Shown here piece after piece: positions 1 to 46,997 of a stretch of 46,997 nucleotides of DNA. The stretch comes from an uncultured Ruminococcus sp. Lineage in GTDB: Bacteria > Bacillota > Clostridia > Oscillospirales > CAG-272. Where the stretch lies: positions 1 to 46,997 of the forward strand of contig CACZZA010000002.1 in NCBI GenBank assembly GCA_902785485.1, given 5' to 3'. Numbering within the stretch: position 1 is the stretch's first letter; each line of letters starts with the position of its first letter. Under the pieces are notes generated by a model. That model was not told the origin of the DNA, did not search any database, and worked only from the letters and a program-made list of their open reading frames with translations. The position numbers and the translations under genes are program-made.

Positions 1-762
1 CTTCACGACTACGGCAAAACCGTAAAAGATCCGGTCACCGGACTATCGGCCGACGGAAGAAGAGTCGGCGCGGATTGCGTGATGCTGATAAAAATATCCG
101 CGGACAAAGGCTACGTCATGACGTCGGTCATCCCGTCCGACGTGTATCTCAATCTGTACAGCGCCGTTACGGTAGGCTCGACCTACGATTCTCCGGAAGG
201 GGACGCCGATCCGTCGAAGAGCGGACCCGCGTACACCGCAAAATGCGTGTCCGGACTTACGGGACTCCGTATAGACGCCTATATCGCCGCGGACATCCCG
301 ACGTTCACGAAGGCGCTCGAAAAGCTCGGAAAATTCACCGTCAACGTGCCGGTCGATATGAAGTATTCCGATCCGTGGCAGGATCTTGAGATCGATCTCA
401 AACGGGGAACACAGGCGCTCAACGCCGGTCAGGTAATGCAGCTTCTTCGCTTCAACTCCTACTCCGATACCAAATACAGCCGCGAGAGCGTCGCGCTCTC
501 GTTTGCGGACAGCCTGCTTTCAAAGGTGACGGGTCCTGCCTTCTCCTCGCGTCTCGTCGCTCTTTATAAAGAGATCGTCCCGACTCTCAAAACCAACTAC
601 ACGTCCGATATGCTGAGACAGGATCTTGAAATGCTCCTTCTCTATCCGTCTCTGACCAAGAGGAGCGTGGCGTTCCCGACCAAGACCGACTTTCGCGGGA
701 ACGACGATATAGTCATCCCGGATACCGCGGAATGTATCGAAAGATACGGCGAATTCAAGTAA
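1..762 (+). CDS. LytR-CpsA-Psr (LCP)-like protein, 3' part only
   Basis: The frame is open from the first base, so the start lies upstream; 253 residues are visible. The pattern fits the LCP domain: a hydrophobic strand (CVMLIKI, about residue 26), an IP-x-D strand end (IPSD), a GLTGLRIDAYIAAD segment, a KYSDPWQDLEIDL segment and a G-Q-x-M-Q-L-L-R-F helix. LCP enzymes transfer wall teichoic acid or polysaccharide from lipid carriers to peptidoglycan at the outer membrane face. Here the Arg of the usual IPRD motif is Ser, and the R-x-R and RxxRQ helices are poorly kept, so catalysis is doubtful. Family membership is inferred from pattern; a non-enzymatic relative is possible. glyS follows after 36 bases with no promoter seen between, so the two may be cotranscribed. 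Confidence 0.6.
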   Translation, partial: LHDYGKTVKDPVTGLSADGRRVGADCVMLIKISADKGYVMTSVIPSDVYLNLYSAVTVGSTYDSPEGDADPSKSGPAYTAKCVSGLTGLRIDAYIAADIPTFTKALEKLGKFTVNVPVDMKYSDPWQDLEIDLKRGTQALNAGQVMQLLRFNSYSDTKYSRESVALSFADSLLSKVTGPAFSSRLVALYKEIVPTLKTNYTSDMLRQDLEMLLLYPSLTKRSVAFPTKTDFRGNDDIVIPDTAECIERYGEFK

Positions 763-798
763 TAAACAAAAACCATACATACAGGAGATCAACCAACA

Positions 799-2196
799 AT
801 GAAAAACACCGAAAAGACAATGGACAAGATCGTCGCTCTGTGCAAAGGCCGCGGCTACGTTTTCCCCGGTTCGGAGATATACGGCGGACTCGCGAACACC
901 TGGGACTACGGTCCTCTCGGCGTCGAACTGAAGAACAACATCAAAAAAGCCTGGTGGAAGAAATTCGTTCAGGAATCGAAATACAACGTAGGCCTTGACG
1001 CCGCGATCCTCATGAATCCCCAGACGTGGGTCGCATCCGGACACCTCGCGGGATTTTCCGATCCTTTGATGGACTGCCGCGAGTGCCACGAGCGTTTCAG
1101 AGCCGACAAGCTCATCGAGGACTTCTGCGCCGAAAACGGACTCACCCTCGAAAAGCCGATAGACGCGTTCACTCAGGCTGAAATGAAGGAATTCGTCGAA
1201 GACAAGAACATTCCCTGCCCGACCTGCGGCAAGCACAATTTTACCGACATCCGTCAATTCAACCTTATGTTCAAGACCTTCCAGGGAGTCACAGAGGACG
1301 CGAAGAACACCGTTTACCTCCGTCCCGAGACCGCGCAGGGCATTTTCACCAACTTCGTGAACGTCCAGCGCACCACCCGTAAGAAAGTGCCATTCGGCAT
1401 CGGTCAGATCGGTAAATCCTTCCGTAACGAGATCACACCCGGAAACTTTATCTTCCGTGTCCGCGAGTTCGAGCAGATGGAGCTTGAATTCTTCTGCAAG
1501 CCCGGCACCGACCTTGAATGGTTCGACTACTGGCGTTCCTTCTGCCACGACTGGCTGCTCTCGATAGGTCTCAAGGACGAGAACCTCCGTATGCGCGACC
1601 ACGATCCCGAAGAACTTGTCTTCTATTCCAAAGCGACCACCGACTTTGAATTCCTGTTCCCGTTCGGCTGGGGCGAGCTTTGGGGCGTTGCCGACAGAAC
1701 GGACTACGACCTCAGTCAGCATCAGTCCGTTTCCGGCAAGGATCTCACCTATTTCGACCCCGAGACCAACGAAAGATACATCCCCTACGTCATCGAGCCG
1801 TCCCTCGGCGTGGAAAGGACCTTCCTCTCCGTGCTTTGCGACGCCTATGACGAGGAAGTCGTCGGCGAGGGCGACACCCGCGTCGTACTTCATCTCCATC
1901 CCGCGCTCGCGCCGTTCAAGTGCGCTGTGCTTCCGCTCTCGAAGAAGCTCTCCGAGGAGGCGGGCGAGGTCTATACCGCGCTTTCAAAGAAATTCTCGGT
2001 CGACTTCGACGAGACCGGCTCTATCGGCAAGCGCTACCGCCGCGAGGACGAGATCGGAACTCCGTTCTGCGTGACCTACGACTTCGATTCAAAGGAAGAC
2101 GGCTGCGTCACCGTCCGCGACAGAGACACGATGGAGCAGGTGCGTATCCCGATCGCCGAGCTTGAAAAATACATCGAGGACAAGATCGCGTTCTGA
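799..2196 (+). CDS. glyS: Glycine--tRNA ligase, single-chain alpha2 type
   Basis: Charges tRNA-Gly with glycine in the cytoplasm. The 465-residue class II synthetase shows the family N-terminus ([14 protein letters not shown]), a CxxC/CxxC zinc insert (CREC near residue 95, CPTC near 140), RPETAQGIF near 178, the motif 2 region [11 protein letters not shown] with the [11 protein letters not shown] strand, and motif 3 [12 protein letters not shown] near 335. A C-terminal anticodon-binding domain completes it. Length is normal for the Gram-positive and eukaryote-like form. A GGAG-type ribosome-binding site lies before the ATG. An intrinsic terminator follows at once. The 3' end faces a minus-strand glycine riboswitch, so read-through from it would be antisense to this gene. 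Confidence 0.97.
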
Positions 2197-2214
2197 CGCG
2201 TGATAACAAAGATA

Positions 2215-2250
2215 AACACCGGACGTTCGACCGACGCCCGGTGTTTTTTT
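2215..2250 (+). terminator. Intrinsic terminator of glyS
   Basis: Eight-base arms AACACCGG (2215-2222) and CCGGTGTT (2238-2245) are followed by a run of T to 2250. The stem is symmetric enough to act weakly on minus-strand RNA too. Confidence 0.85.
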
Positions 2251-2256
2251 GACGTA

Positions 2257-2349
2257 AAACAAACAGGTCCCGCTCCCGCCGACGGCCAAATCGCACAAAA
2301 GACGCCGACGGGAAACGGGACCTACTATACGGGAAGGACTCCCATATAG
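2257..2349 (-). other. Two further hairpins beyond the riboswitch terminator
   Basis: Reading the minus strand after the riboswitch terminator there are two stem-loops. One has 10-bp arms at 2325-2334 and 2340-2349. The second is long and interrupted, with outer arms at 2265-2272 and 2316-2323 (AGGTCCCG/CGGGACCT) and further inner pairs. Neither has a clear U-run, so they are not obvious terminators. They could shape or stabilise an RNA that reads past the riboswitch. No ORF with a ribosome-binding site is seen here. Confidence 0.5.
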
Positions 2350-2360
2350 CCCCCTATAAA

Positions 2361-2404
2361 ACAAAAATGCAGAACGCGGATATGCTGCGCTCTGCAAAAA
2401 ATGA
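2361..2404 (-). terminator. Intrinsic terminator of the glycine riboswitch (expression platform)
   Basis: Arms at 2368-2377 and 2387-2396 pair at nine of ten positions (TGCAGAGCGC with GCGTTCTGCA on the minus strand). An A-run lies before the stem and five U after it. It starts about 30 bases after the second aptamer, the usual place for a glycine-riboswitch expression platform. By family precedent glycine binding would favour read-through, but no antiterminator pairing was worked out. Confidence 0.75.
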
Positions 2405-2430
2405 CGGAAGAAAAGAGGAAAAACAATATG

Positions 2431-2605
2431 AGGTTCTCCGTCCTTTTGCCTGAGAGATTCGTACGTAACGACCCCGTACTTACACCTTCGGCACCCGAAT
2501 TCGGGATTCTCCAGAGCGCTATCCGCTTGCAGTCTTTTCCGGAAAACGGATCCTGAGAGGTTTACTCCTTCGGCACGGGCGTGCGCCCGACTTTCCTGCA
2601 AGTTT
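2431..2605 (-). ncRNA. Tandem glycine riboswitch, orphan
   Basis: Two glycine aptamers are read on the minus strand. The first carries GCCGAAGGAGTAAACC and CTCTCAGG, then a small extra hairpin before AAAAGAC. The second carries CTCTGGAGA, GTGCCGAAGGTGTAA and CTCTCAGGCAAAAGGAC followed by GGAG. The order and linker match the classic cooperative tandem form that senses glycine. It has its own promoter upstream and a terminator downstream. No minus-strand gene lies beyond it: the RNA points at the convergent 3' end of glyS. The symporter gene, the usual partner of such a switch, lies upstream rather than downstream of it. Confidence 0.92.
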
Positions 2606-2629
2606 CATTTAGCATTATTTGTTTTCGTT

Positions 2630-2658
2630 ATTATACAACAGTTCGGGGAAAAATGCAA
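2630..2658 (-). promoter_or_regulatory. Promoter of the orphan glycine riboswitch
   Basis: On the minus strand, TTGCAT (2653-2658) is separated by exactly 17 bases from TATAAT (2630-2635), with a TGTTG just upstream of the -10. Transcription would begin near 2623, just before the first aptamer. The promoter lies after the symporter stop codon, so the riboswitch can be made independently of the symporter mRNA. Confidence 0.75.
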
Positions 2659-2718
2659 TAGCAATACTAATATTTTTGCAAATATATTGCGTTTTTATTG
2701 TTTTTTTCCCCGACAGCG

Positions 2719-4197
2719 TCACTTTGCCGCTTTCCGGGCAAGCTTTGCCGCTTTCTTTTTCTCTTTTTCTTTGCGAAAGAACTCTTTCGTTTCGCGCCCG
2801 ACCACTCCGGAGAGCAGGAGCAGGGCGATAAGGTTCGGGAAAGCCATAAGTCCGTTGAAGATCGAGGCTATATGCCATACCGAAGAGACCGTGAGATAAG
2901 GACCTATGGCGATGGCGGCTATGTAGAGCACGCGGAACGACATAAGAGTATATTTGTGACGCGTTCCGACGAGGTATTCGAGACAGCGTTCCGAGTAGTA
3001 GTCCCATCCTATGATGGTCGTGAACGCGAACATCGCGAGGCTGACGGAAAGGATGACGACGCAGACTTCATTCGCAAAGGGAAGTCCCTTTTCGAACGCG
3101 AACGCGGTGACGTCGAAGCCTTCAAGCGCGGCGGACGTGACGTTCGGGTTCCAGGCTCCGGTCACGATTATCGCAAGACCGGTCATGATACAGATAACGA
3201 CGGTGAAGAGCGTTCCGGTCATCGTGACGAGTCCCTGCTTTACGGGAGAGTCGGTCTGAGCCGTCGCCGCGGCGATAGGAGCGGAGCCGAGTCCGGCTTC
3301 GTTTGAAAAAATACCGCGCGCGATGCCCTTTTGTATCGCGAGCTTGACCGTGATCCCGGCGAGCGCTCCCGCTACGGAAGTCGTGTCGAACGCGGTCTTG
3401 AATACGAGAGCGACGGCGGCAGGGATAAGAGGCATATTGAAAACGACTATGAGGACCGCGAAAAGGACGTACGCGCCCGCCATAAACGGAACGACAAGCT
3501 CCGAAAAACGCGCGATACGCTTGACTCCGCCGATTATTACGAACGCCGCCGCGGCTGTGACGGCAACTCCTCCTATGACGACCGCGAGAGTGACCCCGTG
3601 CGCCTCGCCCTCTTTACCTACGTTGAAAAGCACGCGGGAGGAAACGACGCGGTCGATAGCGGACGTGATGCCGTTTATCTGCGTTATCGTTCCGGTGCCC
3701 ATTATCCCGGCGAGCATACCGAAGATCGCGAACGTTTTGCCGAGCCATTTCCAGTTACCGCCCCATTTGGCGGTCTCGCCGAGTCCGCGTTCGATATAAT
3801 AGAAAGGTCCTCCGAGAGTATGTCCGTCACTGTCGACCGTTCTGTATTTTATAGCCAGCAGTCCTTCGGCATATTTGGTAGCCATTCCGAGTACGGAAGC
3901 CGCCACGAGCCAGAACAGCGCGCCGGGTCCGCCCGCGGTGATCGCGGTCGCGACGCCGACTATGTTGCCTGTGCCTATCGTTGCCGAAAGAGCGGTGCAG
4001 AGCGCCTGAAAAGACGATACCTCGCCTTTGCCCGAGTCGTCGTTTGAAACGAGTAGTTTGAGCGAGAGACCTAAATGTGTGAACTGAACGAATCTTGTGC
4101 GAAAGGTGAGAAGGATACCGACTCCGAGAACCAGGGAAACGAGTGTCCATCCCCATACGTATCCGTCAAGACTTGAAGTGATAGAGTTGAAATCCAT
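2719..4197 (-). CDS. Alanine/glycine:cation symporter (AGCS family)
   Basis: Imports alanine and/or glycine with sodium (or protons) across the cytoplasmic membrane. The 492-residue protein has the AGCS layout: about eleven membrane helices, the GTGNIVGVATAI signature near residue 76, the KYAEGLLAIKYR loop, GGPFYYIERGLG near 130, and SNEAGLGSAPIAAATAQTD near 290. The ATG at 4197 is preceded by GGAGG at proper spacing. A basic cytoplasmic tail (RKEKEKKKAAKLARKAAK) closes the protein. It is transcribed from its own promoter near 4.4 kb through a structured leader. Family is secure; glycine versus alanine preference is not readable, though the adjacent riboswitch and glyS hint at glycine. Confidence 0.95.
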   Translation of the reverse strand: MDFNSITSSLDGYVWGWTLVSLVLGVGILLTFRTRFVQFTHLGLSLKLLVSNDDSGKGEVSSFQALCTALSATIGTGNIVGVATAITAGGPGALFWLVAASVLGMATKYAEGLLAIKYRTVDSDGHTLGGPFYYIERGLGETAKWGGNWKWLGKTFAIFGMLAGIMGTGTITQINGITSAIDRVVSSRVLFNVGKEGEAHGVTLAVVIGGVAVTAAAAFVIIGGVKRIARFSELVVPFMAGAYVLFAVLIVVFNMPLIPAAVALVFKTAFDTTSVAGALAGITVKLAIQKGIARGIFSNEAGLGSAPIAAATAQTDSPVKQGLVTMTGTLFTVVICIMTGLAIIVTGAWNPNVTSAALEGFDVTAFAFEKGLPFANEVCVVILSVSLAMFAFTTIIGWDYYSERCLEYLVGTRHKYTLMSFRVLYIAAIAIGPYLTVSSVWHIASIFNGLMAFPNLIALLLLSGVVGRETKEFFRKEKEKKKAAKLARKAAK

Positions 4198-4200
4198 GCG

Positions 4201-4384
4201 CGTCCTCCAAATTTCAAAGACAGAAGGGGATATTTATAAAGCGGTTGATATAAAACGCGCCGAAGCCCGTTTTTTTCGGCGGCTTCGGACGTGGACGGGA
4301 GCGGGAAAAGGTCATTTACCTGACAATGAGCGACGAAGATGACACAGACTTTTTCCCGGCTTTCCGTCCCGTCGTCTTCCGACC
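4201..4384 (-). ncRNA. Structured 5' leader of the symporter gene, class not recognised
   Basis: About 185 bases separate the predicted start of transcription from the symporter ATG. In RNA sense the 5' half can form a closed element: GACGGGA pairs with TCCCGTC, then a small CGG-AAAG-CCG hairpin, then a longer arm CGGGAAAAAGTC with GACCTTTTCCCG, capped by TCATT/AATGA. The next hairpin has arms CCGAAGCC (4281-4288) and GGCTTCGG (4260-4267), followed shortly by UUUUAUAU, and may act as a terminator. This is a riboswitch-like layout, but it does not match the glycine, c-di-GMP, fluoride, guanidine or T-box patterns I know. Confidence 0.5.
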
Positions 4385-4390
4385 ATCAGT

Positions 4391-4418
4391 ATTATAGCGA
4401 TAGGCAAAAAATAATCAA
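4391..4418 (-). promoter_or_regulatory. Promoter of the symporter gene
   Basis: On the minus strand, TTGATT (4413-4418) is separated by 16 bases from TATAAT (4391-4396). Transcription would begin near 4384, at the start of the structured leader. Confidence 0.65.
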
Positions 4419-4429
4419 CGGTTTTTCAA

Positions 4430-4590
4430 AAAACCTTAAAAGAATTCAATTTTTGTGTTTATAATTCATTTATTTTATTTTTTTAAACGGGAAGTTAATT
4501 TAATTACGCATTCGCCGTTGATTGTTTTCGGCGTTCTTAACAAAAATGATTTGTTGATTTCTACGCCGTCCACAAATCGTTCACAGTCTA
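4430..4590. other. AT-rich spacer, no gene seen
   Basis: This stretch separates the divergent symporter and uracil operons. It is AT-rich with a small hairpin CGCCG/CGGCG at 4513-4533. No ORF with a ribosome-binding site and no RNA gene were recognised. Confidence 0.5.
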
Positions 4591-4619
4591 TTGACAAAGT
4601 TGTCGAATCTTGTTATAAT
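4591..4619 (+). promoter_or_regulatory. Promoter of the leader peptide-uraA-upp operon
   Basis: Consensus TTGACA (4591-4596) and TATAAT (4614-4619) are separated by 17 bases. Transcription would start near 4626, just before the leader peptide ribosome-binding site. Confidence 0.85.
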
Positions 4620-4656
4620 ACACAGGATGGAAAAACAAGGAAAAGGAGTGCCCGGG

Positions 4657-4746
4657 ATGAAGGACAAGGCTTTGATCGGAATAACGGAAACAAAGCGTAC
4701 CGGGGCGTTTTTTCCTTTCTTTTCCTCATTATCATTATTATATTGA
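4657..4746 (+). CDS. Leader peptide of the uraA-upp attenuator (29 aa)
   Basis: A 29-codon ORF starts at an ATG eight bases after AAGGAG (4643-4648). An in-frame ATG at 4627 would be leaderless and is less likely. The first half reads MKDKALIGITETK; the second half is encoded by an unusually U-rich stretch giving FFPFFSSLSLLY before TGA. The stop lies only four bases before the attenuator hairpin. The likely role is the act of translation: a ribosome that follows RNA polymerase closely to this stop would cover the first arm of the hairpin and block termination. This is inferred by analogy with enteric pyrBI and pyrE leaders. No homologue of the peptide is recognised, and it could be a chance ORF. 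Confidence 0.6.
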   Translation: MKDKALIGITETKRTGAFFPFFSSLSLLY

Positions 4747-4750
4747 TCTG

Positions 4751-4778
4751 CTGACACGTACGGGTGTCGGTTTTTTTT
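4751..4778 (+). terminator. Attenuator terminator ahead of uraA
   Basis: Arms CTGACAC (4751-4757) and GTGTCGG (4764-4770) surround a short loop (one G-T pair) and are followed by eight T. It stands between the promoter and uraA, so it must be passed for uraA and upp to be expressed. Confidence 0.8.
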
Positions 4779-4852
4779 AAGGTCAGGAACGACGTTCAGC
4801 GGCATAAGACCCCGCTTAATGAATAATAATTTCAATCGTTCGGAGGTACTAT

Positions 4853-6418
4853 ATGAAACTCACTTACGGTGTAAAGGACAGACCGACTGCAGGAAAGGTC
4901 GTTCTGTTTGCTATCCAGCAGCTGCTTGCCATCCTTGCGGCGACTATCGCCGTCCCCGCCATCATAGGCAACGGTATGTCTCAGTCCGCGGCGCTTTTCG
5001 GAGCAGGCGCGGGAACCATAATCTACCTGTTGTTCACTAAATTCAAGAGCCCCGTTTTCCTCGGCTCGTCGTTTGCGTTCATCAGTTCGATGTTTGCGGC
5101 TTTTGCCGGAGCGGGCTCATTCGCAGCGCTCGGATACCTCGGTTTAATACTCGGCGCGGTATTTGCGGGACTTGTTTACGTCGTTATCGCTTTCATCGTC
5201 AAGCTTGCGGGTGTTAAGTGGATCAACAAGCTCATGCCCGCGGTCGTCATCGGACCCACCGTCGCGATAATCGGTCTTTCTCTCGCCGGAAACGCGGTGG
5301 GCGATCTCCAGACCGCAAACTACGTCAAGACCTACAATACCGAAGACTACGCGATAGTCGAAGTCGCTGAAAACGTAAAATATGACGGTGAAGCGGGTAC
5401 ATTCACCTACAACGTGTCTGAGAACGGAGATATGAGTCAAATAGTCGTTCTTGAAAAAGACGCCGACGTTTCGGCTCCCGTTCCCGCCGACAAGATCCAT
5501 TCCGAGATCACCGCGTCTAAAAACGAAGACGGGACCTATACGCTCACTCAGGTCACGGGCTCCAAGTACATCGCGCTGATATGCGGACTCATCACCCTCG
5601 CCGTAACGATACTCGTTTCGGTCTACTCCAAAAAGACCCTCAAAACGATCCCGTTCATCATCGGCATCCTCGCCGGATACGCAACGGCGGCTTGCTTTAC
5701 TCTCATCGGCAGCCTGACCGGAAACGACGCTTTGATGATAATCGACTTCTCGAAGTTCTCCAATATGCAGTGGCTCCCCGATTTCGCGTTCCTCAAGGCG
5801 TTCAGCGGTGAGGGCATCGGCAATCTCAACGGCGCTTTCATAGGCACCGTGGCGGTCGCCTACATTCCCGTTGCGTTCGTCGTTTTCGCGGAGCATATCG
5901 CGGACCACAAGAACATTTCTTCGATCCTTTCCAACGAAAACGAAAAAGTCGACCTGCTTGAAGATCCCGGTCTCTCCCGCACCCTGCTCGGAGACGGCGT
6001 AGGCTCTATGGTCGGCGCTTTCTTCGGCGGCTGCCCGAACACCACTTACGGCGAGTCGATCGGATGCGTAGCGATCTCCGGCAACGCCTCGATCGTCACT
6101 ATACTCTGCACGGCGATCCTCGCTATGGCGGCGTCTTTCGTAGCTCCCTTTGTGACCTTCCTTTCCACCATCCCGTCGTGCGTCATGGGCGGCGTCTGCA
6201 TAGCGCTCTACGGCTTCATCGCGGTCTCCGGTCTCAAGATGGTACAGAAGGTCGACCTTGACGACAACAGAAATCTGTTCGTGGTATCGGTCATCCTCAT
6301 CACCGGTATCGGCGGACTTGCCGTCAGCTTCGGAAAGATCACCATCACCTCTATCGCCTGCGCGCTCATCCTCGGCATCCTCACCAACCTGATGCTCTCG
6401 AGAAAGAAAGAAAACTGA
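4853..6418 (+). CDS. uraA: Uracil permease, NCS2 family
   Basis: Proton-coupled uracil uptake across the cytoplasmic membrane. The 521-residue protein starts with the NCS2 helix pattern ([18 protein letters not shown]), has GSSFAFI near residue 64 (helix 3 half-strand region), [14 protein letters not shown] near 345 with the conserved Glu-His, and [19 protein letters not shown] near 390 with the substrate-binding Glu. It is about 90 residues longer than E. coli UraA because of a hydrophilic insert of roughly residues 155-235, predicted by topology to lie outside the cell. GGAGG precedes the ATG. upp follows after 40 bases, making a transport-salvage pair. Uracil fits better than xanthine because of upp. 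Confidence 0.93.
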
Positions 6419-6458
6419 TCCCGCTCCGGCGTTTTATCACACGAAAGGAAGTAACAAA

Positions 6459-7106
6459 ATGGATATGGATATCGATATGAGTAAAGTAACGGTGTTCGAC
6501 CACCCGCTGATCCAGCATAAGGTGTCGATCCTCCGCAGTGTTGACACAAGCTCCAATCAGTTCAGACAGCTCGTCGAAGAGATAACGATGCTGATGTGCT
6601 TCGAGAGTATGCGCGACCTTCCCCTTATGGATACGGAGGTCACGACTCCCATGTGCAAGACCACGACCAAAGTCCTCGCGGGCGTCAAGCTCGCGGTGGT
6701 CCCGATCCTTCGCGCGGGTCTCGGAATGGTGGAAGGAGTTCTCCACCTCGTACCCTCGGCAAGAGTCGGACATATCGGTCTTTACAGAGACCACGTCACC
6801 CTTGAGCCTCACGAGTATTACTGCAAGCTCCCGAAGAACATCGAAAACAGGCTCGTCATCGTCACCGACCCGATGCTCGCAACGGGCGGAAGCGCGTGCG
6901 ACGCGATCAAGCTCATCAAGGAGCGCGGAGGCAGGCATATAAAATTTATGTGCATCATCGCGGCTCCCGAAGGACTCAAGGCTCTGACCGAAAAGCATCC
7001 CGACGTAGAGGTATACTGCGCTCACGTTGACGAAAAGCTCAACGAGAACGGCTACATCCTCCCCGGACTCGGCGACGCGGGCGACCGCATCTTCGGCACG
7101 AAATAA
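6459..7106 (+). CDS. upp: Uracil phosphoribosyltransferase
   Basis: Converts imported uracil and PRPP to UMP. The 215-residue protein shows [12 protein letters not shown] at the N-terminus, the [12 protein letters not shown] loop near residue 85, the PRPP-binding [16 protein letters not shown] near 133, and a C-terminal [14 protein letters not shown] that closes over uracil. The chosen ATG follows AGGAAG by seven bases. It adds six residues to the common [10 protein letters not shown] start at 6477, which cannot be excluded. It is cotranscribed with uraA under the same attenuator. Confidence 0.97.
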
Positions 7107-7122
7107 ACGTACGTTCGAACTT

Positions 7123-7157
7123 AAAAAAGAAGACACGCTCCGTGCCTTCTTTTTTTA
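7123..7157. terminator. Bidirectional terminator between upp and the GntR-LacI regulator
   Basis: A-rich arm AAAAAAGAAG, short inner stem CACG/CGTG and T-rich arm CTTCTTTTTTT form one symmetrical hairpin. It can stop transcripts from both converging genes. Confidence 0.8.
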
Positions 7158-7162
7158 TGTTT

Positions 7163-8245
7163 TTACCTTTGCGAGCTTCCGCGGACGGTAAGCACCGGGT
7201 TTACGTAAGTTATGTCGGGGACCGTTTTCCGTTCTACAAGCTCGAACAGGAGTTTAGTCGCTTTTTTCGCCATCAGGTCGAAGCGACAGCTGACCGTCGA
7301 AAGCCCGGGTCGGAGGAGGGGCGCGACGAACAGATCGTCGAATCCCACGACGCCGACGTCCTGCGGGATCGACTTTCCGATCGACGAGAGCGCGCCGTAG
7401 AGTCCCGCGGCGATGAGGTCGTGATAACAGAACACCCCGACCGGGTCGTTTTTCGACTTGAAATATCTTTTTATCTGCGCGTATCCGCGTTCGTCTCCGA
7501 ATCCGGTCACGCGAAAGAGGGCGGGAGGCGCTTCGCCGAGTTTTTCAAGCTCTTTCGTGAAGCCGACGTATCTTTTGTCCGAAGTCTGGTCGACCGTTTC
7601 CGAGCCTATATACACGAAGTCTCTGTAGCCAGCGTCGTATAGGTGCTTTGCCGCCATACGCGCGGCGGTCTCGTTTTTGACCGCTATACAGGGGCGGCTC
7701 CTTCCCGTAAGCTCCTTTCCGAGAAACACGACGGGAAGAGGGCAGTAGTCGTATATTTCGGAGGGGTAGTAGCCGCCGGGGAAACTGATGATCCCCGCGC
7801 ATCCGATAGACACGAATTTGCGGATTATCGCCTTTTCTTTTTCTTTATCGTCGCCGCCCGAGGATATGAGGACGGTGTAGCCTTCGCTGTTGAGCGAGCT
7901 TGTGATGCTCGACGAAAGCACGCTCGACGACAGCGCGGCGAAGAACGGATTTTCGACGCTCCGCACGTAGAGTCCTATCGCGCGGCTGTCTTTTTTGGCG
8001 AGCATCGCCGCAAGCTCCGAGGAGCTGTCCGCTATTCCGTATGTAAGGTACTCCTTTTTGCCGAACGAAGAAATGACTCCTTCGTCGCGCAGGGCGCTTA
8101 CCGCTTTTTGAAGGGTGACGTAAGAGCCTTCATAGGCTTCGCAAAGCTCCCTCAGGGACGGCAGTCTGCTTCCCGATGGACCGAACTTTCCGGAGATCAC
8201 GTCGCTTTTCAGTTTTTTCTGCAGCGCGGCTATGTTCGTTCTCAT
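7163..8245 (-). CDS. GntR-LacI hybrid transcriptional regulator (AraR-like)
   Basis: Probable sugar-responsive repressor. The ATG at 8245 is chosen because GGAGGTGG lies eight bases upstream; a longer frame to 8296 has no such site. In this 360-residue form, residues about 1-70 are a GntR-type winged helix (LPSLRELCEAY, TLQKAVSALRDEGVI). The rest is a LacI-type periplasmic-binding fold: IGLYVRSVENPFFAAL, PVVFLGKEL, AARMAAKHLYDAGYRDFVYIGS, VGVFCYHDLIAAGLYGAL, DVGVVGFDD and PGLSTVSC. This two-part design is known from AraR. It is divergent from two glycosidase genes, with facing promoters joined by an inverted repeat, so it likely controls them and itself. The effector sugar is unknown. Confidence 0.88.
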   Translation of the reverse strand: MRTNIAALQKKLKSDVISGKFGPSGSRLPSLRELCEAYEGSYVTLQKAVSALRDEGVISSFGKKEYLTYGIADSSSELAAMLAKKDSRAIGLYVRSVENPFFAALSSSVLSSSITSSLNSEGYTVLISSGGDDKEKEKAIIRKFVSIGCAGIISFPGGYYPSEIYDYCPLPVVFLGKELTGRSRPCIAVKNETAARMAAKHLYDAGYRDFVYIGSETVDQTSDKRYVGFTKELEKLGEAPPALFRVTGFGDERGYAQIKRYFKSKNDPVGVFCYHDLIAAGLYGALSSIGKSIPQDVGVVGFDDLFVAPLLRPGLSTVSCRFDLMAKKATKLLFELVERKTVPDITYVNPVLTVRGSSQR

Positions 8246-8268
8246 TTTTGATACCACCTCCGACGCAA

Positions 8269-8340
8269 GTATATCACGTCCTTTTTTGATATACAACTTT
8301 ATTTGAGAAAAATGTTGTATTTCAAAATAAATATGATATA
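8269..8340. promoter_or_regulatory. Divergent promoters and probable operator of the glycosidase locus
   Basis: The plus-strand promoter reads TTGTAT-16-TATACT and the minus-strand promoter TTGTAT-17-TATACT, nearly mirror images. Their -35 boxes face each other inside an inverted repeat whose outer arms are TTTGATATACAAC and GTTGTATTTCAAA (one mismatch, 16-base centre). A second inverted repeat, GTATATCA/TGATATAC, spans the minus promoter, and TGATATAC recurs at the plus -10. One repressor bound here could block both promoters. Confidence 0.65.
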
Positions 8341-8429
8341 CTTTAATTGATGATAGAAAACAACGGGGACTTTACGCGACGCGCCTGCCGGAAATAAGTC
8401 CTTACAGAAAAACCGAAGGAGAAACGATC

Positions 8430-9542
8430 ATGCTCGATAAAACGAAAGCCGATATTCCGGAGAGATTCAAGACACATCCGCTGTTCAACGAGCTCGTCTG
8501 CGGTACGAATTTCGGTTTTATGGCTAAAAGAGGCTATTACGAGACCGAGTACGCGAGATCTCAACCTGCTTTGATGCGTAAAGAGGGAATCAACTGGGCG
8601 ACACTCAACGCGAACTTTGTCTGCGAGCATTTTTACAGCACGCGTCTGTTTCTGGACTTCAAATACTCCTCGGGGAGCGAGGAGCTTGTCGAAATGGCGA
8701 AGCGGCTCCACGACGAGGGGATACGAATCCTGTTCAAGCCCTGTATGACTCCTCTCGACGGCGTATGGATGGGCAGAGTCGACTTTCCGAGCGACTCTGA
8801 CGTCACACAGATCGACGGTGTAAAGATCGAATTTTGGAAAAAGTGGTTCGAGTCGTACAACGAGTGTATGAAATACTACTCCGAGCTCGCCGAAAGGATG
8901 GGCGCCGAGGCGATGCTCGTCGGAGCGGAGTATTTCGGGACCGAGCTTCAGAACGACTATTGGCTCAAAACGGTCGAAAACATACGTTCATACTACAACG
9001 GACCGCTCTCATATGAGTTCGATATGAAGAGTTACAGCGTGGGGCACGCGAACGAATGGATGAACGCCCTCGATTTTCTTTCGTTCAGCTACTATCCCGC
9101 CGCGCGCCCGATGAATAAGGAATACGTCAGCCCTATATCAAATCCCGGGGTAAAGGATCTGCCCGACGCGACGCTTGAGGATATGCTCTCATATCTCGAA
9201 CCGCAGAAACAGGTCATACGCGACCTTTGCGCGCGCTACGGCAACAAGCCTATCGCGTTCACCGAGATAGGTACGCGCTCCGCTCACGGCACGACCGTCA
9301 AGCCGAGCGATTTCCGCTGGCCGTCCCGCTACGACGGGGAGGAGCAGGCGAACTATATGGAGGCGTGCTTCCGCACGTTCCGGGATATAGAGACCTGGCT
9401 CGGTTTTTTCTGGTGGAAGTGGGACGAAACGCAGATACGTCCGCATTATAAGACCGATCCCGCGGGGGATCAGGGTTTCACGATACAAGGAAAGCCCGCC
9501 GCTGTGGTGATGCGGCGCTGGAACGCAAAAAAGAACGGTTGA
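8430..9542 (+). CDS. GH113-like glycoside hydrolase (probable beta-mannosidase/mannanase type)
   Basis: Probable cytoplasmic glycosidase of 370 residues with a TIM-barrel pattern. Candidate catalytic acids are Glu167 in LVGAEYFGTE and Glu279 in IAFTEIG. The C-terminal GFFWWKWDE strand, preceded by a DGEEQANYMEACF helix, matches the GH113 arrangement seen in bacterial beta-1,4-mannanases. No signal peptide or membrane segment is present, so it would act on imported oligosaccharide. An AAGGAG site precedes the ATG. It is divergent from the GntR-LacI regulator and followed by a GH20 gene. Substrate is an inference from family; related clan GH-A families remain possible. Confidence 0.72.
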   Translation: MLDKTKADIPERFKTHPLFNELVCGTNFGFMAKRGYYETEYARSQPALMRKEGINWATLNANFVCEHFYSTRLFLDFKYSSGSEELVEMAKRLHDEGIRILFKPCMTPLDGVWMGRVDFPSDSDVTQIDGVKIEFWKKWFESYNECMKYYSELAERMGAEAMLVGAEYFGTELQNDYWLKTVENIRSYYNGPLSYEFDMKSYSVGHANEWMNALDFLSFSYYPAARPMNKEYVSPISNPGVKDLPDATLEDMLSYLEPQKQVIRDLCARYGNKPIAFTEIGTRSAHGTTVKPSDFRWPSRYDGEEQANYMEACFRTFRDIETWLGFFWWKWDETQIRPHYKTDPAGDQGFTIQGKPAAVVMRRWNAKKNG

Positions 9543-9557
9543 CAAGCCGTTCTTTTT
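9528..9557 (+). terminator. Hairpin with U-run spanning the GH113-like stop codon
   Basis: AAAAAGAACGG (9528-9538) pairs perfectly with CCGTTCTTTTT (9547-9557) across the TGA stop. It looks like an intrinsic terminator and should lower expression of the downstream GH20 gene relative to the first gene, possibly relieved when ribosomes reach the stop codon. Confidence 0.7.
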
Positions 9558-9610
9558 GGGTTAAGATAGGCTTACGGATAACGCAATAACGCTGTTTTAC
9601 GGAGGAAATG

Positions 9611-11551
9611 ATGATAAGACTGAAATTTGACGAGAAGGACGTCGCGTCGCTCGGCATTTCGTTTGCGCTCGACGAGCTGAAAAATGACTACTCGTTCGAC
9701 TGGGGAACGGACGGAGAGGGTATCAAGGTCTCGCTTTGTGACCGGAGAAGCGACTCTCTTTCGCTCTCGTTCGACGGGGAGACGGCTGCGTTTACGTTCG
9801 ACTTTACGCGGAAGATACTGTTCTTCCGTCTGCTCTCGCTCCTGCTCGAAAAGCTCGGAGACGGAGAGGGTAGCTTCTCGGTCGAAGAAAACGCGTACTT
9901 CACGATGAACGGACCGATGTTCGACGTTTCGCAGGGACACGCGGTGATCAACCTCGAAGCCTCGAAAACGATCTTCCGCAGGCTCGCGATGATGGGACTC
10001 AATATGTGTATGTTCTACTGCGAGGACAGCTTCACGGTGCCGGAAGAGCCGTATTTCGGCTATATGCGCAGCCGCTACACATACGACGATATAAAGGAGC
10101 TTGACGACTACGCGTATTCGTTCGGGATCGAGCTTATCCCCTGCATACAGACGCTCAGCCACCTGTTCGACGTGTTGAAATGGGACGTCTATCGTGAGAT
10201 CCGCGAGGACGCGGAGTGCCTGCTTCCCGAGGATGAGGACACTTATACGTTTCTGCGTCACATAATAAAGGCGGCGTCCGCGCCGTTCCGCTCGAAGCGC
10301 ATACATATCGGACTCGACGAGGCGCTCGACCTCGGGCGCGGCACTTATTACACTCTGCACGGATACGTTCATCAGGTCGAGATAATGCGCCGCCACCTTG
10401 AAAGAGTCAAGGAGATCACCGACGAACTCGGGCTCCGTCCGATGCTTTGGAGCGATATGTTTTTCCGGGCGCTCGGCGGGTATCGTAATGACGTTGAGAT
10501 CCCGCAGGAGTTCATAGACGGTATGCCGAAAGGTGTCGACCTCGTTTATTGGGATTATTACAAGTCCGATCCCGAGATCTACCGCAAGCAGTTCGCCCTC
10601 CACAAAAAGCTCGCCGGGACGTGCGTGTTCGCGGGCGGCATCTGGACGTGGATGGGCTTCGGTCCCGACTGGGAACGCACCTTCGTCACGACGAACGCGG
10701 GACTGTCTTCGTGCAAGGAGCAGGGGATACGCGAAGTTATAGCGACCGTCTGGGGCGACAACGGCACCGAGGCGGACGTCAGGCTCAACCTTTTCGGACT
10801 TGCTCTTTTCGCCGAACACGGATACGCGAAGGAGCTTGACGAAAACAAGCTGAAAAAACGCTTTGAATTCGTCACGGGAGGCGATTGGGACGCCTTTGAG
10901 GCGACCCGCCTCGTCGACGACATCCCCGGTATCGATCCGAACGCCAAATGGGACCGCAACCCGACCAAATTCCTGCTTTATCAGGATCCTCTTTACAGTA
11001 TGTTCGACAAGAATATCGAGGGACTGCCGCTCGAAGAGCATTACGCGCGGCTCGCGGAATATTTCAGACCGTACGCCGAAAAGGAAGGACCGTTCGGCGA
11101 TCTGTACGGGTTGTATATGCGCCTTTCTTCCGCGCTCGAACTGAAATCGACTCTGTCGATCCGCATACACAAAGCGTACGCGGCGGGCGACAGAAAAGAG
11201 CTTGCGCGTCTGCGCGACGAAGTCCTGCCGGAGGCGTCGAGACGTATCTCCGTTCTCCGGGACGCGCATTACGCGATCTGGAACAGACTGTATAAGCCGA
11301 TCGGCTGGGAGATATTCGATATGCGCTACGGAAGCACGCTCATCCGTATCGACACCGCTGTACGTGCGCTCGACGCGTACCTCAAAGGCGAGCGCGAAAC
11401 GCTTCCCGAACTCGAGGAAAAGCAGCTCCCGTTCAACGGTGAAAACGGCATACCGCGTTACACGAATTACTATTGGAAGATAGTTTCAGCCGGACGCATC
11501 GCCTCCGCGGAGCATATCAAGCTTCCGACGAAAAAACCGAAAAAACAATAA
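9611..11551 (+). CDS. Beta-N-acetylhexosaminidase, GH20 family
   Basis: Removes terminal beta-linked GlcNAc or GalNAc by substrate-assisted catalysis. The 646-residue protein has an N-terminal alpha/beta region, then a barrel beginning MNGPMFDVSQGHAVINLE, with GLNMCMFYCED and ELIPCIQTLSH. The catalytic Asp-Glu pair lies in HIGLDEA at about 236-237, and VIATVWGDNGTEADV holds the pocket Trp. It resembles small intracellular GH20C/Hex1-type enzymes; no signal peptide is seen. Two ATGs are adjacent (9608, 9611); the second is chosen because GGAGG ends five bases before it. Together with the GH113-like enzyme it suggests trimming of an imported glycan such as N-glycan fragments; no transporter is encoded here. 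Confidence 0.9.
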   Translation: MIRLKFDEKDVASLGISFALDELKNDYSFDWGTDGEGIKVSLCDRRSDSLSLSFDGETAAFTFDFTRKILFFRLLSLLLEKLGDGEGSFSVEENAYFTMNGPMFDVSQGHAVINLEASKTIFRRLAMMGLNMCMFYCEDSFTVPEEPYFGYMRSRYTYDDIKELDDYAYSFGIELIPCIQTLSHLFDVLKWDVYREIREDAECLLPEDEDTYTFLRHIIKAASAPFRSKRIHIGLDEALDLGRGTYYTLHGYVHQVEIMRRHLERVKEITDELGLRPMLWSDMFFRALGGYRNDVEIPQEFIDGMPKGVDLVYWDYYKSDPEIYRKQFALHKKLAGTCVFAGGIWTWMGFGPDWERTFVTTNAGLSSCKEQGIREVIATVWGDNGTEADVRLNLFGLALFAEHGYAKELDENKLKKRFEFVTGGDWDAFEATRLVDDIPGIDPNAKWDRNPTKFLLYQDPLYSMFDKNIEGLPLEEHYARLAEYFRPYAEKEGPFGDLYGLYMRLSSALELKSTLSIRIHKAYAAGDRKELARLRDEVLPEASRRISVLRDAHYAIWNRLYKPIGWEIFDMRYGSTLIRIDTAVRALDAYLKGERETLPELEEKQLPFNGENGIPRYTNYYWKIVSAGRIASAEHIKLPTKKPKKQ

Positions 11552-11559
11552 AAAACGTC

Positions 11560-11595
11560 GACCCGGAGAAAGGGAGAATTCTCCGGGTCCGCGTT
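11560..11595. terminator. Bidirectional terminator between GH20 and helicase genes
   Basis: GACCCGGAGAA pairs with TTCTCCGGGTC, flanked by AAAA/CG on the left and CG/TTTT on the right. It serves both converging genes. Confidence 0.8.
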
Positions 11596-13812
11596 TTATT
11601 CCTTCGATATTTCTTCGAGCCTTTTGTACACTTCGTCCGTGCGGAGGCGGTCTTCGGCGTAGGCGCGGCGGAGCAGTTCGCCGGGGATATAGGGGTCGTA
11701 CTTCTCGAAGATCGGCATTTCGTTCATCTTGACGAGCGAATAAACGTCGATCCCGTCGCGAAGAACGGTCTCGCAGAGGTCTCGCATGAATTCCTCCGGG
11801 TGAGGACTTTCCATCTTGAACGTGATAAAGTAGCAGAACTCGTAATCGACGTTGCTGATGCGGTATTTGTCCTTGTTTTTGATTATATACTTGCGCAAGG
11901 TGCGGAAGGAGCACGTGCCGAGCCACGGAAACAGGCAGTAGGAATACCCTCCGAGGTGTATCAGCGATCTTTTAGGCATACCCGCGTTTCGCGCGGCGTT
12001 TCGCGCGGCGGCGAGTCTGGCGCGGGCGTTGTTCTTGAGGTACGGATATTCCGTATCCTCCTCGAGGACTTTTTTCATACGTTCAAGTATTTTCGTATGG
12101 ATCTCGCCGTAGTCGCCGGGCCATTCTATCGGCATCTTGCCCTCGACGGACTTGACGTAGATGAGTTTTCTCTGAATATCAAGCTCCTCGACCTCCCAAA
12201 CGCGTCCCGCGAGGGCGAAGCGGTCGCCTACGGGCGGGGGAGAGGTGATCGTGCCGATCTCGTCGGATCCGCACCGGACCGTGAAGTCCTCGCTGTCCTT
12301 GAATACGGCGTAGAATTTGAAGCTGTTTATAAGTCTTTCGCCCTTGAGTCCGACGATGAGTCCCTTTTCCTCGGTCGCTTCGATGAAGTCGTTTCGCAGC
12401 ATTGACCGGAGCAGGGTTTTGTAGTCCTCTTTATCGACGTGTTCGAACGGAGGGAGCGCGAGTATGCGCCCGGCAAGCTCTTTCGGCGTCAGTTCGCCCG
12501 ACGAGGCGAGGACGGAAAGCGTCTGCTGGAACATCAGGCTGAACGGGAGCTTTTTGACCCTCGGCGGTTCGGTGAAACGCTCCTCGAGATAAAGCTGTAC
12601 TATCGCTATCGCTTTGAGCAGTTCCCACGGCATCAGCTGGGGCAGGGGAGTGTTCGGCAGAGGATCTTCCTCGCGGAAGACCATCATCATTTCGGGCGGC
12701 TGGCCGCGTCTGCCGCTCCGTCCGAGCCTCTGCAGGAACGACGAAACGGTGTTCGGAGACTCGTTGTGGACTATACGCTCGAGCTTGCCTATGTCGATGC
12801 CGAGCTCGAGCGTTACCGTCGCGCAGGTGACGTTCTTTATAGCGTCGTCCTTGAGCTTGAGTTCCGCTTCCTCGCGTATCGCGGCGGAAAGGTTGCCGTG
12901 ATGGATCGAGAATATGTCTTTTTCGCCCCTCTTTTTCGCGATCTGACGGAGCGTCGCCGTGACGTACTCCGTCTCCTCGCGCGAGTTGGAAAAGACGAGA
13001 CATTTTTTGTCTTTGACGCAGTCGTAAATGAATTCGTATCCCGCGTCGAACGCCGCCTTAGCGCCGGCGTCGCCGCCGGTCTTCTTTTCGGTCTGCTTCT
13101 CGTCGGTGTTCTGCACGTAAAAATGCTCCATTCCGAGCCGCCATACGGGCGCCGCGTCGTCGATCTCCGGAGCCTCGGTGTCGTGACCGCTTCCCGCGCT
13201 CAGCCATTCCGCCGCCTTTCGCGCGTCGCCGACCGTCGCCGAAAGTCCGATACGCCGGGGCGAATGCCCGATAAGTCTTTGAAGCCTTGCGAGAAGGCAG
13301 ATTATCTGATTTCCTCTGTCGCTTCCGGTCAGCGTGTGGATCTCGTCGATCACGATATACCGTAAGTCGCAGAACAGACGGTAAACGTCGTTCGAGCGGT
13401 TCATCAGCATGCTTTCGAGCGATTCGGGAGTTATCTGGAGGATCCCCTCGGGGTTTTTCAGCGCCTTCGTTTTGTGGGACTGCGCCACGTCGCCGTGCCA
13501 GTGGAATACGGGTATCCCCGACAGGTCGAGCAGTTCGTCTATGCGGGAGAACTGGTTGTTGATAAGGCTTTTAAGAGGCGCGATATACAGCGCCCCGAAC
13601 GAGCGCGGCGGATCCTCGTAAAGGTCGGTGAGTATGGGAAAAAACGCCGCCTCCGTCTTGCCCGACGCCGTGGTCGACGTCAAAAGCAGATCGTTGTCGG
13701 TGTTGAAAATGACTCTCGCCGCCTCAAGCTGGACCTCTCTCAGCTCCTGCCAGTTATTTTTGTGTATCCATTCTCGGATGAACGGCGCGTATCTCTCGAA
13801 AACACTGCTCAT
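11596..13812 (-). CDS. Lhr-like superfamily 2 helicase
   Basis: Probable ATP-dependent DNA or RNA helicase of 738 residues. Motifs in order: Q-like region, Walker A LTSTTASGKTEAAF near 45, motif Ia APLKSL, DEIH box IVIDEIHTLTG near 175, SATVGDA near 213, then in the second RecA domain LVFSNSREETEYV, TLELGIDIG and motif VI QRLGRSGRRGQP near 385. The remaining 340 residues form the accessory Lhr-type region. This is shorter than the 1,500-residue Lhr of enterobacteria, as usual for Lhr-core type proteins linked to DNA repair. AAGGAGC precedes the ATG. It stands alone between two convergent or divergent units; the exact substrate cannot be read. Confidence 0.88.
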   Translation of the reverse strand: MSSVFERYAPFIREWIHKNNWQELREVQLEAARVIFNTDNDLLLTSTTASGKTEAAFFPILTDLYEDPPRSFGALYIAPLKSLINNQFSRIDELLDLSGIPVFHWHGDVAQSHKTKALKNPEGILQITPESLESMLMNRSNDVYRLFCDLRYIVIDEIHTLTGSDRGNQIICLLARLQRLIGHSPRRIGLSATVGDARKAAEWLSAGSGHDTEAPEIDDAAPVWRLGMEHFYVQNTDEKQTEKKTGGDAGAKAAFDAGYEFIYDCVKDKKCLVFSNSREETEYVTATLRQIAKKRGEKDIFSIHHGNLSAAIREEAELKLKDDAIKNVTCATVTLELGIDIGKLERIVHNESPNTVSSFLQRLGRSGRRGQPPEMMMVFREEDPLPNTPLPQLMPWELLKAIAIVQLYLEERFTEPPRVKKLPFSLMFQQTLSVLASSGELTPKELAGRILALPPFEHVDKEDYKTLLRSMLRNDFIEATEEKGLIVGLKGERLINSFKFYAVFKDSEDFTVRCGSDEIGTITSPPPVGDRFALAGRVWEVEELDIQRKLIYVKSVEGKMPIEWPGDYGEIHTKILERMKKVLEEDTEYPYLKNNARARLAAARNAARNAGMPKRSLIHLGGYSYCLFPWLGTCSFRTLRKYIIKNKDKYRISNVDYEFCYFITFKMESPHPEEFMRDLCETVLRDGIDVYSLVKMNEMPIFEKYDPYIPGELLRRAYAEDRLRTDEVYKRLEEISKE

Positions 13813-13832
13813 TTGAAGCGCTCCTTGCGTTT

Positions 13833-13862
13833 TTTTGTCTGTATTATTTTGTCTGTATTATA
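13833..13862 (-). promoter_or_regulatory. Helicase promoter region with a 14-bp tandem duplication
   Basis: TTTTGTCTGTATTA occurs twice in direct succession (13833-13846, 13847-13860). The minus strand carries TATAAT at 13857-13862, about 45 bases before the helicase ATG; a good -35 is not obvious. The duplication lies between the -10 and the ribosome-binding site. Confidence 0.45.
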
Positions 13863-13924
13863 GAGTATAGCACATTTTTTTGCGCTTTTCCACCCCCTCG
13901 GAGCGAAAAAGTACGTTTATACGC

Positions 13925-13953
13925 TTGAAATTATCATTTCTTCGTGATACAAT
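13925..13953 (+). promoter_or_regulatory. Promoter of the NodB-like/hisS/aspS unit
   Basis: TTGAAA (13925-13930) is separated by 17 bases from TACAAT (13948-13953). Transcription would start about 34 bases before the ATG at 13994. Confidence 0.65.
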
Positions 13954-13993
13954 ATAATATAATTCTAAGTTTACCTGTAAAAGAGGGATCGTT

Positions 13994-15103
13994 ATGAGCA
14001 AATATATCAAATACGGCGAAAAGACCGCGTTCGTCAAACCGATCGACGGAGACGTTCTCAACAACTACGACGGAGAGGAAGGCAACGGAAAGCTGTGGAC
14101 CGACGTGATATTGAAGTCCGAGCGCGCGGTCTGCGTGAACGGCATTCCCGCGGAAAAGGGAGAGGACGGACTTTACCGCGCAAGGGTCGGACTTTCTTCC
14201 GGGTGGAACACGCTTACCGCCGAGAGCGAGTGCGGCAAGGATGAGATCAAGGTGAGATACACCGACGCTGACGTCGGATATTACCGTCTGTCGAGCGACG
14301 ACAATATCATTTTCCTTTCGGATATAAACAAAAACAAGGACGTTTACAAGTCGATATTCGACAACCCGTATCTCGCGGTCTATAAGAAAGCGCACGACCT
14401 TTACGGCGCGAAAATACACCTCAATATCTACTACGAGATGCCCGAGCATCCCGACTTTACCGGCAAACGGGATTATTTCAACCTTTCGATGATGACCGAC
14501 AAATTCAAGAGCGAGTGGAAGGCTAACTCCGACTGGCTGAAAATGAATTTCCACGCCAACTCCGACAAACCCGACAAACCGTATCTCACGGCGGGATATG
14601 ATAAAGTTTATTCCGAGTGCAAGCGCGTTCAGGATGAGATACGCCGTTTCGCGGGAGAAAAGACGCTCTCCGACGAGACTACGATCCACTGGGGCGCCAC
14701 TACCGAAGAGGGAGTCAAGGCGGCTCGTGACCTCGGCATCAAGGCGCTCGCCGGTTATATGAAGATCGAAGGCTCGCGCACGGTCGTTTCCTACCACTAC
14801 CCGAAGGATCTCGTCGCCTACCTTGAACGCCGCGACTTCTGGTACGACAGGTCGCTCGATATGTATTTTGCAAAGATCGACTGCGTGCTTAATCTCCACA
14901 CCCCCGAAGAAATCGAAGGATTACTGAACACGCTTTACACCGACAAAACACGTTCGGGATTTATCGAGATCATGATGCACGAGGAATACTTCTATCCCGA
15001 CTATACGGCGTATGAACCCGATTTTGAAAAGAGGGTGCTGACCGGCTGCCGTTTCGCTTGCGAAAAAGGCTACAAGGGCGCATTCCTCGCGGAAGTTATA
15101 TAA
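13994..15103 (+). CDS. Unknown protein with NodB/polysaccharide-deacetylase-like fold
   Basis: I do not recognise this 369-residue protein with certainty. Residues 1-95 look like a beta-sandwich (VNGIPAEKGEDGLYRARVGL, WNTLTAESECGKDEIKVRY). The remainder has the spacing of a NodB-type barrel: FLSDINKN near 110 in place of the first Asp motif, KMNFHANSD near 190 in place of the His motif, an ARDLGIKALAG strand near 250 and a late IMMHEEYFYPDY near 340. No signal peptide is visible. It is preceded by GAGGGA and followed after 12 bases by hisS, so it is probably cotranscribed with two tRNA ligases, an odd partnership. Activity should not be assumed. Confidence 0.5.
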   Translation: MSKYIKYGEKTAFVKPIDGDVLNNYDGEEGNGKLWTDVILKSERAVCVNGIPAEKGEDGLYRARVGLSSGWNTLTAESECGKDEIKVRYTDADVGYYRLSSDDNIIFLSDINKNKDVYKSIFDNPYLAVYKKAHDLYGAKIHLNIYYEMPEHPDFTGKRDYFNLSMMTDKFKSEWKANSDWLKMNFHANSDKPDKPYLTAGYDKVYSECKRVQDEIRRFAGEKTLSDETTIHWGATTEEGVKAARDLGIKALAGYMKIEGSRTVVSYHYPKDLVAYLERRDFWYDRSLDMYFAKIDCVLNLHTPEEIEGLLNTLYTDKTRSGFIEIMMHEEYFYPDYTAYEPDFEKRVLTGCRFACEKGYKGAFLAEVI

Positions 15104-15115
15104 CGGAGAAAACAA

Positions 15116-16375
15116 ATGATACAAAAACCCAGAGGAACGATAGACATACTGCCGAAAGAGGTCACGCTCTGGCAGTACATAGAACAGACATCGCGTAAGG
15201 TCTGCAAAAAGTTCGGTTTTTCCGAAATACGCTTTCCGACGTTCGAGTCGACCGAACTTTTCCACAGAGGAGTCGGAGACACGACAGACGTCGTGCAAAA
15301 GGAGATGTACACCTTCACCGACCGCGAGGACCGGAGCTTCACGCTCCGCCCGGAGGGGACGGCGTCCGTCGCGCGCTCGGTCATCGAGAACGGACTCGTT
15401 TCCGAGCCGATGCCGCTCAAGCTGTACTACCTCATCAACTGCTTCCGCTATGAGAAACCGCAGGCGGGACGTTCGCGCGAGTTCTACCAGTTCGGCGCCG
15501 AGATGTTCGGCTCCGAGAACGCCGGAGCGGACGCGGAGATGATCTCGCTCGCTTCGTCGATCATAAGCGAACTCGGGATCAAAAACGTCAGCCTGCATAT
15601 CAATTCGATCGGATGTTCCGTCTGCCGTCCGCGTTACCGCGAGGCGCTCAAAGACTATTTCAGATCGCACTACGACGAATTGTGCGACACCTGCAAGGGA
15701 AGACTTGAGACCAATCCTTTGCGGATACTCGACTGCAAGAGTCCCGTCTGCTCTGCGATAGCGAAAGACGCCCCCAAGACGATCGACAACCTCTGCGACG
15801 ACTGCAAGGCGCACCTCGCGTCGCTTGAAAGCCGTCTCGGAGTCATGGGAATAGAATATACGGTAGATCCGCACATCGTACGCGGACTCGACTACTACAC
15901 CCGCACGGTGTTCGAGTTCATCTGCAACGAGATCGGCGCTCAGTCGACGATCTGCGGCGGAGGCCGTTACGACGGACTCATCAAGGAGCTTGGCGGTCCG
16001 GCGCTCCCGGGGATAGGATTCGGTATGGGCATCACCCGTCTCATTATGGCGATGCAGGCGTGCGGCGCGGACAAGACCGAAACGGAACGTCCCGACATAT
16101 ATATCGCGTCTCTCGGAGAAGCCGCCGCGGTAAAGGGCGCGTTCCTCGCGTCGGAGCTTCGCAGATCCGGCGTTGCCGCCGAGTGCGACGTCATGGGACG
16201 GAGCCTGAAAGCTCAGATGAAATACGCGGACAAGAAAGGCGCCCGTTTTACTCTGATGATCGGAGACTCCGAACTTGAAGCGGGAAAGGCTCAACTGAAA
16301 AATATGGAAGACAGCGCGCAGACCGAGATAGATCTCGCCGATCTTCCCGAACTCATAAAACTATTATCTGAATGA
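15116..16375 (+). CDS. hisS: Histidine--tRNA ligase
   Basis: Charges tRNA-His. The 419-residue class II enzyme shows KPRGTIDILP at the N-terminus, LRPEGTASVARSV (motif 2 start, near 77), CFRYEKPQAGRSREFYQFG near 105, the histidine-specific RGLDYYTRTVFEF near 255, and motif 3 GIGFGMGITRLIM near 300, followed by an anticodon-binding domain. Cys pairs (CSVC, CDTC, CDDC) sit in the insertion domain. The ATG follows a GGAG site and lies 12 bases after the previous gene. hisS-aspS adjacency is common in Firmicutes. No T-box was seen upstream. Confidence 0.97.
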   Translation: MIQKPRGTIDILPKEVTLWQYIEQTSRKVCKKFGFSEIRFPTFESTELFHRGVGDTTDVVQKEMYTFTDREDRSFTLRPEGTASVARSVIENGLVSEPMPLKLYYLINCFRYEKPQAGRSREFYQFGAEMFGSENAGADAEMISLASSIISELGIKNVSLHINSIGCSVCRPRYREALKDYFRSHYDELCDTCKGRLETNPLRILDCKSPVCSAIAKDAPKTIDNLCDDCKAHLASLESRLGVMGIEYTVDPHIVRGLDYYTRTVFEFICNEIGAQSTICGGGRYDGLIKELGGPALPGIGFGMGITRLIMAMQACGADKTETERPDIYIASLGEAAAVKGAFLASELRRSGVAAECDVMGRSLKAQMKYADKKGARFTLMIGDSELEAGKAQLKNMEDSAQTEIDLADLPELIKLLSE

Positions 16376-16387
16376 AGGTATGAAGAA

Positions 16388-18184
16388 ATGGCAGAATTAC
16401 TGACTAACCTTGACAAAAGAACTAAATACTGCGGACTTTTCACCTCCGAGGACATAGGTAAACGCGCCTGCGTCATGGGCTGGGTACAGCGTCAGCGCGA
16501 CCTCGGCAAACTTATATTCATCGACCTGCGCGACCGCACCGGCATCGTCCAGCTCGCTTTTGACAGCGATACCGATAAGGAGATCTTCGACAAGGCGTTC
16601 GGCATCCGCGCCGAATACGTACTCTGCGCCAAGGGCGTCGTCCGCGCGCGCGGCGAGGGCGCCGTCAACAAGGACAGAGCGACCGGCGAAGTCGAGATAT
16701 TCGTTGATGAACTCAAAATACTCTCCGCTGCGCAGACTCCTCCTTTCGAGATCGTCGAGAACAGTAACGTCAAGCCCGAACTCAGGCTCAAATACCGTTA
16801 TCTCGACCTGCGCCGTCCCGATATGATGAGCAATATCCTGAACCGCAGCAAGATCACGAAGATCGTGCGCGACTATTTTGCGGAGCAGGGATTTATCGAG
16901 ATCGAGACTCCTAACCTCATCAAACCGACTCCCGAGGGCGCGAGAGACTATCTCGTTCCGAGCCGCGTACATCCCGGCAAATTTTACGCGCTCCCGCAGT
17001 CTCCTCAGCTCTACAAACAGCTGCTGATGCTCAGCGGATTTGACAGATATATGCAGATCGCCCGCTGCTTCCGCGACGAGGACCTTCGCGCGGACCGTCA
17101 GCCGGAATTCACGCAGATCGACCTTGAAATGTCGTTCGTTACCCAGGACGACGTCATCGAAGTCACCGAAGGCTTCCTCAAACGTATTTTCAAGGATTTC
17201 CTCGGACGCAAACTCGAAACGCCTCTTATGCGTATGACCTACGCAGAGGCTATGGAACGCTTCGGCTCGGACAAACCCGACCTGCGTTTCGGCTTCGAGC
17301 TGAAAAACCTTTCGTCCCTTCTTGCGAAAACCGAATTCAGAGTTTTCAAGGGCGCCATCGACGCCGGCGGCTCCGTCCGCGGCATCAATATCAAGGGCGG
17401 CGGCGCGGCGTTCAGCCGTAAAGAAGTCGATTCGCTCGGCGAGTTCGCCAAGACCTACCGCGCAAAGGGACTTGCGTGGGCAAAGAATACCAAGGGCGAG
17501 ATCTCGTCGTCATACGCAAAGTTCCTGACCGAGGAAGAGAACAAGGCGATATACGAGGCGATGGGATTTGAAGAAAACGACCTCATCCTCATCGTCGCCG
17601 ACAAAGATCACGTCGTCTTCGACGCGCTCGGCGCTCTGCGCTGCGAATGCGCGAAACGACTCGGACTCTGCGACCCGATGAACTTCAAGCTCCTGTGGGT
17701 CACCGAATTCCCGCTGTTCGAGTACGACGAGGAAGAGGGAAGATACTACGCTATGCACCATCCCTTCACCTCTCCTATGGACGAGGACCTCGAATATATG
17801 GACACAGATCCGCTTAAAGTCAGAAGCAAGGCTTACGACATCGTCATCAACGGCACCGAGGCGGGCGGCGGCTCCATACGTATCCACAGTCCCGAGATCC
17901 AGCAGAAGCTGTTCGACGTGCTCGGACTCACCAAAGAAGAGACGCAGGAAAAGTTCGGCTTCCTGCTCGAAGCCTTTAAGTACGGCACGCCTCCGCACGG
18001 CGGACTCGCGTTCGGTCTCGACAGACTCGTTACGCTCCTGCTCGGACTCGACGATATCCGTAACGTCATCGCCTTCCCGAAGGTGCAGAACGCTACCGAG
18101 CTTATGACCAACTGCCCCTCCTTCACCGACGAAAAGTCCCTCGACGAGCTTTCGATCGCGGTGACGCGGAAGGAAGAAGAATAA
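16388..18184 (+). CDS. aspS: Aspartate--tRNA ligase
   Basis: Charges tRNA-Asp (and possibly tRNA-Asn). The 598-residue bacterial-type enzyme has an N-terminal OB-fold (GWVQRQRDLGKLIFIDLRDRTG, residues 27-48), motif 1 near 160, QSPQLYKQLLM, motif 2 RCFRDEDLRADRQPEFTQID near 220, the bacterial GAD insertion (about 290-420), and motif 3 GLAFGLDRLVTLLLG near 540. It follows hisS by 12 bases in the same transcript and is followed by several hairpins ending in a terminator. Whether it is discriminating cannot be told without checking for gatCAB elsewhere. Confidence 0.97.
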   Translation: MAELLTNLDKRTKYCGLFTSEDIGKRACVMGWVQRQRDLGKLIFIDLRDRTGIVQLAFDSDTDKEIFDKAFGIRAEYVLCAKGVVRARGEGAVNKDRATGEVEIFVDELKILSAAQTPPFEIVENSNVKPELRLKYRYLDLRRPDMMSNILNRSKITKIVRDYFAEQGFIEIETPNLIKPTPEGARDYLVPSRVHPGKFYALPQSPQLYKQLLMLSGFDRYMQIARCFRDEDLRADRQPEFTQIDLEMSFVTQDDVIEVTEGFLKRIFKDFLGRKLETPLMRMTYAEAMERFGSDKPDLRFGFELKNLSSLLAKTEFRVFKGAIDAGGSVRGINIKGGGAAFSRKEVDSLGEFAKTYRAKGLAWAKNTKGEISSSYAKFLTEEENKAIYEAMGFEENDLILIVADKDHVVFDALGALRCECAKRLGLCDPMNFKLLWVTEFPLFEYDEEEGRYYAMHHPFTSPMDEDLEYMDTDPLKVRSKAYDIVINGTEAGGGSIRIHSPEIQQKLFDVLGLTKEETQEKFGFLLEAFKYGTPPHGGLAFGLDRLVTLLLGLDDIRNVIAFPKVQNATELMTNCPSFTDEKSLDELSIAVTRKEEE

Positions 18185-18200
18185 ATAACGGAATAATAAC

Positions 18201-18261
18201 GAGGGGGACCTTTTAAGGAAAGGTCCCCCTCGCGCTCCCCTCTAAACCTTTCAAAGAGGGG
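18201..18261. repeat. Paired perfect hairpins after aspS, possible dispersed repeat
   Basis: A 13-bp perfect stem (18201-18213 with 18219-18231, core GGGGGACC) is followed by a 7-bp stem CCCCTCT (18237-18243)/AGAGGGG (18255-18261). Neither has a U-run. The compact GC-rich palindromic pair resembles REP-type intergenic repeats of gut Clostridia. It may protect the mRNA 3' end or be a mobile non-coding repeat. Only one copy is in this window. Confidence 0.5.
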
Positions 18262-18276
18262 AAATAAAAAGCCGAA

Positions 18277-18309
18277 CCCCGCGGACGGGTCGTCCGCGGG
18301 GCGTTTTCT
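18277..18309. terminator. Terminator between aspS and the AbrB-like gene
   Basis: CCCCGCGGACG (18277-18287) pairs perfectly with CGTCCGCGGGG (18291-18301), followed by CGTTTTCTT. It ends the aspS transcript; the strong stem may also act on the opposing gene. Confidence 0.75.
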
Positions 18310-18325
18310 TCATTATATAATATGG

Positions 18326-18577
18326 TCAGTTTTGTTTCAGTTTTCCTATCTCGGCGGCGCAGGCGCGGCAGACAAGTCTGCCCTTATACTCTTTGAGTCC
18401 GTCGGGACTCTGGCAGAACACGCACGTCGGCTGATATTTTTTCAGCACCACCGTGTGCTCGTCGGTCAGTATCTCGAGCGGATCGCCTATTTCTATGCCG
18501 AGCGTCGTGCGTATTTCGACCGGAATGACTATCCTTCCGACCGAATCTATCCTTCTTACTATACCCGTACTCTTCAT
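18326..18577 (-). CDS. AbrB/SpoVT-type transition regulator with C-terminal zinc knuckle
   Basis: Probable DNA-binding regulator of growth-phase genes. The 83-residue start is chosen because GAGGAGG lies five bases before the ATG at 18577; a longer frame to 18610 lacks a site. Residues 1-50 are a full AbrB swapped-hairpin domain (STGIVRRIDSVGRIVIP, then EIRTTLGIEIGDPLEI). The tail carries Cys52, Cys55, Cys70 and Cys73, a CxxC/CxxC zinc-binding arrangement, instead of the AbrB dimerisation domain. Similar short AbrB proteins are common in Clostridia. Its promoter overlaps a palindrome, suggesting self-control. Confidence 0.88.
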   Translation of the reverse strand: MKSTGIVRRIDSVGRIVIPVEIRTTLGIEIGDPLEILTDEHTVVLKKYQPTCVFCQSPDGLKEYKGRLVCRACAAEIGKLKQN

Positions 18578-18631
18578 ATTTTCCTCCTCGGGACTCTTGC
18601 GTTTCAACACCTAAACACTTTTTTCGATATT

Positions 18632-18661
18632 ATGATACCATAATTGACAAAAAATGTCAAT
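18632..18661 (-). promoter_or_regulatory. Promoter and palindromic operator of the AbrB-like gene
   Basis: On the minus strand, TTGACA (18655-18660) and TATCAT (18632-18637) are 17 bases apart. ATTGACA and TGTCAAT form an inverted repeat (18643-18661) over the -35 box, a fitting place for an autoregulatory site. Confidence 0.65.
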
Positions 18662-18902
18662 ATCCGCGAAAGAAAAACCCGTTTCTATATTATTATCGTC
18701 TTGCGGACGCGCTCTTATCCGTTCGACTGTTGCTTTGAGTCGGCAAGCGGCGCTTTTCTCAAAAGCGCAATTCGCTATATATTATAATTAAAAGGAAGAA
18801 AAAATTACACATTCTGCTTTTGTTGTGCAATATGCATAAAAAACGGCAAAAAGTTTGTGAAAAATTTTCTCACAAATTTTTTTGGAATTTTTTGAAAAAT
18901 AC
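18662..18902. other. Non-coding spacer upstream of the ribosomal superoperon
   Basis: No gene is seen. It holds a perfect 8-bp hairpin GCGCTTTT/AAAAGCGC (18750-18768) and an AT-rich palindrome TTTGTGA/TCACAAA (18854-18876) followed by seven T. The latter could be an UP-like element or protein site just before the superoperon promoter, or a terminator for an unseen RNA. Confidence 0.45.
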
Positions 18903-18931
18903 TTGCGTTTGACTTTGCATTATGCTATACT
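18903..18931 (+). promoter_or_regulatory. Promoter of the S10-spc-alpha superoperon
   Basis: TTGCGT (18903-18908) is 17 bases from TATACT (18926-18931), with very A/T-rich DNA upstream as in strong ribosomal promoters. No other convincing promoter was found before the terminator at 35.0 kb. Confidence 0.7.
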
Positions 18932-18937
18932 TATAAA

Positions 18938-19190
18938 GCTTTTGATATGCGTTGAAGCGGGAGGTTGCTGCCGAAAGGCAGGTAATTTCCGTGGAGTATG
19001 TCCGATATTTAACCGGGCGACAGCAAAAATGCTGAAACATCCTTCCGATGGGATCCCCGTCGGACCTACCCGGATTTTGCCGTGAGGCGAATTCCGTTTT
19101 TTGTAGGGCGATGCTGGAAACACACGGTAGGGTGTCAAGGGATTCAACGCCTCTTGAAAAGCGAGTTGCATAATTTATTAAGGAGGCAAA
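18938..19190 (+). ncRNA. Structured S10-operon leader RNA
   Basis: About 255 bases of leader precede rpsJ without a translatable ORF. Several hairpins follow one another: CTGCC-GAAA-GGCAG, CAGCA/TGCTG, TCCGA/TCGGA, and CGGATTTTGCC-GTGA-GGCGAATTCCG. The GTATGTCCGA...ACCGGGCGACAGC core looks like leaders I recall upstream of rpsJ in other Clostridia. It is probably an autogenous site where a ribosomal protein of the operon binds its own mRNA; which protein, and the mechanism, cannot be read. No intrinsic terminator lies between it and rpsJ. Confidence 0.6.
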
Positions 19191-19193
19191 AAA

Positions 19194-19505
19194 ATGGCAG
19201 TTGTGGAAAAACTGAGGATCCGTCTGAAGAGCTACGATCACACCCTGATCGACCAGGCGGCGGAGAAGATCGTCGATACGGCGAAGAGGAACGGCGCAAA
19301 GGTGTCCGGTCCCGTGCCGCTCCCGACCGAAAAAGAGATCGTTACTATCCTTCGCGCGGTACACAAGTACAAGGATAGCCGCGAGCAGTTCGAGCTCCGT
19401 ACTCACAAACGTCTTATCGACGTTATCAAGCCCTCGGAAGAAGCCGTCAAGGCGTTCACGAGTCTTGAACTTCCGGCAGGCGTCGAAATCGAGATAAAAC
19501 TGTAA
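19194..19505 (+). CDS. rpsJ: Small ribosomal subunit protein S10 (uS10)
   Basis: First gene of the superoperon; head protein of the 30S subunit and, as NusE, partner of NusB in antitermination. The 103 residues are full length, with the conserved [20 protein letters not shown] start and [12 protein letters not shown] loop. AGGAGG precedes the ATG. A 71-base gap with a GTTGGC/GCCAAC hairpin (19531-19547) separates it from rplC. Confidence 0.98.
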
Positions 19506-19576
19506 GAAAGGCTTACGGTTTTACGGTCAAGTTGGCACTACGCCAACCAATAACCTAAACAGGAGGAAAAAATCTT

Positions 19577-20209
19577 ATGAACAAGGCGATCATCGGTAAG
19601 AAACTCGGAATGACACAGATTTTCGATGAAAAAGGCAACGTGATTCCGGTAACCGTAATCGAAGCGGGTCCGTGCGCGGTCTCGCAGATCAAGACCAAAG
19701 AGACTGACGGCTACGACGCCGTACAGTTCGCGTTCTCCGATATAGCGGAGAGAAAACTGACGAAGGCCGAGGCGGGTCACCTCAAGAAGGCCGGCGTTTC
19801 CATGAAAAAGCATCTGAAGGAATTCAGACTCGACGACATTTCCGGATACAAGCTTGGCGATACCGTCACCTCGGACATCTTCTCCGCCGGTGAAAAGGTC
19901 GACATTACCGGAGTAACGAAGGGTCACGGATATTCCGGCGTTATCAAGAGATGGAACGCACACATCCTTAAAATGACACACGGTACGGGCCCCGTACACC
20001 GCGAAGTCGGTTCGATGGGCGCTAACTCCAGCCCGAGCCGCGTATTCAAGAACAAACACATGGCGGGACAGTACGGTAACGAACAGGTCACCGTGCTCAA
20101 CCTCACGGTCGCAAAGGTCGACGCGGAAAAGAACATCGTCGCTGTCAAGGGCGCAGTCCCCGGCGCGCGCGGCGGTATCGTCTTCATCCGCAACGCCGTA
20201 AAGCACTAA
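19577..20209 (+). CDS. rplC: Large ribosomal subunit protein L3 (uL3)
   Basis: Early 50S assembly protein whose extended loop reaches the peptidyl transferase centre. Full length at 210 residues, with the family start [16 protein letters not shown], the [15 protein letters not shown] loop near 115 and [24 protein letters not shown] near 140. AGGAGG precedes the ATG. Confidence 0.98.
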
Positions 20210-20228
20210 GCGGAAGGAGGATAACACA

Positions 20229-20852
20229 ATGCCTAACGTTAAAGTATTAGATATGGCCGGCAAGGAAGTCGGTGAGATCACTCTCAGCGAGGAGCTTTTC
20301 GGCGCGGAAGTCAATTCCGCAGTCCTCCACGCGGCAGTCAGAGCGTATCTGCTCAACCAGAGACAGGGCACTCAGTCCACTCTTACCCGTACGGAAGTTT
20401 CCGGCGGCGGCAAGAAGCCCTGGAGACAGAAGGGGACCGGTCGCGCAAGACAGGGTTCTACCAGATCTCCTCAATGGACTCACGGCGGCGTGGCTCTCGG
20501 CCCGAAGCCCAGAGAATACAGGATCTCTCTTAACAAGAAGACCAGAAGAGCCGCTCTCGCGAGCGCGCTCAGCGATAAGGTTGCCTCCGGCGACATGGTC
20601 GTCGTAGACAGCATCAAGACCGAGGATTACAAGACCAAGACGATGGTGAAAATGCTTGAAGCCGTTAAAGCGGGCAAGAAGGCTCTCGTAGTTCTTCCCG
20701 AAGTCGACGACAAGGTCATCAGAAGCTTTGCGAACATCCCCGGATGCAAAACCACCCAGTTCAACACCGTCAACGTGTACGACGTGCTCAACGCCGATAC
20801 CTTCGTGGTTGACAAAGCGGCGGTCACTAAAATGGAAGAGGTGTTCGCGTGA
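20229..20852 (+). CDS. rplD: Large ribosomal subunit protein L4 (uL4)
   Basis: Lines the exit tunnel with its long loop; in some bacteria it also represses the S10 operon. 207 residues, full length. The tunnel loop lies at about 55-95 (GGGKKPWRQKGTGRARQGS, SPQWTHGGVALGPKPR). GGAAGGAGG precedes the start. Its stop overlaps the rplW start, so the two are translationally coupled. Confidence 0.98.
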   Translation: MPNVKVLDMAGKEVGEITLSEELFGAEVNSAVLHAAVRAYLLNQRQGTQSTLTRTEVSGGGKKPWRQKGTGRARQGSTRSPQWTHGGVALGPKPREYRISLNKKTRRAALASALSDKVASGDMVVVDSIKTEDYKTKTMVKMLEAVKAGKKALVVLPEVDDKVIRSFANIPGCKTTQFNTVNVYDVLNADTFVVDKAAVTKMEEVFA

Positions 20853-21145
20853 TGAAAACTGTACAGGATATCATTATCAGACCGATCATTACTGAGGACA
20901 GTATGGCAAGGATCGCTGACAAGACCTATACGTTCGAAGTTCTGAAGACCGCGACGAAGCCCGAGATAGCTGACGCTGTCGAAAAGCTTTTCAAGGTCAA
21001 CGTAGCTTCCGTAAACACTATCAGCGTAAAGAGAAAGCCCAAGAGAATGGGCGTCCACTCGGGATACACGAAGGCGTGGAAGAAAGCGATCGTCAAACTG
21101 ACCGCCGATTCCAAGACCATCGAGTTCTTCGACGGCATGAACTGA
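20852..21145 (+). CDS. rplW: Large ribosomal subunit protein L23 (uL23)
   Basis: Sits at the tunnel exit and docks trigger factor and SRP. The ATG at 20852 gives 97 residues and shares one base with the rplD stop; a GTG at 20849 (GTGA overlap) would add one Met. Conserved parts include IIRPIITEDSMARI, KLFKVNVASVNTISVKRKPKR and the C-terminal KAIVKL strand. Confidence 0.97.
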   Translation: MKTVQDIIIRPIITEDSMARIADKTYTFEVLKTATKPEIADAVEKLFKVNVASVNTISVKRKPKRMGVHSGYTKAWKKAIVKLTADSKTIEFFDGMN

Positions 21146-21165
21146 TGAAGGAGGAGTGAATAACA

Positions 21166-21996
<831 letters not shown>

Positions 21997-22011
21997 GGGA
22001 GGTAACAGACT

Positions 22012-22290
22012 ATGAGCAGAAGCCTTAAAAAAGGTATGTTCGTCGAAGAAAAACTGTTTAACAAAATAGTCAAGATGAACGAAGCAAACCAGAAACAGGT
22101 CGTGAAGACGTGGTCGAGAGCCTCCACCATTTTCCCGCAGTTCGTAGGTCACACCATCGCAATCCACGACGGTCGCAAACACGTTCCGGTGTACATCACC
22201 GAGGATATGGTCGGACACAAGCTCGGCGAGTTCGCTCCCACGAGACTGTTCAAGGGCCACAGCGGCTCCAAGACGACCAACACGAAATAA
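22012..22290 (+). CDS. rpsS: Small ribosomal subunit protein S19 (uS19)
   Basis: Head protein at the A-site finger. 92 residues with the typical start [14 protein letters not shown], then [22 protein letters not shown] and [14 protein letters not shown]. It lies 15 bases after rplB with a GGGAGG site. Confidence 0.98.
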
Positions 22291-22311
22291 TTAAGGAGGA
22301 AAAAATCCGCA

Positions 22312-22668
22312 ATGGAAGCTAATGCACAGGTAAAAGAAGCAAGAGCACATCTTAAATATGCCAGGATTTCTCCTCGTAAAGTTAAGATAGTCCTTGATCT
22401 TATAAGAAATCAGGATACCGACAAGGCTATGGCGATCCTCAAGAACATCCCGAACAGCGCGGCGGAATATCTGCTGAAGCTGCTCAAGAGCGCAGTTGCG
22501 AACGCCGAGCACAATTTTGAGATGGACGCAAAGAACCTTTACGTCGCTGAATGCTGGGTGTGCCCCGGTCCGACGCTCAAGAGGCTCATGCCGAGAGCGA
22601 GAGGATCTGCGGACAGGATCCTGAAGAGGACCAGCCACATGACGATAGTCGTCAGAGAAAAAAATTAA
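22312..22668 (+). CDS. rplV: Large ribosomal subunit protein L22 (uL22)
   Basis: Tunnel-wall protein; mutations in its loop give macrolide resistance in other bacteria. 118 residues including a short acidic/basic N-terminal extension before ARISPRKVKIVLDLIR. The beta-hairpin GPTLKRLMPRARGSADRILKRTSH near 90 has no obvious change. The AGGAGG site is rather far (about 13 bases) from the ATG. Confidence 0.98.
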   Translation: MEANAQVKEARAHLKYARISPRKVKIVLDLIRNQDTDKAMAILKNIPNSAAEYLLKLLKSAVANAEHNFEMDAKNLYVAECWVCPGPTLKRLMPRARGSADRILKRTSHMTIVVREKN

Positions 22669-22683
22669 GGAGGAGCAAGCGAA

Positions 22684-23490
22684 ATGGGTCAGAAGGTTAA
22701 TCCGCACGGCTTAAGAGTCGGCGTAATTAAAAACTGGGATTCAAGATGGTTCGAGAAGGACGAAAACTTCGGCGACACGCTTGTTTCCGACTACAAAGTA
22801 AGAGAATATCTGAAGGGCGCTCTCCAGGCGGCGGGCATCCCGAAGATAGAGATCGAGCGCGACAGCTCGAGAGTCAGAGTTTTCATCCACTGCGCTAAGC
22901 CCGGTATGATCATCGGACGCGGCGGCACCGAGATCGAAAAGCTCCGCCTCACTCTTGAAAAAATGCTTAACAAACCCGTCTCCGTGAACGTAGTCGAGGT
23001 CAAGTACCCCGATCTCAACGCTCAGCTCGTCGCTGAGTCCATCGCGGGACAGCTCGAGCGCAGGATCTCCTTCCGCCGCGCCATGAAACAGGCGATCGGC
23101 AGAACGATGAGACTCGGCGCAAAGGGCATCAAGGTCTCTTGCGGCGGCCGTCTGGGCGGCGCGGAGATCGCGAGAAGCGAACATTATCACGAGGGCACCA
23201 TCCCGCTGCAGACGCTCCGTGCAGACATCGAGTACGGTTTCTGGGAAGCGAACACCACCTACGGTAAGATCGGCGTAAAAGTCTGGATCTACAAAGGCGA
23301 AGTCCTTCCGGACGGAAAGAACCGTTTTGCCGAAGCAAAAGTCGACGTCAAACCCGACAGACGCGACAGACGCGACCGTCCGAGACGCGACAGACAGGAC
23401 AGAGGCGACCGTCCCAATAACGGTCAGCGTCCTGCTCAGACCGGCGACCGTCCTCAGAGAAGAGAACGCAGAGAAGGGGGCGCGAAGTAA
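22684..23490 (+). CDS. rpsC: Small ribosomal subunit protein S3 (uS3) with charged C-terminal tail
   Basis: Forms the mRNA entry channel with S4 and S5. Residues 1-219 are the normal protein: [12 protein letters not shown], the KH domain with [12 protein letters not shown], and the C-domain [20 protein letters not shown]. Residues about 220-268 are an extra low-complexity tail dominated by Arg, Asp, Gly, Pro and Gln ([19 protein letters not shown]). S3 is usually 210-230 residues. The tail is likely disordered and could contact mRNA or rRNA. The gene starts 15 bases after rplV; rplP follows after two bases. Confidence 0.97.
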
Positions 23491-23492
23491 TT

Positions 23493-23930
23493 ATGTTAAT
23501 GCCTAAGAGAGTTAAATACAGACGCGTACAGCGCGGCAGACTCAAAGGAAAAGCAAGCCGCGGCAATACCATCACCTACGGTGAGTACGGACTCATGGCA
23601 ACGGAACCCGCCTGGATCACCAGCAATCAGATCGAGGCAGCCCGTGTCGCCATGACAAGATACGTAAAACGTGGCGGTCAGGTCTGGATAAAGATCTTCC
23701 CGGACAAGCCCATAACCGAGAAGCCCGCCGAGACCCGAATGGGTTCCGGTAAAGGCTCGCCCGAGTACTGGGTAGCCGTAGTCAAACCCGGCAGGATCAT
23801 GTTTGAGATGGGCGGCGTTTCCCTCGAGGACGCCAAAGAGGCAATGCGTCTCGCATCTCACAAGCTTCCCATCAAGTGCAAGTTCGTTGCAAAGGAAGCA
23901 GCTCCCGCCGCTGTAAACGAGGAGGTATAA
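23493..23930 (+). CDS. rplP: Large ribosomal subunit protein L16 (uL16)
   Basis: Late-assembly protein near the A-site tRNA. 145 residues with the classic start [45 protein letters not shown] and the [20 protein letters not shown] loop. Only two bases separate it from rpsC, and a GGGGGCG stretch at the rpsC end serves as ribosome-binding site. Confidence 0.98.
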
Positions 23931-23933
23931 GCC

Positions 23934-24122
23934 GTGAAAGCAAAAGAGATCAGAGAAATGACTTCCGAAGAGCTCAACAAAAAGCTCGGTGAGCTCAAGG
24001 AAGAGCTGTTCAACCTCCGCTTCCAGCACTCGATCAACCAGCTCGACAATCCGCACAGGATAGCGGACGTCAAGAAGGACATCGCGCGCGTTATGACCGT
24101 TCTTCGTCAGAAGAACGCCTGA
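23934..24122 (+). CDS. rpmC: Large ribosomal subunit protein L29 (uL29)
   Basis: Small helical protein at the tunnel exit. 62 residues starting at GTG, with EIREMTSEELNKKLGELKEELFNLRFQ and ADVKKDIARVMTVLRQK. The GAGG of the preceding gene end (AACGAGGAGG) is the ribosome-binding site. Confidence 0.97.
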   Translation: MKAKEIREMTSEELNKKLGELKEELFNLRFQHSINQLDNPHRIADVKKDIARVMTVLRQKNA

Positions 24123-24146
24123 CTATAAACGGAAGGAGAAACAGCA

Positions 24147-24410
24147 ATGAGCGAAAATGTTCGTAACCTGAGAAAGACCCGCGTAGGTAAGGTCGTATCC
24201 AATAAAATGGACAAGACGATCGTCGTCGCCATCGAAGACAACGTCAAGCACCCGAAATACGGCAAGGTCATCAAAAACACCATCAAGCTCCACGCGCACG
24301 ACGAGAAAAACGAGTGCGGCATCGGCGATAAAGTAAGCATAATGGAAACAAGACCTCTCTCCAAGACGAAGAGATGGCGCCTGGTATCCATAATCGAAAA
24401 GGCGAAGTAA
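24147..24410 (+). CDS. rpsQ: Small ribosomal subunit protein S17 (uS17)
   Basis: Primary 16S rRNA binder with an OB fold. 87 residues; conserved parts are [42 protein letters not shown] and the [16 protein letters not shown] strand. GGAAGGAG precedes the ATG. Confidence 0.98.
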
Positions 24411-24458
24411 TTCAGTAGATACGTCAACAAGCGTGTCGAAAATAGGAGGAAACACACC

Positions 24459-24827
24459 GTGATTCAACAGCAATCATATATGAAGGTGGCGGACAACACC
24501 GGCGCCAAAGAACTTATGTGTATTCGCGTGCTCGGCGGAACAGGCAGACGCTATGCTAATATCGGCGATGTTGTTGTTTGCACCGTTAAAAAAGCTACTC
24601 CCGGCGGCCAGGTCAAAAAAGGCGAGGTCGTACGCGCGGTAGTGGTCAGAACGGTCAAGGGCATAAGAAGAAACGACGGTTCCTACATCAAATTCGGTGA
24701 GAACGCCGCCGTAATAATCAAAGAAGATAAGAACCCCAGAGGAACCCGTATCTTCGGGCCTGTCGCGAGAGAGCTTCGCGAGAAGGACTATCTGAAGATA
24801 CTCTCCCTCGCGCCCGAAGTACTGTAA
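24459..24827 (+). CDS. rplN: Large ribosomal subunit protein L14 (uL14)
   Basis: Sits at the subunit interface, contacting S12/h14 and silencing factor RsfS in other bacteria. 122 residues, GTG start after AGGAGG. Shows [35 protein letters not shown] and [14 protein letters not shown]. The GTG start and 48-base gap may set its translation level. Confidence 0.98.
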
Positions 24828-24842
24828 GGAGGTCTTTTAGAG

Positions 24843-25160
24843 ATGAATAAGAAAGTTCACGTTAAAAAAGACGATTCCGTCATCGTTATTTCTGGCGACG
24901 ACAAGGGAGTCAAGGGTAAGGTCGTCGAAGTTTCGCCTAAAGAGGGCAAGGTCATCGTAAGCGGCGTCAACGTCGTTTCGAAGCACGTCAAACCCCGCAA
25001 ACAGGGCGAAGCAGGCGGCATAATCAAAGTCGAAGGCGCCATCTACGCCGACAAGGTACAGCTTTTCTGCTCCAAGTGCGGAAAAGGCGTAAGAGCCAAA
25101 GTCAAAGTAGAAGACGGCAAGAAGATCCGCGTTTGCGCAAAATGCGGACAGGAACTTTAA
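24843..25160 (+). CDS. rplX: Large ribosomal subunit protein L24 (uL24), zinc-type
   Basis: Assembly initiator with an N-terminal KOW motif (KDDSVIVISGDDKGVKGKVVEV). 105 residues. The C-terminus carries Cys76, Cys79, Cys98 and Cys101, a CxxC/CxxC site likely to bind zinc. Confidence 0.97.
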   Translation: MNKKVHVKKDDSVIVISGDDKGVKGKVVEVSPKEGKVIVSGVNVVSKHVKPRKQGEAGGIIKVEGAIYADKVQLFCSKCGKGVRAKVKVEDGKKIRVCAKCGQEL

Positions 25161-25180
25161 TGAGAGTGAGGTAAACAAGA

Positions 25181-25720
25181 ATGTCAAGACTTAAAGATCT
25201 TTATACTTCCGAAGTTGCCCCCGCTCTTATGAAGAAGTTCAACTACAAGAGTCCCATGCAGATCCCGCGTTTCGACAAGATCGTCATCAACGTCGGAACC
25301 GGAGACGCTAAGGAAAACACCAAGGTCATCGATAACGTCATCGACGAGATCACGATGATCTCCGGTCAGAAGGCCATCCCGACTTACGCAAAGAAGTCGG
25401 TCGCTAACTTCAAGGTCAGACAGGGCATGAAGATAGGCGTAAAGGTCACCCTCAGAGGCGAGAAAATGTACGAGTTCATGGACCGTCTGTTCAACTTCTC
25501 CCTCCCCCGCGTACGCGACTTCAAGGGCATCAACCCCAACGCGTTCGACGGACGCGGCAACTACTCGCTCGGACTCAAAGAGCAGCTGATATTCCCCGAG
25601 ATCGAATACGATAAGATCGAAAAGATCCGCGGAATGGATATCGCATTCGTTACGACCGCGCAGACCGACGAAGAAGCGAGAGAGCTTCTGACTCTGATGG
25701 GCGCGCCGTTCGCAAAGTAA
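25181..25720 (+). CDS. rplE: Large ribosomal subunit protein L5 (uL5)
   Basis: Binds 5S rRNA with L18 and contacts P-site tRNA. 179 residues with the [23 protein letters not shown] start, the P-site loop [17 protein letters not shown] and [24 protein letters not shown]. Full length. Confidence 0.98.
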
Positions 25721-25735
25721 TAGGAGGAAACAAAA

Positions 25736-25921
25736 GTGGCTAAAAAGGCAATGATTCTCAAACAGCAGAGAGAGCAGAAGTATTCCACCCGTGAATACAA
25801 CAGATGCAAGATCTGCGGTCGCCCCCACGCTTACCTCCGCAAGTACGGTATCTGCCGTATTTGCTTCCGCGAGTTGGCATACAAGGGTGAGATCCCCGGC
25901 GTGCGCAAAGCAAGCTGGTAA
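25736..25921 (+). CDS. rpsN: Small ribosomal subunit protein S14, zinc type (uS14)
   Basis: Head protein of 61 residues with the zinc ribbon Cys24, Cys27, Cys40, Cys43, the Gram-positive short form. Starts at GTG after AGGAGG. It is followed by the largest gap inside the superoperon. Confidence 0.98.
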
Positions 25922-26052
25922 TCAAGCGCAACCGAAAACAACAATTAGGCTCCGGCCTGCCGGTAGGAAAACGAACGTTTTAACCGCCGGTGTGCAGCCC
26001 GCGAAATAAAGCGGGCAGCAAGAAATACTTGCATATTGGAGGAAATATCACA
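25922..26052 (+). other. 131-base structured gap between rpsN and rpsH
   Basis: Other gaps here are mostly 1-70 bases. This one can fold: GCCCGC-GAAATAAA-GCGGGC is a perfect 6-bp hairpin, and CGG/CCG and AAACG/CGTTT pairs lie upstream of it. There is no terminator U-run and no promoter. It may be an autoregulatory site; in E. coli S8 controls the spc operon at the nearby rplE start. Confidence 0.45.
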
Positions 26053-26448
26053 ATGCAAATGTCAGACGTTATCGCTGATATGCTCACGCGTATCAGGAAC
26101 GCAAGCAACGCCAAGCACGAGACCGTCGACGTTCCCGCGTCCAACGTAAAGAAAGCCATCGCAGACATCCTCGTCGCGGAAGGCTTCATCAAGGGCTACG
26201 AGATCATCGAAGACGCAAAGCAGGGCGTTATCAGAATCACACTCAAGTACAAAGACAAACAGAGAGTAATCCAGGGACTCCAGCGCGTTTCCAAGCCGGG
26301 TCTGCGCGTTTACTCCTCCTGCGAGGATATGCCCAAAGTCATGAACGGACTCGGCATAGCCATCGTATCCACACCCAAAGGCATCATGACCGACAAGACC
26401 GCACGTAAAGAAAACGTCGGCGGCGAAGTCCTGGCGTTTGTCTGGTAA
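26053..26448 (+). CDS. rpsH: Small ribosomal subunit protein S8 (uS8)
   Basis: Binds 16S helix 21 and, in E. coli, represses the spc operon. The ATG at 26053 is chosen because TTGGAGGAAAT lies just upstream; this gives 131 residues and the standard start [17 protein letters not shown]. The C-terminal half shows [11 protein letters not shown] and [20 protein letters not shown]. Confidence 0.97.
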
Positions 26449-26463
26449 GACGGAGGTATAGAG

Positions 26464-27003
26464 ATGTCAAGAATAGGAAGAAAACATATCGCCATCCCCG
26501 CAGGTGTTGAAGTTACTCTCGGCGAGGGCAACGTCGTTACCGTAAAAGGCAAGAACGGCACCCTTACCCAGACCCTTCATCCGGATATGATAATCAAAAA
26601 AGAGGGCGCAGAGATAGTAGTCGAGCGTCCGAGCGAAGACAAGCTGCACAAGTCCCTCCACGGACTTACGAGAACGCTGATCAACAATATGGTCGTAGGC
26701 GTGACCGACGGCTTCTCCAAGACGCTTGACATAGTCGGCGTAGGATACAGAGCTCAGAAGACCGGCAACGGACTGACCCTCAATCTCGGATATTCCCATC
26801 CGATCGTCATTGACGAGATAAAAGGCATCACCTTCGACGTTCCGAACTCCAACCAGATCATCGTCAAGGGCGCGGACAAACAGGTCGTCGGACAGGTCGC
26901 GGCGGTTATCAGAAGCAAGAGACCTCCGGAACCCTACCACGGCAAGGGCGTCAAGTACTCTGACGAAAAGATCCGCCGCAAATCCGGTAAAGCCGGCAAA
27001 TAA
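26464..27003 (+). CDS. rplF: Large ribosomal subunit protein L6 (uL6)
   Basis: Factor-binding region protein. 179 residues, two-domain fold, with [40 protein letters not shown] and the C-terminal signature [18 protein letters not shown] stretch ([16 protein letters not shown]). GGAGG precedes the ATG. Confidence 0.98.
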
Positions 27004-27021
27004 TGAAAGGAGTGGAACAGC

Positions 27022-27381
27022 ATGGTATCAAGAAAAGACAGCAAAGTTCAGCGTCTTAAGAGACACGCCAGGATCAGAGCAAAGATCTCCGGCACGACCG
27101 AAAGACCCCGTCTTTGCGTTTACCGTTCTCTTACTAATATTCAGGTCCAGATCATCGACGACACCAAGGGTGTAACGCTGGTCAGCGCGTCCACTTACGA
27201 AAAGGCATTCTCCGGCTACGGCGGCAACAAAGAGGCTGCAAAAGTCATCGGCAAGACCATCGCCGAGAGAGCGCTTGAAAAGGGTATCACCGAAGTCGTG
27301 TTCGACAGAGGCGGAAACCTTTACCACGGACGTGTAAAAGAACTCGCAGAAGCCGCTCGCGAGGGCGGACTCAAGTTCTGA
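27022..27381 (+). CDS. rplR: Large ribosomal subunit protein L18 (uL18)
   Basis: Binds 5S rRNA with L5. 119 residues with [37 protein letters not shown] and the C-terminal [26 protein letters not shown]. Full length. Confidence 0.98.
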
Positions 27382-27404
27382 CGCGGGAAAGAGAGGAAAC
27401 ATAA

Positions 27405-27908
27405 ATGATTCAGAGAATAGATGCATCGACACTCGATCTGCAGGAAAAACTCGTAGCCCTCAACCGCGTTTCGAAGACCGTTAAGGGCGGACGTATCGCC
27501 CGCTTCGCCGCTATCATGGTAGTCGGCGACGGACAGGGACACGTCGGCTACGGACTCGGCAAAGCAGCCGAAGTTCCGGAAGCTATCCGCAAGGGCATCG
27601 AGGATGCCAAGAAAAATATGATCACCGTCTCCATCAAAGACACGACGATCCCGCACGAAGTCATCGGCGAGTACGGCGCAGGCAGAGTTCTTCTCAAGCC
27701 GGCTCCGGAAGGCACCGGTATCATCGCGGGCGGCACCTGCCGCGCGATCGTTGAGATGGCCGGGATCAAAAACATTCGTGCTAAATGCCTTCGTTCGAGC
27801 AACCCGACCAACGTAGTCAAGGCTACCTTCGAGGGACTCAAGGCGCTTCGCACCGCTGAACAGATCGCGGAACTCCGTGACGTCAGCGTTGAGTCGATCA
27901 AGGGCTAA
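27405..27908 (+). CDS. rpsE: Small ribosomal subunit protein S5 (uS5)
   Basis: Decoding-site fidelity and mRNA helicase protein. 167 residues with the double-stranded-RNA-like domain [22 protein letters not shown] and the C-domain [26 protein letters not shown]. The loop altered in spectinomycin resistance shows no evident lesion. Confidence 0.98.
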
Positions 27909-27922
27909 GGAGGCGTAATATC

Positions 27923-28108
27923 ATGGCAAAAGTTACAGTTACGCTTATAAAGAGCGTCATAGGCTCGACCCCCAATCAGAAAGCAACCGCTAAGAGCCTC
28001 GGGCTCAACAAGATCGGCGACAAAGTCGAGCATGAAGACGGTGCCGTTCTGAACGGAAAGATCAAAGTTCTGTCTCACCTTGTAAAGGTCGAGAAGACTG
28101 AAGACTAA
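27923..28108 (+). CDS. rpmD: Large ribosomal subunit protein L30 (uL30)
   Basis: 61-residue protein with [26 protein letters not shown] and the [15 protein letters not shown] end. AGGAGG lies just before the ATG; rplO follows after 11 bases. Confidence 0.97.
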
Positions 28109-28119
28109 GGAGGAGAAAT

Positions 28120-28560
28120 ATGAAACTTTACGAACTTTCTCCCGCTGAAGGCTCCGCAAAAAGCGGTTACCGCAAAGGTCGCGGTCCCGGTTCCGGAAAC
28201 GGAAAGACCGCGGGCAAGGGACATAAGGGACAGAACGCGCGTTCGGGCGGCGGTGTAAGACCGGGCTTTGAAGGCGGACAGTTCCCGCTTTACAGACAGC
28301 TCCCCAAGAGGGGATTCAAAAACAAATTCGCAAAAGTATATGCCATCGTCAACGTCAGCGAGCTCAACAGATTCAATGACGGTGATACCGTTGACCTGTC
28401 CACTCTGTGCGACTGCGGCCTGGTAGGCAAAGAGCTGAGCGGTCTTAAGATCCTGGGCAACGGCGATCTGACTAAGAAACTGACCGTGAAAGCTAAGATC
28501 TTTTCTGCGGCTGCAAAAGAGAAGATTGAGGCAGCCGGAGGAAAGGCCGAGGTGGTATAA
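28120..28560 (+). CDS. rplO: Large ribosomal subunit protein L15 (uL15)
   Basis: 146 residues. The Gly/Arg-rich N-terminal extension that threads rRNA is intact ([37 protein letters not shown]), followed by the globular domain ending GGKAEVV. The last base of its TAA is the first base of the secY ATG. Confidence 0.98.
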
Positions 28561-29858
28561 TGCTTCAGACTTTCAAGAACGCGTGGAGGATCCCGGATCT
28601 CCGCAAAAAGATGCTGTTTACGATCTTTATAGTGATCATTTACAGACTCGGCGCTCAGATCCCCGTTCCGTACGTCAATTTAGACCTTCTCGCTAAGGCC
28701 TTCGAGGGCAGCGGAAACTTCTTCGCGTACATCAACATACTTTCGGGCGACGCGTTCTCGCATGCTACTCTGTTTGCTCTGTCGGTATCCCCGTACATCA
28801 CGGCGCAGATCATCATGCAGCTCCTTTCCATCGCCATCCCCGCTCTTGAGAGGATCTCGAAAGACGGAGAAGAGGGCAGGAGAAAGATCAATCAGATCAC
28901 GCGTTACGTCACCGTAGGCATCGGTCTTGTGACCGCGCTCGGTTACTACCTGTACCTGAAGAACAACAACGTCATCAACGTACCGTCCGGCACTCCCTCG
29001 TGGTTCGTCGCGATAGTCGTCGTAGGCTGTTACGTCGCGGGTTCTGCGCTCATCATGTGGATCGCCGAAAGGATCAATGAAAGAGGTATCGGCAACGGTA
29101 TTTCCGTCATCCTTTTCGCGAACATCCTCTCGAGCCTCCCCGGATTCCTCGTCAGCCTGTTCCAGACCATGTTCAACGGTACCGCTTCCGGCGCTATCTA
29201 CGCCGTAGTAGTGATCATCGTCGGACTGGCGTTGCTCGCTTTCATCGTTTTCATGAGCGAAAGCGAACGCCGTCTTCCCGTTCAGTATGCGAAAAAGGTC
29301 GTCGGACGCAAAATGTACGGCGGTCAGTCGACAAATCTCCCGATCAAGATCAATATGTCGGGCGTTATGCCGATAATCTTCGCGAACAGCATCCTGAGCC
29401 TTCCTTCCACCATCGCCGCGCTCTTCGCGCAGCCCGCGGAGGGTTCGTTCTGGGATAACTTCCTCAACTTCTTCTCGTATCAGTCGTGGTTCTACATCGT
29501 GATCAACGTGATACTGATAATCGCCTTCTCCTACTTCTACATCGCAATTTCGTTCAACCCCGTGGAAGTATCCAACAACCTCAAGAAGAACGGCGGTTTC
29601 ATCCTCGGTATCCGTCCCGGAAGACCTACCGCTGATTACATCAAGAAGGTCCTCAACAAGATCATCCTTATCGGCGCCATCATGCTCTGCGTCGTAGCGG
29701 TACTCCCGCTCATCCTGAGCAAGTTCAGCGCCAGCTCGACGGCGTCCCTCGCATTCGGCGGTTCTTCGATCATAATCGTGGTCGGAGTTGCGATCGAGCT
29801 TGCCCGCGCGGTCGAAGCTGAGATGACCATGCGTCATTACAAGGGCTTCCTTGAATAA
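28560..29858 (+). CDS. secY: Protein translocase subunit SecY
   Basis: Core of the Sec channel in the cytoplasmic membrane. 432 residues with ten predicted helices. Visible are PYVNLDLLAKAF with the plug region, SPYITAQIIMQLL near helix 2, NERGIGNGISVILF, the RRLPVQYAKKVVGRKMYGGQ cytosolic loop near 240, and the IRPGRPTADYIKKVLNKI loop near 350. It overlaps rplO by one base (TAATG), giving translational coupling. Confidence 0.98.
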   Translation: MLQTFKNAWRIPDLRKKMLFTIFIVIIYRLGAQIPVPYVNLDLLAKAFEGSGNFFAYINILSGDAFSHATLFALSVSPYITAQIIMQLLSIAIPALERISKDGEEGRRKINQITRYVTVGIGLVTALGYYLYLKNNNVINVPSGTPSWFVAIVVVGCYVAGSALIMWIAERINERGIGNGISVILFANILSSLPGFLVSLFQTMFNGTASGAIYAVVVIIVGLALLAFIVFMSESERRLPVQYAKKVVGRKMYGGQSTNLPIKINMSGVMPIIFANSILSLPSTIAALFAQPAEGSFWDNFLNFFSYQSWFYIVINVILIIAFSYFYIAISFNPVEVSNNLKKNGGFILGIRPGRPTADYIKKVLNKIILIGAIMLCVVAVLPLILSKFSASSTASLAFGGSSIIIVVGVAIELARAVEAEMTMRHYKGFLE

Positions 29859-29867
29859 GGTGATACT

Positions 29868-30500
29868 ATGAAAATAATCTTTCTCGGAGCGCCGGGAGCC
29901 GGCAAGGGCACCCAGGCGGAAAAAATAGCGGAGCTTCTCTCCATCCCCACCATCTCGACCGGAGCGATCATCCGCTCCGCGATCAAGAACGGTACCGAAA
30001 TGGGTAAAGCGGCGATCGCTTATACCGAAAGCGGAAAACTCGTCCCCGACGAAGTCGTGATCGGTATAATCAAAGAGCGTCTTTCCGAAGACGACTGCAA
30101 GAACGGCTTTATCCTCGACGGATTTCCCCGCACGGTACCTCAGGCGGAAGCGCTCGACAACCTCGGAGTCGCGATCGACAAGGTCGTCGACATCGACGTT
30201 GACGATTCGGTCATAGTCGAGAGGATGAGCGGAAGACGTCTCTGCGAAAAATGCGGTGCGTCGTACCACCTCAAGTATATCCCCTCCAAGGATAACAAAA
30301 CGTGCGACAAGTGCGGCGGAAATCTCATTATGAGACCCGACGACAAAGAAGAGGTCGTGCTTGACAGACTTAAAGTCTATCACGCGCAGACCGAGCCGCT
30401 CAAAGACTTCTATTCCAAGAAGGGAATACTCCGTTCCGTTGACGGACGCGGAGACATCGCGGCGATAACCGCTTCGATCATCGAAGTGTTAAGGTCCTGA
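29868..30500 (+). CDS. adk: Adenylate kinase, zinc-containing LID
   Basis: Interconverts ATP+AMP and 2 ADP. 210 residues with P-loop GAPGAGKGTQAEKIAE at 7-22, the AMP-binding STGAIIRSAIKNGTEMG, DGFPRTVPQAEAL near 85, and a long LID (about 126-155) with CxxC...CxxC for structural zinc (CEKC, CDKC), the Gram-positive form. It starts nine bases after secY. Confidence 0.98.
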   Translation: MKIIFLGAPGAGKGTQAEKIAELLSIPTISTGAIIRSAIKNGTEMGKAAIAYTESGKLVPDEVVIGIIKERLSEDDCKNGFILDGFPRTVPQAEALDNLGVAIDKVVDIDVDDSVIVERMSGRRLCEKCGASYHLKYIPSKDNKTCDKCGGNLIMRPDDKEEVVLDRLKVYHAQTEPLKDFYSKKGILRSVDGRGDIAAITASIIEVLRS

Positions 30501-30513
30501 GGGCAGGAATAAT

Positions 30514-31266
30514 ATGATACAGATCAAAAACTCGGCTCAGATAGCGCTTATGCGCGAGGCGGGAAGGATCACCGGCGAGGCGATAGTCCTCGCGGGAGAA
30601 GCCGTCAAGGAAGGCGTTTCGACCAAGCATCTCGACGATATCATCCACGATCATATCACGAAATGCGGGGCGAGACCGTCCTTCCTCGGATACGGCGGAT
30701 TTCCCGGCAGCGCGTGTATCTCGGTGAACGACGAAGTCATCCACGGCATCCCCTCGAAGAACAAGATCCTTAAAGAGGGCGACATCGTCAAGATCGACGT
30801 CGGCGCGTTTTACAAAGGTTTCCACGGAGACTCCTGCAACACCTTCGCGGTGGGCAACGTTTCCGACGAAGCCAAGAGGCTCATCGAAGCCGCGAAAACT
30901 TCATTTGAGGCGGGTATCAAGATGGCGATGCCGGGCAACAGGCTCGGAGACGTCGGATTTGCTATCGAGAGCGTGGTACGCAAGTACGGTTTCTCGGTAG
31001 TGCGTCAGTACGTCGGCCACGGCATAGGCAAGGACCTCCACGAGGATCCGAACGTACCGAACTACGGTACTCCGGGACACGGAGTCAAGCTGTGCAAGGG
31101 CATGGCGCTCGCCATTGAACCCATGGTCAACGCGGGGACCCACGAGGTCTACGTCCTCCCGGACGGCTGGACGGTCAAGACCAAGGACGGAAAACTCTCC
31201 GCTCATTACGAACATACGAACATCCTGACCGACGACGGCGTCATCAGTACGACGAAGGTCAACTGA
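30514..31266 (+). CDS. map: Methionine aminopeptidase type I
   Basis: Removes N-terminal Met from nascent proteins. 250 residues with the pita-bread fold and all metal ligands in place: Asp in VKIDVGAF, Asp in GDSCNTF, His in YVGHGIG, Glu in AIEPMV and Glu in HYEHTNI. The substrate His lies in DEVIHGIP. No N-terminal zinc extension. The next gene begins one base after its stop. Confidence 0.98.
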   Translation: MIQIKNSAQIALMREAGRITGEAIVLAGEAVKEGVSTKHLDDIIHDHITKCGARPSFLGYGGFPGSACISVNDEVIHGIPSKNKILKEGDIVKIDVGAFYKGFHGDSCNTFAVGNVSDEAKRLIEAAKTSFEAGIKMAMPGNRLGDVGFAIESVVRKYGFSVVRQYVGHGIGKDLHEDPNVPNYGTPGHGVKLCKGMALAIEPMVNAGTHEVYVLPDGWTVKTKDGKLSAHYEHTNILTDDGVISTTKVN

Positions 31267-31267
31267 A

Positions 31268-31558
31268 ATGACGAACGGATCGGCGGTGGGTGCGATAGCG
31301 GTCTCGAAGTCGGGACGCGACGCCGGAAGAATATTCATCATAGTCGGTGTGCTTGATGACGGAACGGTGAGCGTTTGCGACGGACGGCTGCGGAAGGTCG
31401 TAAAACCAAAGAAGAAAAACCTGCGGCATCTCGGCGTGATAGATGCGGACAGAACGGACGTACGCCGGCTCATAGCGGACGGAGGTCTGACTGACGCAAA
31501 GATACGCGAGATACTCGCAAAGTATCGTATTGATCCTGAAAAATCGGCAAAGGAGTGA
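31268..31558 (+). CDS. KOW-domain RNA-binding protein (L14e/L6e/L27e-like)
   Basis: 96 residues. The N-terminal half is a KOW-type barrel ([32 protein letters not shown]), then [14 protein letters not shown], the pattern of archaeal/eukaryotic L14e. Genes of this kind between map and infA are common in Clostridia; the role is thought to be ribosome-linked RNA binding but is not established. It is tightly packed between map (one base) and infA (overlap). Confidence 0.85.
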
Positions 31559-31782
31559 TTATTCTGCCCAAGGACGACGTTATTGAATTTGAGGGTACCG
31601 TACTCGAGGCGCTGCCTAACGCGACGTTCAAGGTACAGCTCCCCAACGGGCATACGGTCAATGCCCACATTTCCGGAAAACTCCGTATGAACTATATCTG
31701 GATAGTACCCGGAGATAAAGTTACCGTTGAAGTTTCCGTTTACGACCTTACCAAGGGCCGTATAACCTGGCGGACAAAATAA
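31555..31782 (+). CDS. infA: Translation initiation factor IF-1, start uncertain
   Basis: Binds the 30S A site with IF-2 and IF-3. OB fold: [28 protein letters not shown] and the C-terminal [12 protein letters not shown]. No ATG is available. A GTG at 31555 overlaps the previous stop (GTGA) and gives 75 residues, but it lies on top of AAAGGAG itself. A CTG at 31564 lies eight bases after AAAGGAG and would give 72 residues starting MPKDDVIE, almost exactly the family start and length. Coordinates here use GTG. Confidence 0.93.
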
Positions 31783-31815
31783 ATACGCGAGATAAGAAAG
31801 GACCGGTGCAAAACA

Positions 31816-31929
31816 ATGAAGGTCAAACCCAGCGTAAAAAAGATTTGCGAAAAGTGCAAGATCATAAAGAGAAAAGGTCACGTTATGGTCATTTGCGAAA
31901 ACCCCAAGCATAAACAAAAACAAGGCTAA
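31816..31929 (+). CDS. rpmJ: Large ribosomal subunit protein L36 (bL36)
   Basis: 37-residue zinc protein completing 50S assembly. Ligands are Cys11, Cys14, Cys27 and His32, the zinc-binding form. It fits the usual infA-rpmJ-rpsM order, 33 bases after infA. The ribosome-binding site (AAAGGACC) is modest. Confidence 0.97.
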
Positions 31930-31946
31930 AGAGGTGAAAAAACAGA

Positions 31947-32315
31947 ATGGCACGTATAGCAGGTGTTGATATTCCCAACGCAAAACGCGTTGAAATCGCT
32001 CTTACCTATATATATGGTATCGGCCGCAAGAGCTCCAACGATATCCTCGCGAAGACGGGCATCGATCCCGACAAGAGAGCCAAAGACCTCACCGAAGATG
32101 AAGTCGCGAAGCTCCGTGAAGAGATCGAAAACAACTATCACGTCGAGGGCGACCTCCACCGTGAAGTTTCGCTCAACATCAAGAGACTCGTAGAGATCAA
32201 CTGTTATCGCGGTATCAGACACAGAAAAGGTCTGCCTGTCAGAGGACAGCGCACGAAGACCAACGCGAGAACCAGAAAAGGTCCCGCTAAGACTATCGCG
32301 AACAAGAAGAAGTAA
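31947..32315 (+). CDS. rpsM: Small ribosomal subunit protein S13 (uS13)
   Basis: Head protein bridging to the 50S. 122 residues with [33 protein letters not shown], and the basic C-terminal tail [25 protein letters not shown] precedes the ATG. Confidence 0.98.
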
Positions 32316-32333
32316 AGGAGTTGAATTCTCAAG

Positions 32334-32735
32334 ATGGCAAAGCAAGCATCAACCAAGAGAGTTGTCAGAAAACGCCGTGAGCGTAAGAATATTGAAAAGG
32401 GCGCCGCTCATATCCGCGCTACCTTCAATAATACCATCGTCACCATTTCCGACGTATTCGGAAACGCGGTTTCCTGGGCTTCCGCCGGAGAACTCGGCTT
32501 CAAAGGCTCCAAGAAATCCACTCCCTTCGCGGCTCAGATGGCAGCGGAGACCGCAGCTAAAGCGGCGATCGAACACGGCATGAAGACCGTAGAAGTCTAC
32601 GTCAAAGGACCGGGTTCGGGCAGAGAATCGGCGATCCGTGCGCTCCAGGCCGTAGGACTTGAGATAACTCTTATCAAAGACGTTACTCCCATCCCGCACA
32701 ACGGCTGCAGACCGCCCAAGCGTCGCAGAGTCTAA
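32334..32735 (+). CDS. rpsK: Small ribosomal subunit protein S11 (uS11)
   Basis: Platform protein near the E site. 133 residues with [36 protein letters not shown] and the C-terminal [22 protein letters not shown] precedes the ATG. Confidence 0.98.
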
Positions 32736-32753
32736 TTTAAGGAGGAAAGACAA

Positions 32754-33368
32754 ATGGCAAAGAATACGCAGCCTATCGTGAAGCGTTGCAGAGTCCTCGG
32801 TATTTCTCCCGCAGTTATGGGATATGCTGAGCACAGCAAGGCGTCTTCCAACAAACGCAATCCCGGAGCTCAGAAAATGAGATCCAAGAAGAGCGAATAT
32901 GCTCTCCAGCTCAACGAAAAGCAGAAAGTAAAATTCATATACGGTGTTCTCGAGAAGCAGTTCAGAAGCTACTATGAGAGAGCGGAAAAGACCGAAGGCG
33001 TTACCGGCGAGATCATTCTTTCTCTGCTTGAAAGAAGACTCGACTCCGTCGTCTACCGTCTCGGATTTGCCTCTACCCGCAGAGACGCGCGTCAGCTCGT
33101 CAGCCACGGACATTTCACCGTAAACGGCAAGAAAGTCAATATTCCTTCGTTCATCGTCAAGCCCGGCATGGTCATCGGCGTCAAGGAATCCAGTAAGTCC
33201 AGCGAGAAGTTCAAAGCTCTCCTCGACAAAGAAGCGTTCCGTCCGATCCCGAAGTGGCTCGAGTACAACGCAGAGACTGCCGAAGGAAAAGTTATCGCTC
33301 TTCCCGCAAGAGACGACATCGACTTTGAAGTCAACGAGCAGCTTATCGTCGAGTTGTATTCCAAGTAA
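32754..33368 (+). CDS. rpsD: Small ribosomal subunit protein S4 (uS4), zinc-free form
   Basis: Assembly initiator and fidelity protein. 204 residues with the S4 RNA-binding domain [29 protein letters not shown] near 92. The N-terminus has a single Cys (KRCRVLG) instead of the four-Cys zinc site, so it is the C-minus form. The N-terminal region is otherwise regular. Confidence 0.98.
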
Positions 33369-33437
33369 TACACTGCCTCCGACTAAACGCCGGACCGACG
33401 TCCGGTCAACAGATGAAAAATACAGGAGGATTATTTA

Positions 33438-34388
33438 ATGATCGAAATAGAAAAGCCTAACATCTCCACTATAAACCTTAGTGAAGACGGTTCCTGCGGT
33501 AAATTCATAATAGAGCCGCTGGAAAGAGGATACGGTACCACCTTGGGCAACAGCCTGCGCAGAGTGCTGCTCAGTTCTCTTCCGGGATACGCTGTCACCT
33601 CCATCAAGATAGACGGCGTTCTCCACGAGATCTCGACCATTCCGGGCGTTACCGAAGACGTTACCAATATCGTTCTGAACGTCAAGGGCATCACTGCAAA
33701 GCTCAACTCGCAGGGTCCCAAGATGGTCGTGATCGATATGATGGGTCCGTGTGAAGTCACCGCAGGCGACATCATTCAGGACGCAGACATCGAGATCCTC
33801 AACCCCGATCACCATATCGCGACTGTAAGCGAAAACAGCCGTTTCTACATGGAGCTGACCTTCGACCAGGGACGCGGATACGTTCCCCAGGAGAAGAACA
33901 AGCAGAACAACCCGCAGACGCTGGGCGTTATCTACACCGACTCCATCTACACGCCTGTTTACAAAGTAAGCTACACGGTCGAGAATACGCGTGTCGGGAA
34001 TATTACCGACTACGACAAACTTACTCTTGAGGTATTGACTAACGGCACCATCACCGCCAAAGAAGCAATATCTCTCGGCGCCAAGATTCTCAACGAGCAT
34101 CTCAATCTGTTTGTCGACCTCTCCGACGAGGCGATGAAAGCAGAGATTATGGTTGAGCGCGAAGAAACAGTAAGAGAAAAGATTCTTGAGATGACCATTG
34201 AGGAACTTGACTTGTCCGTGAGGTCCTTCAACTGCTTGAAGAGAGCCAACATAGACACAGTCCAGGATCTGATCAACCGTACCGAAGAGGATATGATAAA
34301 GGTCAGAAATCTCGGTAAGAAGTCGCTTGAAGAGGTAATTCTCAAACTCAAATCACTCGGACTCGAATTCAAAAAAGAGGAAGAGTAA
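33438..34388 (+). CDS. rpoA: RNA polymerase subunit alpha
   Basis: 316 residues. The N-terminal assembly domain shows [34 protein letters not shown]; the C-terminal domain that binds UP elements and activators shows [22 protein letters not shown] and [15 protein letters not shown] 69-base gap with a CCGGAC/GTCCGG hairpin separates it from rpsD; the hairpin lacks a U-run. Confidence 0.98.
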
Positions 34389-34421
34389 TCCAAAGAAAGG
34401 TAAAGAAGGAGGTCCCTTACA

Positions 34422-34973
34422 ATGCCAGGAACCAGAAAACTCGGCAGACCTACTGCTCACAGAACGGCTATGTTAAGAGGAATGGTCACCTATCTCCTCG
34501 AGAACGGCTCGATCGAGACTACCGCCACCAGAGCGAAGGAAGTCCGCAGTCTGACCGAAAAAATGATCACGCTTGGTAAGAAAAACACTCTTGCGGCGAG
34601 AAGAGCGGCTCTGTCGTTCATCACCAAAGAAGACGTCGTCAAGAAGCTTTTCGATAAAATAGCTCCCGAATTTTCCGACCGCAACGGCGGTTACACCAAC
34701 CTTTACAAACTCGGACCCCGCCGCGGAGACGGCGCGGAGATGGCTCTTATAAAGCTCATCGACAAAGAGGCTGAAAAGGAAGAAAAGAAGGAAGCTAAAA
34801 AAGCTCCCGCCGCTAAGAAACCCGCGGCGAAGACCGCTAAGAAGCCCGCCGCGAAAGCTGCGGAAAAGGCCGAGGAAGCAGCCGAAAAGGTTGAAGCCAA
34901 AGTCGAAGAGGCAAAGGAAGAAGCTAAAGAGGAAGTAAAGTCCGAAGCGACCGACGAGCCTAAGGCTGAATAA
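34422..34973 (+). CDS. rplQ: Large ribosomal subunit protein L17 (bL17) with Lys/Ala/Glu tail
   Basis: Residues 1 to about 115 are normal L17 ([68 protein letters not shown]). The protein then continues for about 65 residues of low-complexity sequence: a basic stretch (AKKPAAK repeats) followed by an acidic helix-prone end rich in Glu. Family members usually stop near 115-130. GGAGG precedes the ATG. It is the last gene of the superoperon. Confidence 0.97.
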
Positions 34974-34986
34974 GTCAATACAAGCT

Positions 34987-35028
34987 GAGGGACTCGCGCT
35001 GATTTCGGTGTGAGTCCCTCGTTTTGTT
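34987..35028 (+). terminator. Terminator of the ribosomal superoperon
   Basis: GAGGGACTC (34987-34995) pairs perfectly with GAGTCCCTC (35012-35020) and is followed by GTTTTGTT. The longer loop is partly pairable. Confidence 0.8.
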
Positions 35029-35065
35029 GACTGAACAGTCTATTTTGAAAGGAGATCGTATTGTT

Positions 35066-36931
35066 ATGTCTGAAAAAGTTGAAAAAGGCGGTATTTCCGT
35101 AGAAACAGAACATATTTTTCCGGTGATCAAGAAATGGCTGTACTCCGAAAAGGAGATCTTTTTGAGGGAGATCGTCAGCAACGCGTGCGACGCCCTTACT
35201 AAACTCACGCGTCTTTCGTCGCTCGGAGAGATCGGCGCGATAGACGAAAAACTCTGCGTGAAGGTCACGCTTGACAAAGAAAACAACACTCTGACGGTCA
35301 GCGATAACGGTATCGGTATGACCGACGAAGAGGTCAAAAAATATATTTGTCAGATCGCCCTTTCGGGCGCCGTTGACTTTATACAAAAATACGAAGGCGA
35401 ATCCGACGAGGCGTCGAAGGACGGGATCATCGGACACTTCGGTCTGGGATTTTACTCCGCGTTCATGGTCAGCGACAGAGTCGATATAGAAACGAAGTCT
35501 TATACGGGCGGAAAACCGGTGTTCTGGACCTGCAGTGAAAGCGGTGAATACGAACTGCGTGAGGGCGATCGCGAGGAGCGCGGCACCGACGTTATAATGC
35601 ATATTTCCGACGACGAGGTCGAGTTCCTTACGGAAACGAAGATCCGCGAAGTCCTTGAGAAATACTGCTCGTTCATGCCTTTTGAGATCTATCTCGAAAA
35701 AGCCGGAGAAGAAAAGAAAGAAGAGGGCAAAGAGGGCGAAAAGAAGGAAGAGCCGAAGCCGATCAACGACACGCATCCGCTCTGGCAGAAAAATCCTTCC
35801 GAATGCACAGAGGAAGAATACAAGGACTTTTATAAAAAAGTCTTCAACGATTATAAGGATCCGCTGTTCTACATCCATCTCAACGCGGATTATCCGCTTA
35901 ATTTCAAGGGAATACTGTACTTCCCGGAGATCACGAGCGAATACGAGTCGCTTGAAGGTCAGGTCAAGCTGTACTACAACCAGGTCTTCGTCGCCGACAA
36001 CGTGAAAGAGGTCATACCCGAGTACCTGCTGATGCTGAAGGGTGTGCTCGACTGTCCGGAACTCCCGCTCAACGTGTCGAGGAGCTATCTGCAGAGCAAT
36101 TCCTACGTATCAAAGCTCTCCGCGCACATCGTCAAAAAGGTCGCCGACAAACTGAATTCGCTCTACACGAACGAAAGGGAAAAATATGAAAAACTCTGGC
36201 TCGACATCAAGACGTTCGTCGAATACGCGTCGCTGAGAGACAGAAAGTTTTACGACAGGATCAAGGACTCCGTTCTTCTTCCTCTGACCGACGGCAAGTT
36301 TGCGACGGTCGGCGAATACCTTGAAAAAGCGAAAGAAAAACACGAGAACACGGTCTATTACGCGACCGACAAAAAGACTCAGTCTCAGTATATCTCGCTG
36401 TTCACGTCGGAAGGTATCGACTGCGTACTGTTCGACAAAGTCATCGACGCGTCGTTCATCGGTCTGCTTGAAGACGACCGCAAGATAAAATTCGTGCGCG
36501 TCGACGCGGACATCGCCGAATCCCTCAAGGGCGACGGCGAAAAATACGAGAACGAGGACACGGTCAAGCTCTTCCGCGAGGTCAGCGGAAAAGAGAAACT
36601 GAACGTTAAGTTCGAGGCTCTGAAAAACAAAAAGCTGCCCGCGATACTCAACCTTTCCGAGCAATCGAGAAGGCTCGACGATATGATGAAGCTATACGCG
36701 ATGGCGGGCAAGGGCGGCGCGGACGCGCCGTCATACACGGAAGAAACGCTGGTATTAAACTCCGAAAACGCGCTGATCCGCCGTCTTGAAACGCTGGACG
36801 ACGACAAAAAGAAGGTCGCGGCAAAGCAGATATATATGCTTTCGCTCCTCTCGCTCCGTCAACTGACTCCGGACGAGATGCAGTCCTTCCTTTCCGACTC
36901 GTTCGACCTGCTCGAAAAAGAGCTTGACTAA
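35066..36931 (+). CDS. htpG: Chaperone HtpG (bacterial Hsp90)
   Basis: ATP-dependent chaperone dimer of 621 residues. The GHKL ATPase domain shows LREIVSNACDALTKL, the nucleotide-binding DNGIGMT and GHFGLGFYSAFMV. A charged Lys/Glu linker (near 210-235) precedes the middle domain LPLNVSRSYLQSN. The ATG at 35066 is used; AAAGGAG lies 11 bases upstream, slightly far, and an earlier ATG at 35024 has no site. A GACTG/CAGTC palindrome with TTGACT lies at 35027-35040, but no -10 is clear. It heads a likely three-gene unit. Confidence 0.97.
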   Translation: MSEKVEKGGISVETEHIFPVIKKWLYSEKEIFLREIVSNACDALTKLTRLSSLGEIGAIDEKLCVKVTLDKENNTLTVSDNGIGMTDEEVKKYICQIALSGAVDFIQKYEGESDEASKDGIIGHFGLGFYSAFMVSDRVDIETKSYTGGKPVFWTCSESGEYELREGDREERGTDVIMHISDDEVEFLTETKIREVLEKYCSFMPFEIYLEKAGEEKKEEGKEGEKKEEPKPINDTHPLWQKNPSECTEEEYKDFYKKVFNDYKDPLFYIHLNADYPLNFKGILYFPEITSEYESLEGQVKLYYNQVFVADNVKEVIPEYLLMLKGVLDCPELPLNVSRSYLQSNSYVSKLSAHIVKKVADKLNSLYTNEREKYEKLWLDIKTFVEYASLRDRKFYDRIKDSVLLPLTDGKFATVGEYLEKAKEKHENTVYYATDKKTQSQYISLFTSEGIDCVLFDKVIDASFIGLLEDDRKIKFVRVDADIAESLKGDGEKYENEDTVKLFREVSGKEKLNVKFEALKNKKLPAILNLSEQSRRLDDMMKLYAMAGKGGADAPSYTEETLVLNSENALIRRLETLDDDKKKVAAKQIYMLSLLSLRQLTPDEMQSFLSDSFDLLEKELD

Positions 36932-37810
36932 ATGGATCAGTTCGAGAAGAAGCTTGATATATGCCGAAAAAACGCGCTCGAATGCTCCGATCGGATGGAA
37001 CGCGACTTTGAGTCGCGCGAGAGCCATATAGCGGATCTGTTTTCGGTCATCGGCGAGACGATCGACGGAAACGATCCGGACGCGATACGCGAGGAGTACG
37101 CCGCTCTTATGAAGTCCGGCGTACGCGCAGACGCGATATGCGTACCTCTCGGGCTTTCCGACGGAACGGCTTTTGCCTCACAATTCATCCTGCCGGAGAT
37201 AAGAGACGCGTATTCCGTCCGGAGAGGCGGCGGGGACGTCGCCTACTGCAAGAACGCGTTGACGGACGACTCCTTTGCACGGTTTTCGAGATCCTTACGC
37301 GAGATCCGTCCGAAAAGGGCGTCGTCGTTCGAGGAAAGCTGTGAGATAGTCTATTCCGCTCGCGCGGACTTCTGCATCCTCCCGGTCGAGAATTCGAGAG
37401 ACGGCCTGCTTTCCGGTTTTCGGCGTATGATAGACCGATACGAGCTGTACGTTTGCGGTTTGTGCCGTATCGAGGAAAACGAAGACGACACGGTAAAAGC
37501 GGCGCTGCTCTGCCGCGACCCCGCTTTCTTCCCGCCGAAAAACGACGACAGAACAAAAAGGCTCTGCACCGTCTCTGTCACTCTGCAGGAACACTGTACG
37601 CTTTCGCGTTTGCTGTCCGCGTCCGAAATGTTCGGTATGACGCTCGCGCGGGCGCACAGCGTCCCCGACGAAGATTATTATTCCGATCCCGGAAGATCGT
37701 ATTTGTTGACTTTTGAGATCAAAAACGAACCGAAACCGTTTTTGAACTGGCTTGAACTTGAGGGACACGGCTGGAAACTTATGGGAGCATACAACTATTT
37801 TACGAAATAA
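36932..37810 (+). CDS. Divergent prephenate-dehydratase-like protein (PDT + ACT-like)
   Basis: 292 residues, function not known. The N-terminal 45 residues are a charged helix, reminiscent of a chorismate-mutase-like arm. The middle (about 60-195) follows the PDT two-lobe pattern, including ADFCILPVENSRDGLLSGFRRMIDRYELYVCGLCRIEE; the Glu-Asn-Ser of the family is kept. The TRF catalytic loop is not found where expected (AALLCRDPAFFPP instead). The C-terminus (CTVSVTLQEHCTLSRLLSASEM...) looks like an ACT domain. It begins directly after the htpG stop with no good ribosome-binding site, suggesting translational coupling. A regulatory or binding role is more likely than phenylalanine synthesis. 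Confidence 0.6.
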   Translation: MDQFEKKLDICRKNALECSDRMERDFESRESHIADLFSVIGETIDGNDPDAIREEYAALMKSGVRADAICVPLGLSDGTAFASQFILPEIRDAYSVRRGGGDVAYCKNALTDDSFARFSRSLREIRPKRASSFEESCEIVYSARADFCILPVENSRDGLLSGFRRMIDRYELYVCGLCRIEENEDDTVKAALLCRDPAFFPPKNDDRTKRLCTVSVTLQEHCTLSRLLSASEMFGMTLARAHSVPDEDYYSDPGRSYLLTFEIKNEPKPFLNWLELEGHGWKLMGAYNYFTK

Positions 37811-37820
37811 AGAGGTTATT

Positions 37821-39545
37821 ATGAGAGATCATCTGTCTGAATACGAATTCTGGTGCAAGTCGCGCCTTGACGACGCGGATACTTTGTCGAGTCTTGATGC
37901 TATGAAGGACGACCCGACGAAGATCAAGCAATTCTTTTCCGCTCCGCTTTCCTTCGGCACCGCAGGGTTACGCGGTATCATGGAGGCGGGAATAGGCGGA
38001 ATGAACGTTTACACCGTCAGACAGGCGACGCAGGGGTTCGCGGATTATATCAAAGATCGCGGGATGGAAAAAATGGGGGTCGTCATAGCGCACGATTGCC
38101 GGAACAATTCCCGCAAATTTGCCGAGGCGTCGGCTGAGGTGATGGCGGGCAACGGGATAAAGACTTATCTGTTTGAATCGCTCCGCCCGACTCCTGTCCT
38201 GTCGTTTGCCGTGAGATACCTTTCCTGCGCCGCGGGAATAAATATCACGGCGTCTCACAATCCGTCGAAATACAACGGATACAAGGCGTATTTTTCCGAC
38301 GGCGCTCAGCTCGGCGAGAAAGAGGCGTCCGAGGTCTCGGAGCGTATCCGCAGAACGGACGTTCTGACCGGAGCCAAACGCGTTCCGCTCGAAAAGGGGA
38401 TAAAGGACGGGATCATTGTTATCATCGGACGCGACGTTGACGAAGCGTACCTCGGCGAAGTAATGAAACAGGCGGTCGACCCGACGCTCATACCGAGCGT
38501 GGCGGACGGACTGCGTATAGTCTATACTCCTCTGCACGGAGCGGGGCGTATAATGGTCCCCGAGATACTCCGCCGCGCGGGACTCAAACATCTTTATACC
38601 GTTGACAGCCAGATGGAGCCGAACGGCGATTTTCCGGGCACACCCAACCCCAATCCCGAGTTTGCCGAGGTCTTTACCGAGGGGATAAAAATAGCCGAAA
38701 AAGTCAAGAGCGACCTTATAGTGGCGACCGACCCCGATTCCGACAGAGTCGGAGTTATGGCGAGGGACAAAAACGGAGAATTCAAAACGATCACCGGCAA
38801 TCAGATGGGCGCGCTCCTGCTCGATTATATCATAACGTCGTATAAAGAACGCGGGATACTTCCGAAGGACGCGTACGCGGTCAAGACGATAGTCACGACC
38901 TCCCTTGCCGCCAAGATCTGCCGGGATAACGGAGTCGAGATACACGACGTGCTGACGGGGTTCAAGTATATCGGTGAAGTCATCAAAAAGAGCGAGGAAA
39001 ATGGAAGCGGAACATTTCTTCTCGGATACGAGGAAAGCTACGGTTACCTCAAAGGCACCTACGCGCGCGACAAGGACGCCGTCGTCGCGTCGCTCCTCAT
39101 CTGTGAGATGGCGGCGTACTATATGCGCAAAAGTATGACGCTCTGCGACGCGCTCGAGCTTCTTTTCAAGCGTTACGGACGTTACGCCGAGGCGAGCGAA
39201 AGTATCTATATGGAAGGTGTCGACGGCAAAGAGCGGATGTCGAAGATGATGGACGCGCTCCGCGCTTCCCCCTTAAAGGAGATCTGCTCCCGCCGCGTCG
39301 CATATATCCGTGATTACTCTACGGGAAAGATAACGGATACTCTTACCGGAAAATCGAAACCGACAGAGCTTCCCGCGTCGAACGTGCTATATTACGAAAC
39401 CGAGGACGGCAACGCGGTCGTCGTGCGTCCTTCCGGGACGGAGCCAAAGCTCAAGCTCTATTACCTCGTTCACTCGGACAGCGAAGAAGGAGCCCTGGGT
39501 CTTATTGCGGATATGAAAAAAGAAATGAAGGCATATTTTGCCTGA
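37821..39545 (+). CDS. Phosphohexomutase (phosphoglucomutase/phosphomannomutase)
   Basis: Interconverts hexose 1- and 6-phosphates, feeding cell-surface or storage polysaccharide. The 574-residue alpha-D-phosphohexomutase has FGTAGLRGIM near 48, the phosphoserine loop TASHNPSKYNGYKAY near 143, the metal loop ATDPDSDRVGV near 303, the sugar loop GYEESYGYLKG near 405, and the phosphate loop RPSGTEPKLK near 545. It belongs to the PgcA-like group by length. The ATG at 37821 follows AGAGG by seven bases, 10 bases after the previous gene. Confidence 0.93.
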   Translation: MRDHLSEYEFWCKSRLDDADTLSSLDAMKDDPTKIKQFFSAPLSFGTAGLRGIMEAGIGGMNVYTVRQATQGFADYIKDRGMEKMGVVIAHDCRNNSRKFAEASAEVMAGNGIKTYLFESLRPTPVLSFAVRYLSCAAGINITASHNPSKYNGYKAYFSDGAQLGEKEASEVSERIRRTDVLTGAKRVPLEKGIKDGIIVIIGRDVDEAYLGEVMKQAVDPTLIPSVADGLRIVYTPLHGAGRIMVPEILRRAGLKHLYTVDSQMEPNGDFPGTPNPNPEFAEVFTEGIKIAEKVKSDLIVATDPDSDRVGVMARDKNGEFKTITGNQMGALLLDYIITSYKERGILPKDAYAVKTIVTTSLAAKICRDNGVEIHDVLTGFKYIGEVIKKSEENGSGTFLLGYEESYGYLKGTYARDKDAVVASLLICEMAAYYMRKSMTLCDALELLFKRYGRYAEASESIYMEGVDGKERMSKMMDALRASPLKEICSRRVAYIRDYSTGKITDTLTGKSKPTELPASNVLYYETEDGNAVVVRPSGTEPKLKLYYLVHSDSEEGALGLIADMKKEMKAYFA

Positions 39546-39555
39546 AAAAATACGA

Positions 39556-39584
39556 TTGACATAACGTTTTTGTTGTGATATTAT
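39556..39584 (+). promoter_or_regulatory. Promoter of the zinc-ribbon membrane protein gene
   Basis: TTGACA (39556-39561) and TATTAT (39579-39584) are 17 bases apart. It starts transcription about 30 bases before the ATG. No terminator was recognised between the mutase stop and this promoter. Confidence 0.8.
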
Positions 39585-39621
39585 AGTATTTGAAGAATTA
39601 TGTTCACAGGAGGAAACAACC

Positions 39622-41577
39622 ATGATTTGCAGTAATTGCGGAAGTCAGGTACCGGAAGGCTCCAAGTTTTGTCCGGTCTGCGGCGCCAAAGCGGCGGAAA
39701 CGCTGATGAACGAAGCCGGACAGACTGTTCAAAACGAAATGAGCGCTCAGACTCAACCGCTCGATCAGTATGCACAGCCTCAGCAGCAGTACGCACAACC
39801 TCAACAGCAGTATGCACAGCCTCAACAGCAGTATGCACAACCTCAGCAGCAGTACGCACAGCCTCAGCAGCAGTATGCTCAGCCTCAGCAGCAGTATGCT
39901 CAGCCTCAGCAGCAGTACGCTCAGCCTCAGCAGCAGTACGCACAGCCTCAGCAGTACGCTCAGGCTTACGCGCCTGCGGCGGTCGCGAAGAATGGACTCG
40001 GTACGGGAGTCAAGGTGCTCATAGCGGTCCTTTCCATCGTTGCCGTACTCGGTATCGTATTCGCGGTATTCTCATCTCAGATAATCAACTTTTTCAAGCA
40101 GATGACCATGTCTGACGCGGAGTATCTCCAGTCGAAGACGCTCGAGGCGACTTCAGACTTCACCGATCTCGCGGCGCTTTCATACGGGAAGGTCGCGTCA
40201 AACGAAGGCGCGGGAGCCGAGCTTACGTTCGATCTCGAACTCGGAGACGGTCTTCTCAATATGCTCAAACTCTCCGGAGCTGACTTCAGCTGGTTCAAGA
40301 GCGTGGGAGGAAACGTCAAAGCATCCGTGACTCGCGGCTCGGCCGGCGGCGAAATGTCTGTCAAGCTCAACGAAAACGAGCTTCTTTCCGCGACGCTCAC
40401 CCTTGAAAACGGAAAAGTATATATTTCCGTTCCCGACCTGACCGATAAAGTCGCGGTCATCGACGTTGCCGCTCTGTCAAAAGCGATGAACGGCGGCAGT
40501 TCCGGCTCGCTCGATATGAGCGGAGTTACCGAAGTGCTGAAAAAGATCACAGAGGCTCTTCCCGATCCCGAAGAGACGGAAGAACTCATCGACAGGTACG
40601 TCAAGGTGGTCGTTGAAAGCATAGACAACGTTGAAAAAACGAGCGATACCTATACCGTAGATCAGATAAGCCAGAAGGCTTCTCTTTACACTGCGAAGAT
40701 CACTTCCGTCGAGGCAAAGAAGATCGCGGAGAACGTTCTGAAAACTCTTCGTGACGACGCAGACGTCAAAAAGATCATCGAAGACCTCGCCGAAGCGACC
40801 GGCAGCAAAGACCTGACCTACGACAATTTCAAGGAAGAGATCTCAAACTCGCTCGATAAACTCGATTCCATCAAGTTTGAAGGCGCAGCATATTACAAAA
40901 TGTGGGTCAATTCGTCCGGAGAAGTACTCGGGACCGAATTCAACGTGGATTCCGAAGAATTCAAGGCGCAGATCCGCGGAAGATCGGCGTTCGACGGAGA
41001 CAAGTTCGCCTATGAAGAGATCGCCGTCGTAAACGGTCAGAACATCTTGCTCGTCGGCGGATCCGGAACAAAGTCGGGCGACAGGATCACCGGAAGCTTT
41101 TTGGTCAAGTTCAACGAAATTAACATGATGACCATTTCCTGCAAGGACTTTGAAGTCGAGTCGGGACATCTCAACGGACAAATGACCGTATCATTAGAAA
41201 AGGATTTCATCAAGGCTGTTGCGGAGAACGGCGGAAGCGGTTTTTCCGGCTTTGACTTTATGGCTTACGAAAGCGGCGGCAACGACCTTCTTGTCAATAT
41301 GCTGTCCAACCTCAAGATCGTATGCGACTTCGAGTCTTCGACCGGACACTCGAAGACCGTTTTGAAGATCATGATGGGCGAAAGCGAATACCTCAAGGCG
41401 GTCGTTGAACTCAACCAGACCCCCGTCAGAAGCTTCTCGCTTCCTTCCGGAAATGAATTCGAAATTTCTTCCGAGAGGGATCTTGATAAATGGGCGAAGA
41501 CGTTCGATCCTTCAAAGCTCATCGGCGCGCTCCAAAAAGCGGGCGTACCTCAGGAATTATTGAACGGTATAAACTGA
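39622..41577 (+). CDS. Zinc-ribbon membrane-anchored protein with QYAQPQQ repeats
   Basis: Unknown function, 651 residues. Residues 1-22 are a zinc ribbon (Cys3, Cys6, Cys17, Cys20; CSNCGSQVPEGSKFCPVC). Residues 49-115 are tandem QYAQPQQ heptads, low in complexity and likely disordered. One hydrophobic helix (about 131-155) follows. The remaining 490 residues, beta-rich with many Glu, Lys, Ser and Gly, would lie outside the cell. This plan (cytoplasmic zinc ribbon, Q/P-rich linker, one helix, large outer domain) occurs widely in gut Clostridia, but the outer domain is not recognised. AGGAGG precedes the ATG; it has its own promoter and terminator. Confidence 0.8.
   Translation: MICSNCGSQVPEGSKFCPVCGAKAAETLMNEAGQTVQNEMSAQTQPLDQYAQPQQQYAQPQQQYAQPQQQYAQPQQQYAQPQQQYAQPQQQYAQPQQQYAQPQQQYAQPQQYAQAYAPAAVAKNGLGTGVKVLIAVLSIVAVLGIVFAVFSSQIINFFKQMTMSDAEYLQSKTLEATSDFTDLAALSYGKVASNEGAGAELTFDLELGDGLLNMLKLSGADFSWFKSVGGNVKASVTRGSAGGEMSVKLNENELLSATLTLENGKVYISVPDLTDKVAVIDVAALSKAMNGGSSGSLDMSGVTEVLKKITEALPDPEETEELIDRYVKVVVESIDNVEKTSDTYTVDQISQKASLYTAKITSVEAKKIAENVLKTLRDDADVKKIIEDLAEATGSKDLTYDNFKEEISNSLDKLDSIKFEGAAYYKMWVNSSGEVLGTEFNVDSEEFKAQIRGRSAFDGDKFAYEEIAVVNGQNILLVGGSGTKSGDRITGSFLVKFNEINMMTISCKDFEVESGHLNGQMTVSLEKDFIKAVAENGGSGFSGFDFMAYESGGNDLLVNMLSNLKIVCDFESSTGHSKTVLKIMMGESEYLKAVVELNQTPVRSFSLPSGNEFEISSERDLDKWAKTFDPSKLIGALQKAGVPQELLNGIN
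39766..39951 (+). repeat. In-frame tandem 21-bp repeat encoding QYAQPQQ
   Basis: Eight full 21-base units (39766-39933) and a ninth of 18 bases lacking the last Gln codon, followed by a degenerate start of a tenth. Units differ only at a few third positions (TAT/TAC, GCA/GCT, CAG/CAA), showing recent expansion with drift. Unit number is likely variable between strains. Confidence 0.95.
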
Positions 41578-41587
41578 AATAACACAT

Positions 41588-41628
41588 AAAACAGCGTCAG
41601 CGTGGGGTAACGCTGACGCTGTTTTGTA
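41588..41628 (+). terminator. Terminator of the zinc-ribbon protein gene
   Basis: A 16-bp perfect stem (41588-41603 with 41610-41625) with a six-base loop; the right arm ends in TTTT. Confidence 0.85.
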
Positions 41629-41644
41629 AAAAAACGGGTTATTT

Positions 41645-42316
41645 ATGCAAATACAGGTAAACGATATTCGTAAACAATACGGCAAAAAAACGGTGCTTGA
41701 CGGCATATCGTTCGAGGTGACGGACGGCAAGATCGTCGGTATCCTCGGCGTAAACGGGTCGGGAAAGTCGACCCTTTTCTCCATTCTCGCGGGAGTGATC
41801 GGCAGAGACGGCGGCAGTTTTGTATGCGACGGGATCGATCTGTTCAAAAACGAAGCGGCGCGCAGCGCGCTTATCGGATACGTTCCGCAGGGAACTCCTC
41901 TGATCGAAGAGCTTTCTTCGCGCGATAATCTCCTGTTATGGTACGGAAAAGCCGAGATGAAGCGCGAACTCGATTCGGGCGTTCTCGGTATGCTCGGGAT
42001 CGACGCTTTTTTGGATAAGCGCGTCGGAGAGCTGTCCGGCGGAATGAAAAAACGTCTTTCAATAGGCTGCTGTGTCGCCAACAAACCGAAGATACTATTG
42101 CTCGACGAGCCTTCTTCGGCTCTCGATCTTGTCTGCAAGGAACGCATATCGAATTATCTCCGCGCCTTTCGCGACGACGGAGGTATCATCCTGATAGCAA
42201 CGCACGACGTACAGGAAATAGGTCTGTGCGACGGGATAAAACTCATCAAAAACGGGAAGATGACCGACGTCGGATACGACGGCAACGTCCACCGTCTCGT
42301 GGGGTTGCTCGGATGA
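41645..42316 (+). CDS. ABC transporter ATP-binding protein
   Basis: 223-residue ATPase with Walker A GVNGSGKST near 36, Q-loop GYVPQGTP, signature LSGGMKKRLSIG near 127, Walker B KILLLDEPSSALD near 148 and the switch His in IATHDVQE. It is the CcmA/NatA-like type that pairs with ABC-2 permeases. The ribosome-binding site is weak. No promoter is seen between the preceding terminator and the ATG, so read-through may drive it. The stop overlaps the next start (ATGA). Confidence 0.93.
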   Translation: MQIQVNDIRKQYGKKTVLDGISFEVTDGKIVGILGVNGSGKSTLFSILAGVIGRDGGSFVCDGIDLFKNEAARSALIGYVPQGTPLIEELSSRDNLLLWYGKAEMKRELDSGVLGMLGIDAFLDKRVGELSGGMKKRLSIGCCVANKPKILLLDEPSSALDLVCKERISNYLRAFRDDGGIILIATHDVQEIGLCDGIKLIKNGKMTDVGYDGNVHRLVGLLG

Positions 42317-43539
42317 AGAAAAAGTATCTTTCGCTCCGCTTCAAAAAAGCGATGAAGGTCTATCCGACCGTACTTGCGATCTCGCTCGCGCTCCTGATCG
42401 TGATCGGCGTTTTTACGTTTTTTACTGTTCGCAGTCTGTACGACGAGAACAACGATCACCGCGTCAGGATAGGGCTCTGCGGGAGCATCGGCGGGACTTA
42501 TCTGAATATCGGAGTCGAGGCGATAAAATCGTTCGACTCTCTCAATTTGTCCATGGAACTCGTTGAAATGACCCTTGAGGAGGCGGACAGGAGCCTGCGA
42601 AGCGGCGATATTTACGGTTACGTCATCGTTCCCGAGGGGTTTGTGAACGGGATCGTAAATTACGAGAACGTTCCTCTTCACTACGTTATGAACAGCGATA
42701 ACGACGCTTTCAGCTCGCTCGTCATCATGGACGTAGCGAGGACCGTGGCGTCGCTCGTCACGACGTCGCAGTACGCCGTTTACAGTATGGAAAGTCTCGC
42801 TCGGGAAAATCACGTCTCGTACGTCGGCGAGAACGGCGAACAGCTCAATCTGAAATTCATTGACCTTATTTTAGCGCGTGACGATACGTTTTCAAATACC
42901 AGGCTCGACGTCGAGGAAAACAACTCGATTTTCGGATATTACATTTGTTCCGGAATTCTGCTCGCTCTTTTGCTCTGGGGCATTTCCTGCTCGGCGCTGC
43001 TTACGAAACGCGACCCCTCTCTCGACAGACTGCTCGCTTCAAAAGGAGTCGGTCCTTTTTCTCAGGTGACACGCGAGTTTTTTGTGTTTTTCGCGCTTAC
43101 TTTCGTCACGTTTTTCGCCCCCTGCGCGATCCTCGGCGCGTGCCTGAAAGCGGCTGATCTTCCGATCCCCGAGATCTCATCCGGACCGTATTACGGAGGG
43201 ATAATGTTCGCGATAAAGGCGATCCCGGCGCTTCTCGCCGTTTGCGCGATACATTTTCTTATTTACGAGGTCTTCAAAAAAGGCGTCGGAGTAATACTGA
43301 TACAGTTTTTCATCACTGTCATCGCCGGGTATATCTCCGGGTGCTTTTATCACGTCAACTTTTTTCCGGACTCGGTACGCAATATCGCGTCGCAGCTCCC
43401 GTGGGGCAGAAGCCTGACCCTGCTGAAAGCGTCGGTCCGGGGAGAGACGGACGTTCTTTCCTCTGCAATACTTCTCGTGTTCGCCGCGCTTGCCGTCGGG
43501 CTCTCCGTCTTTCTGCGTAAAAGGGAGGTGAGCGCGTGA
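42313..43539 (+). CDS. ABC-2 type transporter permease, first subunit
   Basis: 408 residues: one N-terminal helix (VLAISLALLIVIGVFTFF), a large outer domain of about 170 residues, then about five helices, the ABC-2 exporter layout. The ATG at 42313 overlaps the ATPase stop by four bases. Substrate cannot be read; a drug, peptide or lipid exporter is possible. Confidence 0.85.
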   Translation: MKKKYLSLRFKKAMKVYPTVLAISLALLIVIGVFTFFTVRSLYDENNDHRVRIGLCGSIGGTYLNIGVEAIKSFDSLNLSMELVEMTLEEADRSLRSGDIYGYVIVPEGFVNGIVNYENVPLHYVMNSDNDAFSSLVIMDVARTVASLVTTSQYAVYSMESLARENHVSYVGENGEQLNLKFIDLILARDDTFSNTRLDVEENNSIFGYYICSGILLALLLWGISCSALLTKRDPSLDRLLASKGVGPFSQVTREFFVFFALTFVTFFAPCAILGACLKAADLPIPEISSGPYYGGIMFAIKAIPALLAVCAIHFLIYEVFKKGVGVILIQFFITVIAGYISGCFYHVNFFPDSVRNIASQLPWGRSLTLLKASVRGETDVLSSAILLVFAALAVGLSVFLRKREVSA

Positions 43540-44666
43540 CCAACCGTAAACTGACCTTTATTCGTATGTCGTTCAAGAGTCTCGTCCGGAAAAGATCGTT
43601 CTGGCTCTGTATCGCCCTGATTCCTCTGTTCGTCCTGTTCGTTTCCGTGACGTCGAAGGATGACTCGGGAGTTCTGAAGATCGGAGTCCTGTATGAAGAC
43701 TCCGACCCCGCGGGAAAGGAGATAGCAGAATCCCTGATCAACGACGACCATCTTATCTACTTCTTCCGCGCGGAAGATGAAGAAAGCTCGATACACGACA
43801 TAGTGCGCGGGCGTCTCGACGCTCTGTGGATATTCGAGGGCGACACCGAAAGCAGGATGCGCGAGTATTTTACCGGGAAATCAAAAGACCCGTTCGTCCG
43901 CGTTTTTGAACGCGAGGGAAGCATCACGCTGTTCATGAGTCACGAGTTTCTGTACGGCGCGATGTACCCGAAGATCGCCTACATAATTTACGAGGACTTC
44001 GTGGAAAGAAACCTCGTTCCGAAGGCGGAGATCACCGAAGAACAGATCAAAGAAGCGTACGCAAAGCACGCCGATACCGGTAGTATCGTGGTTTTCGATA
44101 CGATCGAAGGCGGAAAAGCCGAGCAAAAGACCGACTATCTGACTCTTCCTTTGCGCGGTCTGCTTTCGCTTACGGTACTGCTCTGTGCCCTTGCGGGAGC
44201 GCTGTATTACAGACACGACCTCGAGACCGGCAAATATAACTGCATAAGCGCGAAAAAACGTCTGTTTCCCGCTTACGCGACGGTGTTCCCGGCGGCGTTC
44301 ATCTGCGGAGCCGCGGTCTACGTAACTCTCGTTGTGTCGTCGCAGGTCGAGTCCGCGGCGTGGGAAGCGCTGGCAATGGCGCTGTATATCTGGGCGGTGA
44401 CGTCTGTCGGCGTGCTGTTCGGACTTGTCATACCTTCGGTAAAGGCACTCGGCGCCGTCGTGCCGATGTATATGCTCACCTGTACGCTGCTCTCGCCTAT
44501 CTTTTACAACCTGCCGATGTTGACGCCGATAATGCGTTTTCTTCCGAATTACCACTATCTCGCGTCGTCGTATAATAAGGAACTGTTAATGTCTCTCGGA
44601 ATATTTGCTGCTGTGATAACGGTCCTTACTTTCGTTGCCGATAAAATCCGGGCGAGGCTCGCCTGA
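43536..44666 (+). CDS. ABC-2 type transporter permease, second subunit
   Basis: 376 residues with the same plan as its neighbour: N-terminal helix (FWLCIALIPLFVLFVSV), outer domain to about 200, then six hydrophobic helices. It starts at GTG overlapping the previous stop (GTGA) after GGGAGGTGAG. The two permeases probably form a heterodimer served by the ATPase. Confidence 0.83.
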   Translation: MTNRKLTFIRMSFKSLVRKRSFWLCIALIPLFVLFVSVTSKDDSGVLKIGVLYEDSDPAGKEIAESLINDDHLIYFFRAEDEESSIHDIVRGRLDALWIFEGDTESRMREYFTGKSKDPFVRVFEREGSITLFMSHEFLYGAMYPKIAYIIYEDFVERNLVPKAEITEEQIKEAYAKHADTGSIVVFDTIEGGKAEQKTDYLTLPLRGLLSLTVLLCALAGALYYRHDLETGKYNCISAKKRLFPAYATVFPAAFICGAAVYVTLVVSSQVESAAWEALAMALYIWAVTSVGVLFGLVIPSVKALGAVVPMYMLTCTLLSPIFYNLPMLTPIMRFLPNYHYLASSYNKELLMSLGIFAAVITVLTFVADKIRARLA

Positions 44667-44686
44667 AAGAGAAAGGACCTTTTTCT

Positions 44687-45775
44687 ATGTGGAACGTTAT
44701 TTTACTCGTTCTTTCCGCTATGACTCTCGCGGGAATAATCTATCTCACGACACGTGTGCGAAAATTCACGCCGTTCGTCCGTCTTGCCGAAAAGCACAAG
44801 GCGCTCTCCGTCCTGCTCGCTCTGGCGTGCGTTCTGACGGTCGGTTTTTTCGCGTTCATCAACCTGTATTCGGTAGTTATCGTCTTTTTGCATCTCGTGA
44901 TATTCTGGGCGCTGTTCGATCTCGGTTTCCTCATCGGGCGTAAGATAGCCAAAAAAGAACGCAAACGTTATATCGAGGGCGTGTGCGCGATCCTCTTTAC
45001 CGCCGTTTACCTTTCGGTCGGCTGGTATAACGCGCACCGCGTCGTCGAAACGGGCTTTTCGGTCAAGTTTTCAAAGGTCGGCTCTCCTCTGCGTATAGTC
45101 GAAGTCGCCGATTCTCATCTCGGGATCACGCTTGACGGACGGGAGTTCGCCGAACAGATGGAAAGGGTAAACGGTACGGATCCCGACGTCGTCGTCATTG
45201 TGGGTGACTTTGTGGACGACGACAGCGAGAAGAAAGATATGCTCCTCGCGTGCGAGGCGCTCGGAAAACTGAAAACGAAGTACGGAGTATATTTCGTTTA
45301 CGGCAATCACGACGACGGATATTTCTCGTATCGGGATTTCAGCTCGAAAGAGCTGCGGGAGGCTTTGACGTCCAACGGAGTCGTCATCCTGGAAGACTCG
45401 TCTGTCGAGATAACCGACGGGGTCGTCCTTGTCGGACGGCTCGACCGTACGTTTGCTAAGCGTCTCGACGCTCCGTCTCTTACAAAAGACCTCGACAAAG
45501 ACAAGTATATAGTTATGCTCGACCATCAGCCGAACGATTACGACGCTGAAGAAAAATCGGGCGCTGACCTCGTTCTGTCGGGGCATACACACGGCGGGCA
45601 TATTTTCCCCGCGGGAGAGATAGGGCTGCTCATAGGAGCGAACGACCGCGTGTACGGAAGCGAGACGCGCGGAGGGACGACGTTCTTCGTCACGAGCGGC
45701 ATTTCGGGATGGGGGATACCCTTCAAGACCTTCTGCAAGTCCGAATACGTCGTGATCGACGTTCTTCCCGAATAA
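44687..45775 (+). CDS. Membrane-anchored metallophosphoesterase (YkoQ/YaeI-like)
   Basis: 362 residues. Three to four N-terminal helices (to about 125) anchor a calcineurin-like phosphoesterase domain with all metal motifs: D-x-H in VADSHLG, GDxxD in VGDFVDD, GNHDD, and GHTHGGH. Relatives act on phospholipid or nucleotide phosphates; the substrate here is unknown. AAAGGA lies before the ATG, 20 bases after the permease, so it may be cotranscribed with the exporter. Confidence 0.88.
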   Translation: MWNVILLVLSAMTLAGIIYLTTRVRKFTPFVRLAEKHKALSVLLALACVLTVGFFAFINLYSVVIVFLHLVIFWALFDLGFLIGRKIAKKERKRYIEGVCAILFTAVYLSVGWYNAHRVVETGFSVKFSKVGSPLRIVEVADSHLGITLDGREFAEQMERVNGTDPDVVVIVGDFVDDDSEKKDMLLACEALGKLKTKYGVYFVYGNHDDGYFSYRDFSSKELREALTSNGVVILEDSSVEITDGVVLVGRLDRTFAKRLDAPSLTKDLDKDKYIVMLDHQPNDYDAEEKSGADLVLSGHTHGGHIFPAGEIGLLIGANDRVYGSETRGGTTFFVTSGISGWGIPFKTFCKSEYVVIDVLPE

Positions 45776-45777
45776 TG

Positions 45778-45806
45778 AATATTCATACAAACAGTGAATA
45801 TTTTTT
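45778..45806 (+). terminator. AT-rich terminator after the phosphoesterase gene
   Basis: AATATTCA (45778-45785) pairs with TGAATATT (45795-45802), followed by TTTT. It separates this unit from the T-box transcript. Confidence 0.6.
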
Positions 45807-45817
45807 CAATTTGCCTA

Positions 45818-45846
45818 TTGACAAATAAAAAAACCTGTGTTAAAAT
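45818..45846 (+). promoter_or_regulatory. Promoter of the T-box/trpB transcript
   Basis: TTGACA (45818-45823) and TAAAAT (45841-45846) are 17 bases apart. Transcription would start near 45853, at the foot of stem I. Confidence 0.8.
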
Positions 45847-45852
45847 GTGCTA

Positions 45853-46120
45853 AACCGATGAGGAAGAGTAAGTAAGTTTCGCAACCGCTTTACAGAGAGC
45901 CGCGGACGGTGTGATCGCGGCAGGCAGGACGGAGCCGAATGGACTTCCGAGGGCGAACGGAAAAGCGGATGACGCTTAGTATGCGAGCCGGAGCGACTCA
46001 CCGTAAAAGGAGTCAGCGTATGAAACGTACGCGTGAGCGGGCGTCTTTAAGGCGTCAAGCAGGGTGGCACCGCAGGATATTATCCTGTCCTTGCAAAAAA
46101 GCAGGGACAGGCTTTTTTTG
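45853..46120 (+). ncRNA. T-box leader with probable Trp (UGG) specifier
   Basis: Stem I begins near GATGAGGAAGAGTAAGTAA, with AGAGAGCCG in the loop E/AG region. The probable specifier is TGG in GAATGGACTT (about 45937-45946). The invariant T-box AGGGTGGCACCGC lies at 46061-46073. Arms CCTGTCC (46084-46090) and GGGACAGG (46104-46111) followed by CTTTTTTT form the terminator. Uncharged tRNA-Trp would pair with the specifier and T-box and allow read-through. The codon agrees with the downstream gene. Confidence 0.93.
46084..46119 (+). terminator. T-box terminator
   Basis: CCTGTCC-T-TGC pairs with GCA-GGGACAGG around an A-rich loop, followed by a C and seven T. It is the off-state of the leader; the antiterminator would use the T-box bases just upstream. 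Confidence 0.85.
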
Positions 46121-46149
46121 TCCCAAATACAGAAAGGAGACATACTGAT

Positions 46150-46997
46150 ATGTCAAAAGAAAACATCCCTTACAAGATCTATCTCGAAGAAAGCGAGATG
46201 CCGACGTCTTGGTATAATCTCCGCGCGGACATGAAGAACAAACCCGCGCCGCTCCTCAATCCGGCGACCCATCAGCCGATGAAAGCCGAGGAACTCGAAG
46301 GCGTGTTCTGCAAGGAACTCGTGGCGCAGGAACTCAACAACACCGACGCTTTTATCCCGATCCCGCAGGAGATACGCGACTTTTACAAGATGTACCGTCC
46401 GTCGCCCTTGGTCAGAGCTTACTGCCTCGAAAAGAAGCTCGGCACACCCGCGAAGATCTACTACAAATTCGAGGGAAACAACACGAGCGGAAGCCATAAG
46501 CTCAATTCCGCCATCGCCCAGGCGTACTACGCAAAGAAGCAGGGACTCAAGGGCGTGACCACCGAGACCGGAGCGGGTCAGTGGGGCACGGCGCTCTCGA
46601 TGGCGTGCAGTTATTTCGATCTTGACTGCAAGGTGTTCATGGTCAAGGTCTCGTACGAACAAAAGCCGTTCCGCCGCGAAGTGATGCGCACCTACGGCGC
46701 GTCGGTCACTCCGTCGCCGTCGATGGAGACCAATATCGGACGCAAGATCAACGCAGAGCATCCCGGCACGACGGGAAGCCTCGGCTGCGCGATCTCCGAG
46801 GCGGTCGAGGTCGCCGTATCGTCGGAAGGCTACCGCTACGTTCTCGGAAGCGTACTCAATCAGGTGCTGCTGCATCAGTCGGTCATCGGACTCGAAACGA
46901 AAGCGGCGCTCGATAAATACGGCGTCAAACCCGATATGATCATCGGCTGCGCAGGCGGCGGAAGCAACCTCGGCGGACTTATCGCTCCGTTTATGGG
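46150..46997 (+). CDS. trpB: Tryptophan synthase beta chain, TrpB2 type (3' end missing)
   Basis: Pyridoxal-phosphate enzyme joining indole and serine to make tryptophan. 282 residues are visible before the window ends. PLP-lysine motif NNTSGSHKLNSA near 115, TTETGAGQWGTALS near 140 and phosphate loop GCAGGGSNLGG near 268 are present. The longer N-terminus (ISLE-like start, RPSPLVRAYCLEKKLG) and GSHKLN in place of GAHKIN mark the TrpB2 group, which works without TrpA. AAAGGAG precedes the ATG. Under T-box control it would be made when charged tRNA-Trp is low, for indole salvage. What follows it is outside the window. Confidence 0.93.
   Translation, partial: MSKENIPYKIYLEESEMPTSWYNLRADMKNKPAPLLNPATHQPMKAEELEGVFCKELVAQELNNTDAFIPIPQEIRDFYKMYRPSPLVRAYCLEKKLGTPAKIYYKFEGNNTSGSHKLNSAIAQAYYAKKQGLKGVTTETGAGQWGTALSMACSYFDLDCKVFMVKVSYEQKPFRREVMRTYGASVTPSPSMETNIGRKINAEHPGTTGSLGCAISEAVEVAVSSEGYRYVLGSVLNQVLLHQSVIGLETKAALDKYGVKPDMIIGCAGGGSNLGGLIAPFM

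What the first reader, a model, noticed from the sequence alone, without database searches (positions are those of the whole stretch)
4591..4852. Probable UTP-sensing leader-peptide attenuator before uraA-upp
Seen: a consensus promoter; a 29-codon ORF with AAGGAG at eight bases; a U/pyrimidine-rich run (4708-4740) coding FFPFFSSLSLLY; a TGA at 4744-4746; a terminator hairpin starting at 4751 with eight U. Known: in enteric pyrBI and in pyrE (behind rph), low UTP makes polymerase pause at U-runs, the ribosome catches up and blocks the terminator. Inferred: the same logic here controls uracil salvage. Firmicutes usually control these genes through PyrR sites, and I see no PyrR-binding pattern. 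A coupled UTP attenuator in this phylum, on salvage rather than synthesis genes, would be unusual.
Basis: partly seen in the sequence, partly recalled or inferred. Interest (0 to 1): 0.78.

Follow-up and report, generated by a model that had tools for sequence, protein, structure and literature searches.

The report
Pyrimidine-run leader attenuator before uraA-upp
In front of the predicted genes for taking up and reusing uracil, this bacterium and at least 15 relatives carry a tiny reading frame that ends at a predicted transcription stop signal, a layout that likely lets scarce UTP switch the genes on in genomes where the usual regulator, PyrR, was not found.

Summary
In detail: a consensus promoter, a 29-codon ORF with a good ribosome site, a G-free 36-nt pyrimidine-rich run, a stop codon 3 nt before a terminator, then uraA-upp with no second promoter found. 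Of 328 distinct uraA upstream sequences, 96 hold pyrR; among the other 232, 16 show the same layout (15 by scan, 1 by inspection), in 7 genera of 5 families. Shuffles give about 1 (15 observed, mean 1.05, maximum 4). All 11 terminators preceded by at least 67% pyrimidine have such an ORF, against 9 of 143 others. Peptides differ between genera; within one genus constraint is mixed. No antiterminator pairing exceeds chance in 16 of 16. No PyrR above 30 bits in 12 of 12 such genomes tested. This fits a pyrBI/pyrE-like, ribosome-coupled attenuator better than PyrR, amino-acid or reiterative control. UTP sensing is inferred. Caution: short stop-to-terminator distances are ordinary here, as expected where transcription outruns translation, so the pyrimidine run would have to create coupling on demand.

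The parts
4591..4619 (+). promoter sequence, TTGACA-17-TATAAT with TG before the -10
   Evidence: 12 of 12 consensus matches
4643..4648 (+). Shine-Dalgarno AAGGAG of the leader ORF, 8 nt before ATG
   Evidence: sequence
4657..4746 (+). leader ORF, 29 codons, MKDKALIGITETKRTGAFFPFFSSLSLLY*
   Evidence: translation; same layout in 15 other genomes; no Pfam match
4708..4743 (+). pyrimidine-rich, G-free run (23 T, 7 C, 6 A), predicted polymerase pause at low UTP
   Evidence: composition; 45 nt before the hairpin 78% pyrimidine against at most 64% in 40 other leaders
4744..4746 (+). stop codon TGA, 3 nt before the hairpin
4750..4778 (+). predicted intrinsic terminator (hairpin 4750-4771, eight T 4771-4778)
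   Evidence: hairpin -11.4 kcal/mol
4628..4728 (+). predicted helix in which the purine-rich ribosome site pairs with the pyrimidine run; strong in this genome, not general
   Evidence: MFE fold; duplex z -3.9 here, -2.0 in G019, not significant in the 6 leaders of genus g24
4842..4846 (+). Shine-Dalgarno GGAGG of uraA
   Evidence: sequence
4853..6418 (+). uraA, predicted uracil permease (521 aa)
   Evidence: PF00860, 1.2e-67
6459..7106 (+). upp, predicted uracil phosphoribosyltransferase
   Evidence: PF14681, 1.8e-78

Best explanation
The leader of the predicted uracil-uptake operon uraA-upp holds a consensus promoter, a 29-codon reading frame that ends in a G-free pyrimidine-rich run, and a stop codon 3 nt before a predicted intrinsic terminator, and it likely works as a UTP-sensing attenuator in which RNA polymerase would slow in that run when UTP is scarce, so that the leader ribosome would catch up and block the terminator. 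Shown: the parts, their order, their recurrence in 16 leaders of 7 genera and 5 families, no PyrR above 30 bits in the 12 of those genomes tested, the difference of the peptides between genera, and no antiterminator pairing above chance. Inferred: translation of the ORF, pausing at low UTP (perhaps low CTP too), and read-through as the outcome. With ample UTP, polymerase would outrun the ribosome, the hairpin would form and transcription would stop before uraA. In this genome the pyrimidine run can also pair with the ribosome site, which may close the leader ORF to late ribosomes and hold the off state; that part is not conserved.
For: Recurrence: 15 ATG-started, SD-bearing ORFs of at least 18 codons ending at the hairpin among 139 terminators, against 1.05 on average (maximum 4 in 200 rounds) in dinucleotide shuffles and 1.45 (maximum 5) in block shuffles; a 16th (G649) was found by inspection. 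Pyrimidine run: 11 of 11 terminators with at least 67% pyrimidine in the preceding 45 nt have the ORF, 9 of 143 below that value do; shuffles give 0.025 with both features. Geometry: ATG 18-31 nt after the predicted start, 21-46 codons, stop end from 6 nt before the hairpin to 14 nt inside it, 16 of 16. An E. coli study reports that terminators within a few bp of a stop codon are repressed by the following ribosome and that amino-acid attenuators keep theirs more than 20 bp away (PMC4824070, passages). Peptides differ between the genera, and among the close species G108, G232 and G261 there are 6-9 nonsynonymous against 0-2 synonymous changes. No antiterminator: p 0.15 to 0.97 in 16 of 16. PyrR: no hit above 30 bits in 12 of 12 tested genomes with the leader, while G152 in genus g24 and G614 and G594 in genus g55 have it at 190 bits or more. 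No promoter found between terminator and uraA here.
Against: No measurement of transcription, translation or UTP response. For this leader alone the geometry is only moderately rare (179 of 2000 block shuffles), and in genus g24 a pyrimidine run after a fixed ATG often reaches the hairpin by chance (664-1458 of 2000). T content before the hairpin is not extreme in g24: 5-15% of 40 other leaders equal it in five of the six g24 leaders; in G019 the T excess at the ORF end is not significant within its own leader (p 0.14). The peptide is not free of constraint everywhere: omega is 0.49 for G195/G319 and 0.31 and 0.22 for G282 against G108 and G261, over short, partly saturated alignments, and the three g100 leaders share MKNWAF. 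Bacillota are classed as uncoupled (PMC13323073, passages) and short stop-to-hairpin distances are usual in this genome. The genome's own pyr operon (pyrC-carB-K-D-F-E-B-I) has a terminator leader without an ORF. G023, G299 and G314 of genus g24 lack both PyrR and this leader and G320 lacks the leader, so the two are not tied one to one. The g100 leaders have the run earlier in the ORF and only 44-58% pyrimidine before the hairpin.
Confidence: 0.6

Rival explanations
1. A general ribosome-versus-polymerase race sensor: the same blocking of the terminator by the leader ribosome, but the signal is translation speed or charged tRNA (Phe, Ser, Leu, Pro codons) and not UTP.
For: The ORF tails are rich in F, S, L and P codons; any change in relative speed would act through this geometry.
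Against: No amino acid is shared in a fixed place by all groups, and the downstream genes are uracil salvage genes. Amino-acid starvation would stall the ribosome short of the hairpin and turn the genes off, which makes little sense for uraA. The shared feature is pyrimidine content.
Confidence: 0.1
2. Translation of the leader ORF is what is regulated: the ribosome site is opened or closed (by the pyrimidine run, a protein or a ligand), and this sets whether the terminator is blocked.
For: In this genome the ribosome site pairs with the pyrimidine run (duplex z -3.9; probability unpaired 0.70 before the run is made, 0.23 after) and weakly so in G019.
Against: The pairing does not exceed chance in the other 6 of 8 leaders tested; no Rfam family matches the leader.
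Confidence: 0.1
3. The ORF is an ordinary small gene with its own terminator, and uraA lives on leaky read-through.
For: Terminators 10-14 nt after stop codons are usual here; the ORF has a strong promoter sequence and ribosome site.
Against: The peptide differs between genera and matches no Pfam family; the layout recurs before uraA in 7 genera; uraA would have no promoter of its own that the scans can see.
Confidence: 0.08
4. PyrR or another RNA-binding regulator acts on this leader, as in relatives.
For: Relatives have pyrR upstream of uraA (96 of 328 regions) or PyrR-like leader RNA (L008, L016, L036, L043, below the curated cut-off).
Against: No PyrR in this genome (94% complete) at E 1e-3 and no PyrR RNA in the leader even at E 5. 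An unknown protein cannot be excluded.
Confidence: 0.06
5. The nascent leader peptide itself arrests the ribosome at the hairpin in response to a pyrimidine compound.
For: Some peptide constraint within g24 (omega 0.22-0.49 for three comparisons) and the shared MKNWAF start in g100.
Against: The peptides differ between genera, and G108, G232 and G261 changed their C-terminal residues freely.
Confidence: 0.06

Closest known systems
pyrBI and pyrE attenuators of enteric bacteria (ribosome-coupled, UTP-sensitive)
   Same: leader ORF, pyrimidine-rich run ahead of an intrinsic terminator, hairpin within reach of the leader ribosome, no antiterminator
   Different: other phylum, in front of the uptake and salvage genes uraA-upp, genomes where PyrR was not found, stop codon at or inside the hairpin (pyrBI's ORF runs on past it, and pyrE uses a full gene, rph: recalled), and no U-run at the predicted transcription start
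PyrR-dependent attenuation of Bacillota
   Same: pyrimidine control by early termination; pyrR or PyrR-like RNA precedes uraA in relatives of this genome
   Different: needs PyrR and its RNA site; neither found here
UTP-dependent reiterative transcription of E. coli upp and codBA
   Same: UTP control of pyrimidine salvage genes (PMC6245113, passages)
   Different: acts at a T-run at the start site; here the first transcribed bases hold none
Amino-acid leader-peptide attenuators, including those proposed in Bacillota (his in bacilli, PMC2965389; leucine in Staphylococcus aureus, PMC5794164; passages)
   Same: short leader ORF and terminator
   Different: use codons of one amino acid and a competing antiterminator, with the terminator more than 20 bp beyond the leader gene in the set of PMC4824070; none of these applies here

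Membership tests
pyrBI/pyrE-type UTP attenuator | promoter-proximal leader ORF with a ribosome site | tested here: met
   16 of 16 leaders, the ribosome site weak in G649
pyrBI/pyrE-type UTP attenuator | intrinsic terminator between the promoter and the structural gene | tested here: met
pyrBI/pyrE-type UTP attenuator | pyrimidine-rich run before the hairpin | tested here: met
   11 of 16 leaders at 67% or more; G609 and G649 at 62-64% and three g100 leaders at 44-58%
pyrBI/pyrE-type UTP attenuator | ribosome at the ORF end would cover the hairpin | tested here: met
   stop end from 6 nt before to 14 nt inside the hairpin in 16 of 16
pyrBI/pyrE-type UTP attenuator | no competing antiterminator | tested here: met
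   0 of 16 with pairing beyond chance; one pairing model only
pyrBI/pyrE-type UTP attenuator | polymerase pauses in the run at low UTP | not testable with these tools
   needs transcription assays
pyrBI/pyrE-type UTP attenuator | read-through depends on translation and rises as UTP falls | not testable with these tools
   needs reporters
PyrR attenuation | pyrR gene in the genome | tested here: not met
   genome 94% complete
PyrR attenuation | PyrR-binding RNA in the leader | tested here: not met
Amino-acid leader-peptide attenuator | run of codons for one amino acid fitting the downstream gene | tested here: not met
   peptides
Amino-acid leader-peptide attenuator | antiterminator alternative to the terminator | tested here: not met
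Reiterative transcription (upp/codBA type) | T-run at the start of transcription | tested here: not met
   ACACAGGATGG follows the -10; start site predicted, not mapped

The most novel reading that the evidence does not exclude
Bacteria of this order have repeatedly swapped PyrR for a UTP sensor made of nothing but a tiny reading frame, a pyrimidine run and a terminator in front of uraA, and it works by creating transcription-translation coupling on demand in a phylum thought to run uncoupled.
Probability: 0.42. Interest if true: 0.85.

Novelty: new variant of a known kind. Interest (0 to 1): 0.72.

Why it matters
Gram-positive bacteria are held to control pyrimidine genes through PyrR (PMC13328217, passages), and Bacillota are classed as transcribing ahead of their ribosomes (PMC13323073, passages). 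A ribosome-coupled UTP attenuator in 7 genera would show how a regulator protein can be replaced by a leader alone, would give a natural test of when coupling occurs in this phylum, and yields a simple signature (ORF stop at hairpin plus pyrimidine run) for finding more. Two genera (g24, g55) hold both solutions in different species, which makes the swap directly testable.

Tried and rejected
Rejected: PyrR control; antiterminator attenuation; amino-acid attenuation; reiterative start; a conserved ribosome-site helix as the core device (strong here, not beyond chance in g24); the idea that the same device controls the genome's pyr operon (no ORF in that leader). Purine content of 39 long ORFs (51.2%) as a hint of coupling: too weak to use, since the set may hold spurious ORFs and replication strand was not considered. 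Short stop-to-hairpin distance as proof of coupling: dropped after and PMC7858274.

Weak spots of my own work. In some searches some minus-strand loci were read in the wrong orientation and one start (G320) was misplaced; G319, G314, G299 and the G261 pyrC region were redone and G320; the pyrC region of G195 and the pyrB upstream regions of minus-strand loci were not redone. The pyr operon leaders I read are those of G000, G108, G232, G261 and G282. Of the order-level hits (138 genomes at E 1e-30) I took 106 upstream regions, 98 after duplicates; G320 is outside the 328. The 328 are distinct sequences, not genomes: some genomes give two and close species remain. PyrR was not tested in G320, G468, G520, G529 and G609. 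Four of the 12 leader genomes (G019, G367, G540, G630) do have weak hits of 20-29 bits, which I read as other phosphoribosyltransferases (the hits counted as PyrR score 123 bits or more); five of the 12 assemblies are under 90% complete. The 12 comparison genomes (10 with PyrR above 190 bits) were picked by hand.

Literature: eight searches of the held open-licence library listed no paper on a leader-ORF UTP attenuator in Bacillota or before uraA; I saw the top 2-25 titles and abstract starts of each, and most subscription papers are not held.

Full report
OBSERVATION. The leader reads as described. From 5' to 3': TTGACA-17-TATAAT (4591-4619), AAGGAG (4643-4648), ATG 4657, 29 codons, a 36-nt run without G (23 T, 7 C, 6 A; 4708-4743), TGA 4744-4746, a hairpin at 4750-4771 followed by eight T, then 73 nt more to uraA (PF00860) and upp (PF14681). 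The consensus scans find no promoter between the terminator and uraA, so the operon would depend on read-through. Within 59 kb of this genome (47-kb window plus 12 kb) and 100 terminator-like sites, this is the only SD-ATG ORF that ends at a hairpin; 8 of the 9 sites with 67% or more pyrimidine before them have none. Rfam lists nothing of note for the leader at E 5.

RELATIVES. The genus holds no second genome, so I compared uraA leaders across the family and order. One search covered 59 relatives (45 with a match), searched 295 family genomes (194 with a match), searched 394 order genomes (138 with a match at 1e-30), and one search gave 80 named loci, mostly metagenome assemblies labelled Ruminococcus, Oscillospiraceae or Clostridia. 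After removing duplicates there are 328 upstream sequences; 96 have pyrR there and 232 were scanned. The orientation of the 80 hand-cut order regions was checked afterwards and is right.

THE LAYOUT RECURS. Sixteen leaders share it. Family f1: G000 (this genome), G019, and six species of genus g24 (G195, G319, G108, G232, G261, G282). Family f17: G367 and G540. Family f20: G649 and G609. Family f23: G630. Family f10: G468, G520 and G529. In all, the ATG lies 18-31 nt after the predicted start, the ORF has 21-46 codons, and it ends between 6 nt before and 14 nt inside the hairpin. G540 is the most striking: MYDCTRSHVTSSCLPISSFSLFPFPLVS*, 91% pyrimidine in the 45 nt before the hairpin, stop 1 nt before it. 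The g100 leaders (G468, G520, G529) share the start MKNWAF and end inside the hairpin. In the g24 loci upp follows uraA; none was seen near uraA of G019.

CHANCE. In one search, 15 of 139 terminators carry such an ORF; shuffling gives 1.05 on average (maximum 4 in 200 rounds), block shuffling 1.45 (maximum 5). G649 is the sixteenth, found by eye because its ribosome site missed the pattern. With at least 67% pyrimidine before the hairpin, 11 are observed and 0.025 expected. In one search, under looser start rules, 11 of 11 such terminators have the ORF, against 9 of 143 others (Fisher 8e-12). Caveats: related species are not independent (7 genera, so perhaps 7 events or fewer), and a pyrimidine run cannot hold a stop codon, so an open frame there is partly automatic. 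One search shows this: for G000, 179 of 2000 block shuffles keep the geometry.

WHAT IS CONSERVED. Not the peptide between genera. Within g24 the picture is mixed: among G108, G232 and G261 there are 6-9 nonsynonymous and 0-2 synonymous changes, but omega is 0.49 for G195 against G319 and 0.31 and 0.22 for G282 against G108 and G261, over short and partly saturated alignments. The pyrimidine content is kept: 69-82% in the eight family leaders against a maximum of 64% in 40 other leaders. No upstream segment pairs with the 5' arm of the hairpin better than chance (16 of 16). The helix between ribosome site and pyrimidine run is strong here (z -3.9) and weak in G019 (-2.0), but not beyond chance in g24.

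PYRR. PyrR is not found in this genome, and no hit above 30 bits appears in 12 of 12 leader-bearing genomes tested; G468, G520, G529 and G609 were not tested, and five of the 12 assemblies are under 90% complete. In the family 88 of 295 genomes have PyrR, so 7 of 7 family genomes lacking it is not strong by itself. More telling are the within-genus contrasts: in g24, G152 has PyrR while six species have the leader; in g55, G614 and G594 have PyrR while G649 has the leader and none. Yet G023, G299 and G314 in g24 have neither, and G320 has no such leader.

MECHANISM. The parts fit a race. With ample UTP, polymerase would pass the run ahead of the ribosome and terminate. With little UTP it would slow in the run, the leader ribosome would close up to the stop codon, and it would cover the hairpin. 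In E. coli a stop codon within a few bp of a terminator lets the ribosome repress it, steeply so for pyrBI, whereas amino-acid attenuators keep more than 20 bp between them (PMC4824070, passages). A point against easy reading: in this genome 5 of 6 genes with a nearby terminator have it within 14 nt of the stop or overlapping it, which is the mark used for uncoupled transcription (PMC7858274, passages), and Bacillota are classed as uncoupled (PMC13323073, passages). So the leader would have to create coupling locally, through the pause.

KNOWN SYSTEMS. It works like pyrBI/pyrE (details of those leaders recalled), and meets the features that sequence can test; the two functional features are untested. 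It fails the tests for PyrR control, amino-acid attenuation and reiterative start. Leader peptides in Firmicutes have been reported for his genes (PMC2965389, passages) and leucine in S. aureus (PMC5794164, passages), so a leader peptide in this phylum is not new, nor is UTP control of upp (PMC6245113, passages). The combination was not in the listings of my eight searches.

VERDICT. New variant of a known kind.

Noticed in passing
L006, L011, L020, L027, L040, L072, L079, L106, L116, L128, L130, L142, L144, L145, L150, L153, L224 (uraA leaders): 17 uraA leaders share an almost invariant element CGGCAG[A/T/G]TGCG near the transcript start; in many a later GCGCTGCCG-like stretch could pair either with it or with a downstream GGCGGCG before a U-run, like an antiterminator/terminator switch. 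No Rfam match there in the six loci scanned; of the 16 family genomes only G028 has PyrR. Candidate unknown pyrimidine-responsive leader RNA.
   Followed up: partly
window 2367-2608 (-): Tandem glycine riboswitch followed by a terminator-like hairpin, with no gene downstream on its strand: it lies behind the predicted Na/Ala symporter gene and points at the 3' end of the predicted glycyl-tRNA synthetase gene. The promoter scan found none there, though a TATAAT precedes it.
   Followed up: partly
L260 3785-3880 (same genome, contig C4): The pyr operon pyrC-carB-pyrK-D-F-E-B-I has a 12-of-12 promoter and a short leader with a terminator but no ORF; how it is controlled is unknown.
   Followed up: partly
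window 4853-6418, residues about 157-234: UraA seems to carry an extra segment of some 70 residues that many relatives lack: their matches split there.
   Followed up: no
G019 (L025): This genome has the leader but gave no ATCase/OTCase-family hit and no dihydroorotase hit, so it may depend wholly on uracil salvage.
   Followed up: no
L356, L359, L360 (genus g100): Three leaders share a conserved start MKNWAF behind a strong ribosome site; the peptide start may matter there, unlike in the other groups.
   Followed up: no
window 18943-19023 (+): S10-Clostridia ribosomal protein leader.
   Followed up: no
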